Of a DNA stretch of 64,000 nucleotides, positions 1-64,000 are shown piece after piece. Each line of letters starts with the position of its first letter. Within the stretch, counting starts at the first letter, position 1. The position numbers and the translations under genes were made by a program. The notes beneath the pieces were generated by a model. The model had not been told where the DNA came from. It did not search any database and worked only from the letters and a program-made list of their open reading frames with translations. Source of the stretch: Cryobacterium psychrotolerans (GTDB lineage Bacteria; Actinomycetota; Actinomycetes; Actinomycetales; Microbacteriaceae); contig NZ_FNFU01000004.1 of assembly GCF_900101115.1 (NCBI RefSeq), positions 1-64,000 of the forward strand, given 5' to 3'.

Positions 1-1
1 C

Positions 2-295
2 TGGGACCGCGGCACCGAGCTCGCCGACTACGCCCGCATCCAGGTCGCCCTGGACACGAAACTCTTCTTCTGCGACCCGCGCTCGCCCTGGCAGCGCGGC
101 AGCAACGAGAACACCAACCGGCTCCTGCGGTTCTGGTTCGAGAAGGGCTCGAACCTCTCAGCCCACAGCGCCGACGATCTCCGCCGAGTCGCTGCGACCC
201 TCAACCGGCGTCCCCGACCGACCCTCGACCTCGACACCCCAGCCACCCGGCTGAACCAGCTGCTCAAGGCAGCTGAAACCACCCGCGTTGCCTAG
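2..295 (+). CDS. IS30-family transposase, C-terminal fragment (cut by window edge)
   Basis: The reading frame is open from the window edge to a TAG stop, giving 98 codons. It contains the last part of an IS30-type DDE catalytic core: WDRGTELADY resembles the family's second-Asp motif, and SPWQRGSNENTNRLLRFWF carries the catalytic Glu. The tail PATRLNQLL is also typical of the family. The enzyme cuts and rejoins the ends of its own insertion sequence. The N-terminal half lies outside the window, so I cannot tell whether the element is intact. The right end of the IS should fall shortly after the stop, before the aldo/keto reductase gene, but with only one end visible I cannot define the terminal repeat. 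Confidence 0.85.
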   Translation, partial: WDRGTELADYARIQVALDTKLFFCDPRSPWQRGSNENTNRLLRFWFEKGSNLSAHSADDLRRVAATLNRRPRPTLDLDTPATRLNQLLKAAETTRVA

Positions 296-369
296 ACCGC
301 TTGACTTTGCCGTCCAACGAAGGTGCCAAACTCACAGTTCGGCGGAAGATGGTTGGTTTAATGGGGGGC

Positions 370-1188
370 ATGGATACGTGGCTCAGGTTTAATGACGGGC
401 GGAGCATTCCGCAGCTCGGCCTCGGCGTGTACAAGGTGACGGATGCCCTCGCCGCGGACACCGTGCAGGTCGCGCTCGATGCCGGGTACCGCCACATCGA
501 CACGGCGGCAATGTACGAGAACGAGCGCGGCGTCGGCCGGGGCATCGCCCGGTCCGGGCTTCCCCGAGGCGACGTCTTCGTCACCACGAAGGTCTGGAAC
601 GACCAGCACGGCTACGAGGAGACCCTGCGCGCCTTCGACGACAGCCTCGCCAGGCTCGGGCTCGACTACGTCGACCTGTACCTCATCCACTGGCCCGCGC
701 CGCGCCAGGACCGCTACATCGACACCTACCGCGCGCTCGAGACCCTCCGGGCCGACGGGCGCGCCCGCTCGATCGGCGTGTCCAACTTCCACACGCACCA
801 CCTCGACCGGCTGCTGCGCGAGACGGATGTCGTCCCCGCGGTCAATCAGGTCGAGCTGCACCCCTGGCTGCAGCAGGCCGAGGTGCGCCGGTACGACGCG
901 GCCCACGGCATCCTGACCGAGGCCTGGTCTCCGCTGGCCCGAGGGCGCGCGATCGGCAACCCCGTGCTCGACGCGATCGGCGCCCGGCACGGCAAGACCG
1001 CAGCCCAGGTCGTGATCCGCTGGCACCTCGAGCTCGGGAACGTCGTGATTCCGAAATCCGTGACGCCGGACCGCATCCGCGAGAACATCGACGTCTTCGA
1101 CTTCAGCCTGGCCGCCGACGACCTGGCGGCCATCACCGCGCTGGACTCCGGCGAGCGCACCGGCAAGGACCCCGACGACCACGGATAG
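370..1188 (+). CDS. Aldo/keto reductase (2,5-diketo-D-gluconate reductase-like)
   Basis: A 272-residue cytosolic NADPH-dependent oxidoreductase of the single-domain TIM-barrel AKR family. The catalytic tetrad is visible as Asp44 (RHID), Tyr49 (AMYEN), Lys74 (TTKVW) and His107 (LIHWP). The IPKSVTPDRI segment near the C-terminus is the family's cofactor-binding signature. The frame is open back to a TTG at 301 and has ATGs at 349, 361 and 370. I chose 370 because the protein then begins MDTWLRFNDGRSIPQLGLG, as family members do; 361 is nearly as good. The substrate cannot be told from sequence. The gene starts about 75 bp after the IS30 transposase stop, so its native promoter may have been displaced by the insertion (inference). 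Confidence 0.9.
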   Translation: MDTWLRFNDGRSIPQLGLGVYKVTDALAADTVQVALDAGYRHIDTAAMYENERGVGRGIARSGLPRGDVFVTTKVWNDQHGYEETLRAFDDSLARLGLDYVDLYLIHWPAPRQDRYIDTYRALETLRADGRARSIGVSNFHTHHLDRLLRETDVVPAVNQVELHPWLQQAEVRRYDAAHGILTEAWSPLARGRAIGNPVLDAIGARHGKTAAQVVIRWHLELGNVVIPKSVTPDRIRENIDVFDFSLAADDLAAITALDSGERTGKDPDDHG

Positions 1189-1231
1189 GGGCGGCACGAG
1201 AGGTCGGCGCCAGGCCGGCGCTGCCGAGCGC

Positions 1232-2551
1232 CTAGCCCAGCGGCACGAGCGCGGCCGGGCCCATCGGGTCAGGCACGTCCTCCGCGTTGGGCAGGCTCGT
1301 GATGAACCGGAAGAAGGCGACCGCCAGCAGCGTGGCGACCCCTCCCCCGATGATGAACGGCAGTGCGAGGTCGACCCGGCCGACGAACCCGCCGAGCAGG
1401 CTGCCCAGCGGCATCGCCCCCCAGAGCAGGGTGCGCCAGGTTCCGTGCACCCGGCCGAGCAGGTGCCCGGGGATGATGCTCTGCCGCAGCGACATCACGA
1501 GGATGTTCCAGACCGTGATCGACCCGCTGGAGAGCGCGAAGGCCACTCCGACGACCCAGACGTTCGGCCAGACCCCGACCAGGATCAACGTGCTGCCGCT
1601 GAGCAGCAGCATGAGCGCCATCGTCGGGCCCGCGTTCAGCCGGTTCTTCAGCGGAGCCGTCAGGACCGAGCCGACGATCCCCCCGACCGCACCGGAGAGC
1701 ATGAACACGCCGAAAGCCGCCTCCGGTACCCGGAGGGGTCCGAGCAGGAACAGCACGAAACTCGCCGTCGCGAACGAGAAGGCCAGCCCGCCCGCGGTAC
1801 TGACCAGCCAGAGCGTCACCAGCATCCGGCTCTTCACGATGAACCGGTAGCCGTCGACGAACTGGAGGTACCAGGCCACCTGCGGCGTGTCGAGCAGTGC
1901 GGCGTGCTGGCGGCCCGAGGCGACCTTCGGCAGCAGGAGCGCGAGCGCGGCGGCGCCCAAGAAGGCCAGCGCGTTCACGCCCAGCGGGATCAGCACGGAC
2001 ACCGCGAACAGCAGGGAGGTCAGCGGCCCGGACAGGAAGCTCTGCACGACGAGCTCGCCGGCCTCGATCCGCGAATTCGCCCGGGGCAGATCCACCCGGG
2101 CGACGATGCTCGGCACCACCGCGCGGGTCGCCCCGTCGTACACGGTCTCGAAGGCGCCGTAGACGAAGATGACCAGGTACAGCCACCAGATCGTGAGGCC
2201 GTTCGTCGCGCTCAGCACGCACAGCGCGACGGCGAGCAGCATCCGCACGGTGTCGGCGAGCGCGAGGGCCTTGCGCCGGTCGATGCGGTCGATCAGGATG
2301 CCGGCGGGAATGGCGCAGAGCAGCCACGGCAGCATCGCCATGGCGGCGATCCCGCTGATCAGCAGAGGGTCGTCGGTGAGCCGAGCCGCCAGCAGCGGCA
2401 TCGCGGTGCGGGCGATCCCGTCGCCGAGGTTGCTCGCGATACTGGCGGCGAAGAGATTGGTGAAGGCGGGCCCGAGCCCGCGCTTCGCCGGCGCGGGCGA
2501 GCGATCGCCCCGCGCATCCGTCGCAGCGGCCTCCCCCGGGCCGGTCACCAC
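1232..2551 (-). CDS. MFS transporter, exporter-like
   Basis: A 439-residue polytopic membrane protein with about 12 hydrophobic segments and the MFS loop motif between helices 2 and 3 (GILIDRIDRRKALALAD). It belongs to the enterobactin/macrolide-exporter-like branch of the major facilitator superfamily, proton-driven drug or metabolite efflux pumps in the cytoplasmic membrane; the substrate is unknown. It starts with GTG inside the last codons of the upstream aldo/keto reductase gene (7-bp overlap). The two are therefore very probably co-transcribed and translationally coupled. Confidence 0.88.
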   Translation of the reverse strand: MVTGPGEAAATDARGDRSPAPAKRGLGPAFTNLFAASIASNLGDGIARTAMPLLAARLTDDPLLISGIAAMAMLPWLLCAIPAGILIDRIDRRKALALADTVRMLLAVALCVLSATNGLTIWWLYLVIFVYGAFETVYDGATRAVVPSIVARVDLPRANSRIEAGELVVQSFLSGPLTSLLFAVSVLIPLGVNALAFLGAAALALLLPKVASGRQHAALLDTPQVAWYLQFVDGYRFIVKSRMLVTLWLVSTAGGLAFSFATASFVLFLLGPLRVPEAAFGVFMLSGAVGGIVGSVLTAPLKNRLNAGPTMALMLLLSGSTLILVGVWPNVWVVGVAFALSSGSITVWNILVMSLRQSIIPGHLLGRVHGTWRTLLWGAMPLGSLLGGFVGRVDLALPFIIGGGVATLLAVAFFRFITSLPNAEDVPDPMGPAALVPLG

Positions 2552-3531
2552 CGAGAGTGGATGTTCTCGCGCAGGAGTCGGTCGTAGATGTCCTGAACAC
2601 CCTCGTTGAATGCGAGGCTGAGCGGTTCCGCGCGTCCGGCCGCGGCGTTGGCCTGCGCCTGCGAGATCGAGCGCGCGCCGGGGATGACGCTGCTGACGCC
2701 GTCGATCTGGGCGACCCAGGCGAGCGCCGCCTGGGCCGGCGTCAGGCCCTCGGGAACGAGCGCGGCGAATTCCGCCGCCGCGGCCAGCCCGGTCTCGAAA
2801 CCGACCCCGGAGAAGGTCTCCCCCACGTCGAAGGCGCTGCCGTCGAGGTTGTAGTTGCGGTGATCGGTCTCGGCGAACTTCGTGTCGCGGGTGTACTTCC
2901 CGGTCAGCAGCCCGCTCGCCAGGGGAACCCGCGCGATGATGCCCACCCCGGCCGCGCGCGCCGCCGGCAGCACCTCGTCCAGGGGCTTGAGCCTGAAGGC
3001 GTTGAGGATGATCTGCACGGTCGCGACCCCGGGCCGGGCGATGGCCGCGAGTGCCTGGTCACAGGTCTCGACGCTGACGCCGTAGGCGGCGATCGCGCCT
3101 TCGCTGACGAGGGTGTCGAGCGCGTCGTAGACCTCGTCGGACTCGATCACCGAGCTCGGCGGGCAGTGCAGCTGCACGAGGTCGAGCCTGTCGGTGCGCA
3201 GGTTCGCGCGCGACCGGTCGGTCCACTCGCGGAAGTGGGCCAGCACGTAGTTCTCCGGCAGCTGCTCGGACCGGCGTCCCATCTTCGTCGCGACCGTGAT
3301 GTCCTGGCCCGGCGCATCCACCTCGAGGAAGTGGCCGATCAGGCGTTCGCTGCGCCCGTCGCCGTAGACGTCTGCCGTGTCGAAGAAGGTGACGCCCGCG
3401 TCCACGGATGCCGCGAGCACGGCCAGCGCGTCGGCCTCGGAGACGTCGCCCCAGTCCGCTCCCAGCTGCCATGTTCCAAGTCCGATGACCGATACGGTTC
3501 GCCCGGTCCTGCCGAGGGTTCGCTTCTCCAT
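2545..3531 (-). CDS. Aldo/keto reductase (general stress/YajO-like)
   Basis: A 328-residue member of the AKR11/12-type branch. The catalytic residues are Asp51 (FFDTAD), Tyr56 (VYGDG), Lys83 (ATKMG) and His122 (QLHCPP). The C-terminal SSVIPGARS segment is the usual NADPH-binding loop. It is unrelated in detail to the aldo/keto reductase at 370, so the two are not a recent duplication. The gene overlaps the MFS exporter downstream by 7 bp, suggesting a two-gene reductase/efflux operon, perhaps handling reactive carbonyls (inference). Confidence 0.9.
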   Translation of the reverse strand: MEKRTLGRTGRTVSVIGLGTWQLGADWGDVSEADALAVLAASVDAGVTFFDTADVYGDGRSERLIGHFLEVDAPGQDITVATKMGRRSEQLPENYVLAHFREWTDRSRANLRTDRLDLVQLHCPPSSVIESDEVYDALDTLVSEGAIAAYGVSVETCDQALAAIARPGVATVQIILNAFRLKPLDEVLPAARAAGVGIIARVPLASGLLTGKYTRDTKFAETDHRNYNLDGSAFDVGETFSGVGFETGLAAAAEFAALVPEGLTPAQAALAWVAQIDGVSSVIPGARSISQAQANAAAGRAEPLSLAFNEGVQDIYDRLLRENIHSRW

Positions 3532-3598
3532 GACGCCAGCCTAACCACCCGCGCGCGCCCTCGCGAGGTGCCGCGGCCGCCGCGCCGCTCCGCACCGC

Positions 3599-4456
3599 TC
3601 AGTCGACGGGAGGGCGGCGCGAGTCCCCGGCGGCCGACGCGGAGATCGCCCTCGATCCGGCTTCCTCGATCGCCCGGACGACGGTCCGCGCCAGGCGCGG
3701 CCGGATGAGGTGGTCGTTCGCCTCGACTCGGTACGTGGTGACGTGCCGCATCCGCTCAATCACCGTCATGCTCCCCGGCGCGATGAATGCGTCGAGTGAC
3801 CCGTAGACGACCGCGACCGGGATGTTCAGGCTCGCCACGTCGCTCACCACGGTCTGCGACTCGATGCAATGCTCGAGCGACTTCACGAACGGGGTCCAGC
3901 TTTTCGTGGTGATCTCGAAGATCCCCTTGGGCAGCAGCCGCGAGATGATGGCCGCGTTGGCGAGCGTGAAGTCCTTGTTCGCCCGCAGGAATTCGTAGGC
4001 TCGCAGGTAGGCGGTCACCCGGCCGCGCACGCGGGGGTCGCCGATATCGGCCGGCGAGAGGTAGACCGGCGGGCCGACCAGCACCAGTCCGGAGACGTTT
4101 CGGCGGTTCTTCGCGGCGTAGCGGGATCCGATCAGGCTGCCCAGCGAATGCCCGACGAGGGTGAACGGCTCGTCGAGCTTGAGGGAGCGGATGGTGGCCT
4201 CGAGCGAGGCCACGTGGTCTTCGAGGGTGTACTCGGAGTTCTCCGGCGCGGGCGATTCGCCGAAGCCGAGGATGTCCACTGCGATCACGCGGTGTCGCGG
4301 CACCAGCAGGGGGACCATGTTCCGGAACGTCACCGACGACGAGGCGATCCCGTGCACGAGGACAACCACGGGACCTGACCCCTCATCGGTGGCGACGTGC
4401 AGGAGCGGTGGACGGCGCCGGCCGAACACTGCCGCGAGATCCGCCCACCAGGTCAT
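3599..4456 (-). CDS. Alpha/beta hydrolase
   Basis: A 285-residue alpha/beta-hydrolase-fold protein without a signal peptide. The oxyanion motif HGIASS is near residue 35 and the nucleophile elbow GHSLGS has Ser104. The probable acid is Asp222 (YGSLDAF) and the catalytic His249 lies in NDHLIRP. The residue order and spacing are those of an active serine hydrolase, of the esterase or C-C hydrolase type; the substrate is unknown. It is transcribed away from the DUF4349 lipoprotein gene and is separated by about 70 bp from the reductase/exporter pair, so it may be monocistronic. Confidence 0.88.
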   Translation of the reverse strand: MTWWADLAAVFGRRRPPLLHVATDEGSGPVVVLVHGIASSSVTFRNMVPLLVPRHRVIAVDILGFGESPAPENSEYTLEDHVASLEATIRSLKLDEPFTLVGHSLGSLIGSRYAAKNRRNVSGLVLVGPPVYLSPADIGDPRVRGRVTAYLRAYEFLRANKDFTLANAAIISRLLPKGIFEITTKSWTPFVKSLEHCIESQTVVSDVASLNIPVAVVYGSLDAFIAPGSMTVIERMRHVTTYRVEANDHLIRPRLARTVVRAIEEAGSRAISASAAGDSRRPPVD

Positions 4457-4558
4457 GCGTCCAGTATGGCCGCGCCGGTCGAACCCCGACGCCGAATTGT
4501 GATTGGACTCCCAGACAACATGCAGACAGCGGCCGTCCGCGTGGCCATACTGTGAGGC

Positions 4559-5419
4559 ATGAAGCGAACCCTGGCCGCCACCGCGATCGTACTCGCGGCG
4601 CTCATCCTCTCCGGATGCACGTCATCCGGGTCGAGCGACAGTTCCGGACCGCCGGTCAGCGACGGCGGCGTCACCGACGGCGGCGGCGTCACCGGCGAGC
4701 CGGCCCCGGACAAGGGAGTCACCGGCGGCGGCGAGGTCGTGACGGACAACCGCGACGTGATCACCACCGGAACGGTCTCGCTCACGGTGAAGGATCCGAT
4801 CGAGGCCGCCCAGACCGCCGCGGACATTACCGAGAAGGCGGGCGGTCGCGTCGACAGCCGCACCGAGAACCCGAGCGTCGACGACCAGCCGGCGAGCGCG
4901 AACCTGGTGCTGCGCATCCCCGCCGACGAGCTCGACAACGCCGTCGTCGAGCTGAAGAAGCTGGGCACCGTGAACAGGGTGTCGCTGAACTCCACGGACA
5001 TCACCCAGCAGACGCAGGACATCGAGGCCCGCATCACATCGCTGCAGACCTCCGTCGACCGGCTGCTCAGCCTGATGGCCAAGGCGACCGACGCCACCGA
5101 CCTGATCGCCATCGAGAGCGCCCTGTCGCAACGGCAGAGTGAACTCGAAGGGCTGCAGGCGCAGCGCGACTACCTCGCCGACCAGGTCGATTTCTCGACG
5201 ATCAGCCTCGAGCTGTACTCCGAGGGCACGGTCGATCCGCCCAATCCGGACAACTTCTGGGACGGCCTTCTGGCCGGCTGGAACGCGCTCATGTCGGCCC
5301 TCGGCGGCGCCCTCGTGGCCATCGGATTCCTGCTGCCCTGGCTGGCGGTGCTCGGCGCGATCGGCGCGGTCGTGCTGCTGATCGTCTGGCTGTCAACAAG
5401 GAAGCGCAAGGCTGCATAG
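4559..5419 (+). CDS. DUF4349 lipoprotein
   Basis: A 286-residue protein with a lipoprotein signal (lipobox LSGC, modified Cys20), then a Ser/Gly/Thr-rich linker. A DUF4349 domain follows from about residue 62 to the C-terminal membrane anchor (TGTVSLTVKDP near its start, helical DIEARITSLQTSVDRL stretch). A transmembrane helix near residues 250-280 is followed by a basic RKRKAA tail. The topology is extracytoplasmic domain, one membrane helix, short cytoplasmic tail. The family has no established function. The next gene begins 10 bp downstream, so it probably heads a transcript with the acyl-CoA dehydrogenase and exporter. Confidence 0.85.
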   Translation: MKRTLAATAIVLAALILSGCTSSGSSDSSGPPVSDGGVTDGGGVTGEPAPDKGVTGGGEVVTDNRDVITTGTVSLTVKDPIEAAQTAADITEKAGGRVDSRTENPSVDDQPASANLVLRIPADELDNAVVELKKLGTVNRVSLNSTDITQQTQDIEARITSLQTSVDRLLSLMAKATDATDLIAIESALSQRQSELEGLQAQRDYLADQVDFSTISLELYSEGTVDPPNPDNFWDGLLAGWNALMSALGGALVAIGFLLPWLAVLGAIGAVVLLIVWLSTRKRKAA

Positions 5420-5429
5420 GCTGGCAGGT

Positions 5430-6617
5430 GTGAACGATTCCACGCCTGCCACTCCGCCGCTTCTGAGCGACGAGTTGTTGGCGCGGATTCACGGGCGAGC
5501 GGCCGGTTACGACCGGGACAACGTCTTCTTCACCGAGGACCTCGCCGAGCTCGCCGAGGCCGGCTACCTCCGCGCCCTCGTCCCGGCCGGCTTCGGCGGA
5601 CTCGGCCTGACCCTGCAGCAGGTCTCGCGCGAGCAGATCCGGCTCGCTGCGCACGCGCCGGCGACCGCCCTCGCCGTCAACATGCACCTCGTCTGGACCG
5701 GCGTGGCCAGGGCGCTGCTCGAGCGCGGCGACGACAGCCTCGCCTTCCTGCTCGAGGGCGCGGCGGCCGGCGAGGTCCTCGGCTTCGGCGTGAGCGAACC
5801 CGGCAACGACCTCGTGCTGTTCGGGTCGACGACGGATGCCCGCCCGCAGCAAGGCGGCGGCTACCGGTTCTTCGGCACCAAGGTCTTCACCTCCCTCTCC
5901 CCCGCCTGGACCAGTCTCGGCGTGATGGGGCTGGACTCCTCGGCGCCGGGCGCCCCGAAGATCGTCTGGGCGTTCATCGACCGCAGCGACCCCGGCGTCA
6001 GCGTCAAGGACGACTGGGACACGCTGGGCATGCGGGCCAGCCAGAGCCGGAGCACCGTGCTCGACGGCGCGTACGCCCGGCCCGACCGGGTGTTCCGCCG
6101 CCTCGACCCTGGGCCCAACTCCGATCCGCTGATCTTCGCCATCTTCGCGACCTTCGAGATCCTGCTGGCGTCCGTGTACACCGGCATCGGCCGGCGCGCG
6201 CTCGAGCTCGCCGTGGAAGCGGCCGGGCGGCGCACCTCGCTGAAGAACGACGGGCGCAGCCTGGACCAGGACCCGGACATCCGCTGGCGGGTCGCCGACG
6301 CCGCGATCGCCATGGACGGCATCTACCCGCAGATCGACGCGCTCGCCCGCGACGTCGACGCGCTCGCCGACCACGGCGCCCAGTGGTACCCGAGGCTCGC
6401 CGGGCTCAAGCACCGGGCAACCGAGAACGCGAAGCACGTGGTCGACCAGGCGCTCCGCGTCAGCGGCGGCTCCTCGTATTTCGCCGGGAACGAACTCGGA
6501 CGGCTGTACCGCGACGTGCTCGCCGGCCTGTTCCACCCCTCCGACGCCGAATCCGCACACTCCACCGTGGCCTCGGCCTGGCTCGGACCGCTCACTGACT
6601 CTGGACCCGCAAAATGA
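5430..6617 (+). CDS. Acyl-CoA dehydrogenase-family flavoprotein
   Basis: A 395-residue protein with the three-part acyl-CoA dehydrogenase layout: N-terminal helices, a middle beta domain (GFGVSEPGNDL, FFGTKVFTS) and a C-terminal four-helix bundle. It resembles the branch that includes DszC-like flavin monooxygenases and uncharacterised FMN/FAD dehydrogenases more than fatty-acid FadE enzymes. I do not see a clear catalytic glutamate, so the reaction is uncertain. It starts with GTG 10 bp after the DUF4349 stop. Its TGA overlaps the ATG of the ThrE-like exporter (ATGA), indicating translational coupling. Confidence 0.82.
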   Translation: MNDSTPATPPLLSDELLARIHGRAAGYDRDNVFFTEDLAELAEAGYLRALVPAGFGGLGLTLQQVSREQIRLAAHAPATALAVNMHLVWTGVARALLERGDDSLAFLLEGAAAGEVLGFGVSEPGNDLVLFGSTTDARPQQGGGYRFFGTKVFTSLSPAWTSLGVMGLDSSAPGAPKIVWAFIDRSDPGVSVKDDWDTLGMRASQSRSTVLDGAYARPDRVFRRLDPGPNSDPLIFAIFATFEILLASVYTGIGRRALELAVEAAGRRTSLKNDGRSLDQDPDIRWRVADAAIAMDGIYPQIDALARDVDALADHGAQWYPRLAGLKHRATENAKHVVDQALRVSGGSSYFAGNELGRLYRDVLAGLFHPSDAESAHSTVASAWLGPLTDSGPAK

Positions 6618-7957
6618 CCAAAACCTCGAGCATCGGCATCATCGACACCGCCGCCCACACCCGGGCCGTCCTCGACCTCACCATGCGCCTGGCCGAAGTC
6701 ATTTTCGCCGCCGGCGCCGGCGCGGAAGATGCCACGGCGGCCATGGAGGCGATCACGCGCGCCTACGGCCTCAAGGGCACCGAGGCGAACATCACGCACA
6801 CGATCATCAACCTGACCCACGAGGATCCGGCCACGCACGAATCCATCTCGCGCAGCCGAAACGTGAAATACCGGTCGCTGAACTACGCGAAGCTCACGGC
6901 GACATCCGAGCTGATCGCCGAGATCCTCGAGAACCCGATGGATGTCGCGGACGCCCGGAAACAACTGGCCACGATCGTCAGCGCGAAGCCGCAGGTTCCG
7001 ATGCTGTTCCGCCGCGTCGGCTGGAGCCTGGTCGGTGCCGGCGCGGCCGTGCTGATCGGCGGCGGACCGGTCGTGATCCTGGCGGCGTTCGTCGCCGCGT
7101 TCATCATCGACCTGATCACGACCATGCTGGACAACCGCCGCGTCCCGGTGTTCTACCAGACGGTGGTCGGCGGCGCGATCGGACCGATCCTGGCGGCCCT
7201 CGTGCAGGTCATCGACCCCAGCGCCAACCCGTCGCTCGTCGTCGTCGCCGCGATCATCATGCTCCTGGCCGGGGTGACCACCTTCGGCGCCGTGCACGAC
7301 ACCCTGTCCGGGTTCTACCTGACCGGAACCGCCCGCGCCCTGGAAGCCATGGTCATCACCGGGGGTCTGGTCACCGGTGTTGCCGGGGCGTCGCTGATGC
7401 TCAGCCGGCTCGGCCTCGGGCTGCGGGTCGACTCGGATGTGGCCCTGACGCTGGCCAACCTGCCGCTGCTGCTGGTGGCATCCGTTGTCGTCGTCATCGG
7501 CTTCGGGCTCGCCGTTCAGGTTCCCTGGCGCGCGTTCTGGGTGGTCTGCCTGCTCGGCGCCGTCGCCGAATTCCTCTACCTGGCCGGAGCGAACGCGGGC
7601 TTCGGCCTGGTCTGGTCGTCGGGCGCGGCCGCGGTCGGCGTCGGCCTGCTCGCCGCGGTGGCCGCGCGCATCGTGCGCACGCCGCCGCTGGTCATCATGG
7701 TGTCGGCGCTCGTTCCGCTCGTGCCGGGACTGAGCCTGTTCCGCGGCCTGCTGCAGGTGTCGGAGGGCGAGATCGAGGGGCTGCTCAGCCTGCTGACGGC
7801 CGGCGCGGTCGCCGCCGCGCTGGCGGCGGGCGCCATCCTCGCCCAGTCGCTCGTGCAGTTCGTCTGGGGTCCGGCCCGCCGCCTGCAGCGCCGCTCCATC
7901 GGCCCGCTGATGGCGCTGCCGATCGCGCTCGGACGCGGCTCCGGCAAACGCATCTAG
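6614..7957 (+). CDS. Threonine/serine exporter, ThrE-like (fused two-domain form)
   Basis: A 447-residue membrane protein. The N-terminal soluble part (about residues 20-130) has the ThrE/DUF1212 motif GAGAEDATAAMEAI and is followed by five or so membrane helices. A second set from about residue 290 corresponds to the ThrE_2 (DUF3815) domain, giving about ten helices overall as in Corynebacterium ThrE. The family exports threonine and serine using the proton gradient. The start overlaps the preceding dehydrogenase by 4 bp. Substrate specificity is inferred from the family only. Confidence 0.85.
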   Translation: MTKTSSIGIIDTAAHTRAVLDLTMRLAEVIFAAGAGAEDATAAMEAITRAYGLKGTEANITHTIINLTHEDPATHESISRSRNVKYRSLNYAKLTATSELIAEILENPMDVADARKQLATIVSAKPQVPMLFRRVGWSLVGAGAAVLIGGGPVVILAAFVAAFIIDLITTMLDNRRVPVFYQTVVGGAIGPILAALVQVIDPSANPSLVVVAAIIMLLAGVTTFGAVHDTLSGFYLTGTARALEAMVITGGLVTGVAGASLMLSRLGLGLRVDSDVALTLANLPLLLVASVVVVIGFGLAVQVPWRAFWVVCLLGAVAEFLYLAGANAGFGLVWSSGAAAVGVGLLAAVAARIVRTPPLVIMVSALVPLVPGLSLFRGLLQVSEGEIEGLLSLLTAGAVAAALAAGAILAQSLVQFVWGPARRLQRRSIGPLMALPIALGRGSGKRI

Positions 7958-8038
7958 ACGCCCGACGCGCCGATTCGGGCGATCCCGCGTAGGGTCGAGG
8001 AAACGGATGCCGCCGGGGCTCGGTTCGAAGGGGTACAC

Positions 8039-8158
8039 ATGGCTGACAAATCACCGAAGAAGGATGCGTCCAAGAAGGTCGCTGGAAAGTCGCTGAAGGA
8101 GAAAAGGGCCGACAAGCAGGCCAAGTCGAGCGAAACCGAGAAGGCCAGGAAGCGCTAA
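8039..8158 (+). CDS. Small lysine-rich protein (39 aa)
   Basis: An ATG frame beginning MADKSPKKDASKKVAGKSL and ending EKARKR. About a third of the residues are Lys or Arg and there is no hydrophobic segment. A good ribosome-binding site (GAAGGGG) stands 6-7 nt before the ATG, and a strong terminator follows the stop by about 25 nt, which makes a real single-gene transcript likely. Its composition suggests nucleic-acid or ribosome contact, but that is speculation; the function is unknown. Confidence 0.65.
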   Translation: MADKSPKKDASKKVAGKSLKEKRADKQAKSSETEKARKR

Positions 8159-8182
8159 GGCCTGTCTCCTCCACCATCACCG

Positions 8183-8219
8183 GGTGCTGCCTCGCAAGAC
8201 GGGGCAGCACCTTTGTTTT
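8183..8219 (+). terminator. Rho-independent terminator
   Basis: A perfect 9-bp stem, GGTGCTGCC/GGCAGCACC, encloses an 11-nt loop and is followed at once by TTTGTTTT. It lies 25 nt after the stop of the 39-residue lysine-rich protein and before the AlaX-like gene. It is one of the clearest intrinsic terminators in the window. Confidence 0.9.
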
Positions 8220-8252
8220 CCCGAAAGCCCTGTTGCTGAAAGAAAGGTCCCC

Positions 8253-9122
8253 ATGACGCTCCCCACCCAGGACACCGTTGTGCTCTACCCGTCCGGGTCG
8301 GTGCGTAACGCAGCCACGGTCCTCCATGTCGAGGTGCTGCCCGGCGGGCGGGTGGCCGTGCTGCTCGACGCCACGAGCGTGCACCCCGTCGACGCCGGCT
8401 GGCCCGACCAGGGCGCCGACGCGGCCGTGCTGCGGATCGGGGAGATCGACCACACCGTCGTGGACGCCATCGTGGGGGCAACCGACGGGGCCGAACTGCA
8501 CCTGGGCCGGGACATCCCGGTCGGCAAGGGCACCGAGGGCTGGGCGTTTGTCGTGGTGCACGTGCTGGAGAGCGGCGCCCTGGCGGCCGAGGGCGACCCG
8601 GTGCGCGTGTCCGTGGATGCCGGCGCCCGGCTGCGCACGTCGGCCGGCCACACCGGCTGCCACGTGGCCTCGCTCGCGCTCAACCGCGCCGTCGCCGACC
8701 GCTGGAAGAAGGAGATCCGCGCCGACGGCCTCGGCAACCCCGACTTCGACGGGGTGGCCATCGACGTCTCCCTCATCCGCGAGAACGGATCGACCGATAC
8801 CTACCGTCTCGGCAAGTCCCTGCGTAAGAAGGGCTTCGTCACGGAGGGCCTGGCCGACGACCTGGCCCAGGTGCAGGACGCGATCAACGCGGCCCTGGCC
8901 GGCTGGGTCGCCTCGGGCGCCGCCGTGCGGATTGAGCGCGACGGCGATCTGCTCACCGACCGCCGGTACTGGGTCTGCGAACTGCCGGAGCAGACCGTGC
9001 GGATCCCCTGCGGCGGCACGCACGTGGACTCGCTGGCCGAGCTCGGCGCGCCGCAGGTGCTGCTGTCACTGTCGGAGGTGGACGGCACCAGCGTCCTGAC
9101 GATGGAGACCAGCGTCGGCTGA
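8253..9122 (+). CDS. AlaX-like / alanyl-tRNA editing domain protein
   Basis: A 289-residue protein related to the second-additional-domain (SAD) editing module of alanyl- and threonyl-tRNA synthetases. The zinc ligands are present: HTGCH (His133, His137) and, near residue 253, CGGTHV. Free-standing proteins of this kind hydrolyse mischarged Ser- or Gly-tRNA(Ala). The central region WKKEIRADGLGNPDFDG is not typical of small AlaX forms, so the substrate may differ. I took the ATG at 8253, preceded by AAAGAAAGG; an upstream GTG at 8184 lies inside the terminator stem and is rejected. Confidence 0.82.
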   Translation: MTLPTQDTVVLYPSGSVRNAATVLHVEVLPGGRVAVLLDATSVHPVDAGWPDQGADAAVLRIGEIDHTVVDAIVGATDGAELHLGRDIPVGKGTEGWAFVVVHVLESGALAAEGDPVRVSVDAGARLRTSAGHTGCHVASLALNRAVADRWKKEIRADGLGNPDFDGVAIDVSLIRENGSTDTYRLGKSLRKKGFVTEGLADDLAQVQDAINAALAGWVASGAAVRIERDGDLLTDRRYWVCELPEQTVRIPCGGTHVDSLAELGAPQVLLSLSEVDGTSVLTMETSVG

Positions 9123-9128
9123 ACTCCC

Positions 9129-9911
9129 TCAGTCGGCTGAGCTGCCTCGGTCGACGAGGATCGCGTCCACCGGTTCGTCGCCGCGGATCTCGCGCAGCAG
9201 CTCCACGATCCGGTCGACGACGGCCATCGAGATGCCGGCACAGACAATGCTGTGCGGTCCGAGTTCACCGAGCCCGCCGGCGCGCACCCGGATGACCTCC
9301 CAGCCGACTTCGCCGAGCGCGGCGTCCTTCTCCCGGTCGGACGCCTCCTTCAGCCCGCGGTGTGCCGTGCCGTCCCGGCCGGGGTCGTCGTACTCAATCG
9401 CGACCTTGAGCGCGGGAATGATGATGTCCGGCCAGACCTCGGGCTTGCCGTAGAAGGTGCGGCTGATCCGAACGGCGTTGACCCGGTGCGGCAGACGGAT
9501 GCGCTCGGCCAGCAGCATCCGCAGCCGCTGCTCGGTCATGGACGTTCGTGTCTTCAGCCCCGGTTTCATGAACGGGATGCCGCCCTCGAACCGTGCGGAC
9601 GGCGCCTGCGCGTTCGCCCGGCACTTCGGGCAACCGGGCCCGGTGAGCGCCTCACGGACGCTCGCCTCGAACCGGGAATGCCCGCGTTCGCAGATCCACT
9701 CGTAGGAGGCCCCGATGCGGGTTTCGGCCGCGAGGGCCGCGCGACCGCCGGGGGCCACTTTCCGCAGCAGCTGAGCGCGGCGGCGTTTCGTCTCGGCCAG
9801 GAGCATGCAGAGCGGGCAGTCACGCTGGAGGGTGATCCTCGCCTCGCCCGGCGGGGCACCGTGCCCGCAGCGAAAACGGACGCTGCTGCCCTGGTTCGCA
9901 CCATCGCCCAT
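9129..9911 (-). CDS. Zinc-ribbon protein with Vsr/DUF559-like nuclease fold
   Basis: A 260-residue protein. The N-terminus has two Cys-rich zinc-ribbon units (CGHG...CPLC, then CERGH...CPKC). The C-terminal half from about residue 125 looks like a very-short-patch-repair or DUF559-type endonuclease fold: WPDIIIPALKVAIEYDDP gives the D...ExD part of a PD-(D/E)xK site, followed by SDREKDAALGEVGWEVIRV. This predicts DNA binding and possibly strand cleavage. The true start is taken as the ATG at 9911; upstream codons overlap the divergent thioesterase gene. There is no methyltransferase beside it, so it is not an obvious restriction system. Confidence 0.7.
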   Translation of the reverse strand: MGDGANQGSSVRFRCGHGAPPGEARITLQRDCPLCMLLAETKRRRAQLLRKVAPGGRAALAAETRIGASYEWICERGHSRFEASVREALTGPGCPKCRANAQAPSARFEGGIPFMKPGLKTRTSMTEQRLRMLLAERIRLPHRVNAVRISRTFYGKPEVWPDIIIPALKVAIEYDDPGRDGTAHRGLKEASDREKDAALGEVGWEVIRVRAGGLGELGPHSIVCAGISMAVVDRIVELLREIRGDEPVDAILVDRGSSAD

Positions 9912-10062
9912 GCCTGCCCTCCTCCTGTCTGCATCCACGCTAATCACGTCCACCGACATCCGCGGGGACGGCGCGTCACACCCGCCCGCGGGGCTGCCGG
10001 ATGTGCGATTCTGGGACCGGGACCGGACAGAGAGCACCCGGCCGCCCAGAGTTGGAGTTCCC

Positions 10063-11088
10063 GTGACGATCCCCGAGCCCGCCGCCGCCACCGTCCCCGA
10101 GCCCGCCGCCCAGCCCGAGCCCGAGCCCGAGCAGAGCGACCGCATCACCCTGCGGTTCATGGCCAATCCGCAGGATGTCGCCGCATCCGGCACCACGGTG
10201 GCCGCCGGCAGCGTACTCGAGTGGATCGACAAGGCCGGCTACGCCTGCGCCGTCGGCTGGAGCGCCTCCTACTGCGTCACCGCGTACGTCGGCAACGTCC
10301 ATTTCACGCGGCCGATCGAGCCGGGCAGGCTTGTCGAGGTGCACGCCAGGATCATCCACACCGGCCGCACGAGCATGCACGTGCTGGTCACGGTGGAGAC
10401 GACGGATGTCCGCGAGCGGCGGTACACGCCGGCGACACACTGCATTCTCGTCTTCGTGGCCATGGACGACGCCCGCCGCCCGCGCGAGGTCCCCGAGTGG
10501 CGCCCGCGCTCGGCGGCCGACGAGGCGCTGCAGCGGAACGCGAGGGAACGGCTCGAACCGCGCCGGCGCATCCAGGCCGCCATGCGCGACCAGCTCTATT
10601 CGGACGAGGGCACGACCCCCAGCACAGTCTTCCGCTTCCTGGCTGCGCCCGGCGACGTGAACTGGGGCGGCAAGGCTCACGGCGGAACGGTCATGCGCTG
10701 GATCGACGAGGCGGCCTACGCCTGCGCGGCGAGCTGGAGCTCTGAGGCAGCGGTGGCGGTGTACTCGGGCGGCATCCATTTCTACCGCCCGATCCGGATC
10801 GGCGACATCGTCGAGGTGGATGCCCGGCTCATCCATACCGGACCGCGCAGCATGCACATCAGCATCCGGGTACGCTCCGGGAGCCCCCGCACCCCGCACG
10901 ACCTGCAGCTCACCACCCAGTGCATGAGCATCTTTGTCTCCCGCGGGGCGGACGGCGGCGCGGAGCCGGTGCGCTCGCTCCCCCTCGCCAGCGCGGAGGA
11001 CGAGCGCCTCGACGCCCACGCCCGGGCGCTGATCGCGATGCGCGCCGACCTCCCGACCCTGCCCGTGGGCCTCGCGCACACCCCCTAA
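10063..11088 (+). CDS. Acyl-CoA thioesterase, tandem hotdog domains
   Basis: A 341-residue protein made of two hotdog-fold thioesterase domains in tandem (about residues 26-160 and 190-320). Each repeats the same elements: GTTVAAGSVLEWIDKAGYAC and GGTVMRWIDEAAYAC, then IHFxRPI, then RLIHTG or RIIHTGRTSMH. This is the acyl-CoA hydrolase (ACOT7/YciA-like) arrangement, in which one chain forms the dimer that YciA makes from two. A Pro/Glu-rich N-terminal tail precedes it. I chose the GTG at 10063 (GGAG about 7 nt upstream); the frame stays open further upstream, but that part crosses the divergent gene. Confidence 0.85.
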   Translation: MTIPEPAAATVPEPAAQPEPEPEQSDRITLRFMANPQDVAASGTTVAAGSVLEWIDKAGYACAVGWSASYCVTAYVGNVHFTRPIEPGRLVEVHARIIHTGRTSMHVLVTVETTDVRERRYTPATHCILVFVAMDDARRPREVPEWRPRSAADEALQRNARERLEPRRRIQAAMRDQLYSDEGTTPSTVFRFLAAPGDVNWGGKAHGGTVMRWIDEAAYACAASWSSEAAVAVYSGGIHFYRPIRIGDIVEVDARLIHTGPRSMHISIRVRSGSPRTPHDLQLTTQCMSIFVSRGADGGAEPVRSLPLASAEDERLDAHARALIAMRADLPTLPVGLAHTP

Positions 11089-11111
11089 AGCGAACGCCAC
11101 CCGCCTCCACG

Positions 11112-11170
11112 CTGAGTTGCGGACAAAGTACCTTCAATTTCCCAACGAAGGTACTTTTTCCGCATCTCAG
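11112..11170. repeat. Long imperfect inverted repeat (24-bp arms)
   Basis: Arms at 11112-11135 and 11147-11170 match at 22 of 24 positions, with an 11-nt loop. The inner 11 bp (AAAGTACCTTC/GAAGGTACTTT) are perfect and followed by T residues, so it could terminate the thioesterase gene 24 bp upstream. It is longer and less GC-rich than the usual terminators here. No second copy was seen in the window. Confidence 0.75.
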
Positions 11171-11185
11171 CCAGGGCTTAAACCG

Positions 11186-11215
11186 GGAAGGGCCCGCCTT
11201 GCGGCGGGCCCTTCC
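11186..11215 (-). terminator. Terminator-like hairpin downstream of tRNA-Ala
   Basis: A perfect 13-bp GC-rich stem (GGAAGGGCCCGCC/GGCGGGCCCTTCC) with a TTGC loop. It lies 11 bp past the tRNA-Ala 3' end in that gene's direction, and also downstream of the thioesterase on the other strand. The T-tract is weak, so it may act in both directions. Confidence 0.7.
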
Positions 11216-11226
11216 TCAAACAGCGG

Positions 11227-11299
11227 TGGAGCTAAGGAGATTCGAACTCCTGACCTCCTCGATGCGAACGAGGCGCGCTACCAGCTGCGCCATAGCCCC
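11227..11299 (-). tRNA. tRNA-Ala (anticodon CGC)
   Basis: A full cloverleaf of 73 nt without encoded CCA. The acceptor GGGGCTA pairs with TAGCTCC and includes the G3:U70 wobble that identifies alanine tRNAs. The D stem is GCGC/GCGC. The anticodon stem CCTCG/CGAGG encloses the loop TTCGCAT, anticodon CGC (reads GCG codons). The T stem AGGAG/CTCCT carries TTCGAAT. The discriminator base is A. Confidence 0.96.
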
Positions 11300-11366
11300 C
11301 GACTGCTACTGAAGAATATCATGCACGCGCGGGTGGTGTGTGCCGCGGTCGGGTCGGCTGGGTCGG

Positions 11367-12317
11367 CTATCCGACGGCCCGACGGCGACGCAACACGGCG
11401 TCGAGGTCGGTCATGCCGGGTTCGGTCTCGCCGACGACGCCCATCGAGGCGAATCGGTTCGGCGCCGAGGTGCCGGCGGAAGCCGGCTGGGCGGCGGGGC
11501 GCGCGGCGGCCGGGCGGGAGATCGGGGTGACGGCGGCGGCGATCCGGGCGGCCCGGAGGGCGAGCTCGGATTCGGCGGCCGCCTTGCGCAGCTCGGCCGC
11601 GGCATCCACCGACGCCATCGCGGTCTGCGCGATCGAGCCCCGGGACAGGTGCAGGGGGCGCGGAAGGGGCTGCGGAGTCCAGGTGGGGTTGGCCACCGGG
11701 GCCTCGTCGAAGTGCACGGGTTCGAAGCGTTGTGCCGTGAGGGATGTCGCGATCGGCGCCCGGGCGAACACCCGGGCCGCACGGGCGATTCGGGCCAGCC
11801 GGGACAACGAGCCGAACGCCAGGGCGACGGCGATAGCGCCGAAGCCGAGCACGGTCCACGAACCGGCCACCAGGGCGGTGACCGCGCCGACCACCAGCGA
11901 GACGAGTCCGGACAGGAGCACGAGGGAACTGAGCGCGCGCCACCTGCGCAGCCGCCGGAGGGCGAGCGCGGGCGACCCCGCCGAAGCGGAAGCGGAAGCC
12001 GACCGGGCGAGGCCGGCCGCGCGCCGCGCCGCAGCGGCGGCATCCACCGCCTGCTTCGACTCCGCACGGGCATCGTCTTCGGCCCGGGCGAGGAGTTTCT
12101 GCTGGGCGGAGACCGTGCGCGCGTTCGCCTCCAGCCGAACCTGCTGGGGAACTTCGGCGGTTTCGGCCATGATTCGCAGCGTCTGCTGCAGCCGAACGGC
12201 GTTGCGCTCCACGGCGAGGTACTGGCGACGACGGGACCAGGTCGGCATCAGATAGGTCACCCAGAGGGTGGCGGCGACCGCCACCATCACTCCACCGCCC
12301 AGCGCCTCGCTACTCAT
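11367..12317 (-). CDS. Conserved membrane protein of unknown function
   Basis: A 316-residue protein. An N-terminal hydrophobic segment (about residues 5-22) is followed by a basic SRRRQYLAVERNAVRLQQTLRI helix. A long Ala-rich, probably coiled-coil stretch leads to two membrane helices at about 125-170 (SSLVLLSGLVSLVVG, VAGSWTVLGFGAIAVALAF). The cytoplasmic tail is Ala/Pro-rich and ends DLDAVLRRRRAVG. I recognise it as a type found in Microbacteriaceae and often mislabelled as a large exoprotein, but no domain suggests a function. The start is the ATG at 12317. Confidence 0.75.
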   Translation of the reverse strand: MSSEALGGGVMVAVAATLWVTYLMPTWSRRRQYLAVERNAVRLQQTLRIMAETAEVPQQVRLEANARTVSAQQKLLARAEDDARAESKQAVDAAAAARRAAGLARSASASASAGSPALALRRLRRWRALSSLVLLSGLVSLVVGAVTALVAGSWTVLGFGAIAVALAFGSLSRLARIARAARVFARAPIATSLTAQRFEPVHFDEAPVANPTWTPQPLPRPLHLSRGSIAQTAMASVDAAAELRKAAAESELALRAARIAAAVTPISRPAAARPAAQPASAGTSAPNRFASMGVVGETEPGMTDLDAVLRRRRAVG

Positions 12318-12370
12318 GGTCACTACGGTATGAGCGCGGAGCACCACCGGGCATGATTACCAAGGGTGTG

Positions 12371-13030
12371 TCACCGCCCAATGATGGGCAAGGGCTGCGC
12401 GGCGGCGGCGAGATCCGCCGGCGACACCATGGCCGCATCCTCGGGCACGAGCCCGGCGCGCCAACGGCGCAACACACCCTCCGGCAGTTCCTCGGCGACG
12501 AGGCCGAAGCAGAAATGGTCGCGCCAGTCCCCGTTGATGTGGATGAAGCGGCGCCGGAGCCCCTCGTACCGGAATCCGAGCTTCTCGACCACGCGCAGCG
12601 ACGGAGCGTTCTCCGGTCGGATGCAGATTTCCATCCGGTGCAGGCCCAGTTCGGTGAAACAGTAGTCGGTGGCCAGGGCGACCGCCGCCGGCGTGATCGA
12701 TTTGCCGGCGAATTCCTTGCCCGCCCAGTACCCGATCGTGGCCGACGACAGCGAGCCCCAGGTGATCGACGACACGTTCAGCTGCCCGGCGATCTGCCCG
12801 TCGTACTCGACGATGAACGGCAGGCCGTGCCCGGCCCGGGCGTTGAGCAGCAGGTTCCGGATGCTCGCGCGGGTGTCGAAGGACATCGGCGCGTACGGGT
12901 TGGTCGCTTCCCAGGCGCGCAGCCACGCCCGGTTCTCCAGGAGAACGCGCTCGAGGGCCCTGGCATCACGCACCCGGATCGGGCGCAGGGCGACGGGGCC
13001 CTCGTGGAGCGTCGGGATCGCGAGTGGCAC
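12371..13030 (-). CDS. GNAT acetyltransferase, RimJ/RimL-like
   Basis: A 219-residue acetyl-CoA-dependent N-acetyltransferase. It begins with the usual first strand (GPVALRPIRVRDARALERVL). The acetyl-CoA region lies around IGYWAGKEFAGKSITPAAV, and the C-terminal strand is IRPENAPSLRVVEKLGFRYE, all in the RimJ/RimL order. RimJ enzymes acetylate the N-terminus of ribosomal protein S5; many paralogues modify other proteins or small amines, so the target here is open. It sits downstream of galU on the same strand, separated by about 60 bp. Confidence 0.86.
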   Translation of the reverse strand: MPLAIPTLHEGPVALRPIRVRDARALERVLLENRAWLRAWEATNPYAPMSFDTRASIRNLLLNARAGHGLPFIVEYDGQIAGQLNVSSITWGSLSSATIGYWAGKEFAGKSITPAAVALATDYCFTELGLHRMEICIRPENAPSLRVVEKLGFRYEGLRRRFIHINGDWRDHFCFGLVAEELPEGVLRRWRAGLVPEDAAMVSPADLAAAAQPLPIIGR

Positions 13031-13091
13031 TGCTTGCCTGTCTAGTCGTGGGCCGCGGCCCGGTGGTTTGCGCCCACTGTAGTCGTCTGGC

Positions 13092-13985
13092 CTAGCTCAT
13101 GCGGCCGGCGAAATCGCGCAGCCAGGGGCGAAGGTCCGGACCCAGGTCGTCGCGATCCACGGCGAGCTGGATGATGGCCTTGATGTAGTCGAGCCGGTCG
13201 CCCGTGTCGTAGCGTCGGCCGCGGAAAATCACGCCGTACACTCCCCCGGTCTCCTCCGGGGTGATAGCCATTTCCTGCAGCGCGTCGGTGAGCTGGATTT
13301 CGTTTCCCTTGCCCGGCTTGGTGTGCTCGAGCACGTCGAACACCTCCGGCCGGAGCACGTAGCGCCCGATGATGGCGAGGTTCGAAGGGGCGTCGGCGGC
13401 GCTGGGCTTCTCGACCAGGCCGGTCACGCGCACGACGTCGGGATCGTCGGTCTCTTCGATCGCGGCGGCACCATACATGTGGATCTGCGACGGGTCCACC
13501 TCCATCAAGGCGACAATGCTGGCGTTGCGCTTGTCCTGTTCGTGCAGCATCTTGCCCAGCAGCGGGTCGCGGGCGTCGATGATGTCGTCGCCGAGGAGAA
13601 CGGCGAAGGGTGCCCGGCCGACGTGCATCTTCGCGCGCAGGATGGCGTGGCCGAGGCCCAGGGGGTCGCCCTGGCGCACGTAGTGCATGTCGGCCAGATC
13701 GGTGGATTCGTTGACCTTGGCCAGTTTGGTCAGGTCACCCTTGCGTGCGAGCAGGTCTTCCAGCTCGGTCATCCGGTCGAAGTGGTTCTCGAGGGAGTTC
13801 TTGTTGCGTCCGGTGATCATCAGGACGTCGTGCAGCCCCGCCGCGACCGCCTCTTCGACGACGTACTGGATGGCCGGCTTGTCGACAACGGGCAGCATCT
13901 CCTTCGGCATCGCTTTGGTTGCCGGCAGGAATCGTGTGCCGAGTCCTGCTGCAGGAATGACGGCCTTGGTTATAGGGGTGCCCAT
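13092..13985 (-). CDS. galU: UTP--glucose-1-phosphate uridylyltransferase
   Basis: A 297-residue enzyme, the usual length for bacterial GalU. It makes UDP-glucose from UTP and glucose-1-phosphate for cell-wall and glycolipid sugars. The nucleotide-binding motif GLGTRFLPATKAMPKEMLP is near residue 13, and VEKP and IIGRYVLRPEVFDVL follow in the family order. The start is the ATG at 13985; the frame extends upstream but would cross the divergent 5-FTHF cyclo-ligase gene, whose ATG is only 33 bp away. The two genes therefore share a very short bidirectional promoter region. Confidence 0.95.
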   Translation of the reverse strand: MGTPITKAVIPAAGLGTRFLPATKAMPKEMLPVVDKPAIQYVVEEAVAAGLHDVLMITGRNKNSLENHFDRMTELEDLLARKGDLTKLAKVNESTDLADMHYVRQGDPLGLGHAILRAKMHVGRAPFAVLLGDDIIDARDPLLGKMLHEQDKRNASIVALMEVDPSQIHMYGAAAIEETDDPDVVRVTGLVEKPSAADAPSNLAIIGRYVLRPEVFDVLEHTKPGKGNEIQLTDALQEMAITPEETGGVYGVIFRGRRYDTGDRLDYIKAIIQLAVDRDDLGPDLRPWLRDFAGRMS

Positions 13986-14018
13986 GGGGTCAAGGGTATC
14001 GGCATCTAGGATGACTTT

Positions 14019-14597
14019 ATGGACTCCGACATCCCTCACCGAAAGCGGGCGCTCCGCGCCGAGTTGCGGGAGCGCCGTCAGAACATGACTTCGGTCGAGC
14101 GAGAGGCCGCGACTGCGGGTCTCACCGAGAACCTGCAGAGCCTCGCCATCGACCTGTCGGCCCGGTCGATTTCGTGTTACCTCTCCTCCCGCACCGAACC
14201 CAATACCCGCCCCTTCGTGAACTGGGCGGAGGCCGACGGCATCCGTGTCCTGTTCCCGGTGTCGCGCGAAGACGGGCTGCTCGACTGGACCGTCGGAGAA
14301 GGCAATGGCGAGACGGAGGGCATCGCCGGGGTTCCGGAGGCCGCCGGCACGCTCCTCGGCCCGATCGCCATCAACGACGTCGACCTGATCATCGTTCCGG
14401 CGGCGGCCGTCGACAGCACCGGCATGCGGATGGGCTGGGGTCGCGGTTATTATGACAAGACCCTCGGCTCCATGGACAAGTGCCCCCCGGTGTACGCCGT
14501 CGTGTTCGACAACGAGTTCGTCGACGAGGTGCCCCGCGAGGTGCACGACCAGCCGGTCAACGGACTGGTCACCCCCACGAGAATCATCTCGTTCTAA
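14019..14597 (+). CDS. 5-formyltetrahydrofolate cyclo-ligase
   Basis: A 192-residue cytosolic enzyme that converts 5-formyl-THF to 5,10-methenyl-THF using ATP. The defining C-terminal motif GMRMGWGRGYYDK is near residue 137, and the N-terminal RKRALRAELRERR basic helix is typical. It is divergent from galU and 48 bp upstream of the FmdB-like gene on the same strand. The start at ATG 14019 gives a family-length protein. Confidence 0.93.
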   Translation: MDSDIPHRKRALRAELRERRQNMTSVEREAATAGLTENLQSLAIDLSARSISCYLSSRTEPNTRPFVNWAEADGIRVLFPVSREDGLLDWTVGEGNGETEGIAGVPEAAGTLLGPIAINDVDLIIVPAAAVDSTGMRMGWGRGYYDKTLGSMDKCPPVYAVVFDNEFVDEVPREVHDQPVNGLVTPTRIISF

Positions 14598-14645
14598 GAC
14601 CCCTGGCCAGCATTTCGCTCGCCGTTCCATCAGCTGGAGATTGAC

Positions 14646-15020
14646 GTGCCCACTTACTCGTACCGTTGCACGGAGTGCGACACCGCCTTCGACATCCAAC
14701 AGTCCTTCAGCGACAGCTCACTGACCGTGTGCCCCACCTGCCAGGGCAAGCTGCGCAAGGTGTATTCCGCGATCGGGGTGAGCTTCACCGGTTCCGGCTT
14801 CTACCGCAATGACGCCAGGGCGGAAGCCACTGCGTCCCGGGACACGAGGTCAGGCGCGAAGAAGGCGGCCGACAAGGCTCCGGAGAAGGCGTCCGAGAAG
14901 CCGGCGAAGGCTGCCGGCGAGAAGTCGTCGGCCGCGCCCGCCGCCACGCAGAGCAAGCCGTCCGCCAGTGTCTCGCCGACCACGTCGAGCACGGGCTCCT
15001 CTGCCCCGAAAAAACCGTAG
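14646..15020 (+). CDS. FmdB-family zinc-ribbon protein
   Basis: A 124-residue protein with a GTG start. The first 50 residues form the FmdB/CxxC-CxxC regulatory domain with zinc ligands Cys8, Cys11, Cys29 and Cys32. The rest is a low-complexity Ala/Lys/Ser/Pro tail without structure. Members of this family are small putative regulators; their target is not established. It ends 26 bp before mscL and is likely co-transcribed with it. Confidence 0.85.
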   Translation: MPTYSYRCTECDTAFDIQQSFSDSSLTVCPTCQGKLRKVYSAIGVSFTGSGFYRNDARAEATASRDTRSGAKKAADKAPEKASEKPAKAAGEKSSAAPAATQSKPSASVSPTTSSTGSSAPKKP

Positions 15021-15046
15021 TGGAACGCTTTGAGAGAGGTTCGATC

Positions 15047-15487
15047 ATGATCAAGGGCTTCAGGGACTTCATCATGCGCGGCAATGTGATCGACCTCGCG
15101 GTCGCCGTTGTCATTGGCGCGGCATTCACGGCGGTCGTGAATGCGATCGTGACGGGGATCTTCAACCCCCTGATCGCGACGCTCTTCAACGCCGAAAGCC
15201 TGGCCGAGTCCATGATCGTGGAGCTGCCGGGCGGGGCGAAGATGTCCTTCGGGCTCGTGCTCGCCGCGATCATCACCTTCCTGCTGATTGCGGCCGTGGT
15301 GTATTTCGTCTTCGTGCTCCCGCTCAACAAGATGAAGGAAGCCCAGGAGCGCCGCCGAGCCGCCGGCGTCCCTGCCGCCGCGGAAGCCGTCCCTGCGACC
15401 GAGCTCGACCTGCTCGCCGAGATCCGCGACCTCCTCGCGTCGAGCGCGAGCGAGGCCGCCAGCGAAGGCCCCAAGCACACGCTCTAA
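15047..15487 (+). CDS. mscL: Large-conductance mechanosensitive channel MscL
   Basis: A 146-residue homopentameric channel that opens under membrane tension to release solutes during osmotic downshock. The amphipathic N-terminus MIKGFRDFIMRGNVIDLAVA and first helix VVIGAAFTAVVNAIV are clear. The second helix FGLVLAAIITFLLIAAVVYFV is followed by the cytoplasmic PLNKMKEAQERR helix. The C-terminus ends with ELDLLAEIRDLLAS, the usual bundle. The ATG at 15047 is preceded by GAGAGAGG; the longer frame from 15020 is not the start. Confidence 0.95.
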   Translation: MIKGFRDFIMRGNVIDLAVAVVIGAAFTAVVNAIVTGIFNPLIATLFNAESLAESMIVELPGGAKMSFGLVLAAIITFLLIAAVVYFVFVLPLNKMKEAQERRRAAGVPAAAEAVPATELDLLAEIRDLLASSASEAASEGPKHTL

Positions 15488-15509
15488 CCAACGGGCCCGG
15501 CCCGACCGG

Positions 15510-15749
15510 CTACCAGTGCGGCGGGCGGTCCCGCCGGAGTCGGTCGTCGTTCGCGCCACGGGACCCCGACGCCGTGGGGGCAACGCCGCCCTCCTCGCGC
15601 TCGATCGGCACGTCCGGGCTCGGGTCCGTATTCGGCGCGGGCAGCAGTTTGGCGCGTCTCGCGCCGCGCTGGCGCACGATCGGCTGCCGGGGTGCGCCGG
15701 TCGTGCCGGCGCGCTCGTCCGCGCCACTGGTGTCGTCTTCAGCGCTCAT
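15510..15749 (-). CDS. Small hydrophilic protein ending in DRPPHW
   Basis: A 79-residue, charged, Pro/Arg-rich reading frame with no membrane segment. It ends with RLRRDRPPHW, a tail I associate with short actinobacterial proteins, which is the main reason to keep it. It lies between mscL (convergent) and the helicase-like gene and starts 17 bp before the latter's stop on the same strand. The function is unknown. It could be a chance frame in GC-rich DNA. Confidence 0.55.
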   Translation of the reverse strand: MSAEDDTSGADERAGTTGAPRQPIVRQRGARRAKLLPAPNTDPSPDVPIEREEGGVAPTASGSRGANDDRLRRDRPPHW

Positions 15750-15766
15750 GGGACAAGGCTAGCCCG

Positions 15767-18700
15767 TCAGTCGCGGGCAGGCACGACCGCGATCGGAGCC
15801 GTCGCCAGCTCGGCAGCGGGGCCACCCCGCTTGACCCCGGCGAGAGTCGCCACCCGCTGGGCGACGGCATCCGGGTTGCTGAAGAGTTCGAAGCTGTGCA
15901 CCCTCAGGTAGTGCCAGCCCAGCCGGCGCAGCACCTCGGGGCGCAGCCGGAGCGACTCGCGCAGGCTCGCCCGGCCGACGACGGCGTCCGTTTCAACGAC
16001 GACCGCACGGCCGGCGTGCGAGGCCGCGAGCGCGAGCTTGCCGCGGTGGCCGAGGGAGACGGTCAGGCCCAGCCGTTCGAGCCGGCCGGCCAGGTCGACC
16101 AGCATCGACTCACTCGGGTCGGGCGCCTGGTTCTCCCTGGCGCGCGCCTCGGTTTCGCTGAGCACCTGGGAGAGGGCCAGGATGCCGTGGCGCTGGCGGT
16201 CCGCGTCGATGTCCTCGGGCCGGAAGCAGGAGACGATGTCCATCGCACGCCTGGCACGGGTCATGCCGATGGCGAGCAACCGTTCGCCGCCCGGCTCGCC
16301 GAGGGACCCGAAGTTGGAGAGCAGCCGGCCGTGCGGGGTGCGCCCGTAGCCGATCGAGAAGATGACCCGGTCGCGGCTCTGCGCGACGGCCTGCTCGAGG
16401 GTGAGCACGGTGAACGGCTCGGCGCGGTCCTTGAGGATGAAGTCGGAGAGGTCGGTGCGCTTGGAGAACGCGGCCAGGACCGCCTGGTGCACCCGCACGG
16501 AATGGCGGGCGCTCGCGGTGATGACCATGAGCGACTCGCGGGGGCGCTTGACCGCGTGGTCGAGGACCAGTTCGACGACCTTGGCGACCTCGGCGTCGAC
16601 ACTCTCGATGGCGCCGCTCTCCGCATCCGGCATGCCGCGGCCGCCGGCGACGTAGCTGAGGCTGAGGCTCCCGTGGCCGAGGAAGCTGCCGGCCCAGGGC
16701 AGGGAGTCGATGCGGCCGCCGTAGAAGCGGTGGTTGACGATCTCGGCGAGGTCTTCTCCCCCGGCGCGGTAGCTGCGGGTGAGGGTGAGGGTCGGCAGCA
16801 GTTCGCCGAGGCGCGCCAGCGCCGAGTCGGCGTGCAGGGCGTCCACGTTGTGCGGTTCGGCGTCCCCGGATTCGCCGATGCCGGTCTCGAACGGTGAGGG
16901 CGTCTGGGTGACCGGGTCACCGAAGGCCACCACCTGCTTGCCGCGGCGAACCGCCCCGACGTTCTCGGCGAAGGTGGTCGCACCGGCGTCGACGAGCAGC
17001 ACGGTGTCGAAGCTGAGCCGGTCGTCCAGGTCGGCGACCTCATACGGGGAGGCAAGCCACACGGGCGCCAGCACCCGGCCGAGGTGGGGGGCGGCATCGT
17101 GCAGCCTGGTCGGCGTGGCGCGGCCGGAGCGCAGCAGCCGGCGCAGGTGGTCGGCCTCCTCCGGCCAGTCGACGACTCCGATCTTCCACGTCTCGGCGAG
17201 CAGCCAGGCCACCAGCTGGCCGGTGGCGGATGCGTGCGCCTCGTCGACGAGCCGGAAGTCGGCTTCGAGGCGGTCGAGCACCTGCGTGTTCGCGTTCAGG
17301 AGGGCCTTGTTGTCGCTGAGCATCGCCTCGAGCACGGACTGCCACCAGGCGAGCTCGAGTTCGTCGGCGACATCCTTCTCCGACACGTGACGCTGTGCCA
17401 GGTCGGTCATCAGCGGGTCGAGGTTGTGCTCGCGCAGGGTGGAGAGCAGCGCGGTGCGCTCGTGCAGGTTCGCGAGCACTTCGCTTTCCGCGGCCAGCCC
17501 GGCGACGGTGTAGATGAGAGCCTTGATCGGACGGTTGGCGAGCATTCGGGTGGTCCCCGCGGCGCCGAGCGGAATGTCGAGCAGGCCCAGGTCTTCGGCG
17601 ACGCGCTGGTAGGCCACGTGCACGTCGTTGATGCCGACGGGGACCTCGGGGGTGGAACCCGCGACGACGTACCGCTGCCAGAGGGTGCGCTGCTGCTGGA
17701 TGCGGCGGAGGCTCTCGTTCATGTCGCTGACGTGCACGCCCGGCCGCAGGTACTCGTCCGCGAGCTTGCGCAGCCGGCGACGGCTGCTGGAGGGCATGTC
17801 GGGCGAGTCGCGCCGCGCCGAGGTGGCGGCGATCAGCTCGGTGAGCGGCCGGTCGTACACGGCCGGCTGGAACCGGTCGAGCGTTTCGCGGATGTCGAGC
17901 AGCAGCCGCAGGTAGATGCCCAGTTCCGCGATGGTCTCGAAGGGACGCAGCCGGGTCTGGCCGACCAGCCCCGACGCACGTTCGAGCAGGCGCGGCAGTT
18001 CGATCTGGTTGACCCGTTTGGCCAGCTGGTGCGCCGACGACGCCTCGGCGGTCGAGGTGAACGTCGCGCCGTACCAGGGCGAGTCGCCCGGGCCGTAGCG
18101 GAACTCGCCGAGCGCCGCCGCCTTGATCAGGGTCGCCGCGGCGGCCCCGCGGTTGTGCGCGAGCCGTTCGAGTGCGCCGCGGTCCAGCCGCGCGATCGTC
18201 GAGGGCGGGGACGGCAGCTGGGCGAGCCGGGCCAGTTCGCCGAGCGCGTCGAGCACGGACACGCCGAGCGCCGCGTCGCGCCGGGACAGGGCCGATCGGT
18301 AGTCGAGCAGAACCTTGCGCAGGCGCACGAGCGCGTCGTCGACGTCGCCCACGCGGGGCTGGGTGGCCTTCTCGTTGCGCGTGATCGACTGCACGAGGTC
18401 GCGGCGCAGGTTGCGCGGCGTGACGGCTGCTCCGGGGAGGCCGACCTGCACGAGTCGGTGGGCGATGCCGTCGAGGCTGGACCGGCGGGCGCTGACCACG
18501 AGCACGCGTTTGTGCTGGGAGATCAGCGCGCCGATGGCATTGACGATCGTCTGCGTGCCGCCCGTGCCCGGCAGCGTCTTCACGACGAGCGAGTTGCCGG
18601 CGGCGATCTGCGCGATGACGTTTTCCTGCTCCGGGTCGGCGTCGAGCAACAGGATGTCGGTGGCCGGCGGGCGCACGTCCTGGCCGATCGGGACGACCGG

Positions 18701-19531
18701 GTTGTACGCGGTCTCGACGGCGCGGCGGGCGGAGGGGTTTCCGGCGACCGCGTCGAGCAGCGGGTGGTCCAGCCGGGCGATGTCGGCGGCGAGGGCTCGC
18801 CCGACGTCGGCGAAGGAGGAGACCACCAGTCGCGGCACGACGTTGAACCAGGGCAGGTGCGAGGTGAGGCCGCGGAGCCGGTCGATCACCGGCTGGGGCT
18901 TGAACGCGCCGTTGGTGACCGCGAGCGCCACGAAGGCGTCCGCGTCGAGGGTGATCTGGAACTGGTCGTGCAGGGCGCGGGCCAGTTCCGGGTTGAGGAA
19001 CGGCTGGCCCTTGAGCTTGAGTTCGAAGTCGCGCCCGTAGCGCCGGATCGCCAGCGGACGCAGCAGGATGGGCGCGCTGAACTCGGCCTCGCCGTTTTTC
19101 CACTGGGCCAGGCCGATGGCCAGGTTGACCGATTCGATCCCGCGCATGGAGCGCAGCTCGATGCCCTTCTGGGTGATCTCGTTGGCGGCCAGGCGGGCGT
19201 TGCGCAGCGCGAGCTCGTCGCGGATCAGGTTGGAGAGCAGGGTGGTCTTGCCGGTGATGAACTGCGGCAGGCCACCGGGGTGCGTGGCGCTGAGCTCGAT
19301 GCGCGTGCGCGTGCCGTCGTTGAAGTGCAGCAGCGGGGACCGGCCGCCGACCGCGGCGAGTTCGTCGCGCCAGCGCTGCCAGGTCGGCTCGGCGATATTG
19401 CCGGCCACCAGGGACGGATCGCCGAGGCTCACGGAGTGCGGGGAGGTCGAATTCGGCGCGTCGGAGCCGGACGCATCCGTGTACTCCGACAGGATGCCGT
19501 CGTCATCTTGTTTCTTATCGAGGCGCCACAC
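15767..19531 (-). CDS. SF1 helicase-like protein with degenerate ATPase and nuclease motifs
   Basis: A 1254-residue protein laid out like DUF4011/UPF1-type SF1 helicases with a C-terminal MTES_1575-type endonuclease-fold domain. The Walker A equivalent at residues 319-328 reads TLPGTGGTQT: the first Gly is Thr and the catalytic Lys (residue 325) is Gly. The Walker B/DEAx region (about 843-852) reads LLVDAGATTF, lacking the Glu. Motif III is GDPVTQTP (871-878) in place of GDPxQLPP. The C-terminal domain (about 1150-1254) keeps VVVETDA and EVLRRLGWHYLRVHS but has LALA where active relatives have an IDLA aspartate. It is probably a nucleic-acid-binding pseudoenzyme (inference). It starts with GTG and no RBS; see the promoter entry. 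Confidence 0.8.
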   Translation of the reverse strand: MWRLDKKQDDDGILSEYTDASGSDAPNSTSPHSVSLGDPSLVAGNIAEPTWQRWRDELAAVGGRSPLLHFNDGTRTRIELSATHPGGLPQFITGKTTLLSNLIRDELALRNARLAANEITQKGIELRSMRGIESVNLAIGLAQWKNGEAEFSAPILLRPLAIRRYGRDFELKLKGQPFLNPELARALHDQFQITLDADAFVALAVTNGAFKPQPVIDRLRGLTSHLPWFNVVPRLVVSSFADVGRALAADIARLDHPLLDAVAGNPSARRAVETAYNPVVPIGQDVRPPATDILLLDADPEQENVIAQIAAGNSLVVKTLPGTGGTQTIVNAIGALISQHKRVLVVSARRSSLDGIAHRLVQVGLPGAAVTPRNLRRDLVQSITRNEKATQPRVGDVDDALVRLRKVLLDYRSALSRRDAALGVSVLDALGELARLAQLPSPPSTIARLDRGALERLAHNRGAAAATLIKAAALGEFRYGPGDSPWYGATFTSTAEASSAHQLAKRVNQIELPRLLERASGLVGQTRLRPFETIAELGIYLRLLLDIRETLDRFQPAVYDRPLTELIAATSARRDSPDMPSSSRRRLRKLADEYLRPGVHVSDMNESLRRIQQQRTLWQRYVVAGSTPEVPVGINDVHVAYQRVAEDLGLLDIPLGAAGTTRMLANRPIKALIYTVAGLAAESEVLANLHERTALLSTLREHNLDPLMTDLAQRHVSEKDVADELELAWWQSVLEAMLSDNKALLNANTQVLDRLEADFRLVDEAHASATGQLVAWLLAETWKIGVVDWPEEADHLRRLLRSGRATPTRLHDAAPHLGRVLAPVWLASPYEVADLDDRLSFDTVLLVDAGATTFAENVGAVRRGKQVVAFGDPVTQTPSPFETGIGESGDAEPHNVDALHADSALARLGELLPTLTLTRSYRAGGEDLAEIVNHRFYGGRIDSLPWAGSFLGHGSLSLSYVAGGRGMPDAESGAIESVDAEVAKVVELVLDHAVKRPRESLMVITASARHSVRVHQAVLAAFSKRTDLSDFILKDRAEPFTVLTLEQAVAQSRDRVIFSIGYGRTPHGRLLSNFGSLGEPGGERLLAIGMTRARRAMDIVSCFRPEDIDADRQRHGILALSQVLSETEARARENQAPDPSESMLVDLAGRLERLGLTVSLGHRGKLALAASHAGRAVVVETDAVVGRASLRESLRLRPEVLRRLGWHYLRVHSFELFSNPDAVAQRVATLAGVKRGGPAAELATAPIAVVPARD

Positions 19532-19537
19532 AGGGAT

Positions 19538-19543
19538 ACCCTA
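19538..19543 (-). promoter_or_regulatory. Candidate -10 box for a leaderless transcript
   Basis: Read on the minus strand, TAGGGT stands 6 nt before the GTG of the helicase-like gene and there is no purine-rich ribosome-binding site. A TANNNT box at this distance is the usual mark of leaderless mRNAs in actinobacteria, so transcription probably begins at the start codon. Confidence 0.5.
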
Positions 19544-19601
19544 ATTCGGACTGGCACGGTTTGCGGGTAGGCGCCCCCGGGTTTCGCTCGATCACTGATG
19601 G

Positions 19602-20618
19602 TCAGAGCCAGTTGCGCTTCTTGAAGATGACGTAGAGGCCCACGCCCATCCCGACCATCAGGGTGACGGCGAACGGATAGCCCCACTCCCAGAGAAGTTC
19701 GGGCATGTGCCGGAAGTTCATGCCGTAGATCGTGCCGATGAGCGTGGGCGCGAACAGGATGGCCGCCCAGCCGGAGATCTTCTTAACCTCTTCGCTCTGC
19801 GCCAGGCTCGTCTCGGAGAGGCTGCGGGTTTCATCGTTCTGCCGCTGGTTCACCAGGGTGCTGTGCACGGTGAGCGCGTTGGACAGCAGCTCCCGGAACG
19901 AGTCTCCCCGTTCCACCACGCGGATGGTGTGGTCGAGCACGTCGCGCAGGTGGTGGCGGATTTCCACGTCGACGTTGCGGGTCTCGAACCCGCGCTGCAG
20001 GGACTCCATCATGCCCACGAGCGGCTGGGTCGCCCGCTGGAACTCGATCACCTCGCGGGAGAGCGCGTAAATGCGGCGGGACACCTCGGGGTCGCCGGTG
20101 AAGAGCTGGTCCTCGATCTCATCGATGTCGTTCTCGAGGCCCGCGACGACGGGCCCGTATTCGTCGACGATCTGGTCGAGGATCGCGTAGAGCACGGCCT
20201 CGGGCCCGAGGGCCAGGAGCGCCGGGTCCTCCTCCATGCGGCGGCGCACGGTCGCGAGGTTGGGGGCCTCGGCGTGACGGATGGTCAGCACGAAATCCGG
20301 CCCGACAAAGAGGTGCACTTCGCCGAACTCGACCCGCTCCTCCGCGTCGATGTACCGCGCCGGGCGCAGCACGAGGAAGGCGATGTCGTCGAAGCGTTCG
20401 AGCTTGGACCGCTGGTGGCCCTTCAAGGCATCCTCGACCGGCAGGTGGTGCAGATTGAACTCCTCGGCGACGGAGCGCACTTCCTGCTCGGTCGGCCGGT
20501 ACATGCCGATCCAGGCGAACCCCGCGTTCGCCTTGAGGACTTCGTAGGTCTCATCGAGCGAGGCCGGCGTCGCCGCCCGTCGGCCGTCCACGTAGATCGC
20601 ATTGTCGATCAGCGCCAT
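19602..20618 (-). CDS. corA: CorA-family magnesium/cobalt transporter
   Basis: A 338-residue CorA channel. The large cytoplasmic funnel domain (1-270) includes the long helix SDSFRELLSNALTVHSTLVN-like region. Two C-terminal membrane helices follow, with the signature YGMNFRHMPEL between them and the basic KKRNWL end. GMN is the selectivity motif for hydrated Mg2+. The start is the ATG at 20618, preceded by GAAGGAGAACCG; the upstream frame extension is not coding. Confidence 0.94.
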   Translation of the reverse strand: MALIDNAIYVDGRRAATPASLDETYEVLKANAGFAWIGMYRPTEQEVRSVAEEFNLHHLPVEDALKGHQRSKLERFDDIAFLVLRPARYIDAEERVEFGEVHLFVGPDFVLTIRHAEAPNLATVRRRMEEDPALLALGPEAVLYAILDQIVDEYGPVVAGLENDIDEIEDQLFTGDPEVSRRIYALSREVIEFQRATQPLVGMMESLQRGFETRNVDVEIRHHLRDVLDHTIRVVERGDSFRELLSNALTVHSTLVNQRQNDETRSLSETSLAQSEEVKKISGWAAILFAPTLIGTIYGMNFRHMPELLWEWGYPFAVTLMVGMGVGLYVIFKKRNWL

Positions 20619-20698
20619 CGGTTCTCCTTCGCTCGCGTACCAGTGTCGCAGGGGCGGGGCGAACTGTGGTGCAAGCCGGGCGGGCCGGGCATGCGAAA

Positions 20699-20723
20699 GG
20701 GGGCCAAACCCGAATTGGCCCCC
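20699..20723 (-). terminator. Hairpin terminator after acyl-CoA dehydrogenase gene
   Basis: A perfect 9-bp stem (GGGGGCCAA/TTGGCCCCC) with a 7-nt loop, 142 bp past the stop of the minus-strand dehydrogenase and 81 bp before the corA start. There is no T-tract, so confidence is moderate. The rest of the 246-bp interval shows nothing I recognise beyond the corA ribosome-binding site. Confidence 0.6.
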
Positions 20724-20864
20724 CTCGCAATTCCTGGCCAGGGTGACAACCCGAATGTCTCCTGAACCGGCGATGCAGCTCGAGGAGCGTGCATCGTGTT
20801 CCATAGTCTGCGGCAGCGCCGACGCCTCCGGTAGTCAGCTCTTTGGGGGACCGGCGGTCGCGCG

Positions 20865-22655
20865 TCAGCCGCGGCGCACCGCGCCCGCCAGCCGGCCGGC
20901 GTCCAGCGCGAACAGGTCTCGGGATCCGGCGGTGGCTGCCCCGAGCAGGCCGGCGCACTGCGGCAGGAGCTGCTCCGCGTAGAAGCGGGCGAGCACGAGC
21001 TGGGTCTCCGCCATCTCGGCGTCGCCGGTGGCCGGCCCGGCCAGGGCCGAGCGGGCCAGCAGCCATCCCCCGACGCAGAGCCCCCACATGCGCAGGTAGG
21101 GCGTGGAGCCCGACAGCGCGGAGTCCGGGTCGGTGCTTCCGGTGGAAAGCATCCACGCGGTGGCCGTTTCGAGGGCGTCGAACTGCCGGCCGAGCTCCAT
21201 CCGGATCAAGTCGAAGTCATCGCCGGCGCTCGCCAGCTCCGCCTCGACCTCGCGCATGGTCGCGATGAACTCCATCGCCGAGGCGCCGCCGCGCACGCCG
21301 AGCTTGCGGCCGACGAGGTCCGCAGCCTGGATGCCGTTGGTTCCCTCGTAGATCGGGGTGATCCTCACGTCGCGGTAATGCTGCGCGGCTCCGGTCTCCT
21401 CGATGAAGCCCATGCCGCCGTAGACCTGGAGCGCGAGGGAGGTGATCTCGGTGCCGAGGTCGGTGCCGAACGACTTGCAGATCGGGGTGAGCAGGCCGAC
21501 GACCTCGCCGGCCCGCGCGGCGGCCCGCTCGTCCTGGTCGTGGCTGGCGTGGTCCATCTGCACGGCGTTGAAGAGCATCATCCGGCGGAGCGCTGCGAGG
21601 TAGGCCCGCTGGGTCATCAGCAGGCGGCGCACGTCGGGATGCTCGATGATCGCCGAGTCCTTCCCCTCCGCCCCGATCGCCAGGCCCTGCCTGCGGTCCT
21701 GGGCGAAGTCGAGCGCCTGCTGGTAGGCGCGCTCGCCGATGGCGAGGCCCTGGGTGCCGACGGAGAGCCGGGCGCTGTTCATCATCACGAACATGATCCG
21801 CATGCCGAGGTTCTCCTCGCCGATGAGGTAGCCCGTCGCGCCCTCGTAGGAGAGCACGCAGGTCGGCGAGCCGTGGATGCCGAGCTTGTGCTCGATCGAG
21901 AGGCAGGTGACCGGATTGTGCTCGCCGAGCGAGCCGTCCTCGTTCACCAGGAACTTGGGCACGATGAAGCAGGAGATGCCCCTGGTGCCGGCGGGTGCGC
22001 CGGGCGTGCGGGCCAGCACGAGGTGCACGATCTGCTCGGCCAGGTCGTGCTCGCCGTAGGTGATGAAGATCTTCTGCCCGGTGATGGCGAAGGTCCCGTC
22101 ACCGTTCGGCGCGGCACGCGTGGCGAGCGCCCCGACATCCGACCCGGCCTGCGGCTCGGTGAGGTTCATCGTGCCGGTCCACTCGCCGCTGATCATTTTG
22201 GGGAGGTAGCGCTGCTTCTGGGCATCGTCGCCGTAGTGCAGGAGCGCGTCGATGGCGCCCTGGGTGAGCAGCGGGCAGAGCGCGAAGGCCATGTTGGCGG
22301 ATGCCGTCATCTCCTGGATCGCGAGGTTCACCGACCAGGGGAATGCGCCGCCGCCGAACTCCTCCGGGAACGGGACCGAGCCCCATCCGGCGTCGACGTA
22401 CTGGCGGTAGGCCGCCTTGAACGGGGCCGGCGTGACCACCGAACCGTCGGGCTGGCGGCGCGCGCCTTCGACGTCGCCCGGCTGGTTGGTCGGCGCCACG
22501 ACTTTGGCCATGAAATCGCCGCACTGTTCGAGGAGGTCGACCACGGTGTCGAGGTCGGCATGCTCGTAGCCGGGCAACCGGGCGACGCCCGGGTAACCCA
22601 CGACATGCTCGAGGACGAAGGCGAGATCGGTCAGGGGAGGTCTGTAGGTGCTCAC
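20865..22655 (-). CDS. Acyl-CoA dehydrogenase, long FadE type
   Basis: A 596-residue enzyme of the large acyl-CoA dehydrogenase class, with an extra C-terminal domain of about 150 residues compared with the 380-400-residue form. It shows the FAD/substrate motifs MNLTEPQAGSDVGAL and ITGQKIFITYGEHDL, then MRIMFVMMNSARLSVG. The catalytic region is RITPIYEGTNGIQAADLVGR. It catalyses the first dehydrogenation of beta-oxidation, with electrons passing to ETF. I chose the GTG at 22655 (MSTYRPPLTDL); the open frame continues upstream through a tRNA gene and is not coding there. Confidence 0.92.
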   Translation of the reverse strand: MSTYRPPLTDLAFVLEHVVGYPGVARLPGYEHADLDTVVDLLEQCGDFMAKVVAPTNQPGDVEGARRQPDGSVVTPAPFKAAYRQYVDAGWGSVPFPEEFGGGAFPWSVNLAIQEMTASANMAFALCPLLTQGAIDALLHYGDDAQKQRYLPKMISGEWTGTMNLTEPQAGSDVGALATRAAPNGDGTFAITGQKIFITYGEHDLAEQIVHLVLARTPGAPAGTRGISCFIVPKFLVNEDGSLGEHNPVTCLSIEHKLGIHGSPTCVLSYEGATGYLIGEENLGMRIMFVMMNSARLSVGTQGLAIGERAYQQALDFAQDRRQGLAIGAEGKDSAIIEHPDVRRLLMTQRAYLAALRRMMLFNAVQMDHASHDQDERAAARAGEVVGLLTPICKSFGTDLGTEITSLALQVYGGMGFIEETGAAQHYRDVRITPIYEGTNGIQAADLVGRKLGVRGGASAMEFIATMREVEAELASAGDDFDLIRMELGRQFDALETATAWMLSTGSTDPDSALSGSTPYLRMWGLCVGGWLLARSALAGPATGDAEMAETQLVLARFYAEQLLPQCAGLLGAATAGSRDLFALDAGRLAGAVRRG

Positions 22656-22730
22656 GATCGTCAGCGTAGCCCAGCCTCCAACATCCGCCGTAAGGCGTTG
22701 TAGGAAATATCCAAGTTGTTGGCGGTGAAG

Positions 22731-22802
22731 TGCCCCTGGAGGGATTCGAACCCCCAACCGTTTCCTTAGGACGGAACTGCTCTTCCGTTGAGCTACAGAG
22801 GC
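22731..22802 (-). tRNA. tRNA-Arg (anticodon CCT)
   Basis: A cloverleaf of 72 nt without encoded CCA. The acceptor GCCTCTG pairs with CAGGGGC, the D stem is GCTC/GAGC, and the anticodon loop GTCCTAA gives anticodon CCT (reads AGG). The T stem GGGGG/CCCTC carries TTCGAAT. The discriminator base is A. The outermost anticodon-stem pair is a G-A mismatch, which does not spoil the fold. AGG is a rare codon in such genomes. Confidence 0.94.
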
Positions 22803-22848
22803 TGACCGGTCAAGTTTAGCGGTGTGCGCCAAACCCGGTGTGCGCCGA

Positions 22849-23805
22849 CTATGTCGGGGGGTACAGGAAGAGCGGCACCTCGCTGGCCGGGACGGTGCGC
22901 GTGTGGTACGCGCTGCTGCCCATCCAGTTGTACTCCTCGAGCACGACGGAACCGCCGGCCGAGACCGACTGCACGTAGGCAACATGGTTGTAGTTGAACC
23001 AGGCGACCGCTCCGACGACGGGCTTGTTGCCGGTGGCCCAGCCGTGGCCGGACCAGGCGTTGGCCCATTGGGAGGCGTCTCCGCCGCCGGGGGTGAGGTT
23101 GCTCCAGGTCCAGCGCCAGTTGCCGCCGGTCACGCCGGCGTCGCGGTTGAGGCGCCAGGCGACGAAGTCGACGCACTGTCCGTAGACGTAGCCGAGCGGA
23201 GAGAGCCCGCTCGTCTTGCCCGCCCAGGGGTAGTCGTCACCGTCGGCACGGATGCCGTAGACGGCGTAGGCGGCGGTCGTCGCGCGGGCCGCGTCAGCGG
23301 CCTTCTCCGCGGCGGCCGCGGCGGCGGCGCGCTCACGCTCGGCCAGTTGCGCGGTGGTGGTCGCGCTGAAGCCGTCGCGGGCGACCGAGATGCTCGCCGA
23401 ACCGGCTGCCACGGTCACGTCCTGCGCTTCCGCCGACGCTCGCTGGTGCGCCGTGCGGGCGCCTACGAGGCCCTCGCCCGGCGTGAACGCGTAGGCCGGG
23501 AGCGCCGCGGTGAGGAAGAGTCCGGGAATCGCGAGCAGGGTGACCGCGACCGTCAGGGGGCTGTTGCGCTTGGAAGGCGGCGGGCGCGTGGCCGCCGGCG
23601 TTGGGGTCACGGGCTGCGCGGCCATGGGCCGCGCGGCTGCGCGGGCGGCATCCGGGGCCACGCTGACGGCCGGGGCGGCCTTCTGCTCGGCCGGCTCGGT
23701 GGAAACTTCCGGGGTTTCTCCTGCCTCCCGCTGCGCGCGAAGTTCGCGGCGCGTGGGAGTCGCAGTGGAGTTCTCGGGAGAACCGGTCTGGCCGGGCTGG
23801 GGCAA
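22849..23805 (-). CDS. Secreted CHAP-domain peptidoglycan hydrolase
   Basis: A 318-residue exported protein. A long Pro/Ala-rich cytoplasmic N-terminus (1-84) precedes a signal-anchor helix (about 85-105) ending ALPAYAFTPGEG. An Ala-rich coiled segment contains SVARDGFSATTTAQLAERE. The CHAP domain spans about 195-318, with catalytic Cys in GQCVDFVAWRLN and His in NHVAYVQSV. CHAP enzymes cut peptide or amide bonds in peptidoglycan, for wall turnover or daughter-cell separation. It starts with TTG, supported by GGAGGA nine nt upstream. Its N-terminal module and promoter match those of the NlpC/P60 gene at 24749. Confidence 0.9.
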   Translation of the reverse strand: MPQPGQTGSPENSTATPTRRELRAQREAGETPEVSTEPAEQKAAPAVSVAPDAARAAARPMAAQPVTPTPAATRPPPSKRNSPLTVAVTLLAIPGLFLTAALPAYAFTPGEGLVGARTAHQRASAEAQDVTVAAGSASISVARDGFSATTTAQLAERERAAAAAAAEKAADAARATTAAYAVYGIRADGDDYPWAGKTSGLSPLGYVYGQCVDFVAWRLNRDAGVTGGNWRWTWSNLTPGGGDASQWANAWSGHGWATGNKPVVGAVAWFNYNHVAYVQSVSAGGSVVLEEYNWMGSSAYHTRTVPASEVPLFLYPPT

Positions 23806-23849
23806 AAGGGGGTCCTCCGGAGTGCGGGTTCAGGTCGTCTGGCTCCCCC

Positions 23850-23901
23850 ACACTATGGGAACGAGCGCCGAATGTCACCTCGGGCGTTACATTGCCGTGA
23901 C
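23850..23901 (-). promoter_or_regulatory. Promoter and MtrA-like operator of the CHAP gene
   Basis: Read on the minus strand: -35 GTGACA (23873-23878), a 17-bp spacer and -10 TAGTGT (23850-23855). Just upstream is a direct repeat GTCAC-N6-GTAAC (23885-23901) with an 11-bp period, the form described for MtrA binding sites in Streptomyces. GlnR and AfsQ1 boxes are similar, so the regulator is inferred. The untranslated leader would be about 35-40 nt. Confidence 0.5.
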
Positions 23902-23914
23902 TTTCGCGTCGTCC

Positions 23915-24412
23915 TCAGGCTGCCGGGGCGAGGTACTCGTCCCACTGGGGCAGGGGGCGCTCGACGCCTCTGACCACCCAGGTGGTCCCCTGCGGCATGC
24001 GCGGATCGAAGAGCAGGTCCCAGTTCATTTCCGCCGGCGTGTGGTCGCCCTTGACGTTGTTGCAGCGCAGGCAGCAGGCGACGAGGTTGTCCCAGGTGTC
24101 CCGGCCGCCACGGGACCGCGGCAGCACATGGTCGATCGTGCTGGCCGATTTGCCGCAGTAGCCGCAGCGATGCTCGTCCCGGCGCAACACTCCCCGCCGG
24201 CTGACAGGCACGGCCACCGACCGTGGGATGCGCACGTATCGGGTGAGCAGGATGACGCTCGGGCGCTCCCAGAACCCGGAGGCGGCCACGACCGGGTGCT
24301 CCTGGTCGCTCTCGACGATCGTTGCTTTGTGATTCATGACCAGCACGAGTGCCCGTTTGAAGGACACCACGGCGAGGGGCTCGTACCCCGCGTTGAGGAC
24401 CAGTGTGCGCAT
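23915..24412 (-). CDS. HNH endonuclease-domain protein
   Basis: A 165-residue protein. The N-terminal 75 residues begin MRTLVLNAGYEPL, typical of a widespread actinobacterial HNH family. The C-terminal HNH zinc-finger nuclease has CGYCG, then TIDHVLPRSRGG with the catalytic His, then NLVACCLRCNNVKGD. It probably nicks or cuts DNA; the cellular role of this solitary family is not known. The start is the ATG at 24412 behind AAGGGAGCGC. The 336-bp gap from here to the NlpC/P60 stop holds a long hairpin (separate entry) and no supported gene. Confidence 0.85.
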   Translation of the reverse strand: MRTLVLNAGYEPLAVVSFKRALVLVMNHKATIVESDQEHPVVAASGFWERPSVILLTRYVRIPRSVAVPVSRRGVLRRDEHRCGYCGKSASTIDHVLPRSRGGRDTWDNLVACCLRCNNVKGDHTPAEMNWDLLFDPRMPQGTTWVVRGVERPLPQWDEYLAPAA

Positions 24413-24673
24413 GCGCTCCCTTTCGAAGGAGGCTGGACGGCTTCCAGCCATTCGAACTACGTTCCGGCGCCCAGCGAAACAGGAGAGTGCAGCCAAACAA
24501 GAAAGAGCGCTGTCACGAGGACAACGCCCGACGAGCCACGGCGTGGCCCGGACATGTTTGACTGCCGTGCCGCAGCACCGAGTGTCCGCGCACATCCATG
24601 GCATGGACTGTGCGAAGCTCGCGCATTGGCTCTCCCGAAAGAAAATCGCAGAACATCAGGCCCTCAGGTTAAC

Positions 24674-24715
24674 GCACAACTGGCGTTCCACGAAAATATG
24701 GCACGCCAGATGTGC
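24674..24715 (-). terminator. Long hairpin downstream of the NlpC/P60 gene
   Basis: Arms GCACAACTGGCG (24674-24685) and CGCCAGATGTGC (24704-24715) pair at 11 of 12 positions around an AT-rich 18-nt loop. It starts 33 bp past the NlpC/P60 stop, so termination is the likely role. The remaining gap up to the HNH start (24413-24673) shows no gene; it must carry the HNH promoter, which I could not pinpoint. Confidence 0.5.
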
Positions 24716-24748
24716 TAAGGGCGGGTCGGCGGGGCGGCCGGCCGCGGA

Positions 24749-25585
24749 TCAGGTTCCGATGCGGACGATGTAGTAGTTGCTCGTCCAGATGGGCTGGACC
24801 CGCACCCTGGTGCCCGAGTATGGGGCGTGCAGGATGTTGCCGTTGCCGGCGTAGAAGCCGATGTGGCCGGGCATCACGACGAGGTCGCCGGGCCTGGCGG
24901 AGGAGGTCGCGACGCGGGTTCCGGCGGCGGCCTGGCCGGCCGACGAGTGCGGCAGGCTCACACCGAACTGCGCGTAGACGTACATCACAAGCCCGGAGCA
25001 GTCGAAGCCGGCCGGCGTCGATCCTCCGTATACATAGGGGACGCCCTGGTACTGCGCTGCGACGTTGTAGACCGAGGACAGGCTGACGTTCGGATGCGCC
25101 GGGGCGGCCAGATACTGCTTGGCCGACGGGCCGGTGTACGACGCCGCATACGAGGTCATCTGCCTGGCCACTTCCTTGCGGCGCGCCTCAGCGGCCCTGG
25201 CCGCCGTTGCCGCGGCCCTGGCCCGGGCGCGGGACGCCAGCTCCTCCACCGTCGTCGCCGTGAAGCCGTCCCGGGAGACGCTGGTCGTTGCCGCCAGCGT
25301 GGACACCTCCACGGCCTGCGCGCCGGACCGGGCGAGCTCGGTGGCCGCGGTCGCCCCGTAGCGGATCTCGCCCTTGCCCGGCGTGAACGCATAGGCGGGA
25401 AGCGCCAGGGTGGCGACGAGCCCGCCGGCGAGGGTCATGACAACGATGTTGCCGAGGCTCCCCCGCCGGATCGAGGGCCGGGGTTGCCGGGGGACGGGAG
25501 CGGGCGGGGAGACCTCCCGCGGGTCCTGCGTGTTGAGTTTCGGATTTGTTCCGCGACGGAACCGTGTGATGCCGTAACCAGCCAA
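24749..25585 (-). CDS. Secreted NlpC/P60 peptidoglycan endopeptidase
   Basis: A 278-residue exported protein. A basic N-terminus (RRGTNPK, SIRRGSLGN) leads to a signal segment near 45-66 ending ALPAYAFTPGKGE. An Ala-rich helical region contains SVSRDGFTATTVEELASRA, and the NlpC/P60 domain spans about 165-278. Catalytic Cys is in FDCSGLVMYVY and His in PGHIGFYAG; LHAPYSG supplies the third polar residue region. Such enzymes cleave the D-Glu to diamino-acid bond of stem peptides. It starts with TTG behind GGAGG. The N-terminal module is shared with the CHAP protein at 22849. Confidence 0.93.
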   Translation of the reverse strand: MAGYGITRFRRGTNPKLNTQDPREVSPPAPVPRQPRPSIRRGSLGNIVVMTLAGGLVATLALPAYAFTPGKGEIRYGATAATELARSGAQAVEVSTLAATTSVSRDGFTATTVEELASRARARAAATAARAAEARRKEVARQMTSYAASYTGPSAKQYLAAPAHPNVSLSSVYNVAAQYQGVPYVYGGSTPAGFDCSGLVMYVYAQFGVSLPHSSAGQAAAGTRVATSSARPGDLVVMPGHIGFYAGNGNILHAPYSGTRVRVQPIWTSNYYIVRIGT

Positions 25586-25732
25586 AGTTTTTACCTCCGG
25601 CGCCTCGACAACACTAGGGAGTTGTCCCGTCCACTGCGCTCATGGCGTGTGATGTACCGAGTCAAGAGACGGGAGGGAAAGGCGTCTTAACCCGGGCCCT
25701 TCGACCGACTTCCGGCCTGCGGGACAGGTCCG

Positions 25733-25793
25733 ACGCTACGTGACGATCCCTCGTTTGTCACTTTCATCGACACATTTTTAACGAATTGGTAAC
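25733..25793 (-). promoter_or_regulatory. Promoter and MtrA-like operator of the NlpC/P60 gene
   Basis: Read on the minus strand: -35 GTGACA (25756-25761), a 17-bp spacer and -10 TAGCGT (25733-25738). A GTTAC-N6-GTTAA direct repeat with 11-bp period lies at 25778-25793. The core promoter is nearly identical to that of the CHAP gene, but the operator is about 9 bp further upstream. The leader to the TTG is about 140 nt; I looked for a c-di-AMP (ydaO) riboswitch in it and did not find its conserved pieces. Confidence 0.5.
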
Positions 25794-25805
25794 GACAAAC
25801 CGGCT

Positions 25806-25826
25806 GTGAGGGAGTGGCTCCCCCAC
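25806..25826 (-). terminator. Hairpin after dtxR/ideR
   Basis: GTGAGGGAG and CTCCCCCAC pair at 8 of 9 positions around a TGG loop, starting 3 nt past the repressor stop codon. It is short and has a weak T-tract; the position is what supports a terminator role. Confidence 0.5.
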
Positions 25827-25829
25827 GGT

Positions 25830-26537
25830 TCAGGCCGAGGCCGGCGGGGTGGCGACGAAGATGTGGACGGCCAGCTCGTGGGGCAGTTCGAGCCCCTCAG
25901 CGAACCCCTCGACCCGCACGGAAACGTACTGTCCGGCGGCCCGGAAGGTGCCGGTCCGGCCGGGCAGCACGCCGGCCTGCTTGAGCTGGCGCAGCAGCTC
26001 CGGGTCGAACTGCACGGGTTCGCCCAGTCGCCGGATGACGGCCGTCACGGGCTCGCGGGACGTCGCGACCACATCGACCAGGCTGGTCACTCCGGCCATG
26101 AACGCGACGGCGGGCGAGTCACCCAGCTCGTCGAGGCCTGGGATCGGGTTGCCGTAGGGGGATTCGGTCGGATGGCCGAGGATCTCGAGGATCTTGCGCT
26201 CGACCTGCTCGCTCATCACATGCTCCCAGCGGCAGGCTTCGTCATGGACGAACTCCCACTCGAGCCCGATGACGTCGCTGAGCAGCCGCTCGGCGAGGCG
26301 ATGCTTGCGCATCACGTGGACGGCCTTGCTGCGCCCCTCGGTCGTGAGTTCCAGATGGCGGTCGCCCGACACGATGACCAGGCCGTCGCGCTCCATCCGG
26401 GCGATCGTCTGCGATACCGTCGGGCCGGAGTGGCTGAGTCGCTCGGAGATGCGTGCCCGGAGCGGCACGATCTGCTCCTCCTCGAGGTCGAGGATCGTGC
26501 GGAGGTACATCTCGGTGGTGTCGATCAGATCAGTCAT
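25830..26537 (-). CDS. Iron-dependent repressor, DtxR/IdeR family
   Basis: A 235-residue metal-activated repressor. A winged helix (1-73, LSHSGPTVSQTIARMERDGL) is followed by the dimerisation and metal-binding domain (74-140), with HRLAERLL and HDEACRWEHVMS. The CxWEHV cysteine and its neighbouring Glu/His are those of the DtxR/IdeR primary site, arguing for iron rather than the manganese-type MntR. The PFGNPIPGLDEL-like linker (here SPYGNPIPGLDEL) and a C-terminal SH3-like domain complete it. With Fe2+ it represses iron uptake and controls iron storage genes; none of these is in the window, and I saw no IdeR box. Confidence 0.92.
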   Translation of the reverse strand: MTDLIDTTEMYLRTILDLEEEQIVPLRARISERLSHSGPTVSQTIARMERDGLVIVSGDRHLELTTEGRSKAVHVMRKHRLAERLLSDVIGLEWEFVHDEACRWEHVMSEQVERKILEILGHPTESPYGNPIPGLDELGDSPAVAFMAGVTSLVDVVATSREPVTAVIRRLGEPVQFDPELLRQLKQAGVLPGRTGTFRAAGQYVSVRVEGFAEGLELPHELAVHIFVATPPASA

Positions 26538-26601
26538 CCGCAGCCCTCCGCTCGCCCTCCAGCAACGTCACAACCCTACCTGTCGCCTCCCGGCCAACTA
26601 G

Positions 26602-27729
<1,128 letters not shown>

Positions 27730-27734
27730 ACCAG

Positions 27735-27968
27735 ATGCGGCTCTGGCTGAAAGACAGCGAACGGCGCCCCGACCCGCTGCCCGCGCGCACGGATGCGCGC
27801 ACGGCCTTCTTCGCGGGTTCGGCGGTGTGGCTAGTCGTCCTCGTCGTCGCGGTCGTCTTCCGCGTCGAACTCGCCGCTCGCGGCTTCGAATGGTGGGTCT
27901 GGTGTGCCGTCATCGGTCTCGGCCTCGGCCTGGGCGGCCTCGCCTGGGTTCAGGGGAGACGCCGCTAG
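27735..27968 (+). CDS. DUF2530 small membrane protein
   Basis: A 77-residue protein, MRLWLKDSERRPDPLPARTD then two membrane helices (SAVWLVVLVVAVVFRVEL and WVWCAVIGLGLGLGGLAWV) and a basic QGRRR end. The PLP...D segment, the double helix and the length match DUF2530, an actinobacterial family of unknown function. It begins 5 bp after serC, so the two are co-transcribed. Its last 138 bp overlap the convergent DUF3027 gene. Confidence 0.8.
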   Translation: MRLWLKDSERRPDPLPARTDARTAFFAGSAVWLVVLVVAVVFRVELAARGFEWWVWCAVIGLGLGLGGLAWVQGRRR

Positions 27969-28439
27969 CGCTTCCCCGAAATCGATGCCGTCGAGTTCGT
28001 CGTCGCCGCCATCCTCGTCTTCGAACTCGTCGTCCTCATCGAGGGCGTCGGCTTCGTCCGTCTCCACGTCGAACTCGTCGAGGGCGTCCAGCGCTTCGGC
28101 GGCGGCCTCGGCCTCGGCGAGTTCCTGTGCGGTGCGGTGGTCGGCCAGCCGGTCCGACCACGGAACCCACTCGGGGGCGAGCAGGGCTTCGCCGCCGGGC
28201 ATGAGCTCGGTCTCGAGCACGGAGGGCTGGGAATCGCCATCGATGCGAGACAGGCTGACGGTCCAGTGCCAGCCGGGGTAACCGGTCATCAGGCAGTCGA
28301 AGAGGAGCGACACGACGTGTTCGCCCTCAACGATGTGGCCTACCGGTTCGCCGATGGTGTCAGCGGGGGTGATCTCGATCAGGGCGGCGCGCGCCACGTC
28401 AACGGCCTGGAGCAGGGTTTCGTCCGCCAGCTCAGGCAT
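27831..28439 (-). CDS. DUF3027 protein with long acidic tail
   Basis: A 202-residue protein. The N-terminal 110 residues form the actinobacterial DUF3027 domain (IGEPVGHIVEGEHVVSLLF, GYPGWHWTVSLSRID, LMPGGEALLAPEWVPWSDRL). The rest is a very acidic Asp/Glu-rich disordered tail ending DAEDDRDDEDD. The function is unknown. The ATG at 28439 overlaps the end of the cold-shock gene by 8 bp (coupling). The acidic tail overlaps the convergent DUF2530 gene by 138 bp. Confidence 0.82.
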   Translation of the reverse strand: MPELADETLLQAVDVARAALIEITPADTIGEPVGHIVEGEHVVSLLFDCLMTGYPGWHWTVSLSRIDGDSQPSVLETELMPGGEALLAPEWVPWSDRLADHRTAQELAEAEAAAEALDALDEFDVETDEADALDEDDEFEDEDGGDDELDGIDFGEALAASPLNPGEAAQAEAETDDGTPDPPFEAASGEFDAEDDRDDEDD

Positions 28440-28812
28440 CGAGCTCCTCGGCAACCTTGCGCAGCATGGCCGCGATCTTCTTGCTGTGGGAGCTTTCCGG
28501 GTAGCGTCCTCGGCGCAGGTTGGCGCCCATCCCGTCGAGCAGCTTGACCAGGTCCTCGACGATGATCGCCATGTCGTCGGCCGACTTGCGGCTGAGCTTT
28601 GCGAGGCTCGGCGGTGACTCGAGCACCCGCACGGACAGCGCCTGGGCGCCCCGTTTGCCGTCCGCGATCCCGAATTCGAGCTTCGTCCCGGCCTTGACCG
28701 TCACGCCGGAGGGCAGGGCGGAAGCGTGCAGGAAGACCTCCTGGCCGTCATCGGAACTGATGAAGCCAAAACCCTTCTCTTCGTCGTAAAACTTGACCTT
28801 GCCGGTAGGCAT
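28432..28812 (-). CDS. Cold-shock domain protein with C-terminal extension
   Basis: A 126-residue protein. The first 68 residues are a cold-shock domain with both RNA-binding motifs, KGFGFI and VFLHAS. A basic helical extension follows (SLAKLSRKSADDMAIIVEDLVKLL, ending RYPESSHSKKIAAMLRKVAEELDA), as in the longer actinobacterial CspB-type proteins. It binds single-stranded nucleic acid. It is translationally coupled to the DUF3027 gene, a pairing that suggests a joint role (inference). Confidence 0.9.
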   Translation of the reverse strand: MPTGKVKFYDEEKGFGFISSDDGQEVFLHASALPSGVTVKAGTKLEFGIADGKRGAQALSVRVLESPPSLAKLSRKSADDMAIIVEDLVKLLDGMGANLRRGRYPESSHSKKIAAMLRKVAEELDA

Positions 28813-28925
28813 CTAGACCTCGCTGGGTTCCGGGCGCGCGGAAATGCGCGTCATCCGAGCCAAGCCTATTCGCTTCGGCGGGTCCCCGCCCCGTCTTTGT
28901 CGGGTCCGACCACTATCCTTGGGGT

Positions 28926-29201
28926 GTGACCATTCAAACCGCACAAAGCTTCAGCCGGATCGAGCGCATCCTGGCATTTATGGTCGCGGGTGTTGTGGGT
29001 CTGTCGATCCTCGCCTTTCTGGGCATCATCTTCGGCACGATGGCCGGAGCCGGAACCAACGACGGTTTCAGCTCGGGAATCTGGCCGGTCATCTTCACGC
29101 TGCCGTACTACGGCCTGCCCGCCGGTTTCCTGGCCATCGTCGCCCTCATGGTGTTGACGGGCGTTCGCCGCAGTCGCGAGGCACGCCAGAGCAGGCGGTA
29201 G
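28926..29201 (+). CDS. Small two-helix membrane protein
   Basis: A 91-residue protein with a GTG start, two membrane helices (about residues 15-40 and 55-78) and a basic C-terminus (TGVRRSREARQSRR). No family function is known to me; homologues are sometimes mislabelled as ABC transporter parts. It ends 4 bp before the helicase-associated gene and is probably co-transcribed with it and XPB. Confidence 0.72.
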   Translation: MTIQTAQSFSRIERILAFMVAGVVGLSILAFLGIIFGTMAGAGTNDGFSSGIWPVIFTLPYYGLPAGFLAIVALMVLTGVRRSREARQSRR

Positions 29202-29205
29202 CGGC

Positions 29206-31086
29206 ATGCTCTCGCTGGCAACGCGTCTCCGGTCCCTCGACGACGAATCCCTGCGCCTGGCGATCGTGGCCCGCTCCGTGCCGGCCACCGGCATCCGGGA
29301 CTTCTTCGACCTGGCCGAGAGCCTGCTCGACCCGGCCTCCGTGCAGGCCGCGCTGGCCCACCTGGACCGGGCCACCCTCGCCGCCCTGGCCGTAGCCGGC
29401 GAGCTTGCTGGCGGCCTGGCCGCCGCGGACCCGGCCACCCCGGGGCCGACGATCGCGGAGCTCGCTGACCGATTGACTGTGCTTGCGGGGGCATCCGTCG
29501 CGGAAGCCGACGTTGCCGCGCGCGCCGCGGAGCTCCACCGCCTCATGCTCGCCTGCGTCTCGGACGGGCGGCTGGCCCCGTACGACGCCGTCAGTGCCCA
29601 GCTCCAGCGCTGGTCCGCCGACGGACTGCCGAGCGCCACCGAGCTGGCGGCCGCCCCGCAGCCCGCGCCCCTCCCCCCGGCGTCGGAGAACGACATCCGA
29701 TTCGCCGACCGGCTGGCCACCGAGCGCGCCTTCACCGCCGTCTCCGCGATCGCCGAACTGGTCACGGAGCTCGCGCGCGAGCCCGCACGTGAACTCAGCC
29801 GCGGCGGGCTGGGGCTTCCGGACAGCAAACGGCTCGGCCTGGTCATGGCGGTGGACCTCGAGATCGTCGCCCCCCTGGTCGCGACCGCCGCCCGAGCCGG
29901 ACTCATCGCTCAGTCCAACGGACACTGGCTGGGCACCGAGGCCGGGGAGGCCTGGATGCTCGAGGGCACCACCCGTCGCTGGGCGGCGCTCGCCCGCGCC
30001 TGGCACGATGCCCTGCCTGCCGATGTTCGCACCCTCCTGGCCCGCCGCCCCTCGTTCTCCTGGGGCGCGGGCCTGCACGCCTTCGTCAGCTGGCTCTACC
30101 CGGCCGGCGGCGACGCGATCGACGCACGCGTGAGGGAATTCACTCGCGATGCCGAACTCATCGGGGTCATGGCGCACCACATGACCAGCCCGGCCGGGGT
30201 GGCCCTCCTGGCCGGCGACCTCGACGCGGCCGCCGCACTCATGGGCAGGTCGCTGCCGGCCGAGGTCGGCGCGGTGTACCTCCAGCACGACCTGTCGATC
30301 GTTGCCCCCGGCCCCCTCGCCCCCTCGATCGACGCGCGGCTCCGCGGCCTGGCCGATGTTGAAAGCCGCGAGCTCGCCTCCAGCTACCGCATCACGGCGG
30401 CCTCGGTGAGCCGCGCCCTGGCGGCCGGCGAAACCGCCGACTCGCTGCTCGACTTCCTGCGCGCCGTTTCGCTCAGCGGCATCCCGCAGCCGGTGGAGTA
30501 CCTCATCCGGGAATCGTCGGACCGGTACGGCCGCGTCCGGGTGGGCAGTGCCCACGCCCCCGGGTCCCCGACGCAGAGTTACGTCCGCTCGGACGACGCC
30601 GCGCTGCTGGGCACCATCGCGGTCGATCAGACCTTCGCGCCGCTCGCGCTCGTTCGAGACACCGAGAATCGCCTGACCAGCCGCATCCCCGTCGAAACCG
30701 TGTTCTGGGCGCTCACCGACGCGCGCTACCCGGTCGCCGCGGAAGACAGCGACGGCGAGATCGTGCACCTGCGCCGCCACCAGCTCGCCCGCGTGCAACC
30801 GGTCGTCGTGACCGACCCGGCTGCCGCGCTGGTCGAGAAGCTCCGCGCCGGTGACGGCGGGGAGGTCATGGCCGGGGACGCGTGGCTCGCCCGCCAGCTG
30901 GACACGGCCATCAAGGGCAAGCAAACCGTCACGGTGAGCATCGCCATGCCCGGCGGGGTCGTCGTCGATTACCTGCTCGAGCCGGCGAGCGTGGGCGGCG
31001 GGCGCTTCCGCGCCCGGGACCGCCGCGCCGACATCGAACGCACGCTTCCGCTCTCGAGCATCATCAGCATCACGCCGGTCGGGTAG
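29206..31086 (+). CDS. Helicase-associated domain protein (XPB/Ssl2 N-terminal-like)
   Basis: A 626-residue protein that lacks ATPase motifs. It matches the large actinobacterial family with the XPB/Ssl2 helicase-C_3-type domain (RSLDDESLRLAIVARSVP at the N-terminus; PQPVEYLIRESSDRYGRVRVG near residue 425; IPVETVFWALTDARYPVAAE near 490). It is regularly encoded just before XPB, as here (45-bp gap), and probably works with that helicase in DNA repair or transcription-coupled remodelling. The partner role is inferred from gene order. Confidence 0.87.
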   Translation: MLSLATRLRSLDDESLRLAIVARSVPATGIRDFFDLAESLLDPASVQAALAHLDRATLAALAVAGELAGGLAAADPATPGPTIAELADRLTVLAGASVAEADVAARAAELHRLMLACVSDGRLAPYDAVSAQLQRWSADGLPSATELAAAPQPAPLPPASENDIRFADRLATERAFTAVSAIAELVTELAREPARELSRGGLGLPDSKRLGLVMAVDLEIVAPLVATAARAGLIAQSNGHWLGTEAGEAWMLEGTTRRWAALARAWHDALPADVRTLLARRPSFSWGAGLHAFVSWLYPAGGDAIDARVREFTRDAELIGVMAHHMTSPAGVALLAGDLDAAAALMGRSLPAEVGAVYLQHDLSIVAPGPLAPSIDARLRGLADVESRELASSYRITAASVSRALAAGETADSLLDFLRAVSLSGIPQPVEYLIRESSDRYGRVRVGSAHAPGSPTQSYVRSDDAALLGTIAVDQTFAPLALVRDTENRLTSRIPVETVFWALTDARYPVAAEDSDGEIVHLRRHQLARVQPVVVTDPAAALVEKLRAGDGGEVMAGDAWLARQLDTAIKGKQTVTVSIAMPGGVVVDYLLEPASVGGGRFRARDRRADIERTLPLSSIISITPVG

Positions 31087-31131
31087 GTCGGCTCCCGGCT
31101 TTCAGCGCGCGCTGGCGTAGGATTACCGGTT

Positions 31132-32772
31132 ATGTCTGACGGACCCCTGATCGTCCAAAGCGACCGCACGGTTTTACTCGAGGTCGCCCATCCCCTCGCG
31201 GAGGATGCGCGTCACGACCTGGCCGTGTTCGCCGAGCTCGAGCGCGCCCCCGAGCACATCCACACCTACCGGATCACCCGCCTCGGGTTGTGGAACGCGC
31301 GGGCGGCGGGGCACGACGCCTCCGACATGCTGGCCACGCTGGAGAAATACTCGAAGTTCGCCATTCCGCAGACCGTGAGCGTCGACATCACCGAGACCGT
31401 CGGCCGTTACGGCCGGCTCGTGATCGAGCGCGACGACGCCGGCGCGCTCATCCTGCGCAGCAACGACCAGGCCGTGCTGATGGAGATCTCGGGCGCCAAG
31501 CGGATTTCGCCCCTGCTGGTCGGACATCCGACGCCGGATTCGTTCCTGGTCGAGCCGTGGGCCCGCGGGCAGCTCAAGCAGGAGCTCGTCAAGCTCGGCT
31601 GGCCGGCCGAGGACCTCGCCGGGTACACACCCGGCACGCCGCATCCGATCGCGCTGCTCCAGAGCGGCTGGGCGCTGCGCGACTACCAGAACAAGGCGGT
31701 GGCGAACTTCTTCGAGGGGGGCTCCGGCGTGGTCGTGCTCCCCTGCGGCGCCGGCAAGACGCTCGTGGGAGCCGGGGCAATGGCCACCGCGCAGACCAAC
31801 ACGCTCATCCTGGTCACCAACACGATCTCGGCCCGGCAGTGGCGCGACGAACTGCTCAAGCGCACGACCCTCACCGCCGACGAGATCGGCGAGTACTCCG
31901 GCCAGGTGAAGGAGGTCAAGCCGGTCACGATCGCGACCTACCAGATCCTCACCGCGAAGCGGAAGGGCGAGTACGCCCACCTCGAGCTCCTCGACGCCAT
32001 GGACTGGGGCCTGGTGATCTACGACGAGGTGCACCTGCTGCCCGCGCCCGTGTTCAAGCTCACCGCGGAACTGCAGGCGCGCCGCCGGCTCGGCCTCACG
32101 GCCACCCTGGTGCGCGAGGACGGCCGCGAGGGCGACGTGTTCAGCCTGATCGGTCCCAAGCGCTTCGATGCGCCGTGGAAGGAGATCGAGGCCCAGGGCT
32201 TCATCTCCCCCGCGTCCTGCTACGAGGTGCGGATCGACCTGCCCCAGTCCGAGCGGCTCAGCTACGCGGCGGCCGCGGACGACGAGCGCTACCGCATGGC
32301 CGCGACCGCGCCGGCGAAGCTGGATGTCGTCAAGCAGCTGGTGGCGAAGCACCCGGGTGAACGCATCCTCGTGATCGGCCAGTACCTCGACCAGATCGAC
32401 GAACTGGCCGAGGCGCTCGGCGCCCCGAAGCTCACCGGCGCGACCCCCATCGACGAACGCGAGCGGCTCTACCAGGCCTTCCGGGTCGGCGAGGAGAACG
32501 TGCTCGTCGTCTCGAAGGTCGCGAACTTCTCGGTCGACCTGCCCGAGGCCACGGTCGCGATCCAGGTCTCCGGGTCCTTCGGCTCCCGGCAGGAGGAGGC
32601 CCAGCGCCTCGGCCGCCTGCTCCGGCCGAAGGAGTCCGGCCTGTCGGCGAACTTCTACACCCTCGTCGCGCGCGACACCGTCGACCAGGACTTCGCCCAG
32701 AACCGCCAGCGTTTCCTCGCCGAGCAGGGTTACAGCTACACGATCCTGGACTCCCACAACCTCGCCGCCTGA
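31132..32772 (+). CDS. DNA repair helicase XPB
   Basis: A 546-residue SF2 ATPase. After an N-terminal damage-recognition-like region, it has Walker A PCGAGKT (204-210), the DEVH box (298-301), GLTATLVREDGREGD (motif III and the RED-like element) and QRLGRLLRP (motif VI). Bacterial XPB unwinds DNA 3' to 5'. In actinobacteria it accompanies the helicase-associated protein encoded just upstream. A copy of the 61-bp inverted repeat begins 3 bp after its stop. Confidence 0.95.
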   Translation: MSDGPLIVQSDRTVLLEVAHPLAEDARHDLAVFAELERAPEHIHTYRITRLGLWNARAAGHDASDMLATLEKYSKFAIPQTVSVDITETVGRYGRLVIERDDAGALILRSNDQAVLMEISGAKRISPLLVGHPTPDSFLVEPWARGQLKQELVKLGWPAEDLAGYTPGTPHPIALLQSGWALRDYQNKAVANFFEGGSGVVVLPCGAGKTLVGAGAMATAQTNTLILVTNTISARQWRDELLKRTTLTADEIGEYSGQVKEVKPVTIATYQILTAKRKGEYAHLELLDAMDWGLVIYDEVHLLPAPVFKLTAELQARRRLGLTATLVREDGREGDVFSLIGPKRFDAPWKEIEAQGFISPASCYEVRIDLPQSERLSYAAAADDERYRMAATAPAKLDVVKQLVAKHPGERILVIGQYLDQIDELAEALGAPKLTGATPIDERERLYQAFRVGEENVLVVSKVANFSVDLPEATVAIQVSGSFGSRQEEAQRLGRLLRPKESGLSANFYTLVARDTVDQDFAQNRQRFLAEQGYSYTILDSHNLAA

Positions 32773-32774
32773 CT

Positions 32775-32835
32775 CGCGAAACCGCAGTTGTGCGCGTTAT
32801 GAGCGCGTTTTAACGCGCACGACTGCGGTTTCGCG
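32775..32835. repeat. 61-bp inverted repeat, copy A
   Basis: First of four copies of the same 61-bp element. Arms of 29 bp flank a 3-bp centre, starting CGCGAAACCGCAGTTGTGCG and ending with the complementary CGACTGCGGTTTCGCG. There are a few mismatches near the centre. It lies between the XPB stop and the response regulator gene on the same strand and could act as a terminator. Confidence 0.9.
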
Positions 32836-32886
32836 GGGAAGGGTAGCTCTCAGGAACATCCCAGCTAACGCGCAGATACTGGTGGC

Positions 32887-33579
32887 ATGACCGATGGCCC
32901 CCGCATTCTCATTGTCGACGACGAACCCAACATCCGGGATCTTCTCACCACCAGCCTGCGCTTCGCCGGCTTCGCCGTGCGCGCCGTGGGTAACGGCGCC
33001 CAGGCGATCTCCGCCGTACTCGAGGAGGAGCCCGACCTGATCATCCTCGACGTCATGCTCCCCGACATCAACGGTTTCGGCGTGACCAAGCGCCTGCGCA
33101 CGGCCGGCTACACGGCCCCGATCCTCTTCCTCACCGCGAAGGATGACACGGAAGACAAGATCACCGGGCTCACGGTCGGCGGCGACGACTACGTCACCAA
33201 GCCGTTCAGCCTCGACGAGATCGTCGCGCGGATCAAGGCGATCCTGCGCCGCACCATGCACGCCGACGAGGATGCCGTCATCCGCGCCGGCGAACTCACC
33301 ATGGACCAGGACACCCACGAGGTGCTCGTCGGCGACCAGCCGATCGAGCTCAGCCCGACCGAGTTCAAGCTCCTGCGCTACCTGATGCTCAACCCGAACC
33401 GGGTGCTGTCCAAGGCGCAGATCCTCGACCACGTGTGGGAGTACGACTTCAACGGGGACGCCGGAATCGTCGAGTCCTACATCTCCTACCTGCGGCGCAA
33501 GGTCGACACGCATTCGAGCGAGCCGCTGATCCAGACCAAGCGCGGCTTCGGCTACATGCTCAAGGCGGCCAAGGCGTAG
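32887..33579 (+). CDS. OmpR-family response regulator
   Basis: A 230-residue regulator. The receiver (1-120) has phospho-acceptor Asp55 (IILDVMLPD), the acidic pair Asp11/Asp12 and Lys104 (YVTKPF). A winged-helix DNA-binding domain (132-228) follows: SPTEFKLLRYLMLNPNRVLSK, then GIVESYISYLRRKVD. It pairs with the histidine kinase that starts 32 bp downstream. The overall type is like mycobacterial TcrX/TrcR; the target genes are unknown. Confidence 0.92.
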   Translation: MTDGPRILIVDDEPNIRDLLTTSLRFAGFAVRAVGNGAQAISAVLEEEPDLIILDVMLPDINGFGVTKRLRTAGYTAPILFLTAKDDTEDKITGLTVGGDDYVTKPFSLDEIVARIKAILRRTMHADEDAVIRAGELTMDQDTHEVLVGDQPIELSPTEFKLLRYLMLNPNRVLSKAQILDHVWEYDFNGDAGIVESYISYLRRKVDTHSSEPLIQTKRGFGYMLKAAKA

Positions 33580-33611
33580 CTCACAGGCTGCGCCCGTAAA
33601 CTGAGGGCCAC

Positions 33612-35333
33612 ATGCATGAGTCACTGACGGAGCGCTGGAGCCGTACCTCCCTTCGCTCCAAGATCACCGGCGTGACCGTGCTGATGCTGACCCTCGGGCT
33701 CCTCGTCTCCGGCATCGGCACGATGGCGATGCTCCGGCAGTACGTCATCCAGCAGGTCGACGCGCGCCTCCAGACCGAGGCGCAGACGGCGCTCAACGGC
33801 AACTCGGCGGCTTCCCTGACCGCGGGCAGCGCGGAGGGCGTGCCGTCCGACTACTTCGTCGCCCTGTACGACGAGAGCGGCACCCTCCGGGACCGCACCT
33901 GGCGGGACCGGCCCCGCCGGGACCTGCCCGTGGTCGACATGCCGCTCGATCTCCAGACCGTGACCCGGCTCGACGGCGAGATTCTGACGTTCCACAGCGC
34001 GAACCACGACACCGAGTTCCACGCCGTCGCGGTGCCGTTCGTGATCAGTCCCCAGGGCACCTACGGAACCCTGCTGATGGCCGTGTCGCTGAAGCCGACC
34101 GAGAATACCATGGCCACCTATCTCACCATCTTCCTCGGCTTCGGCGTGGGCGTCGTGCTCGTCGGCGCGCTACTGACCCGGCTGCTCGTGACGACCACCT
34201 TCGCGCCGTTGCGCGAGGTCGAGCGCACGGCGGCTGCGATCGCGGACGGCGATTTCAGCCAGCGTCTCGGCGGCGCCACCCCGAACACGGAAGTCGGCCG
34301 CCTGAACCGCTCGCTCAACACCATGCTCAACCGCATCGACCGGGCCTTCAAGGACCGCGCGCGCACCATCGACCAGATGCGCCGGTTCGTCGGTGACGCC
34401 AGCCATGAGCTGCGCACCCCGCTCGTCTCCGTTCGCGGCTACGCGGAGCTGTACCGGATGGGTGCGCTGCAGACGCCCGAGGACGTCGCGCAGGCGATGG
34501 AACGCATCGAGAAGGAAGCGATCCGGATGGGCGGCCTGGTCGAGGACCTCCTCGAGCTGGCCCGGCTGGATGAAACGAAGCCCCTGGACCTGGCCGAGGT
34601 CGACCTCATGCCCCTGGCCCGCGACGCGGCGCTCGACGCCATGGCGTCCTCCCCGGGCCGGCGGGTGACCGTCGTGTCGCGCCCGCCGGAGGAGGAGCTC
34701 CCCGACACCGCGGACATCCCCGCCGTCGACGCCGACCCGGCCGACACCGCTCGGCCCGTCAACGCGGCCGGAGCGCAGCCGGCCAACGGGGCTGCCCTCA
34801 CCGGTCCCATCTCCTTCGCCGGCGCGACGCTCGCCCGGCTGCGCACGCGCAAGCCGCGCCGAACCGACCCCCCGGCCACGCAGACCGAGCCCGCGGCGCC
34901 GTCGGGCGCGGTCCCGGCCGTCGTGATGGCCGAGGAGAACAAGATCCGCCAGGTGATCACCAACCTGATGGGCAACGCCCTGCGCTTCAGTCAGCCGGAC
35001 AGTCCGGTCGAGCTCGAGGTGTCCGTCGATCGGCGCAACCAGCGGGCGTCGATCGCGGTGGTCGACCACGGCGAGGGCATCCCCCCGCAGATTCGGGACA
35101 AGATCTTCCAGCGCTTCTGGCGCGCCGACACCTCTCGCGCCCGGGAAACCGGGGGCAGCGGCCTCGGCCTCGCCATTGTCGCGTCGATCGTGGCCAGCCA
35201 CAACGGCACGGTCGAGGTCCTGGACACCCCGGGCGGCGGGGCAACTTTCCGGGTCTGGCTCCCCCTGGCCGGCTCGCCGAATGCGCCCCAGGGGATCACC
35301 CCGCCGAGTGCCCCCGAGGCGCGGTCGGATTAG
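33612..35333 (+). CDS. Membrane sensor histidine kinase with interrupted catalytic domain
   Basis: A 573-residue kinase. Two membrane helices (about 20-42 and 170-195) bracket a 125-residue extracytoplasmic sensor. HAMP follows (195-255), then the phospho-acceptor helix with His265 in DASHELRTP, and the ATPase domain (N-box NLMGNALRFS near 451, then DHGEGIPPQ, RFWRADTSR and GGSGLGLAIV). Between the first ATPase-domain strand and the N-box there is a Pro/Ala/Thr-rich insertion of about 78 residues (roughly 358-436) that most kinases lack. The signal sensed is unknown. The 3' end overlaps the convergent GDPD gene by 4 bp. Confidence 0.92.
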   Translation: MHESLTERWSRTSLRSKITGVTVLMLTLGLLVSGIGTMAMLRQYVIQQVDARLQTEAQTALNGNSAASLTAGSAEGVPSDYFVALYDESGTLRDRTWRDRPRRDLPVVDMPLDLQTVTRLDGEILTFHSANHDTEFHAVAVPFVISPQGTYGTLLMAVSLKPTENTMATYLTIFLGFGVGVVLVGALLTRLLVTTTFAPLREVERTAAAIADGDFSQRLGGATPNTEVGRLNRSLNTMLNRIDRAFKDRARTIDQMRRFVGDASHELRTPLVSVRGYAELYRMGALQTPEDVAQAMERIEKEAIRMGGLVEDLLELARLDETKPLDLAEVDLMPLARDAALDAMASSPGRRVTVVSRPPEEELPDTADIPAVDADPADTARPVNAAGAQPANGAALTGPISFAGATLARLRTRKPRRTDPPATQTEPAAPSGAVPAVVMAEENKIRQVITNLMGNALRFSQPDSPVELEVSVDRRNQRASIAVVDHGEGIPPQIRDKIFQRFWRADTSRARETGGSGLGLAIVASIVASHNGTVEVLDTPGGGATFRVWLPLAGSPNAPQGITPPSAPEARSD

Positions 35334-36253
35334 CCTCGGGCGACCCCGTCGGCGAGGATGCGCTTCAGTGCGTCCGGCCGATTGGTGATCACGCCGTCGA
35401 CGCCCAGGTCGATCGCACGCCTGATGTCAGCGTCGCTGTCGACCGTCCAGGTCAGGCACTCCATCCCGAGGCGGTGCACCTCGGCCACGTACGCGGCGTC
35501 GATGGAGTAGTGATACGGGTTGATCTGGTCGGCCCAGGTCGCCAGCTCGGGCAGTTGGGCGATCGTCGGCGTGCCGAGCAGCCCGACGGGGATGGTGGGC
35601 TCGAGCGACTTGAAGGCTTTCATCGAGCCGAAACTGAATGACTGCACGACGAGTCGCCCCGCGGCGACGGCCGACTGGACATAGCCGGGGAACGTGCTCA
35701 TCTCAGCGGCCACCTCGGCCTCGATGCCGGGGTAGAGATCCGGCGCCTTGATCTCCAGGAGCATGCCGCCGCTGCCGTTGCGGATGGTCTGGATCGACTC
35801 GGAAAGGGTCGGGATCTTCTCACCGGCGAACTTCGGGTCCTTCCAGGAGCCGGCGTCGAGGCTGAGCATCTCGGCATAGGTGAATTCGCTGACTTTCCAG
35901 GGAGCGCGGTCGGGGAAGAGCTGCTCCACGTTCGTCGTCCGAGCCAGGTTGGTGTCGTGGATGACCACGAGTTCACCGTCCCTGGAGCGCTGCACGTCGA
36001 GCTCGGTGAGGTCCCCGCCGAGGGCGATTCCCTCCCGGAAGGAGAGAAGCGTGTTCTCGGGAAAGTAGGCGCTGGCACCTCGGTGAGCCGCGTTTACGAC
36101 CGTGACGGACGCCGGGGCCTCGCTCGCGTGCGCGACAGCGGTCACGGGCACGGTCGCGCCGGCGGCGAGGGCGATACCCACGAACACACTCGCTGCCCTC
36201 GCGGACCGGCGTCCACTCGGACGGATCTGGCGGGTGGGGGTGAGAAGTCTCAT
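35330..36253 (-). CDS. Secreted glycerophosphodiester phosphodiesterase
   Basis: A 307-residue exported enzyme. A twin-basic signal region and hydrophobic segment (about 15-44, ending VAHASEA) precede the GDPD TIM barrel. The catalytic metal/acid residues are in HRGASAYFPENT (about 57-68), TELDVQRSRDG and VIHDTNL. It releases glycerol-3-phosphate from deacylated phospholipids or teichoic-acid backbones outside the cell, a phosphate-scavenging activity. It is convergent with the histidine kinase. No PHO box was noticed upstream. Confidence 0.92.
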   Translation of the reverse strand: MRLLTPTRQIRPSGRRSARAASVFVGIALAAGATVPVTAVAHASEAPASVTVVNAAHRGASAYFPENTLLSFREGIALGGDLTELDVQRSRDGELVVIHDTNLARTTNVEQLFPDRAPWKVSEFTYAEMLSLDAGSWKDPKFAGEKIPTLSESIQTIRNGSGGMLLEIKAPDLYPGIEAEVAAEMSTFPGYVQSAVAAGRLVVQSFSFGSMKAFKSLEPTIPVGLLGTPTIAQLPELATWADQINPYHYSIDAAYVAEVHRLGMECLTWTVDSDADIRRAIDLGVDGVITNRPDALKRILADGVARG

Positions 36254-36468
36254 GCGGTCTCCTTGGGGTTGGCGTTACGCCCTCAGGTTGTCGGGGGCGC
36301 ACGACGCGCAGATGGCCCGAGGATGGCCGGGTCGTGGCCGCAGAGCGACCCTCGGGGGGCGCCCTCCCCACCGGCGGGCCCCCGGGGCGCCGTCCACAGT
36401 CCGGGCTCCCTCGATCGGGGCGGCAGTCGGCGGCACTACGGTCGCGTGCGAGCGGAAGGACGACGGAC

Positions 36469-36759
36469 ATGACGAGCTACCAGGTGGACAGCGAGGCCGT
36501 GCTGAGTACGACGGCCGCCGCGCGGGCGTCAATCGCCCGAATCCAGGCCGAGGTCGCCGGCCTGCTGGCGCAGTTGACCGGCCTCGAAGGGTCGTGGACG
36601 GGGCAGGCCGCAGCGGCCTTCCAGGGCGCCGTGGCCGATTGGCGAGCGACCCAGCGACACGTCGAGGAGAGTGCGGAGGGACTCAACCTGGCCCTGTCGC
36701 AGGCCGGCCGGCAGTATGCCGATGTCGAACAGGCAAACGCGCGCCTGTTCTCACGCTGA
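36469..36759 (+). CDS. WXG100-family (ESAT-6-like) protein
   Basis: A 96-residue helical-hairpin protein with the WXG turn at GSWTGQAAAAFQ (about residues 43-54) and heptad-like helices on each side. These proteins are substrates or parts of ESX/type VII secretion. The ATG at 36469 follows GGAAGGA. No EccC, EccD, partner WXG gene or toxin lies nearby, so it is a stand-alone member and its secretion system, if any, is elsewhere. The 215 bp before it (36254-36468) are very GC-rich with nothing I recognise. Confidence 0.88.
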   Translation: MTSYQVDSEAVLSTTAAARASIARIQAEVAGLLAQLTGLEGSWTGQAAAAFQGAVADWRATQRHVEESAEGLNLALSQAGRQYADVEQANARLFSR

Positions 36760-36816
36760 CGTCACGGGCATCTGAGCGGGCGCCAGAGGCGGCGCAGGCG
36801 CACACGAGACACAACA

Positions 36817-36844
36817 ATGGGCGCCTCCCGAAGGAGGCGCCCAT
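36817..36844 (-). terminator. groEL terminator with UUCG tetraloop
   Basis: A perfect 12-bp stem (ATGGGCGCCTCC/GGAGGCGCCCAT). In the groEL transcript the loop is UUCG, followed by UUGUUGUGU. It lies 37 bp past the groEL stop; it can also serve the convergent WXG100 gene. Confidence 0.9.
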
Positions 36845-36880
36845 CATCTGGAACTGCGGTGCTGTGGAACGGGTTGGGAC

Positions 36881-38620
<1,740 letters not shown>

Positions 38621-39670
38621 CTACGGCACCAGCTGGACGGAACCCTGCTTCGTCGGGACCAGCTCGATCCAGGTGTTGCCGGCGGCAAGCCGGATCGTCA
38701 CGCCGTTACCGTCGACGAGACTGATCGGCGACGATGGGTATCGCTTGACCCAGGTGGCGCGCAGGCTCCGTCCGCCGGTCGAGACCCAGGCCTCTCCCGA
38801 ACCGATCATGGTGGTCTTGGGGACGTCGCCGTAGCGCCGGTCGATGCCGACACGCATGACGACGACGTTGGTCGCCTTGAGCTGCGCGCCCTTGCTGTTG
38901 CGGTCCGGCGCGCCCTCCTGGGAGCGCAGGTAGTAATTCGCCTTGGCGTTCCAGGCCCAGGATGGCCAGCGTGCGGTGGAGAAGCGGGTCTGGATCGTGC
39001 GGATGGCCTTGCCGTCCACCACCGCTGACGACGACGCGGCGGTGGCCGCGTAGGCGAAGTGCTGCCTCGGCGGGGCCAGCTTGGGGTACCGGCCCACGAG
39101 CGTCCTGGCGTTCACCACGACATTGTGCGGGGACGACTTCGTGTCGATCCGGTAGAACAGTCCGCTGCGGTCGTAGTCGAAGACGGCGTTCACGACCGGG
39201 GTCGCCTCCATCGCCTTGACGAACTGCGGCTGGCCGCCGGAGTAGGCGACGATTCCGCCGAAGGGCGTAATGATGTCCGGATCCATCGGCCGGATCGAGC
39301 GCACCGGCCCGATCAGCTTCGGGATGTCCGAGTGCCAGACCCCGACGTAGCGGGTGATCCCGCCTTCGACGAGTTCCTCGAAGACGATGTCGGCGCTCTC
39401 GAGGCCGATCTGCGGCCTCGCCGCCTCGTGGTTGTCGATCTTCACCGCCAGCGACGGATGCGCCGCGCTCCCCGGAGGCACGGGTGTTCCGCGCAGCGGT
39501 GCGAGCACGGTCGCGGCCGGGGCCGTGTAGGTGGACACCCAGGCCTTCGCCGTCGAGGTCGGCTTGATGCTCGCGGTCGGCCGCGGTGCTTCGGCAGTGC
39601 AGGCGGCCAGAAGCAGGACCGGAATGACCGCGGCAACTATCCTCACGGTCACGCGTCGGCTGCGTTTCAT
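38621..39670 (-). CDS. DUF3048 lipoprotein (YerB-like)
   Basis: A 349-residue protein exported as a lipoprotein ([10 protein letters not shown], modified Cys at about 24). The DUF3048 N- and C-terminal domains follow: [48 protein letters not shown], then [15 protein letters not shown] and GNTWIELVP. YerB-type proteins are extracytoplasmic and of unsettled function. I chose the ATG at 39670, which gives a compact signal peptide; a GTG at 39691 is the alternative. It lies downstream of cspA on the same strand behind a hairpin terminator. Confidence 0.88.
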
Positions 39671-39702
39671 CGCTTCACTGTTCTGATTCACCGTTTCACC
39701 CT

Positions 39703-39731
39703 AACGCCGCGCGGTGCTCCCGCGCGGCGTT
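39703..39731 (-). terminator. cspA terminator
   Basis: A perfect 11-bp stem (AACGCCGCGCG/CGCGCGGCGTT) with a 7-nt loop, 30 bp past the cspA stop and before the DUF3048 gene. It has no strong T-tract but is very GC-rich. Confidence 0.75.
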
Positions 39732-39760
39732 GGGCGTGCAAGCCTCGAAACTGGTGCAGC

Positions 39761-39964
39761 TCAGGCCGGTCGAACCGACTCGGCCTGAGGGCCCTTCGCT
39801 CCGCTGCCAACCTCGAAGACGACCGCCTGGCCTTCTTCGAGGACTTTGTATCCGCTCATGTCAATGGCGGAATAGTGGACGAAGACGTCCTGCCCCCCGC
39901 CGTCAATGGTGATAAAGCCGAAGCCCTTCTCAGCGTTGAACCACTTTACGGTTCCGTGCGCCAT
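39761..39964 (-). CDS. Cold-shock protein, CspA family
   Basis: A 67-residue single cold-shock domain with RNP1 (KGFGFI) and RNP2 (VFVHYS), an RNA chaperone that melts mRNA structure in the cold. It is the minimal family length, unlike the extended form at 28432. The 242-bp gap upstream (39965-40206) is long enough to hold the structured leader typical of cspA mRNAs. I see no other gene or clear element there. Confidence 0.94.
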
Positions 39965-40206
39965 GTGTTACTCCCCAGTGCTGTGATTGCGTCGGCACGG
40001 GCCCACTGGCCGCGCCGGGCCTTCCGCGGAAACTGCTTCGGTGCAGTGCCTGCGTCCACCATGGCCGTGCAACGGGTCCACCTCCACAGAGGCGAGCTGC
40101 ACGGACAAAATGAGCGACCATGGCCGAGCGTAGCGAAGAGGCTCTGGAATAACAGGGGGTTGACAAATTGCCGGTCGATGGCTGAAAAGCAGGGCTGCCG
40201 GGCGCC

Positions 40207-40785
40207 CTATCCGGCCGGCGGAGAGTAGTCGTTGCCGACGACAACGGTGAGCTCGGCATCGGACTCCGCGAAGTCGTTCGCGAGCATTATTTCGGCCCCC
40301 GGCAGGGACTCTGCGACCCCCCGTGCCGCGCCCTCCAGGGCGGGGTCGGCGTAGTAGACGATCGTCTCGGCAACGTCGGAGGTGGCGGCGTCGCCGAGCG
40401 TCCCGACGGTCCACCCCTCGGAGCCGAGGACGTCTCCGACGGATCCGGCCAGACCCACCGTCAGGGTGCCGTTGAGCACGGTGACGGACAGGTTCGGGTC
40501 AACGGTCGGCTTCGGCGTGGGCGTCGCCGACGGCTCCGGCTTCGGCGTCGCGGTCGGGGTCGACGTGGCCGCAGTGGGCGCGAGTCCGGACGTGTCCGGC
40601 GCGAGGCGGTTGTTCAGGAACAGCAGACCCAGCGCTCCGATCGCGATCAGCACCACCGTGGCGGCCAGTGCCCACCAGAATGCCAGCCAGCCGCGACCCT
40701 TCTTGCCCGGGGCCCGGTGTGCGCCCACCCGGTCGAGAGCAGGCGGGTGGGCGTCGAAGCGGTCTTTCGGATAGGGCTGGGGCAT
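40207..40785 (-). CDS. LytR_C-domain membrane protein
   Basis: A 192-residue protein. A 32-residue cytoplasmic N-terminus precedes one membrane helix (WLAFWWALAATVVLIAIGALGLL-like, about 33-57). A Pro/Thr linker is followed by an extracytoplasmic LytR C-terminal (LytR_cpsA_psr C) domain (about 98-192, LSVTVLNGTLTVGLAG to ELTVVVGNDY). This domain occurs alone or at the end of wall-polymer ligases; the free form has no proven role. It follows the DUF3263 gene by 22 bp on the same strand. Confidence 0.86.
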   Translation of the reverse strand: MPQPYPKDRFDAHPPALDRVGAHRAPGKKGRGWLAFWWALAATVVLIAIGALGLLFLNNRLAPDTSGLAPTAATSTPTATPKPEPSATPTPKPTVDPNLSVTVLNGTLTVGLAGSVGDVLGSEGWTVGTLGDAATSDVAETIVYYADPALEGAARGVAESLPGAEIMLANDFAESDAELTVVVGNDYSPPAG

Positions 40786-40807
40786 TGTCAGTCTGGTTCG
40801 GTCTCGA

Positions 40808-41104
40808 TCAGTCGGTGGGGAGTGCGGCGCGGCGCGCTCGCGCCTGTGCCCTGGCTTCGCGCATCCGATGCAGTCGCTTAACCAGCATGGGGTCGCGGGC
40901 GAGGGCCAGAGGTGAGTCGATGAGGGCACCCAACAACTGATAGTACCGTGCAGCCGAGAGACCGAATTCGGCCCGAATGGCCTGCTCCTTGGCGCCGGCG
41001 TGATTGCGCCACTGTCGTTCGAAGTCGAGGATCGCCACGTCCCGCGCGGACAGTGAGGCCGACTCCGGGCTGCCGTCGGCGGCCGGTTCGTGTGATTTCT
41101 CCAT
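40808..41104 (-). CDS. DUF3263 helix-turn-helix protein
   Basis: A 98-residue protein with the DUF3263 motif: LSARDVAILDFERQWRNHAG, then KEQAIRAEFGLSAARYYQLL and LARDPMLVKRLHRMRE. The core looks like a small DNA-binding helix-turn-helix. The family is actinobacterial and uncharacterised; it is repeatedly linked to a LytR_C protein, as here. The ATG at 41104 follows GGGAGAGG. Confidence 0.87.
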   Translation of the reverse strand: MEKSHEPAADGSPESASLSARDVAILDFERQWRNHAGAKEQAIRAEFGLSAARYYQLLGALIDSPLALARDPMLVKRLHRMREARAQARARRAALPTD

Positions 41105-41332
41105 CGGCCACCTCTCCCTCGTCATCTCACCGGGCACGTGCCGCCCGCTTTCACCGACGCCGGCTACGGTCATCCTATTTGGGTGCGCCCGGTGCATGTC
41201 CGCCAACCGTACGCCGGTTCGAGTCTGTGGGAGTTCGCTGGACGCTGCCCGTGAAAGGAATGCCGGGGCGGCCGCGCGAGTTTAGGCTGATGGAGTGAGA
41301 ACCGGGCGGCGCCCGGGAACGAAGGGACGCAC

Positions 41333-41734
41333 ATGGACCACGAAGTCAAGAAGTCTGAAGCCGAGTGGCGCGAGGAATTGGGGCCCGAGCGCTATGCGGT
41401 GCTCCGCGGGGCCGCGACGGAGCGCGCCTGGACGGGAGAACTGCTCGATGAGGCGCGCTCGGGCGTGTATACCTGTGGCGCCTGCAACGCCGAGTTGTTC
41501 AAGAGCGGCACCAAATTCGATTCCGGCTGCGGCTGGCCGAGTTTCTACGAGTCCGTGCGCCCCGAGGCGGTCGAGTTGATCGAGGACCGGACCCTGGGCA
41601 CCGTGCGCACAGAGGTGCGTTGCGCCAACTGCGGCTCGCACCTGGGGCACGTCTTCGACGACGGCTTCGGCACGCCCACCGGAGACCGGTACTGCATGAA
41701 TTCCATCGCGCTCAACTTCACGCCCGTCGAGTAG
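41333..41734 (+). CDS. msrB: Peptide-methionine (R)-S-oxide reductase
   Basis: A 133-residue repair enzyme reducing methionine-R-sulfoxide. The catalytic nucleophile is Cys121 (RYCMNSIAL). Zinc ligands are Cys48/Cys51 and Cys97/Cys100, and Cys66 (SGCGWPSF) is at the usual resolving position. It is followed after 6 bp by the nitroreductase-family gene, likely one redox-related transcript. Confidence 0.96.
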   Translation: MDHEVKKSEAEWREELGPERYAVLRGAATERAWTGELLDEARSGVYTCGACNAELFKSGTKFDSGCGWPSFYESVRPEAVELIEDRTLGTVRTEVRCANCGSHLGHVFDDGFGTPTGDRYCMNSIALNFTPVE

Positions 41735-41740
41735 CCGGCG

Positions 41741-42289
41741 GTGTCGGCCGTTGCCGACGCGCTCGCGGCGCGCCGGTCGTACTCCAGGGTGACCCCGGAT
41801 GCCCCCAGCCACGACGAACTGCTGCCTTTGGTAGCCGCCGTGGCACGTGTCGCCGACCACGGCGCGCTGAGGCCGTGGCGCCTGATCGAGGTGCGCGGAG
41901 ACGCACGGCGGCGATTGGGCGATGCCCTGGTCGCGGCATCCGGCCACACGGCCGCCGAGGCGGCCACGACCGCTGCCAAACCGCTGCGCGCCGAACTCCT
42001 GATTGCCCTCGTGATCAGCCGCCGCGAGAGCGAGAAGGTCGCGGACTGGGAGCAGGATGCCGCGGCGGCCGGGGTCGCCCACGCACTGAGCCTGCTGCTG
42101 GCTGACGCCGGCTGGGGCGTGATGTGGCGCACCGGGCCCCACACGCGATCCGCGCCGGTTCGCCGCATGCACGAACTTGCCGACAACGAGGAGCTTCTCG
42201 GCTGGCTCTACGTGGGCGGCGTTCCGCCGGACGCCAAACCGGGGGTGCGCCTGCCCATCGATCCGGCCGAGTTCCTGACCGTTCTCTAG
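41741..42289 (+). CDS. Nitroreductase-family protein
   Basis: A 182-residue protein with a GTG start and the FMN-binding nitroreductase fold. RRSYSRVTPDAPSHDELLPL is at the N-terminus, the central helix is QDAAAAGVAHALSLLLADAGWG, and the end is LGWLYVGGVPPDAKP. It probably reduces nitro- or quinone-type compounds with NAD(P)H. It is short for the family, and the usual RRS first motif is present. Confidence 0.82.
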   Translation: MSAVADALAARRSYSRVTPDAPSHDELLPLVAAVARVADHGALRPWRLIEVRGDARRRLGDALVAASGHTAAEAATTAAKPLRAELLIALVISRRESEKVADWEQDAAAAGVAHALSLLLADAGWGVMWRTGPHTRSAPVRRMHELADNEELLGWLYVGGVPPDAKPGVRLPIDPAEFLTVL

Positions 42290-42334
42290 CGCCGAAACCC
42301 CTGGGCCGGGGCGGGCCTTAACGGGACTGTCCAG

Positions 42335-42407
42335 GGCCGGCCACGGGACTTGAACCCGTAACCCCCACTTTACAAGAGTGGTGCGCTACCAATTGCGCCA
42401 GGCCGGC
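42335..42407 (-). tRNA. tRNA-Thr (anticodon TGT)
   Basis: A cloverleaf of 73 nt. The acceptor GCCGGCC pairs perfectly with GGCCGGC, the D stem is GCGC/GCGC, and the anticodon stem CCACT/AGTGG holds the loop CTTGTAA, anticodon TGT (reads ACA). The T stem ACGGG/CCCGT holds TTCAAGT. CCA is not encoded. The discriminator base is C, whereas A or T is usual for threonine. Confidence 0.93.
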
Positions 42408-42468
42408 ATGAGGCCCGAGGGCCTCGAACACCCATCCTAAATCACAGAACCGAAAGGGCGGGCGCGTT

Positions 42469-43389
42469 CTACCCGGCCGGGGTCGTCGTCGGAGTGGGCG
42501 TCGGGGTGGACGTGGAGTACGTGGCGCCCGCCGACTGCAGCACGAACGCCGCGAATTCCTTGGGGTCCTTCAACGACCCGAGGTACTGCTTGCCGTTGAC
42601 GAGCACGGTCGGCGTGCCGGTGACCTTGGGAATCGAGGCGTTGGGGATCGGGCCGGTCAGGGCCCGGTCGGTGGCGTCGAGAACCCAGGACTTGTACGTC
42701 AGGTCGTCGATGCACGTGTCGATCTTCGACAACGAGGACGTGACGCCCGAACTCCGCACGACCTGCTTGATTTGCTTGTCGGTGAGGCCCGCCGTGCCCT
42801 CCTCGGGCTGGTCGGCGAACAGGGCGGCGTTGAACGCGTAGAAGTCGTTGGGCGAGGAGTTCGCCACACAGGCAGCGGCATTGGCCGCGCGCAGGGAATA
42901 CTGGGTACCGGCGGACTTGCTGGTCAGGATCGAAATGGGGTGGATCTCGACCGTCGCGGCCCCGGCCTCAACCCACTGGGCGATCTGGTCGCTGTTGTTC
43001 AGTTCGAACTCGCCGCAGTACGGGCAGAGGTAGTCGACGTAGACCCGGATGTCGGCCACGGTGCCGGTCGCGTCGGGCACCGAAGCGACGGGCTTCGCGT
43101 CGGGCTGGAGGGCGGGGGTCTTGACCGTGGTCAGCCCCTCGCCGATGAGCACGCCGTCGCTGGCCATGTTGGCCGGGCCCGGCCCGACCGGCCGGATGGA
43201 GTTGACGATGATCAGGGCGATGATGCCGACGATGGCGATGGCCGCCACGGCGATTCCACCCTGCAGGAAGACCCGGTTGCGACGATCCTTCTTCTTCTGT
43301 TCCTCGCGCAGCAGCGTGGCCTTTTTGCGGGCCGCGTCGCGTCGCTGATTCTTGGAAGGACGGCTGTCGCCTGGTCCGCCGTTAGTCAT
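42469..43389 (-). CDS. Membrane-anchored DsbA-like thioredoxin-fold protein
   Basis: A 306-residue protein. A very basic N-terminus (KNQRRDAARKK...KKKDRRNR) precedes one membrane helix (about 43-63). An extracytoplasmic DsbA/thioredoxin-4 domain follows with redox motif CPYC (Cys122-Cys125) and the cis-Pro loop GTPTVLV. It ends in a Pro/Thr tail. Such actinobacterial proteins introduce or isomerise disulfides in exported proteins. The start at ATG 43389 (MTNGGPGDS) matches the family; the longer frame is not used. Confidence 0.9.
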   Translation of the reverse strand: MTNGGPGDSRPSKNQRRDAARKKATLLREEQKKKDRRNRVFLQGGIAVAAIAIVGIIALIIVNSIRPVGPGPANMASDGVLIGEGLTTVKTPALQPDAKPVASVPDATGTVADIRVYVDYLCPYCGEFELNNSDQIAQWVEAGAATVEIHPISILTSKSAGTQYSLRAANAAACVANSSPNDFYAFNAALFADQPEEGTAGLTDKQIKQVVRSSGVTSSLSKIDTCIDDLTYKSWVLDATDRALTGPIPNASIPKVTGTPTVLVNGKQYLGSLKDPKEFAAFVLQSAGATYSTSTPTPTPTTTPAG

Positions 43390-43619
43390 GAATAGTTGCT
43401 CCGAACGTGTGGATGCCCGCACTGTGTGTGCATAGCCCTCCACAGAGTAGAACGCGTGTCTGGGAAAACCCCAAACGGCGGCTGTACGCCCGCCGCGGGG
43501 CGAGGGCGGCTGCCATGCAATACTGGTCAGGATACCCGGCCCGCCTGGCGGGACAGGTGTCACATCCCACTCACAACGGATCGTCCGGCACGTTCCTGCC
43601 GGTGAAGGAGAAGAAAACC

Positions 43620-44717
<1,098 letters not shown>

Positions 44718-44734
44718 GTTCACGAAGTGACAAC

Positions 44735-44767
44735 GGCCGGACGGGGCATTGCTCCGTCCGGCCTTGT
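44735..44767 (+). terminator. Terminator after the UgpC/MsiK-type ATPase
   Basis: A perfect 10-bp stem (GGCCGGACGG/CCGTCCGGCC) with a 9-nt loop, followed by TTGT, 17 bp past the stop codon. Confidence 0.85.
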
Positions 44768-44793
44768 CATTGCGGCGCTGATACGTTCCCCAA

Positions 44794-44825
44794 CAGATTC
44801 ATTCCTGCACAGATTCATTCCTGCA
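44794..44825. repeat. 16-bp tandem duplication upstream of the DUF4032 gene
   Basis: Two exact, adjacent copies of CAGATTCATTCCTGCA, followed by a further CAG. It lies 16 bp before the ATG of the kinase-fold gene, in its promoter or leader. Confidence 0.95.
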
Positions 44826-44841
44826 CAGTGAGGCTCACTTC

Positions 44842-46134
44842 ATGAGCGGTTCCCTCAACATCACGTCGGCCACCGCCGACCCCGCGCTTCTCGACCTGCC
44901 GTGGCAGCTCCCGCTTGACGCCTGGCCGAACGAGAACATCGCGGCACTGCCCAAGGGGATCTCGCGCCACCTGGTGCGCTTCGCCCACCTGAGCGGTCGC
45001 GTCGTGGCGATCAAGGAGACCACGAGCGAGATGGCCAAGCGGGAGTACGACATGCTGCGCACCCTCCAGACGCTGGAGATCCCCTGCGTCGAGCCCGTCG
45101 CCGTGATCACGAACCGGTCGGATGAGGACGGCGACCCGTTGAACTCAGTGCTCGTGACCCGGCACCTGAAGTTCTCGCTGCCCTACCGCGCCCTGTATTC
45201 CCAGACCCTGCGGCCCGACACCGCCACCCGCCTCGTTGACGCCCTCGCGGTGCTCCTCGTGCGCGTGCACATGGTCGGACTGTTCTGGGGCGACGTCTCC
45301 CTCTCCAACACCCTGTTCCGCCGCGACGCCGGGGCGTTCGCCGCCTACCTCGTCGACGCGGAGACGGGACAGCTCTACTCCGGCGGGCTCTCCAACGGGC
45401 AGCGCGAAAACGACCTGGAAATCGCCCGGGTGAATATCGCCGGCGAACTGATGGACCTCGAGGCCGGCGGCCGGGTGGCGGACGAGCTCGACCCGATCCG
45501 GGTCAGCAACGGCATCGTCGCGGCGTACCGGCTGCTCTGGAAGGAGCTGACCGGCTCCGAGTCGTTCGCGAGCTCCGAGCGGTGGCGCATCCGCGAACGC
45601 GTCGAACGTCTCAACAACCTCGGCTTCGACATCGACGAGCTCGCCATCAAGACGGATAACACGGGCACGACGGTGCGCATCCAGCCGAAGGTCGTCGACG
45701 CCGGGCACCACCAGCGCAGGTTGCTGCGCCTGACCGGGCTCGACGCGGAGGAGAACCAGGCCAGGCGCCTGCTCAACGACCTCGACTCCTACCGGGCCGC
45801 GTACGCCCAGCCGGACTCCGACGAGGAGATGATGGCCCACGAGTGGCTCGTGCGCGTCTTCGAGCCGGTCGTGCGCGCGATCCCCCGCGAGCTCAAGGGC
45901 AAACTCGAACCGGCCGAGGTCTTCCACCAACTGCTCGACCACCGCTGGTTCATGGCCCAGAACCAGTCGCGGGAGATCCCGCTGGCCGAAGCGGTGACCT
46001 CGTACGTGCAGGACGTGCTGCGCCACCGCCGGGACGAGGCGACCGTGATCGAGCCGCCGACGGGGTCGATCACGCTGCCGATCTCACTGCCCACCGACGC
46101 CGACGCCGAGCCCGACTGGCGCCTGAAGGTCTAA
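44842..46134 (+). CDS. DUF4032 protein with kinase-like fold
   Basis: A 430-residue protein. The N-terminal half resembles Kdo/RIO-type atypical kinases: Lys58 (VVAIKE), Glu68, the catalytic-loop equivalent WGDVSLSNTLF with Asp151 and Asn156, and the metal-binding VDAETG with Asp172. The DUF4032 domain follows (LLRLTGLDAEENQARRLLND; HEWLVRVFEPVVRAIP). All kinase residues are present, so it is probably catalytic; the substrate is unknown. It is flanked by the ATPase terminator upstream and the perfect copy B of the 61-bp repeat downstream. Confidence 0.85.
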   Translation: MSGSLNITSATADPALLDLPWQLPLDAWPNENIAALPKGISRHLVRFAHLSGRVVAIKETTSEMAKREYDMLRTLQTLEIPCVEPVAVITNRSDEDGDPLNSVLVTRHLKFSLPYRALYSQTLRPDTATRLVDALAVLLVRVHMVGLFWGDVSLSNTLFRRDAGAFAAYLVDAETGQLYSGGLSNGQRENDLEIARVNIAGELMDLEAGGRVADELDPIRVSNGIVAAYRLLWKELTGSESFASSERWRIRERVERLNNLGFDIDELAIKTDNTGTTVRIQPKVVDAGHHQRRLLRLTGLDAEENQARRLLNDLDSYRAAYAQPDSDEEMMAHEWLVRVFEPVVRAIPRELKGKLEPAEVFHQLLDHRWFMAQNQSREIPLAEAVTSYVQDVLRHRRDEATVIEPPTGSITLPISLPTDADAEPDWRLKV

Positions 46135-46152
46135 CCCCAGTCTAACACCCCC

Positions 46153-46213
46153 CGCGAAACCGCAGTCGTGCGCGTTATGAGGCACTCATAACGCGCACGA
46201 CTGCGGTTTCGCG
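46153..46213. repeat. 61-bp inverted repeat, copy B (perfect)
   Basis: Two perfect 29-bp arms around a GCA centre, extended on each side by a C run or G run. It lies between the convergent DUF4032 and rlmB genes and is well placed as a bidirectional terminator. It is followed on the plus strand by a G-run cluster (46213-46233). Confidence 0.95.
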
Positions 46214-46233
46214 GGGGTGGGGGGTGGGGCGGG

Positions 46234-47319
46234 TTACTTCGCCAGCTTGGCGGCGGCCTTCGCGGCCTTGGCTGCGGCGCGGAGGCGGGAGATTTCGTAG
46301 AGGGTCACTCCGGCGGCGATCCCGGCGTTCAGCGACTCGGTCGCCGCCTGGATCGGGATCGACACGATGGCATCGCAGGTCTCGGTGACGAGGCGGGACA
46401 GGCCCTTGCCCTCGCTGCCGACGACGACGACGATCGGACGTTCGGCGTAGCCGAGGCCGAGCTCGGGCAGCATGACGTCGCCGCCGCCGTCGAGGCCGAT
46501 GACGAGAACGCCCTGCTCCTTGAGCGCCTTGAGCGTCTGGGTGAGGTTCGGGGCCATCGCGACCGGGGTGCGGGCGGCCGCGCCGGCCGAGGTCTTCCAG
46601 GCCGAGGCCGTGACACCGACCGAGCGGCGCTGCGGCACGATCACGCCGTGCCCGCCGAAGGCCGCCGTCGAGCGGATGATCGCGCCGAGGTTGCGCGGGT
46701 CGGTGATGCCGTCGAGGGCCACGAACAGCGGCTTGTGGCCCCGGCTGATGGTGAGCTCGAGCAGCTCCATCGGGTGCGCGTACTCGTAGGCGGGGACCTT
46801 GAGGGCGAGGCCCTGGTGCACCGAGTCACGGCCGGCGAGGCGGTCGAGCTCCGGGCGCATCACTTCGAGGATCGGGATGTTGCGCTGGTTGGCGAGGGTG
46901 AGGATCTCCTTGACCCGGTCATCCATCTCGATGCGGGTCGCGATGTAGAGCGTCGAGGCGGGGATCTTCGCCCGAAGCGCCTCGAGCACGGAGTTACGGC
47001 CGGTGACGATCTCGTGCTCGTCGACCTGCTTCGCCTTGCGCGTGGACGTTCCGCCGCCGCCGCTGCCCGCGGTTCCACGGGAGGCCCCGCGCGCGGCACC
47101 CTTGGCCGCGGCCGGGCGGGCGCGCCCGCCGCTGGCGGCGGTGTAGCGGTCCTCGGCGAGCTTGCGCTTGCCGGCGGGGTGGTACGGCCGGTCCTCGGCC
47201 TTGGGCGTGGGCTTCTTGCCCTCGAGCGCCTGGCGGCCCTGGCCGCCCGAGCCGACCTGCGGGCCACGGCTGCCCTTGCGCACGGCCCCGGTGCGAGCCT
47301 TGCGGTCTGTGTTCTTCAT
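46234..47319 (-). CDS. rlmB: 23S rRNA (guanosine-2'-O)-methyltransferase RlmB
   Basis: A 361-residue SpoU/TrmH-class (SPOUT) methyltransferase that 2'-O-methylates a guanosine in 23S rRNA. A long basic, Gly-rich N-terminal extension (1-105, RNA-contacting) precedes the substrate-binding domain ([20 protein letters not shown]). The knotted catalytic domain has [30 protein letters not shown] and [18 protein letters not shown]. Its ATG overlaps the cysS stop (TGATG), so they are coupled. Confidence 0.94.
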
Positions 47320-48734
47320 CAGTCAAAACTCCAATGTGCACCCGACGGGGTGTCTTCGATGGTGATTCCGGCGGCGACGAGCTCGTCCCGGATTCGGTCT
47401 GCGGCCGCGTAGTCGCGGCTCTGCCGGGCAATTTCGCGGTCGTCGAGCAGGCGCTCGACGAGCGCGGTGAGCGCGATCATGGCCGGTTCGTCCGTGGCAA
47501 CGGACCAACCGGGCGAGAGGGGGTTGATGCCGAGGACCTCGCTCATCGCGAGCACCTGGCCGCGGGCGGATGCCGCCGCGTGCAGGTCTTCGGCATCGAG
47601 CGCGGCGTTGCCGGCGCGCACGGTTTCATGCAGCACGCCGAGGGCCTGGGGTACGGCGAGGTCGTCGTCCATGGCCTCAGCGAACTCCTCCGGCACGATT
47701 TCGACGCCCGATCCGGCGAACCGGGTGTCCGCCAGGCGCCGGTCGGCCCGGTCGAGGAAGCTCTCGATGCGCTCGAGCGCGGCCTCGGCCTCGGCGAGCG
47801 AGCCTTCGTGGAAGTCGATGGTCGAACGGTAGTGGGCCGCGCCGAGGTAGTAGCGCACGACGATGGCACGCGCCTGCTCGAGCAGCTCCGCCGCGTAGAT
47901 CGAGTTGCCGATCGACTTCGACATCTTCTGGCCGTTGACGTGCACGAGGCCGTTGTGCATCCAGTAGTTGGCGAAGGCGTCGCCGGCCGCGGTGGACTGG
48001 GCGAGTTCGTTTTCGTGGTGCGGGAAGCGCAGGTCGAGACCTCCGCCGTGAATGTCGAACTGGGCGCCGAGGTAACGGGTGGCCATGGCGGAGCACTCGA
48101 TGTGCCAGCCCGGGCGACCGTCGCCCCAGGGCGACGGCCAGGCTGCCGAGGCGGGCTCGTCGGTCTTGTGGCCCTTCCAGAGCGCGAAGTCGCGGGGATC
48201 TCGCTTGCCGCGCGGGTCGGCATCCGTGGCCGCTTCCATGTTGTCGAGCTTCTGCCGGGTGAGCTCGCCGTAGGCGGGCCAGCTCCTGGTGTCGAAGTAG
48301 ACGTCGCCGGTATCGTCGGCGGCCGGGTAGGCGTGCCCGGCCTCGATCAGCCTCCCGATCAGGTCGAGCATGTTCTGGATGCTGGCGGTCGCGCGGGGTT
48401 CGTAGCTGGGAGCGAGGATGCCCAGCCGCTGGTAGCCGGCCGTGAACTCCAGCTCGTAGCGGTACGCCAGCGCCCACCACTGCTCGGTGGTGCCGGTGGA
48501 ACTGACGAGGATCTTGTCGTCGATGTCGGTGACATTGCGGATGAAGGTGACGTCATTGCCGCGGTAGCTGAGCCAGCGGCGCAGCTGGTCGTAGACGAGG
48601 GCGCTGCGGAGGTGGCCGATGTGCGGCGAGGACTGCACCGTGGGGCCGCAGACGTAGATCCCGACCTTGTCCGGGACGAGGGGAATGAAGTCGCGAAGCG
48701 CCTGGGCCTTCGAGTCGTACAGTCGCATGGTCAC
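47319..48734 (-). CDS. cysS: Cysteinyl-tRNA synthetase
   Basis: A 471-residue class I synthetase charging tRNA-Cys. HIGH-type signature [10 protein letters not shown] (about 35-44) and KMSKS motif in [11 protein letters not shown] are present. Cys, His and Glu zinc ligands bind the cysteine substrate (first Cys in YVCGPTVQ). The C-terminal helix bundle ends [12 protein letters not shown]. It overlaps ispDF by 4 bp upstream and rlmB downstream, forming one operon. Confidence 0.97.
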
Positions 48735-49945
48735 GCCTCCCAGCTTAGGACAGGGCCCCGTGCCTCGGCAGGGACCAGGAGCGCGGTGGCGATCGCCGCG
48801 ATGCCCTCACCCCGGCCGGTGAAACCGAGGCCGTCGGTCGTCGTCGCCGAGACGCTGACCGGCGCGCCCAGGATCGAGCTGAGGCGAGCCTCCGACTCGG
48901 CCCGGCGCGGTGCGAGCCGGGGCCGGTTGCCGATGACCTGCACCGAGACGTTGCCCACGCGGAAGCCGGCGTCGCCGACGCGGCGCAGGGTTTCGCGCAG
49001 GAAGACCTCGCCGTGGGCATCCGCCAGGGCCGCGTCGGCGGTGCCGAAGACGCCCCCGACGTCGCCGAGGCCGGCCGCCGCCAGCAGGGCGTCGCAGATG
49101 GCGTGCACGGCCGCATCTCCGTCGCTGTGCCCGGCCAGCCCGCGCTCCCCCGGCCAGTGCAAGCCTGCCAGCCACAGCTCGGACGTGTCGTCGAAGGCGT
49201 GCACGTCCAGGCCTGTGCCGACGCGGGGCGAGCCGGCGGGGTCCGCCGGGGTGGCCAGCAGCAGTTCGGCCCGGCGCAGGTCCCAGGGGGTGGTGATCTT
49301 GAAGGCGAGGGGGTCGCCCGGGATGATGCTGACCGGGAAGCCCGCGGCCGTGACGAGCGCTGCGTCATCCGTCAGCTCCTCGGTCGCCGCGGCGAAGGCC
49401 GCGACCAGCATCCGGCGCGGGAAGCCCTGCGGCGTCTGCACGGCGGAGAGCTCCCGGCGGTCGACGCCGGCGAGGACCGTGCCCCGCGGGTCGACGCGCT
49501 TGATGCTGTCGACCAGATCGAGGCCGGGCACGACGCCCGCGCCCGAGGCACGCACGGCGGCCACGACCGCGTCGCAGAGCGTCGACGGCGTCAGCGCGCG
49601 CGCCGCATCGTGCACGAGCACGGTGTCCACATCCGGCCGGAGCACGGCGAGCCCCCGTTCTACGGATGCCTGCCTGCTGTTTCCGCCGGGGACGACGTCC
49701 AGGTAGCCGCCGGCCGCGCCGGCGCGTTCGGTCGCGATGGCACGTGCCTCGTCCAGCCGGTCTTCCGGGGCCACGACGATGACCTGGGACGCGTCGCGCA
49801 TGCCGAAGACGGAGTCGAGGGATCGCTCGAGCAGGGTGCGCCCGGAGAGCGGCACGAACGCCTTGGGCAGTTCGTGTCCGAGCCGGGTTCCGCTGCCCGC
49901 GGCGACGACGATGACCGCGACCAGGGGCGCAGGTGAATCAGTCAT
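48731..49945 (-). CDS. ispDF: Bifunctional IspD/IspF (MEP isoprenoid pathway)
   Basis: A 404-residue fusion. Residues 1-235 are IspD, the CTP-dependent methylerythritol-phosphate cytidylyltransferase ([25 protein letters not shown]). Residues 245-404 are IspF, the cyclodiphosphate synthase ([11 protein letters not shown] with Asp/His zinc ligands; [34 protein letters not shown]). Together they perform the third and fifth steps of the non-mevalonate pathway. The fusion is seen in several actinobacteria. It lies downstream of carD on the same strand behind a terminator. Confidence 0.96.
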
Positions 49946-50016
49946 GTCTGGAGGCTATCTGGTGAGGTCGTGCGAGTGAAGGACCGCGCCCGGGGTGCGC
50001 GTGCGAGGGCAACGAG

Positions 50017-50044
50017 AAAGGCGGCACCTTTCGGCGCCGCCTTT
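50017..50044 (-). terminator. carD terminator
   Basis: A perfect 9-bp stem (AAAGGCGGC/GCCGCCTTT in the transcript sense) with a 10-nt loop, 15 bp past the carD stop, ending in UUUCUC in the transcript. Confidence 0.85.
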
Positions 50045-50059
50045 CACCGAAACGTGGGG

Positions 50060-50542
50060 CTAGGACGCAAGGACCTCGTCGAGAACGCTGGAGGCCTTCT
50101 CTTCATCGGTCTTCTCGGCCAGGGCCAGCTCGGAGATCAGGATCTGGCGTGCCTTGGCAAGCATGCGCTTCTCCCCGGCCGACAGGCCGCGGTCCTGGTC
50201 GCGGCGCCACAGGTCGCGAACGACCTCGGACACCTTGATGACGTCACCGGAGGCGAGCTTCTCCAGGTTGGCCTTGTAGCGGCGTGACCAGTTGGTGGGC
50301 TCTTCGGTGAACGGCGCGCGAAGCACCTCGAACACCTTGTCGAGCCCCTCCCGCCCGATGACGTCGCGAACGCCGACCAGGTCGACGTTCTCGGCCGGGA
50401 CTTCGATGGTGAGATCACCCTGAGTGACATTGAGCTTCAGGTACAGTTTCTCTACACCCTTGATCGTCCGCGTCTTCACCTCAGTGATCGTTGCGGCTCC
50501 GTGGTGGGGATAAACGACAGTTTCGCCAACCTCAAAAAGCAT
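50060..50542 (-). CDS. carD: CarD transcription factor
   Basis: A 160-residue global transcription factor of actinobacteria. An N-terminal RNA polymerase-binding Tudor-like domain ([19 protein letters not shown], 1-60) is followed by the helical C-terminal DNA-binding domain with the conserved Trp wedge ([33 protein letters not shown]). It stabilises open complexes at rRNA and other promoters. The ATG at 50542 is the start; a longer frame exists but lacks family similarity. Confidence 0.97.
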
Positions 50543-50568
50543 GTATTCATATCCCTTCAGCAACGTCT

Positions 50569-50574
50569 AGGATA
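50569..50574 (-). promoter_or_regulatory. Candidate -10 box of carD
   Basis: On the minus strand TATCCT stands 26 nt before the carD ATG, giving a leader of about 20 nt that includes GAAGGGA. No good -35 hexamer is visible at the usual distance. Confidence 0.4.
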
Positions 50575-50747
50575 CCACAGCCTGCGGTGGTAGGGTTCGC
50601 CGAGCAGCGCCCGGCCACGCACCCCTCCACCGCCGCCTTTCCGTGAGTCTCCGGCCGCCGCCGCGAGCCGCGGGTAGGCTAAACTCAAAGCGAAAATTTG
50701 CGGCGTCCCGACCACTCGGCCGGGGCCCGAAATGACCTGGAGGTCTT

Positions 50748-51302
50748 GTGAGGGCGCGTATCGTCGCATCCGCCATTCTGGCGACTGCCATCCTGTCTGG
50801 GACTGCCGGCTGCGGCCTGATGGCGCCCCAGGCAACGACCATCCGCTACGACGCGAGCGACGGGGTGAGCGGCGACGTCGGCGACATCGCCGTGCGCAAC
50901 GCCATCCTCGTCTCGGACGGGGCCGACTCGGCCAACCTGGTCATCACGCTCGTGAACCAGGGCGACTCGGCCCACATCGTGGGCGTGCAGTACGAATCGG
51001 ACGGCGAGAAGGTGACGGAGGAGTTGACCGTCGAGGCCAACTCGACGCTCGCCCTCGGCAGCGAGGATGAGCCGGCCCTGGCCCTGCGCGGCATCGACGC
51101 CCAGCCCGGATCGCTTTTCCCGGTCTTCGTGCAGTACGGCAACGAGACCGGCGCCCGGCTGCTGGTTCCGGTGCTCGACGACACCCTGGAGCCGTACTCG
51201 ACCCTGGTGCCCACGCCGGAGCCCACGCCGGTGGACTTACCCCTCCCGCAGGCCCCGACCGAGCCGCTGGAGCCGACTCCGACTCCGACCGCCGCGCCGT
51301 AA
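50748..51302 (+). CDS. Lipoprotein, LpqE-like
   Basis: A 184-residue protein with a GTG start and lipoprotein signal (lipobox GTAGC, Cys22). One beta-sandwich domain (about 30-145, resembling PCuAC/LpqE in layout but without an obvious Met/His copper site) and a Pro/Thr/Glu tail follow. The mycobacterial lpqE gene also sits next to carD-ispD, which supports the assignment; the function is unknown. A hairpin beyond the stop separates it from the convergent regX3. Confidence 0.75.
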   Translation: MRARIVASAILATAILSGTAGCGLMAPQATTIRYDASDGVSGDVGDIAVRNAILVSDGADSANLVITLVNQGDSAHIVGVQYESDGEKVTEELTVEANSTLALGSEDEPALALRGIDAQPGSLFPVFVQYGNETGARLLVPVLDDTLEPYSTLVPTPEPTPVDLPLPQAPTEPLEPTPTPTAAP

Positions 51303-51308
51303 CGGCGC

Positions 51309-51353
51309 TGCGCCTGCTGCACGACGCCGCTCCGGCACCGTACAGCAGGCGCA
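51309..51353. terminator. Bidirectional terminator between lipoprotein and regX3
   Basis: A perfect 11-bp stem (TGCGCCTGCTG/CAGCAGGCGCA) with a 23-nt loop fills the 53-bp gap between two convergent genes. Confidence 0.7.
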
Positions 51354-51355
51354 GG

Positions 51356-52045
51356 TCAGGCCTCGAAGCGGTAGCCGAGACCCCGGACGGTCACCAGCAT
51401 GACCGGTTGCGAGGGGACCGCTTCGATGCGCGAGCGAATCCGTTTGATGTGCACGTCGAGCGTCTTCGTGTCCCCGAAGTAGTCGGTGCCCCAGACCCGG
51501 TCGATCAGCTGGCCGCGCGTGAGCACGCGCCCGGCGTTTCGCAGCAGGAATTCCAGCAGCTCGAATTCCTTGAGCGGCATGTTCACCAGCTCCCCGGAGA
51601 CCATGACGGCGTGGCGCTCGAGGTCCATCTCCACGGTGCCGGCGGAGAGGACATCCGGCGCCTTGTCCCGCTCGTCGACGAGGTCGGCGTGGCGCCTCAA
51701 CACGGCCCGGATGCGCGCCAGCAGTTCCCGGGTGGAGTACGGCTTGGTCATATAGTCGTCGGCGCCCAGCTCGAGGCCCACGACGATGTCCACCTCGGAG
51801 TCCTTGGCGGTCAGCATGATGATCGGCACGGCTGACCGGGTGCGGATCTCCCGGCACACCTCGGTGCCCGGGATCCCTGGGAGCATGAGGTCGAGCAGGA
51901 TGACGTCGGCGCCGGCCCGGTCGAATTCGCGGATCGCGCTCGGCCCGTCCTCGGCCACGCTCACCTCGTACCCTTCGCGTTCCAGGATGAAGCTCAACGG
52001 CTCACTGAGCGAGCGCTCATCTTCGACCAAAAGGATGCGGGTCAC
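51356..52045 (-). CDS. regX3: Phosphate-type response regulator RegX3
   Basis: A 229-residue OmpR/PhoB-class regulator. The receiver has phospho-acceptor Asp52 (ILLDLMLPG) and Lys in YMTKPYS. The winged helix has MPLKEFELLEFLLRNAGRVLTR and TLDVHIKRIRSRIE. It closely matches actinobacterial RegX3/PhoP, which activate phosphate-starvation genes by binding PHO boxes. The ATG overlaps the senX3 stop (ATGA). Confidence 0.93.
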   Translation of the reverse strand: MTRILLVEDERSLSEPLSFILEREGYEVSVAEDGPSAIREFDRAGADVILLDLMLPGIPGTEVCREIRTRSAVPIIMLTAKDSEVDIVVGLELGADDYMTKPYSTRELLARIRAVLRRHADLVDERDKAPDVLSAGTVEMDLERHAVMVSGELVNMPLKEFELLEFLLRNAGRVLTRGQLIDRVWGTDYFGDTKTLDVHIKRIRSRIEAVPSQPVMLVTVRGLGYRFEA

Positions 52046-53196
52046 GGGGTGTCTCCTGTCGCCGCCGGAGCGGGGTGGGGCGCCTCGGGGAGGCGGATGG
52101 TAAACGTGGAGCCCTTGCCGGGCTGGGACCAGACCCGGATGTCGCCGCCGTGGTTCTGCACGACGTGCTTGACGATCGCGAGGCCGAGGCCCGTCCCCCC
52201 GGTGTGCCGGGAGCGTGCCTGGTCGACGCGGAAGAAGCGCTCGAAGATCCGGTCCAGGTCCGCTTCGGGAATTCCGACGCCCTGGTCGGTGACGGTGATC
52301 TCGACTGCGCCGTCGTTCCGGCGCACGCCAACCCCCACGCGCGACCCGTCCGGTGAGTAGTTCACGGCGTTGGCGATGAGGTTGTGCACAGCGACCACGA
52401 GCAGCCGTTCGTCGCCGTAGACCTCGGAGCGCGATTTCTTCCCCACCGCGATCGTGATGTGGTTCGCGTCCGCGACGATCCGGGCCTGGTCGACGGCCGC
52501 GGCGACGACCGCGTCGATCTTCACCAGCTCCGGCTGCGCGACGGCCTCCTGCGACTGCAGCCGGGACAGCTCGATGATCTCCTGGGTGAGGCGGCCGAGG
52601 CGGGCCGACTCGGTGGTCAGGCGGTTGGCGAAGCGGCGAACCTGCTCCGGCTCATCCGCCGCATGGACGAGCGCCTCGGCCAGCAGGCCCACCGAAGCGA
52701 TCGGCGTCTTCAGTTCGTGGCTGACGTTGGCGACGAAGTCGCGGCGCACCTCGTCGAGCCGGAACGCTTCCGTACGGTCCTCGGCCAGCAGCAGCACGTA
52801 GCGCGTACCCAGCCGGGCCAGCCGCACCCGCACGTGCATGCTCGCGTCGCCGAAGGGGCCGCGCGCCAGCAGGAGGTCGTCGGAGATCGGGTCGCCGGAG
52901 CGGCGCACCCGGCGGGCGAGGTCGAGCAACTCCGGGTGCACGAGCTGCTGATTGAACACCAGCCCCATGGCCAGCGCCCCCGGGGAGGTCTTGATCACGT
53001 TGTTGGACGGGTCCAGAACGATGCCCGCGGACTCGAGCGCGTCGAGGACCTGGTCGATCCCATCGGGGACGGCGGGGTTCACAACCTCGGCCGCGCGGCG
53101 CCCGTGTCGCTCCGCGACGTGCAGCAGAGTCACGAAACCGGCGCCAACGGCCAGCCCGAGTGCCAGCGACAGCAGCACGAGCCACGTCGATTCCAT
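52042..53196 (-). CDS. senX3: Phosphate-sensing histidine kinase SenX3
   Basis: A 384-residue kinase. One or two short N-terminal membrane helices (about 5-26) precede a degenerate PAS domain (45-140). His160 is in FVANVSHELKTP, and the ATPase domain has NLIANAVNYSPDGS, DQGVGIPEADLDRIFERFF and GGTGLGLAIVKHVV. SenX3/PhoR kinases respond to phosphate through the Pst system and PhoU. It is divergent from phoU; the 187-bp gap carries a PHO-box-like repeat. Confidence 0.93.
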   Translation of the reverse strand: MESTWLVLLSLALGLAVGAGFVTLLHVAERHGRRAAEVVNPAVPDGIDQVLDALESAGIVLDPSNNVIKTSPGALAMGLVFNQQLVHPELLDLARRVRRSGDPISDDLLLARGPFGDASMHVRVRLARLGTRYVLLLAEDRTEAFRLDEVRRDFVANVSHELKTPIASVGLLAEALVHAADEPEQVRRFANRLTTESARLGRLTQEIIELSRLQSQEAVAQPELVKIDAVVAAAVDQARIVADANHITIAVGKKSRSEVYGDERLLVVAVHNLIANAVNYSPDGSRVGVGVRRNDGAVEITVTDQGVGIPEADLDRIFERFFRVDQARSRHTGGTGLGLAIVKHVVQNHGGDIRVWSQPGKGSTFTIRLPEAPHPAPAATGDTP

Positions 53197-53267
53197 TCCC
53201 CCAGATTAGTGACTTTCTCCCGCGCCGACCGCGCCGGACGGGCCGGAGGGACGGTACGTTAGGAAGT

Positions 53268-53300
53268 GTTCAAACCCGCGGCACCTGCCGTTCACCTTTA
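53268..53300 (+). promoter_or_regulatory. PHO-box-like repeats between senX3 and phoU
   Basis: Three 11-bp units in register: GTTCAAACCCG, CGGCACCTGCC and GTTCACCTTTA. The first and third match the actinobacterial PHO unit (GTTCACC-type); the middle one is weak. It lies 84 bp before the phoU ATG and 72 bp from senX3, so RegX3 could control both directions. Confidence 0.6.
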
Positions 53301-53383
53301 TCCGGCATGATCAGCCGGGACCCAGGCGGGTCTCACGCGCCAGTTGGTGCAGGATCCCAGCGGCCAGGAAGGACCACACAGCC

Positions 53384-54040
53384 ATGCGCGAAGTATTCCA
53401 ACAGGAACTCGCCGAGGTGCAGGAGCGCCTCGTCGAAATCTCTCGACTCGTCGCCGTCTCGATCGAAAAGGCAACGCGCGCCTTCAACGAGTCCGACGTG
53501 AGCCTCGCCGAGGAGGTCATCGCGGATGATGACAAGATCGACGCTCTCACCGTCGAACTCGACGAGCTCGCCATTACCATCCTCGCCCGCCAGCAGCCCG
53601 TTGCCCGGGATCTGCGCATCGTCGTCAGCGCCCTGCGGATCAGCGCCTCCCTCGAGCGGATGGGCGACATGTCGACCCACATCTCCCAGCTGGCGCGGTA
53701 CCGCTTCCCGGACAAGGTCATCCCGAAGAGCCTGCGCCCCACCTTCGCGGAGATGGGCGCCCTCGACGTGAAGATCGCCAACATGCTCACCGAGCTGCTG
53801 ACCAACGAAGACATGGTGCTGGCCGAGACCATTCGCAACGAGGACGACAAGATCGACGCCCTGCACCTGAGCGTGTTCGACGCCGTGCTCGGCGAGACCT
53901 GGAAGGGCCAGGCCGCCGACACGGTCGACGCCACGCTCGCCAGCCGGTACCACGAGCGTTTCGCCGACCATGCGGTCTCGATCGCGAAGAAGGTGCAGTA
54001 CCTCGGCACCGGCGACTGGCACCAGCTCAGCGGCTCCTGA
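53384..54040 (+). CDS. phoU: Phosphate-signalling regulator PhoU
   Basis: A 218-residue protein made of two three-helix PhoU repeats (about 5-100 and 110-210). Each has metal-binding acidic patches such as ERMGDMSTHISQLARY, and the second repeat has the equivalent RYHERFADHAVSIAKKV. PhoU links the Pst transporter to the SenX3 kinase and prevents activation when phosphate is plentiful. It diverges from senX3-regX3. Copy C of the 61-bp repeat follows its stop. Confidence 0.95.
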   Translation: MREVFQQELAEVQERLVEISRLVAVSIEKATRAFNESDVSLAEEVIADDDKIDALTVELDELAITILARQQPVARDLRIVVSALRISASLERMGDMSTHISQLARYRFPDKVIPKSLRPTFAEMGALDVKIANMLTELLTNEDMVLAETIRNEDDKIDALHLSVFDAVLGETWKGQAADTVDATLASRYHERFADHAVSIAKKVQYLGTGDWHQLSGS

Positions 54041-54056
54041 CCCCTTCTTCCCTCCC

Positions 54057-54117
54057 CGCGAGACTGCAGTTGTGCGCGTTATGAACGACGTTTAGCGCGC
54101 ACAACTGCTGTTTCGCG
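54057..54117. repeat. 61-bp inverted repeat, copy C
   Basis: The same 61-bp element with several substitutions, between convergent phoU and gpmA. It begins CGCGAGACTGCAGTTGTGCG, and the right arm ends AACTGCTGTTTCGCG. Its position fits a bidirectional terminator; TTATTTTTT follows on the plus strand. Confidence 0.9.
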
Positions 54118-54119
54118 GG

Positions 54120-54869
54120 TTATTTTTTGCCTTGGGCGGCCACCGCGGCGGCGCCGGCAGCGGCGGCCTCCGGGTCGAGGTACTCGCCCGGGCCGAGCGG
54201 CATGAGGTCTTCACCGAGCTTGTAGACGAGCGGGATGCCGGTGGGGATGTTCAACTCGGCGATGTCGGCGTCGGAGATGCCGTCGAGGTGCTTGACCAGC
54301 GCCCGCAGCGAGTTGCCGTGGGCGGTGACGAGCACGGTCTTGCCGCTGCGCAGGTCCGCCGCGATGTCGGACTCCCAGTAGGGCAGCATCCGCTCGACCA
54401 CGTCTTGCAGGCACTCGGTGCGCGGCACGGCGTCGCCGAGGCCCGCGTAACGAGGGTCGTTCACCTGGGACCACCGGGAGTCGTCGGCGAGCACGGGCGG
54501 CGGAACGTCGTACGAGCGGCGCCACAGCTGGAACTGCTCCGGGCCGAACTTGTCGAGCGTCTCCGCCTTGTCCAGGCCCTGCAATGCGCCGTAGTGGCGT
54601 TCGTTCAGGCGCCAGGAGCGCTTGACGTCGATCCAGGACCGGTTGGTCTGCTCGAGCGCGAGATCGGCGGTCTGGATCGCGCGGGTCAGCACTGAGGTGT
54701 GCACGACGTCGGGGAGCAGGCCGGATTCGGCGATGAGCTCGCCGGCACGGCGGGCCTCGATGATGCCCTGTTCGCTGAGCCTCACATCCACCCACCCGGT
54801 GAAGAGGTTCTGCTGGTTCCACAGGCTCTGGCCGTGGCGGAGAAGGATGAGTGTGTAGGGGGCTGGCAT
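54120..54869 (-). CDS. gpmA: 2,3-bisphosphoglycerate-dependent phosphoglycerate mutase
   Basis: A 249-residue glycolytic enzyme interconverting 3- and 2-phosphoglycerate through a phosphohistidine. Catalytic His12 is in [31 protein letters not shown] and [17 protein letters not shown] (second His) follow in order. The C-terminal tail is Ala-rich, ending AAQGKK. Copies C and D of the 61-bp repeat flank the gene on both sides. Confidence 0.97.
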
Positions 54870-54901
54870 GTCTCAACTCTACCGAGAGCGGGCACACCCT
54901 C

Positions 54902-54962
54902 CGCGAAACCGCAGTTGTGCGCGTAATAATGCGGTTTTAGCGCGCACAACTGCGGTTTCGCG
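54902..54962. repeat. 61-bp inverted repeat, copy D
   Basis: The fourth copy of the element, starting CGCGAAACCGCAGTTGTGCG and ending CAACTGCGGTTTCGCG, with an AT-rich altered centre. It sits 32 bp upstream of the gpmA ATG and 50 bp after the ygfZ stop, between two minus-strand genes. A 24-bp G-rich tandem repeat follows. Confidence 0.93.
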
Positions 54963-54963
54963 G

Positions 54964-55011
54964 GATGGGGATGGGGCGGGGAAGGGGGATGGGGATGGGG
55001 CGGGGAAGGGG
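54964..55011 (+). repeat. 24-bp G-rich tandem repeat (G-quadruplex type)
   Basis: Two exact, adjacent 24-bp units (54964-54987 and 54988-55011), each GATGGGG-ATGGGGC-GGGGAAGGGG. There are eight runs of four or more G separated by 1-2 nt, a textbook G4-forming pattern on the plus strand. It abuts the ygfZ stop codon. Confidence 0.95.
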
Positions 55012-55012
55012 G

Positions 55013-56176
55013 TTAGCGGTGGGGAGTGCGGATGCCGAGGCGCGGGAGCCGCGGGATGTCGGCGACGGACCCGGCGGACTGCGGCACGATCACTTCCTGG
55101 GCGGCCGCAATCGAGATCCCCTCCGACTGCACGAAGAGGGTGCTCGTCGCCGGAATGGCGCGCTTGACCACGGCCAGCGCGATCGGCCCCAGTTCGTAGT
55201 GCCGGGCACTCGAGGTGATCTGCCCGACGGGAACCCGTTCCGGCTCTCCGCCCGGCAGCCTGCGGTCCGCCCACACCTCGTCGCCGTGCACGGGAAGCAC
55301 CGAGTCGGAACCGTCCAGGTGCAGCAGCACGAGGCGGCGCGGCGGATGCCCGAGGTTGTGCACCTTGGCCACCGTTTCCTGGCCCCGGTAGCAGCCCTTG
55401 TTCAGGTGCACGGCGGTGCGCAGCCAGTCGAGCTCGTGCGGGATGGTCTTCTCGTCGACTTCGGTGGCCGCCCGCGGACGCCACGCCGCGATGCGGAGCG
55501 CCTCGAAGGCCAGCAGCCCGGCGACGGCGATGCTGCCTTGGGCGGCGGCCTCACGCAGTCCGGCCAGGGCGGCCCTGGGCACGAGGACTTCGCTCCAGAG
55601 CCAGGTCGCACCGGGGTGAACCGGGGCGTCGGCGTATTGGTAACCGCCCGCGGCCACGCCGGACCACGGATCGCGCCAGACGAGCGGCATCCCGTTCGGC
55701 GCGGCCGGTTCGAGACCCAGCGCGGCCGGCTCGGGAGCCATGGTGCCGATCACCGCGTAGTCTTCCGTCCGGTCGGTGATCTCCACCCGGAGCATGAACC
55801 GCATCTTCTCCAGCCAGGCCTGCAACCCGGGAAGCTCGGCCGCCTCGAGGAGCAGGTAGGTTTCGACGCCGTCGTCGATGACGCTCATCGCGAACTGGAG
55901 CCGGCCGGTCGGATCGAGGAGGAGCGTTTCGGTGGACACGCCGGGGGCCAGGCTCCGCAGCTCCTGGCTGGAGAGCGAGTTGAGCCAGCTCAGCCGGTCC
56001 GGTCCGGAGACCCCGAGAACCCCGTGGTGGGAGAGGTCGACGATGGCGTCGCCGGCCAGCAGCCTGCGCTGTTCAATCATCGGGTTGCCGTAGTGAGCGG
56101 CCACGCCGGCGCCCCGCCCGTCGGCCTGCACGGCGCCGTCGACGCGCAGCAGGGGGGAGCCGTCTGGTGTGGTCAT
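55013..56176 (-). CDS. ygfZ: Folate-binding YgfZ/GcvT-like protein
   Basis: A 387-residue protein of the GcvT/YgfZ fold that binds tetrahydrofolate and assists Fe-S cluster assembly or repair. The family signature KGCYRGQETVAK has its conserved Cys at about residue 255. The N-terminal GcvT-like region includes VDLSHHGVLGVSGPDRLSWLNSL. The ATG at 56176 lies 4 bp after the nitrobindin-like gene stop, so the genes form one operon. The frame extends further upstream but overlaps that gene. Confidence 0.92.
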   Translation of the reverse strand: MTTPDGSPLLRVDGAVQADGRGAGVAAHYGNPMIEQRRLLAGDAIVDLSHHGVLGVSGPDRLSWLNSLSSQELRSLAPGVSTETLLLDPTGRLQFAMSVIDDGVETYLLLEAAELPGLQAWLEKMRFMLRVEITDRTEDYAVIGTMAPEPAALGLEPAAPNGMPLVWRDPWSGVAAGGYQYADAPVHPGATWLWSEVLVPRAALAGLREAAAQGSIAVAGLLAFEALRIAAWRPRAATEVDEKTIPHELDWLRTAVHLNKGCYRGQETVAKVHNLGHPPRRLVLLHLDGSDSVLPVHGDEVWADRRLPGGEPERVPVGQITSSARHYELGPIALAVVKRAIPATSTLFVQSEGISIAAAQEVIVPQSAGSVADIPRLPRLGIRTPHR

Positions 56177-56180
56177 GGTG

Positions 56181-56792
56181 CTACTCCGCCCTGGCCAGGC
56201 GTCCGGATGCGTGGGTCCGCAGGTCCTGGCCGAGTGCCGCGATGTCCCACGCCCAGAGGAGGTGCTTCTCGACGAGGCCGTAGAGACGCGTCGCGGCGGT
56301 GTAGGGCTTGGCGCCCGACGTGTGCAGGACGGCATCCGTCACCAGGTCGATCCGCGCTCCCTTGACCTGGCCGAGGTAGAGCTCGGCGACACCGCCGGGA
56401 TGCACGAGCGTTACTTCGATGTCGAACCCGCCGTCCGGGTTTCGAAGTGTTTCAACCTCTTCGGCGCTCGCATAGGGCCGGTCGCCCAGGCCGGGGATGA
56501 GGCCGGGTCCCGGATCTCCCTCGCCCTGGCTGCGATGCAGGCGCCAGTACCCGGTCTCGGTGACCAGCGGCGTCGGCTCGTCGGTCGTGCCGGGGGCCGG
56601 CTCAAGCCAGGTGTACGAGTTGTAGTTCAGGTGCGGAAGGCCGTCGTGGCTGAAGCTGATCCTCTGGCCGAACTCGCGGGTGACCGACTCGTCGCCGATC
56701 GTGTAGTCCAGGACTCCGGAGCCTTCCCAGACCCCGATCAGCCACGACAGTGGCACCAGTTCGGACGGCAGGTGGGCCGGAAGCTCGAACAT
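56181..56792 (-). CDS. Nitrobindin-like heme-binding beta-barrel protein (FABP-like)
   Basis: A 203-residue protein of the DUF1794/nitrobindin family, a 10-stranded barrel that binds ferric heme. The GxWxGxG motif is at residues 20-26 (GVWEGSG); NYNSYTWLEP and ETGYWRLHRS follow. A His in RTHASGRL near the C-terminus is a candidate heme ligand. Mycobacterial Rv0813c is the comparable protein and also lies near ygfZ, glnR and mshD genes. A role in nitric-oxide or peroxynitrite handling is known for some members; here it is inference. Confidence 0.88.
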   Translation of the reverse strand: MFELPAHLPSELVPLSWLIGVWEGSGVLDYTIGDESVTREFGQRISFSHDGLPHLNYNSYTWLEPAPGTTDEPTPLVTETGYWRLHRSQGEGDPGPGLIPGLGDRPYASAEEVETLRNPDGGFDIEVTLVHPGGVAELYLGQVKGARIDLVTDAVLHTSGAKPYTAATRLYGLVEKHLLWAWDIAALGQDLRTHASGRLARAE

Positions 56793-56797
56793 TGTGG

Positions 56798-56911
56798 TTA
56801 CCGCTGCCCCCGGAACAGCCTGAGCAGCACGATCACGGAGACCCCGGCGATCGCCAGGCTGGCCAGCGCCAGCAGGCCCAGAAAGAGAAGTTCGAGTGCG
56901 ATCGTCGACAT
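56798..56911 (-). CDS. 37-residue single-helix membrane peptide
   Basis: A short ATG frame, MSTIALELLFLGLLALASLA then IAGVSVIVLLRLFRGQR, ending TAA. It is one long hydrophobic helix with a basic C-terminus. It ends 5 bp before the nitrobindin-like gene on the same strand, so it appears to head the operon with that gene and ygfZ. Its length and position suggest a real small membrane protein; no family is known to me. Confidence 0.6.
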   Translation of the reverse strand: MSTIALELLFLGLLALASLAIAGVSVIVLLRLFRGQR

Positions 56912-56945
56912 GGCTTGAGTCTACCCGTCGAGAGGGGGCCGGACT

Positions 56946-57209
56946 CTAACCGAGTCCGATGACGGCGAAATATCCGGTCGCCAACGCGAGCACGACGACC
57001 GCGCCGACAACGCTCGAGGTGACCCGGTTCACGTAGCCTTCCTTGCGCCCGGTCGCGAGCTGCACGCAGAGCGTGGCGAGCGTGCAGCCGGCCAGGGACA
57101 GGCCGATCCAGACGAGTTCCTGGCCCCGGGCGGAGAAGATCCCGGTCAGTACCGCGCACACGACGGCGAGGAGCCACACGACCCCGATGCTCTTCCACTG
57201 CCAGCTCAC
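56946..57209 (-). CDS. Small three-helix membrane protein
   Basis: An 87-residue protein with three hydrophobic helices (about 7-25, 33-50 and 64-86). The frame begins at a GTG (MSWQWKSIGVVWLL, typical of the DUF2530/DUF2537-like class of tiny actinobacterial membrane proteins). A GGGAGG lies directly against the GTG, too close for normal initiation, so the start is uncertain. It is transcribed away from the GlnR-like gene. Confidence 0.62.
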   Translation of the reverse strand: MSWQWKSIGVVWLLAVVCAVLTGIFSARGQELVWIGLSLAGCTLATLCVQLATGRKEGYVNRVTSSVVGAVVVLALATGYFAVIGLG

Positions 57210-57282
57210 CCTCCCATTGTGCCCTGCCGCGGGCCGGTTCCGCGGCAGGTAGTATGGGGCGCACCGAACTTGGAGGATGCGC

Positions 57283-57975
57283 GTGGCGCAGTTGTTGATC
57301 CTGACCTCGGCGGTCAACAATGAGGTTCTTCCCGCCCTGCAGTTACTGTCGCACGGCATGCGGCTCATCCCTGCGCAACCGCACCACCTGATCTCGGCGC
57401 CCGAGTCCGACCTGATCCTGGTCGACGCGCGGGACAACCTGATGGCTTCCCGGTCGCTCTGCCAGATCCTCCGGACCACCGGGATTTCGGTCCCCCTCCT
57501 GGTCGTCATCACCGAGGGCGGCCTCACCGCGGTCAGCCCGGACTGGGGCGTCGACGATGTGATCCTCGACACCGCGGGACCGGCCGAGGTCGACGCGCGC
57601 ATCCGTCTGGCCGTCGGGCGCGCGCAGGTCACCGCGACGTCGCCGATGATCCGGGCGGCCGGCATCGTCATCGACGAGGCCAGCTACTCGGCCAAGGTGC
57701 ACGGCAAGCCGCTCGACCTGACCTACAAGGAATTCGAGCTCCTGCGTTTCCTGGCCGCCCACCCCTCGCGCGTCTTCACCAGGGAACAACTGCTCAGCGA
57801 GGTCTGGGGCTACGACTACTTCGGCGGCACGCGCACGGTCGACGTGCACGTCCGGCGCCTGCGTGCGAAGCTGGGCGACCACGAGTCGGTCATCGGCACC
57901 GTGCGAAACGTCGGGTACCGCTTCAATGTCAGCGAGGAGGAGGACGAACGTGTCCCTCACACTCACGGTTCCTGA
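57283..57975 (+). CDS. glnR: GlnR-like orphan response regulator
   Basis: A 230-residue OmpR-class regulator. Its receiver keeps one Asp (ILVDARDN, Asp48) but lacks the acidic pocket and the conserved Lys, like GlnR, which is active without phosphorylation. The winged helix has [23 protein letters not shown] and [16 protein letters not shown]. GlnR governs nitrogen metabolism in actinobacteria, and its neighbour mshD is the same as in mycobacteria. I chose the GTG at 57283 because GGAGG (57272-57276) is 6 nt before it and only 0 nt before the ATG at 57277. A TAGTAT -10 box stands at about 57250. Confidence 0.85.
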
Positions 57976-58834
57976 CCTGTCGGATGCCGCCACCCGGGCG
58001 CGCTTCGAGTCCGTCGCCGCGGCTGCGACCGCGGTCGACGGCCACCCGCCGTTCAACGAACAGGCGATGCTCGACCTCGCGTCGGGCCGCCGCACCCCGC
58101 TGCTGATCTCCGTGGGCGACGAGCCTGTCGGGGCCGCGATCCTCGGGCAGGGCGAACTCGACTTCGTCATCGCGCCCGCCCATCGAGGCCACGGCCACGG
58201 CGGCGAAGCCCTCCGGCAGATCCTGGCCGACGCACCCGACCAGCTCACCGCCTGGTCGCACGGGGACCATCCGGCCGCGCGCGTCCTGGCCAATCGTTAC
58301 CGCCTGGCCGCCGCTCGCACCCTGCTTCAGCTGGGCGCCTCGCTGACCCGTGAGATCCCGGCCGAGGCCGCGCCGGCCGCACACTCCGGCGCCCGGATCA
58401 GCGCGTTCCGCCCCGGCGTGGACGACGAGGAATGGGTCGCCCTCAACGCACTCGTCTTCGCGAGCCACCCGGAACAGGGCTCGCTCACCCTGGCCGACCT
58501 CGCGGCCCGGCAGACGGAGCCGTGGTTCGACCCGGGCGATTTCCTGCTCGCCCGCGACGAAGCCACCGGGGCGCTGATCGGCTACACCTGGCTCAAGATC
58601 GAGCCGGGGTCGCCGAGCGGCGAGATCTATGTGGTCGGCGTCCACCCGGATGCCGCCGGCCGCGGCCTCGGCCGCGCGCTGCTGCTCGCCGGGATGGAGC
58701 GCCTCCGGGACCGCGGCTGCACGTCGGTGACGCTCTACGTTGAGGCGCACAACACCCCGGCCGTGAACCTGTATCGCTCGCTCGGCTTCACCGATCACAC
58801 GGTCGACGTCCAGTACCGCCGGCTGCCGAGTTAA
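57950..58834 (+). CDS. mshD: Mycothiol synthase
   Basis: A 294-residue enzyme of two GNAT domains (about 1-140 and 150-294) that acetylates the Cys amine of Cys-GlcN-Ins, the last step of mycothiol synthesis. The active C-terminal domain has the acetyl-CoA loop [21 protein letters not shown] and the family's [19 protein letters not shown]. The first domain has the related [14 protein letters not shown]. It overlaps the GlnR-like gene by 26 bp and starts at a GTG with GAGGAGGAGGA upstream. Mycothiol is restricted to actinobacteria. Confidence 0.94.
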
Positions 58835-58891
58835 GCGGCCGTCGACGAGCCTTCGTCACCCGCGCGCGGGCTGCGGTGTAAGGATGGACAG

Positions 58892-61066
58892 ATGGACGGC
58901 GATAACATCCAGGCGGACTCCGGCCTCGGCAGCGACTTTGATGACGATTTCGACCCGCTGGTCAGCGAGAACGACCCCGCGCTGCCCAGTGACAGGTATC
59001 TCGACCGCGAGCTCAGCTGGCTCGCCTTCAACCAGCGCGTGCTGGAGCTGGCCGAGGACCCGGACCTCCCCGTGCTCGAGCGGGCGAACTTCCTCGCCAT
59101 CTTCGCGAGCAACCTGGACGAGTTCTTCATGGTGCGCGTGGCCGGGCTCAAGCGCCGCATCCTGACCGGGCTGGCCGTGCCCACGAACATCGGCCGGGCG
59201 CCGCAGGAAGCCCTCTCCGACATCTCCCGCGCCGCGCATGTGCTGCAGGATCGCCACGCCAGGGCGTTCGAGGTGCTGGTGCGCCCCGCCCTGGCCGACG
59301 CCGGAGTGCACATCGTCCGCTGGGAGAGCCTCGGCGAAGCCGAGCGCGCGTCGCTGCGCAACTACTTCGGCAACCAGGTCTTCCCGGTCCTGATGCCCCT
59401 CGCGGTCGACCCGGTGCATCCGTTCCCCTACATCTCCGGACTCTCCCTCAACCTCGCCGTGCGGGTGCGCAACCCGAAGACCGGCAAGCAGGAGTTCGCC
59501 CGGCTCAAGGTTCCGACCATGCTCCCCCGCTTCGTGCGGGTCGACCCCGCCGAGGGCGTCGAGAACCTCCGCTTCATCACCCTCGAAGACCTCATCGCGA
59601 ACCACCTCGGCGACCTCTTCCCCGGGATGGAGATCCTCGAGCACCACGTCTTCCGCGTCACCCGCAACGAGGACGTCGAAATCGACGAGGACGAGACCGA
59701 GAACCTGATCAAGGCGCTGGAGAAGGAACTGCTCCGCCGCCGGTTCGGCCCGCCCATCCGGCTCGAAATCACCGAGAGCATGGACGACGTCACCCTGGGC
59801 CTGCTGGTGCGGGAGCTGGATGTCACCGAGCACGAGGTCTACCGGCTGCCCGCGCCGCTCGACCTCGGCGGCCTGTTCGACCTGCGGATCGACCGGCCGG
59901 ACCTGCACTTCCCGAGGCATGTGCCCACGACGGCCGTGCAGCTCATGCCGGCCGAGCCCAACGCCGAACCGGACATCTTCAGCGCCATCGGCCGCCAGGA
60001 CATCCTGCTGCACCACCCGTACGAATCGTTCGCGACGAGCGTGCAGGCCTTCCTCGAACAGGCCGCCGCCGACCCGAACGTGCTCGCCATCAAGCAGACG
60101 CTGTACCGCACCTCCGGCGACAGCCCCATCGTGTCCGCGCTCATCGACGCGGCGGAATCGGGCAAGCAGGTGCTCGCCCTGGTCGAGATCAAGGCCCGGT
60201 TCGACGAGCAGGCCAACATCTCCTGGGCGCGGAAGCTGGAGAAGGCCGGGGTGCATGTCGTCTACGGGCTCGTGGGCCTGAAGACGCACTGCAAGCTGGC
60301 CCTGGTCGTGCGCAACGAGCAGGGCGTGCTGCGCCACTACAGCCACATCGGCACGGGCAACTACAACCCGAAGACCAGCCGCCTCTACGAAGACCTCGGG
60401 CTCCTGACCGCGGACCCCCAGGTCGGCAAGGACCTCACCCGACTCTTCAACGAACTCTCCGGCTACGCGATCGAGAAGAAGTTCAAGCGTCTCCTCGTCG
60501 CCCCGCTGCACCTCCGCAGGGCGCTGCTCAAGCGGATCGCGGACGAAACGGCCAGCGCCGTCGCCGGCAAGCCGTCGGGCATCCGGATCAAGGTGAACTC
60601 CATGGTCGACGAGGCCATCATCGACGCCCTGTACCGGGCCAGCCAGGCCGGGGTGCGGGTCGACGTCTGGGTGCGCGGCATCTGCAGCCTGAAACCCGGC
60701 GTGCCCGGGATGAGCGAGAACATCCGGGTGCGGTCGATCCTGGGCCGTTACCTCGAGCATTCACGGATTTTCTCCTTCCACACCGGAGGCGACCCGCAGG
60801 TTTACATTGGCAGCGCCGACATGATGCACCGAAACCTCGACCGTCGGGTGGAGGCGCTGGTGCGCCTGGTCGACTCCGAGCATCTCGCCGAGATCGACGC
60901 GCTGTTCACCCGGGCAATGGACGACCGCACGTCCTCGTGGTGGCTCGACGCGACCGGGGAGTGGACGCGCCATCACCAGGACGACGCCGGCCACCCGCTC
61001 GACGACATGCAGAACCGGCTCATGCAACAGACGATTCACCGCAAGCGCCCGGTGGGCCGCCGATGA
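58892..61066 (+). CDS. ppk1: Polyphosphate kinase 1
   Basis: A 724-residue enzyme making long-chain polyphosphate from ATP. The N-terminal ([19 protein letters not shown]), head and two phospholipase-D-like C-terminal domains are complete. The autophosphorylated His is in [14 protein letters not shown] (His485). An acidic 25-residue N-terminal tail is extra. Its TGA overlaps the ATG of the Nudix protein (ATGA). It lies between phoU and pstSC, consistent with phosphate storage under RegX3 control, though I saw no PHO box directly upstream. Confidence 0.96.
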
Positions 61067-62001
61067 CCGAGACCGCGGTATACGCGGCGGGCGCCGTGTG
61101 CTGGCGACTCGTCGAGGGCAAGCCGCACGTGCTCCTGATCCACCGGACCGTGCACGGCGACGTGACCATCCCCAAGGGGAAGGTCGACCCCGGCGAGTCC
61201 CTCCCCCGCACCGCCGTGCGGGAAATCGAGGAGGAGACCGGCCTGGCCGTCGCGCTCGGCGTGCCGCTGGGCGTATCGCACTACGACCTGCCGGGCGGGC
61301 GGGAGAAGATCGTGCACTACTGGGCCGCCGAGGTGACCCCGGAGGCGATCCGGCGTTCGACGTTCGTGCCCAACGGTGAGGTCGCCGCGATCGAGTGGGT
61401 CACGATCAAGAAGGCCAGGACCTACCTGAGCTACGGCGCCGACGTCGAAATTCTCGAGTCGTTCGCCCGGCTGGTCGACAACGGGGTCACGAACACGTTC
61501 GCCCTCATCGCCCTGCGCCATGCGAAGGCCGCGCCGCCGCGCAGCTGGGAAGGGCCGGACAGCACGAGACCGCTCACCGAACACGGCGTGCAGCAGGCGG
61601 CCGGAATCGTGGAGGCGATCACCGCGTGGCGGCCCCGTCGGATCTTCACGAGCACCGCGACGCGGTGCGTGACGACCGTCGCTCCCCTGGCCGCAGCCAC
61701 CGGCATGAAGATCAAGCGCACCGAGCGACTCAGCCAGGAGGCCTTCGAGGAGGGCACCGGCGATGTGCGCGCGGCAATCGGCAAACGGGTTCGGGCCCGC
61801 AAGACGGCCGTGCTCTGCAGCCACGGCCCGGTGCTCCCGGAGATCCTGCGCGAAATCGCGTTGGCCACCGGAACCACGATCGGCGTTTACATTGCGGATG
61901 CCGCCGACCTCGAACCCGGCGGATTCTCGGTCGTTCACCTGTCGACGGATAACCCGAGTTCGGGCATCATCACAATAGAAACTCATTCGCCCCGGGTGTG
62001 A
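61063..62001 (+). CDS. Nudix hydrolase fused to phosphohistidine phosphatase (MutT1-type)
   Basis: A 312-residue fusion. Residues 5-140 are a Nudix domain with a complete box ([20 protein letters not shown]-type). Residues 148-312 are a SixA-like histidine phosphatase with LRHAKA and SHGPVL. Mycobacterial MutT1 has this layout and hydrolyses 8-oxo-dGTP, 8-oxo-GTP and diadenosine polyphosphates; it is also next to ppk1 there. A role in nucleotide sanitation is therefore likely. It is coupled to ppk1 by a 4-bp overlap. Confidence 0.92.
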
Positions 62002-62029
62002 CCCGGTCGGTGGCAGGTTGCCCGCAGCC

Positions 62030-62084
62030 GTTCACCTCCCGTTCACCAACCGGGGGGAGGTCCGTTAACCCGCCCGGGTAGCGT
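62030..62084 (+). promoter_or_regulatory. PHO box and -10 of pstS
   Basis: Two adjacent 11-bp direct repeats, GTTCACCTCCC and GTTCACCAACC (62030-62051), with a further GTTAACC at 62064. A -10 candidate TAGCGT stands at 62079-62084, 69 bp before the pstS GTG. The layout is that of a PhoP/RegX3-activated promoter. Confidence 0.8.
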
Positions 62085-62153
62085 AGCTCGCGGGCCAGCA
62101 CCGGCCCTGCCCAGCAGTTAGTCACTTGCATTCAACCCTCGAAAGGGATCCTC

Positions 62154-63239
62154 GTGAATTTCAAGCAGTATGGCCGACCCGCGGTCATCGCTATCGCAGC
62201 CGCCCTCGCACTCTCCTCCTGCGCCGCCAACGAGGGCGCAGCCCCCGACAAGGCCGCGAGCGACCTGTCCGGCACGATCAACGCCGGCGGCGCCTCCTCG
62301 CAGCAGGCAGCACAGGAAGCGTGGACCGCCGCCTTCCAGACGACAAACCCCGACGTCACGATCAACTACGACCCCTCCGGCTCCGGAGCGGGCCGCGAAG
62401 CCTTCATCTCCGGCGGCTCCGACTTCGCCGGCTCGGACTCGTTCCTGAAGGACGAAGAGCTGGCGGGCGAGTTCGCCACCTGCGCCCCCGACGCCAAGGC
62501 AGTCGACCTGCCCGTGTACATCTCGCCGATCGCCGTGATCTTCAACGTCGAGGGAGTCACCGACCTCAACCTGGACGCCGCCACGCTCGCCAAGATCTTC
62601 AAGGGCGACATCACGACCTGGAACGACCCGGCAATCGCCGCCCTGAACAAGGACGCGAAGCTCCCGTCGACGCCGATCACCGCCGTGCACCGCTCGGACG
62701 ACTCGGGCACCACGAAGAACTTCGCGGACTACCTGGGCCAGAACGCGCCCGATGTGTGGACCGAAAAGGCCGAAGACCCGTTCCCGTACAAGACCGGCGA
62801 GGGCGCGCAGGGCACCTCCGGTGTCGTTGACGCCGTCACCAATGGCGTGGGCACCATCGGCTACGCCGACGCCTCACGCGCCGGAGACCTGGGCGTCGCA
62901 AAGATCAAGGTCGGCGACAAGTTCGTCGGTTACACCGCGGACGCCGCGGCCGCCGTCGTGAACGACTCGCCCCTCGTAGAGGGCCGCGACGCCAGCGACC
63001 TCGCCATCGCCCTCGACCGCAAGACCACCGACGCGACGCACTACCCGCTCGTTCTGGTGAGCTACGCGATCGTCTGCACCGAGTACGCCGACGCCGACAA
63101 GGCCGCACTCGTCAAGGAGTACGTCGGCTACATGGCGGGCGCCGAGGGACAGGCCGAGGCGGCCAAGTCCGCCGGAGCCGCCCCGCTCTCGACCGAGTTG
63201 CAGGACAAGGTCGCGGCGGTACTGAAAACCGTCAAGTAA
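62154..63239 (+). CDS. pstS: Phosphate-binding lipoprotein PstS
   Basis: A 361-residue periplasmic-type binding protein anchored as a lipoprotein (ALALSSCAAN, Cys23). It has the phosphate-contact motifs GGASSQQAAQEAW, YDPSGSGAGREAFISGG with SDFAGSDS, and RSDDSGTTKNFADYL. It delivers phosphate to the PstCAB importer. It starts with GTG behind GAAAGGGAT. A strong PHO box lies upstream, and a hairpin separates it from pstC. Confidence 0.96.
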   Translation: MNFKQYGRPAVIAIAAALALSSCAANEGAAPDKAASDLSGTINAGGASSQQAAQEAWTAAFQTTNPDVTINYDPSGSGAGREAFISGGSDFAGSDSFLKDEELAGEFATCAPDAKAVDLPVYISPIAVIFNVEGVTDLNLDAATLAKIFKGDITTWNDPAIAALNKDAKLPSTPITAVHRSDDSGTTKNFADYLGQNAPDVWTEKAEDPFPYKTGEGAQGTSGVVDAVTNGVGTIGYADASRAGDLGVAKIKVGDKFVGYTADAAAAVVNDSPLVEGRDASDLAIALDRKTTDATHYPLVLVSYAIVCTEYADADKAALVKEYVGYMAGAEGQAEAAKSAGAAPLSTELQDKVAAVLKTVK

Positions 63240-63251
63240 CACAACTCGAAC

Positions 63252-63299
63252 CTGCCCGGCCCGGAACGTCGCATTGCATGCGGCTGACGGGTCGGGCAG
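63252..63299 (+). terminator. Stem-loop between pstS and pstC
   Basis: CTGCCCGGCCCG and CGGGTCGGGCAG form a 12-bp stem with one G-U pair and an inner smaller hairpin, 13 bp past the pstS stop. There is no U-tract, so it probably protects or partly terminates the pstS message, giving more PstS than PstCAB. Confidence 0.6.
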
Positions 63300-63374
63300 A
63301 CTGGGGTTTGTGGCCGTCGGCTCCATTCCCCCGTTACAACGACTTCACCCAAGCGCTCCAGGGAGACACCGGCA

Positions 63375-64000
63375 ATGACCACCGCAGTTGACCGCGATGC
63401 ACTCCGGACCACCCAGCGGGTCGGCGACCGGGTCTTTTCCACCGCCACGATCGTGGCCGGCAGTCTCATCCTCGCGGTGCTCGCCGCCGTCGCCATCTTC
63501 CTGTTCGTGCAGAGCATCCCGGCATTCCTGGCCGTCCCGGAGGACTTCGACCCGGGCGTGTCCAACTTCTGGGCCTACGTCTGGCCGCTCGCGTTCGGCA
63601 CCCTCTGGTCGGCCTTGCTCGCGCTGATCATGGCCATCCCCGTGGCCATCGGAATCGCGCTGTTCATCTCGCACTACGCTCCGCGCAAGGTGTCGCAGGG
63701 CCTGGGCTACATCATCGACCTGCTCGCCGCGGTGCCGTCCGTGGTCTTCGGCCTGTGGGGCATCGGCGTGCTGGCGCCCATGCTTCAGCCGTTCTACAGC
63801 ACCCTGGTCGAATGGTTCGGCTGGTTCCCGCTCTTCGCTGGGCCGGTCTCCGGTACCGGCCGCACGATTTTCACCGTCGCGATCGTCCTCGCCGTCATGG
63901 TCCTGCCGATCATCACCGCGATCTCGCGGGAGGTCTTCCTGCAGACGCCGGTCCTGCACGAGGAAGCCGCCCTTGCCCTCGGCGCCACCCGCTGGGAAAT
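63375..64000 (+). CDS. pstC: Phosphate ABC transporter permease PstC (5' part)
   Basis: The first 208 codons of the permease, cut by the window end. It has an N-terminal helix (about 24-48) and an extracytoplasmic loop. The start of the BPD transmembrane domain (LAFGTLWSALLALIMAIPVAI; IIDLLAAVPSVVFGLWGIG) leads to the EAALALGATRWE coupling motif at the edge. It forms the channel with PstA, powered by PstB. The ATG at 63375 is 135 bp after the pstS stop; pstA and pstB are expected beyond the window. Confidence 0.95.
   Translation, partial: MTTAVDRDALRTTQRVGDRVFSTATIVAGSLILAVLAAVAIFLFVQSIPAFLAVPEDFDPGVSNFWAYVWPLAFGTLWSALLALIMAIPVAIGIALFISHYAPRKVSQGLGYIIDLLAAVPSVVFGLWGIGVLAPMLQPFYSTLVEWFGWFPLFAGPVSGTGRTIFTVAIVLAVMVLPIITAISREVFLQTPVLHEEAALALGATRWE

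Follow-up and report, generated by a model that had tools for sequence, protein, structure and literature searches.

The locus considered here raises the question of why a bacterium would keep a very large helicase-like protein in which the signatures of both the ATPase and the nuclease are degraded. Within the window (the whole stretch of 64,000 nucleotides of Cryobacterium psychrotolerans DNA that was analysed), the gene lies at 15767..19531 on the minus strand, with a GTG start at 19531, and encodes 1254 aa; the features within it described below are on the same strand. The first-pass annotation had called the frame intact without giving its strand, and the ORF list and translation bear out the former and supply the latter. 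A misread frame is ruled out by the ORF, its translation and codon-level selection (dN/dS and pN/pS).

In its layout the protein resembles the DUF4011/MTES_1575 helicase-nucleases (ProA, Hhe, PDC-S37), to whose models it has significant similarity, in that a DUF4011-like N-terminus is followed by a split SF1 core and a Vsr-like end. The DUF4011-like part spans residues 101-185 (18977..19231; Pfam PF13195), a long, mostly helical part at about residues 400-820 (17072..18334; AlphaFold secondary structure) lies between the first helicase motifs and motif II, and a Vsr/MTES_1575-type nuclease-like domain occupies residues 1143-1235 (15827..16105; Pfam PF18741). Pfam matches are weak and all fall below their cut-offs: 24 bits for MTES_1575 (PF18741, gathering score 38.2, with which the canonical homologue L066 scores 72.3), 20.9 for DUF4011 (22.2) and 16.6 for AAA_11 (27). 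Moreover, a phmmer search of PDB sequences with the 1254-aa protein returned no match at E up to 1.

The predicted structure gives a clearer picture of the core. The AlphaFold model (pLDDT 83.9, pTM 0.68) matches IGHMBP2 (Z 21.1 over 500 residues, rmsd 4.4), Dna2 (Z 19.5), UPF1 (Z 18.8) and Senataxin (Z 18.7), so that the comparison with UPF1 proposed at first pass points, on the model and its structure alignments, to the two-domain UPF1-type fold of SF1. UPF1, IGHMBP2, Dna2 and Senataxin are ATP-driven enzymes. The protein shares their predicted fold and differs from them in the replacement of the site Lys, Asp, Glu and Gln and in the added Vsr-like end.

These replacements were located by alignment to canonical relatives. 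The Walker A equivalent is TLPGTGGTQT (residues 319-328; 18548..18577), in which Lys325 has become Gly and the first Gly has become Thr319, just as the first-pass annotation had read it. Its statement that the Walker B region lacks the Glu also holds, but the wording was slightly off: in FDTVLLVDAG (residues 841-850; 16982..17011) the 'DE' has become 'VD', so that the Asp column (847) holds Val and the Glu column (848) holds Asp. Likewise, the altered motif III noted earlier as GDPVTQTP is found within FGDPVTQTP (residues 870-878; 16898..16924), where the Gln column (875) is Thr, and the LALA reported in place of an IDLA motif lies in KLALAA, with A1167 standing for the lost Asp. In the same nuclease-like domain E1180 and D1182 are kept and R1193 has become Ser.

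The family comparison that had been suggested returned no canonical ATP-site residue at the decisive columns. Among 133 collected Microbacteriaceae sequences, which are the better matches and thus a biased set, the GxxxxGK[S/T] signature is missing throughout (Lys325 in 0/133), as is the Walker B DE (Asp847 and Glu848 each in 0/133), the motif III Gln is replaced in every sequence and Asp1167 occurs in only one. The altered residues are more than a chance feature of one protein, because identical losses are fixed across the Microbacteriaceae. Isolated decay of a single copy is ruled out by this fixation and by the breadth of occurrence, since 149 of the 150 genomes searched in the family hold a match, including all 137 good ones and genomes of 0.9-1.8 Mb. 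Since the catalytic residues are gone and nearly all family genomes nevertheless keep the gene, it probably has a needed, non-catalytic job.

Selection is clear and supports the claim, made at first pass, of a full-length pseudo-helicase and pseudo-nuclease kept by selection. The median dN/dS over 366 pairs is 0.158, and the altered Walker A stretch has the lowest pN/pS of all (0.052, as against 0.115-0.227 for larger blocks inside residues 56-1235). When ten-residue windows (1245 in all) are ranked by conservation across 115 sequences, only three come ahead of the altered Walker A. The ATP-site stretches are thus strongly conserved in their altered form, whereas the nuclease-site stretches are not, their conservation being below the median of windows. 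On sequence grounds the protein is best read as an old core pseudo-helicase/pseudo-nuclease of the Microbacteriaceae.

The gene also has a conserved chromosomal place. Counting genes inside the fetched flanks of 80 named loci, the convergent neighbour mscL (15020..15487, plus strand; Pfam PF01741) marks the locus in 73, together with a zinc-ribbon gene (14646..15020, plus strand; Pfam PF09723; 73), presumably of the FmdB type, a 5-formyltetrahydrofolate cyclo-ligase gene (5-FCL; 14019..14597, plus strand; Pfam PF01812; 71) and galU (13092..13979, minus strand, start not fixed; NCBIfam TIGR01099, 331 bits; 71). Of the 20 wider loci, 17 have at least one of the mscL, zinc-ribbon, 5-FCL, galU or GNAT genes beside the homologue, and three of those 17 carry canonical motifs; the flanks of the f7, f12 and f45 loci hold none of these neighbours. 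A CorA-type transporter gene lies just upstream on the same strand (19602..20804, minus strand; Pfam PF01544); it was considered as an operon partner and set aside, for it occurs in only 22 of the 80 named loci and is therefore probably no functional partner. Over the 80 named and 20 wider loci no conserved neighbour stands out as a clear partner. Two adjoining PDDEXK_1 ORFs, possibly AdnAB, are present in the Cryobacterium genome itself, and therefore no resection machine is obviously short of a subunit, which counts against a scaffold role.

Homologues from other families of the same order bear on how the present state arose. Canonical motifs are kept in two of these families, and three canonical-motif loci adjoin the same mscL and zinc-ribbon genes as the Microbacteriaceae locus, so that the catalytically dead state looks derived. 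In 14 other families none of the rows read in the tree set has the Lys, and the replacing residues at key sites differ between families. All 87 non-Lys homologues carry G140, W486, R584 and D842; within the helical part, W486, R584, L608, W618 and P628 are found in at least 93% of these 87 and in 15/15 Lys-bearing homologues. Parsimony counts five changes of Lys loss or gain on a quick 104-row tree and three on an 83-row tree; the trees were built under LG+G4 without a mixture model and carry warnings of unusual residue composition and of one long branch. Several independent losses are not established, as AU tests rejected no single-group constraint. A constraint uniting all 87 non-Lys rows gave p 0.08, and one uniting the group of 75 rows with L221/L222 gave p 0.225; when this group was instead joined to L164/L170 (p 0.482) or to the six f38 rows in which K has become R (p 0.523), the constrained trees were no worse. 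In these counts L187 (family f3) is taken as non-Lys, its Lys falling one column later (AGPGTDAKTL) and its DE motif being absent. The trees exclude the fragments L176, L181, L186 and L196 as well as L002, a paralogue; L181, L186 and L196 also lack the Lys, and the alignment is blank at that column for L176 and L002.

Comparison thus establishes that the substitutions are fixed among the family members sampled, that purifying selection on the gene is strong, that the predicted fold is of the UPF1 type and that canonical forms share the locus. We consider it reasonably probable that a core DUF4011/UPF1-type helicase-nuclease has turned non-catalytic in place and now serves as a nucleic-acid-binding or scaffold subunit. 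The ancestor would have been an ATP-driven SF1 helicase of this type with a C-terminal Vsr-like nuclease, and the gene would have been inherited mostly vertically, its chromosomal place unchanged while ATP hydrolysis and DNA cleavage were lost. The present protein would neither hydrolyse ATP nor unwind or cut nucleic acid. By analogy with RecC and AddB, the helicase-like core and the long helical insert most likely bind ssDNA or RNA and hold or gate a partner, and because the altered Microbacteriaceae P-loop is under strong selection, that loop probably serves a structural purpose or takes up a ligand without hydrolysing it.

Precedents for such a scaffold are described for other helicase-like proteins. 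In the accounts consulted, RecC, with SF1 helicase and PD-(D/E)xK nuclease domains both inactivated (PMC1185551), and AddB, with an inactivated helicase-like domain (PMC4824097), are kept as DNA-recognition subunits whose dead helicase domains scan DNA for an active partner. The Microbacteriaceae protein differs from both in being of the UPF1/Dna2-like SF1 type and in having no adjoining partner gene. RecC and AddB are absent among the Foldseek and VIA-align matches listed, which hardly cover the nuclease-like end, and homology to either may exist all the same. The PriA of Deinococcus radiodurans is reported to lack ATP hydrolysis and to keep DNA binding, with evidence for a DnaB contact (PMC4504706); it belongs to another helicase family, and its loss affects a known replication-restart factor.

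The remaining residues of the pocket deserve separate mention. T326, G322, G324, Q302, D848, D872, R922 (motif IV region, residues 917-926; 16754..16783; 133/133) and R1094 (motif VI region GMTRARRA, residues 1089-1096; 16244..16267; 131/133) are each kept in at least 129 of the 133 Microbacteriaceae sequences. With T326, D848, D872, R922 and R1094 retained, the protein might still bind a nucleotide or hydrolyse it slowly, which counts against the preferred explanation. It is possible, if rather unlikely, that the altered P-loop still binds a nucleotide or another small ligand, making the protein a switch that depends on nucleotide yet hydrolyses it very slowly or not at all, as this retention and the exceptional conservation of the Walker A stretch would suggest. 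Against such a switch stand the loss of Lys325, of Asp847 and Glu848 and of the Gln of motif III in all 133 sequences, and far relatives such as L188, L173 and L191, in which the gene persists though the alignment hardly lets the pocket be discerned; nucleotide binding is therefore no shared need. The rest of the pocket is also lost in some far families of the order, so that a single role may not apply throughout.

A role in phage defence of the ProA/Hhe/PDC-S37 kind, the dead form acting as decoy or regulator, is improbable. The best named models are indeed NCBIfam ProA (298 bits) and PADLOC PDC-S37 (322 bits), but the NCBIfam scores lie far under the curated cut-offs (ProA 298 against 1500, Hhe 144 against 2000 bits), and even two homologues that bear the Lys, L062 and L066, score no more than about 800 bits for ProA. 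Unlike those proteins, the pseudo-helicase has the catalytic residues of both domains replaced and sits at a core locus, grouped with mscL, 5-FCL and galU, and its near-universal presence, even in small genomes, contrasts with the patchiness of a defence gene. An ATPase still active through different chemistry is more doubtful again: the arginines of motifs IV and VI and the carboxylate at 848 are kept, but no substitute Lys is fixed beside the P-loop, position 318 being K in only 97/133. A neutral leftover of a decaying gene is strongly disfavoured, for although key residues are lost, with substitutions varying by family, and among the matches listed six cross a stop codon and a few split at contig ends, all 133 collected sequences are open over at least 1150 aa, the six still have open frames of 1218-1580 aa, and the dN/dS and near-universal occurrence noted above speak against decay.

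Returning to the non-catalytic core protein, we would extend it only tentatively to most of the order, where an in-place core gene would have become indispensable as its catalysis was switched off, perhaps more than once, because canonical, half-degraded and dead forms occur within one family. The Microbacteriaceae would then have rebuilt the ATP site to bind something else, and the protein would contribute in a general, non-catalytic way to maintaining the genome or RNA.

Helicases that stay in use after losing their activity are already known in RecC, AddB and the Deinococcus PriA, and yeast Utp25 is described as another; here one looks core to a whole bacterial family, even in genomes of nearly 1 Mb. 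In the titles and abstract openings of the literature on DUF4011 helicases, MTES_1575 and pseudohelicases, with subscription journals mostly outside that set, no description of the Microbacteriaceae pseudo-helicase was found. The gene marks a widely conserved protein without an assigned function, and the canonical homologues that related families carry at this locus provide a natural before-and-after series for the passage from a motor to a non-motor protein.

The gene at 15767-19531 on the minus strand is an open frame with a GTG start that codes for 1254 residues. Pfam places a DUF4011 match at residues 101-185, an AAA_11 match at 300-362 and an MTES_1575 nuclease match at 1174-1228, and the anti-phage helicase-nuclease models ProA, Hhe (NCBIfam) and PDC-S37 (PADLOC) match best over the second half of the protein. 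These matches are weak or partial, every Pfam and NCBIfam one falling below its curated cut-off, and a sequence search of the PDB with the protein returned no match. MTES_1575 itself is a different protein, 2161 residues or more in length, in which PMC3710099 describes HEPN, transglutaminase, SF1 helicase, Vsr-type nuclease and wHTH domains.

Hydrolysis in SF1 helicases requires the Walker A Lys and the Walker B DE. The degraded motifs quoted in the first-pass annotation are present in the translated frame, and alignment with canonical relatives gives Gly for Lys325 and Thr319 for the first Gly in Walker A, Val for Asp847 and Asp for the catalytic Glu848 in Walker B, Thr for Gln875 in motif III, and Ala for Asp1167 at the nuclease site. 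These changes are fixed, or nearly so, among 133 Microbacteriaceae sequences, a draw biased toward better matches that comprises the protein itself, 52 sequences from genome samples and 80 loci with database titles, the best 80 of at least 555 confirmed stretches from a pattern scan, which from their titles we take to be Microbacteriaceae or metagenome bins near them. Position 325 is G in 110, A in 7, S and Y in 4 each, V in 3, L and I in 2 each, and T in 1, with K in none. Nor does any of these sequences have D at 847 (V, L, I, A or M instead), E at 848 (D in 132 and G in one) or Q at 875 (T, I, L or V), and Asp1167 occurs once. Other residues are retained, namely R922 and D872 (133/133), Q302 (132), R1094 (131) and T326 (129).

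The proposal that this is a full-length pseudo-helicase and pseudo-nuclease kept by selection is supported by the same set. Frames reach at least 1150 residues in all 133 of these mostly better matches, and the median dN/dS of 0.158 (range 0.015-0.313) indicates purifying selection over 366 non-independent pairs with protein identity of 80-99.5% and dS of 0.1-1.2. The ratio pN/pS is 0.052 at residues 312-335, 0.088 at 841-856 and 0.115-0.227 in the larger blocks that lie within residues 56-1235, and the protein ends are loose (0.40 for residues 1-55, 0.67 for 1236-1254). When 1245 ten-residue windows were ranked by column entropy in the 115 sequences that remain once those at least 98% alike are removed, Walker A was surpassed in conservation by only 3 windows, Walker B by 72, motif III by 67, motif IV by 26 and motif VI by 181, and the two nuclease-site windows by 783 and 1047. 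By these ranks the ATP site has been rebuilt and since frozen, and the nuclease site was let go.

A match (E up to 0.001) was found in 149 of 150 sampled Microbacteriaceae genomes, in 137/137 good ones and in 85/85 genera; the single miss is an 82% complete assembly, and one of the 149 has a weak match only (2.5e-32). The gene is present in family genomes of 0.9 to 1.8 Mb. In a few assemblies it lies in pieces at contig ends, and six listed family matches cross a stop codon, with open frames there still of 1218-1580 residues. Matches at 1e-10, which here count any homologue, locus orthologue or not, occur in 292/297 genomes of the order (279/281 good ones). At class level the A2 profile has matches at 1e-30 in 40/197 genomes, of which 16, source genome included, belong to the gene's own order.

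The gene sits in a block. In the fetched flanks of the 80 titled loci, some of which are cut by contig ends, mscL and a zinc-ribbon gene each occur in 73, the 5-formyltetrahydrofolate cyclo-ligase gene (5-FCL) and galU each in 71, a GNAT gene in 68, and corA in just 22; the closest of these best 80 of at least 555 stretches are from Cryobacterium, the best segment having 88% identity for Cryobacterium sp. MP_M3 and PH31-AA6. The galU frame in the window (13092-14699, minus strand) is over-extended by the longest-ORF rule, its GalU match beginning at residue 243 of 535. Beyond these, 17 of 20 wider loci (17 from other families and 3 from small genomes of family f1) have at least one of mscL, zinc ribbon, 5-FCL, galU and GNAT beside the homologue, and none of the five adjoins it at the loci of families f7, f12 and f45. 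Among the 17 are three canonical loci (f5, f18), each with mscL and the zinc ribbon, so that the dead forms are positional orthologues of these live ones at least. In one very small genome (homologues L036/L214) TTPGAQVTQA replaces Walker A, and the 5-FCL gene adjoins.

A role in anti-phage defence would have to be reconciled with this block of mscL, 5-FCL and galU and with a gene that is near-universal, both of which speak against it. Part of PMC10250203 describes a large core DUF4011 gene flanking a defence hotspot in Pseudomonas aeruginosa; core DUF4011 genes are thus not unique to this order.

The Lys is carried by 17 of 104 rows of the larger tree, namely both rows read in f5, 12 of 17 in f18, two distant paralogues and a single row of f45, a family outside the order. 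The f5 and f45 rows and most of the f18 ones with the Lys have GPPGTGKSQT and DEASQ, usually accompanied by IDLA or VDLA. It is absent from every row read in 14 other order families of the tree set (f2, f3, f4, f6-f10, f12, f14-f16, f19, f20), counting as absent one f3 row (L187) whose Lys is shifted one column later. The replacement letters differ: much of f6 has PPGSGQTQT or PPGTGQTQT, much of f14 has PPGAD or PPGVD, and in f4 the P-loop is scarcely present. Two f18 sequences, L221 and L222, are by sequence half-way between canonical and dead forms, half-degraded to TPPGTGAS[RQ]T with EES/EEA. Outside the order, Arg stands in place of Lys in six f38 rows (L155-L157, L160-L162; PGTGRTQT or PGSGRTQ[TV]) and one f25 row; both f38 loci checked adjoin mscL and the zinc-ribbon gene. 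In this 104-row tree a single clade without Lys (SH-aLRT 100) unites 75 rows from 15 order families, Microbacteriaceae included, and by AU tests the rows are compatible with more than one number of Lys losses.

An AlphaFold model of residues 50-1240, built with 64 Microbacteriaceae sequences (mean pLDDT 83.9, pTM 0.68), finds structural matches (Foldseek, VIA-align) among UPF1-type SF1 helicases: IGHMBP2 (Z 21.1, 500 residues, 4.4 Å), Dna2 (19.5), UPF1 (18.8), Senataxin (18.7) and Aquarius (4pj3; 17.8). In the model the UPF1-type fold is kept; the matched rows scarcely cover the nuclease-like end. Thirty-five positions are conserved in 93% or more of the 87 homologues that lack the Lys. Four of them, G140, W486, R584 and D842, are kept in all 87 and in 15/15 Lys-bearing ones, W486 and R584 lying in a helical insert. 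In or next to it, R448, L608 and R714 are kept in both groups and differ in both distant paralogues, which suggests that the property common to live and dead forms of this locus sits partly in the insert.

Besides a single full copy, the source genome (3.25 Mb in 45 contigs) has just one, distant, relative, L002 (contig C9, 1877-3214), a ProA/PDC-S37-like protein of 880 aa, N-terminally short and close to a contig end, with canonical DEASQ, GDQRQLPP and IDI and the Walker A part absent. On contig C35 (10193-14280) two adjoining large ORFs of 1122 and 1238 aa, both with PDDEXK_1 domains, are possibly an AdnAB-type helicase-nuclease pair, so that the pseudo-helicase does not stand out as the piece that a resection machine lacks; a third PDDEXK_1 ORF (1285 aa) is on C32.

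There are precedents for inactivated helicases still in use. Part of PMC1185551 describes RecC as having both helicase and nuclease domains inactivated and as the proposed Chi recogniser, the inactivated helicase domain of AddB is called a scanner in a section of PMC4824097, and Deinococcus radiodurans PriA, as portrayed in the abstract of PMC4504706, neither hydrolyses ATP nor unwinds; it does bind DNA and seems to be in contact with DnaB. Residue loss and its fixation, purifying selection, a predicted SF1 fold and a locus held in common with canonical forms support reading the protein as a pseudo-enzyme. The altered protein would neither hydrolyse ATP nor cleave, and has probably retained a role in binding nucleic acid or holding a partner.
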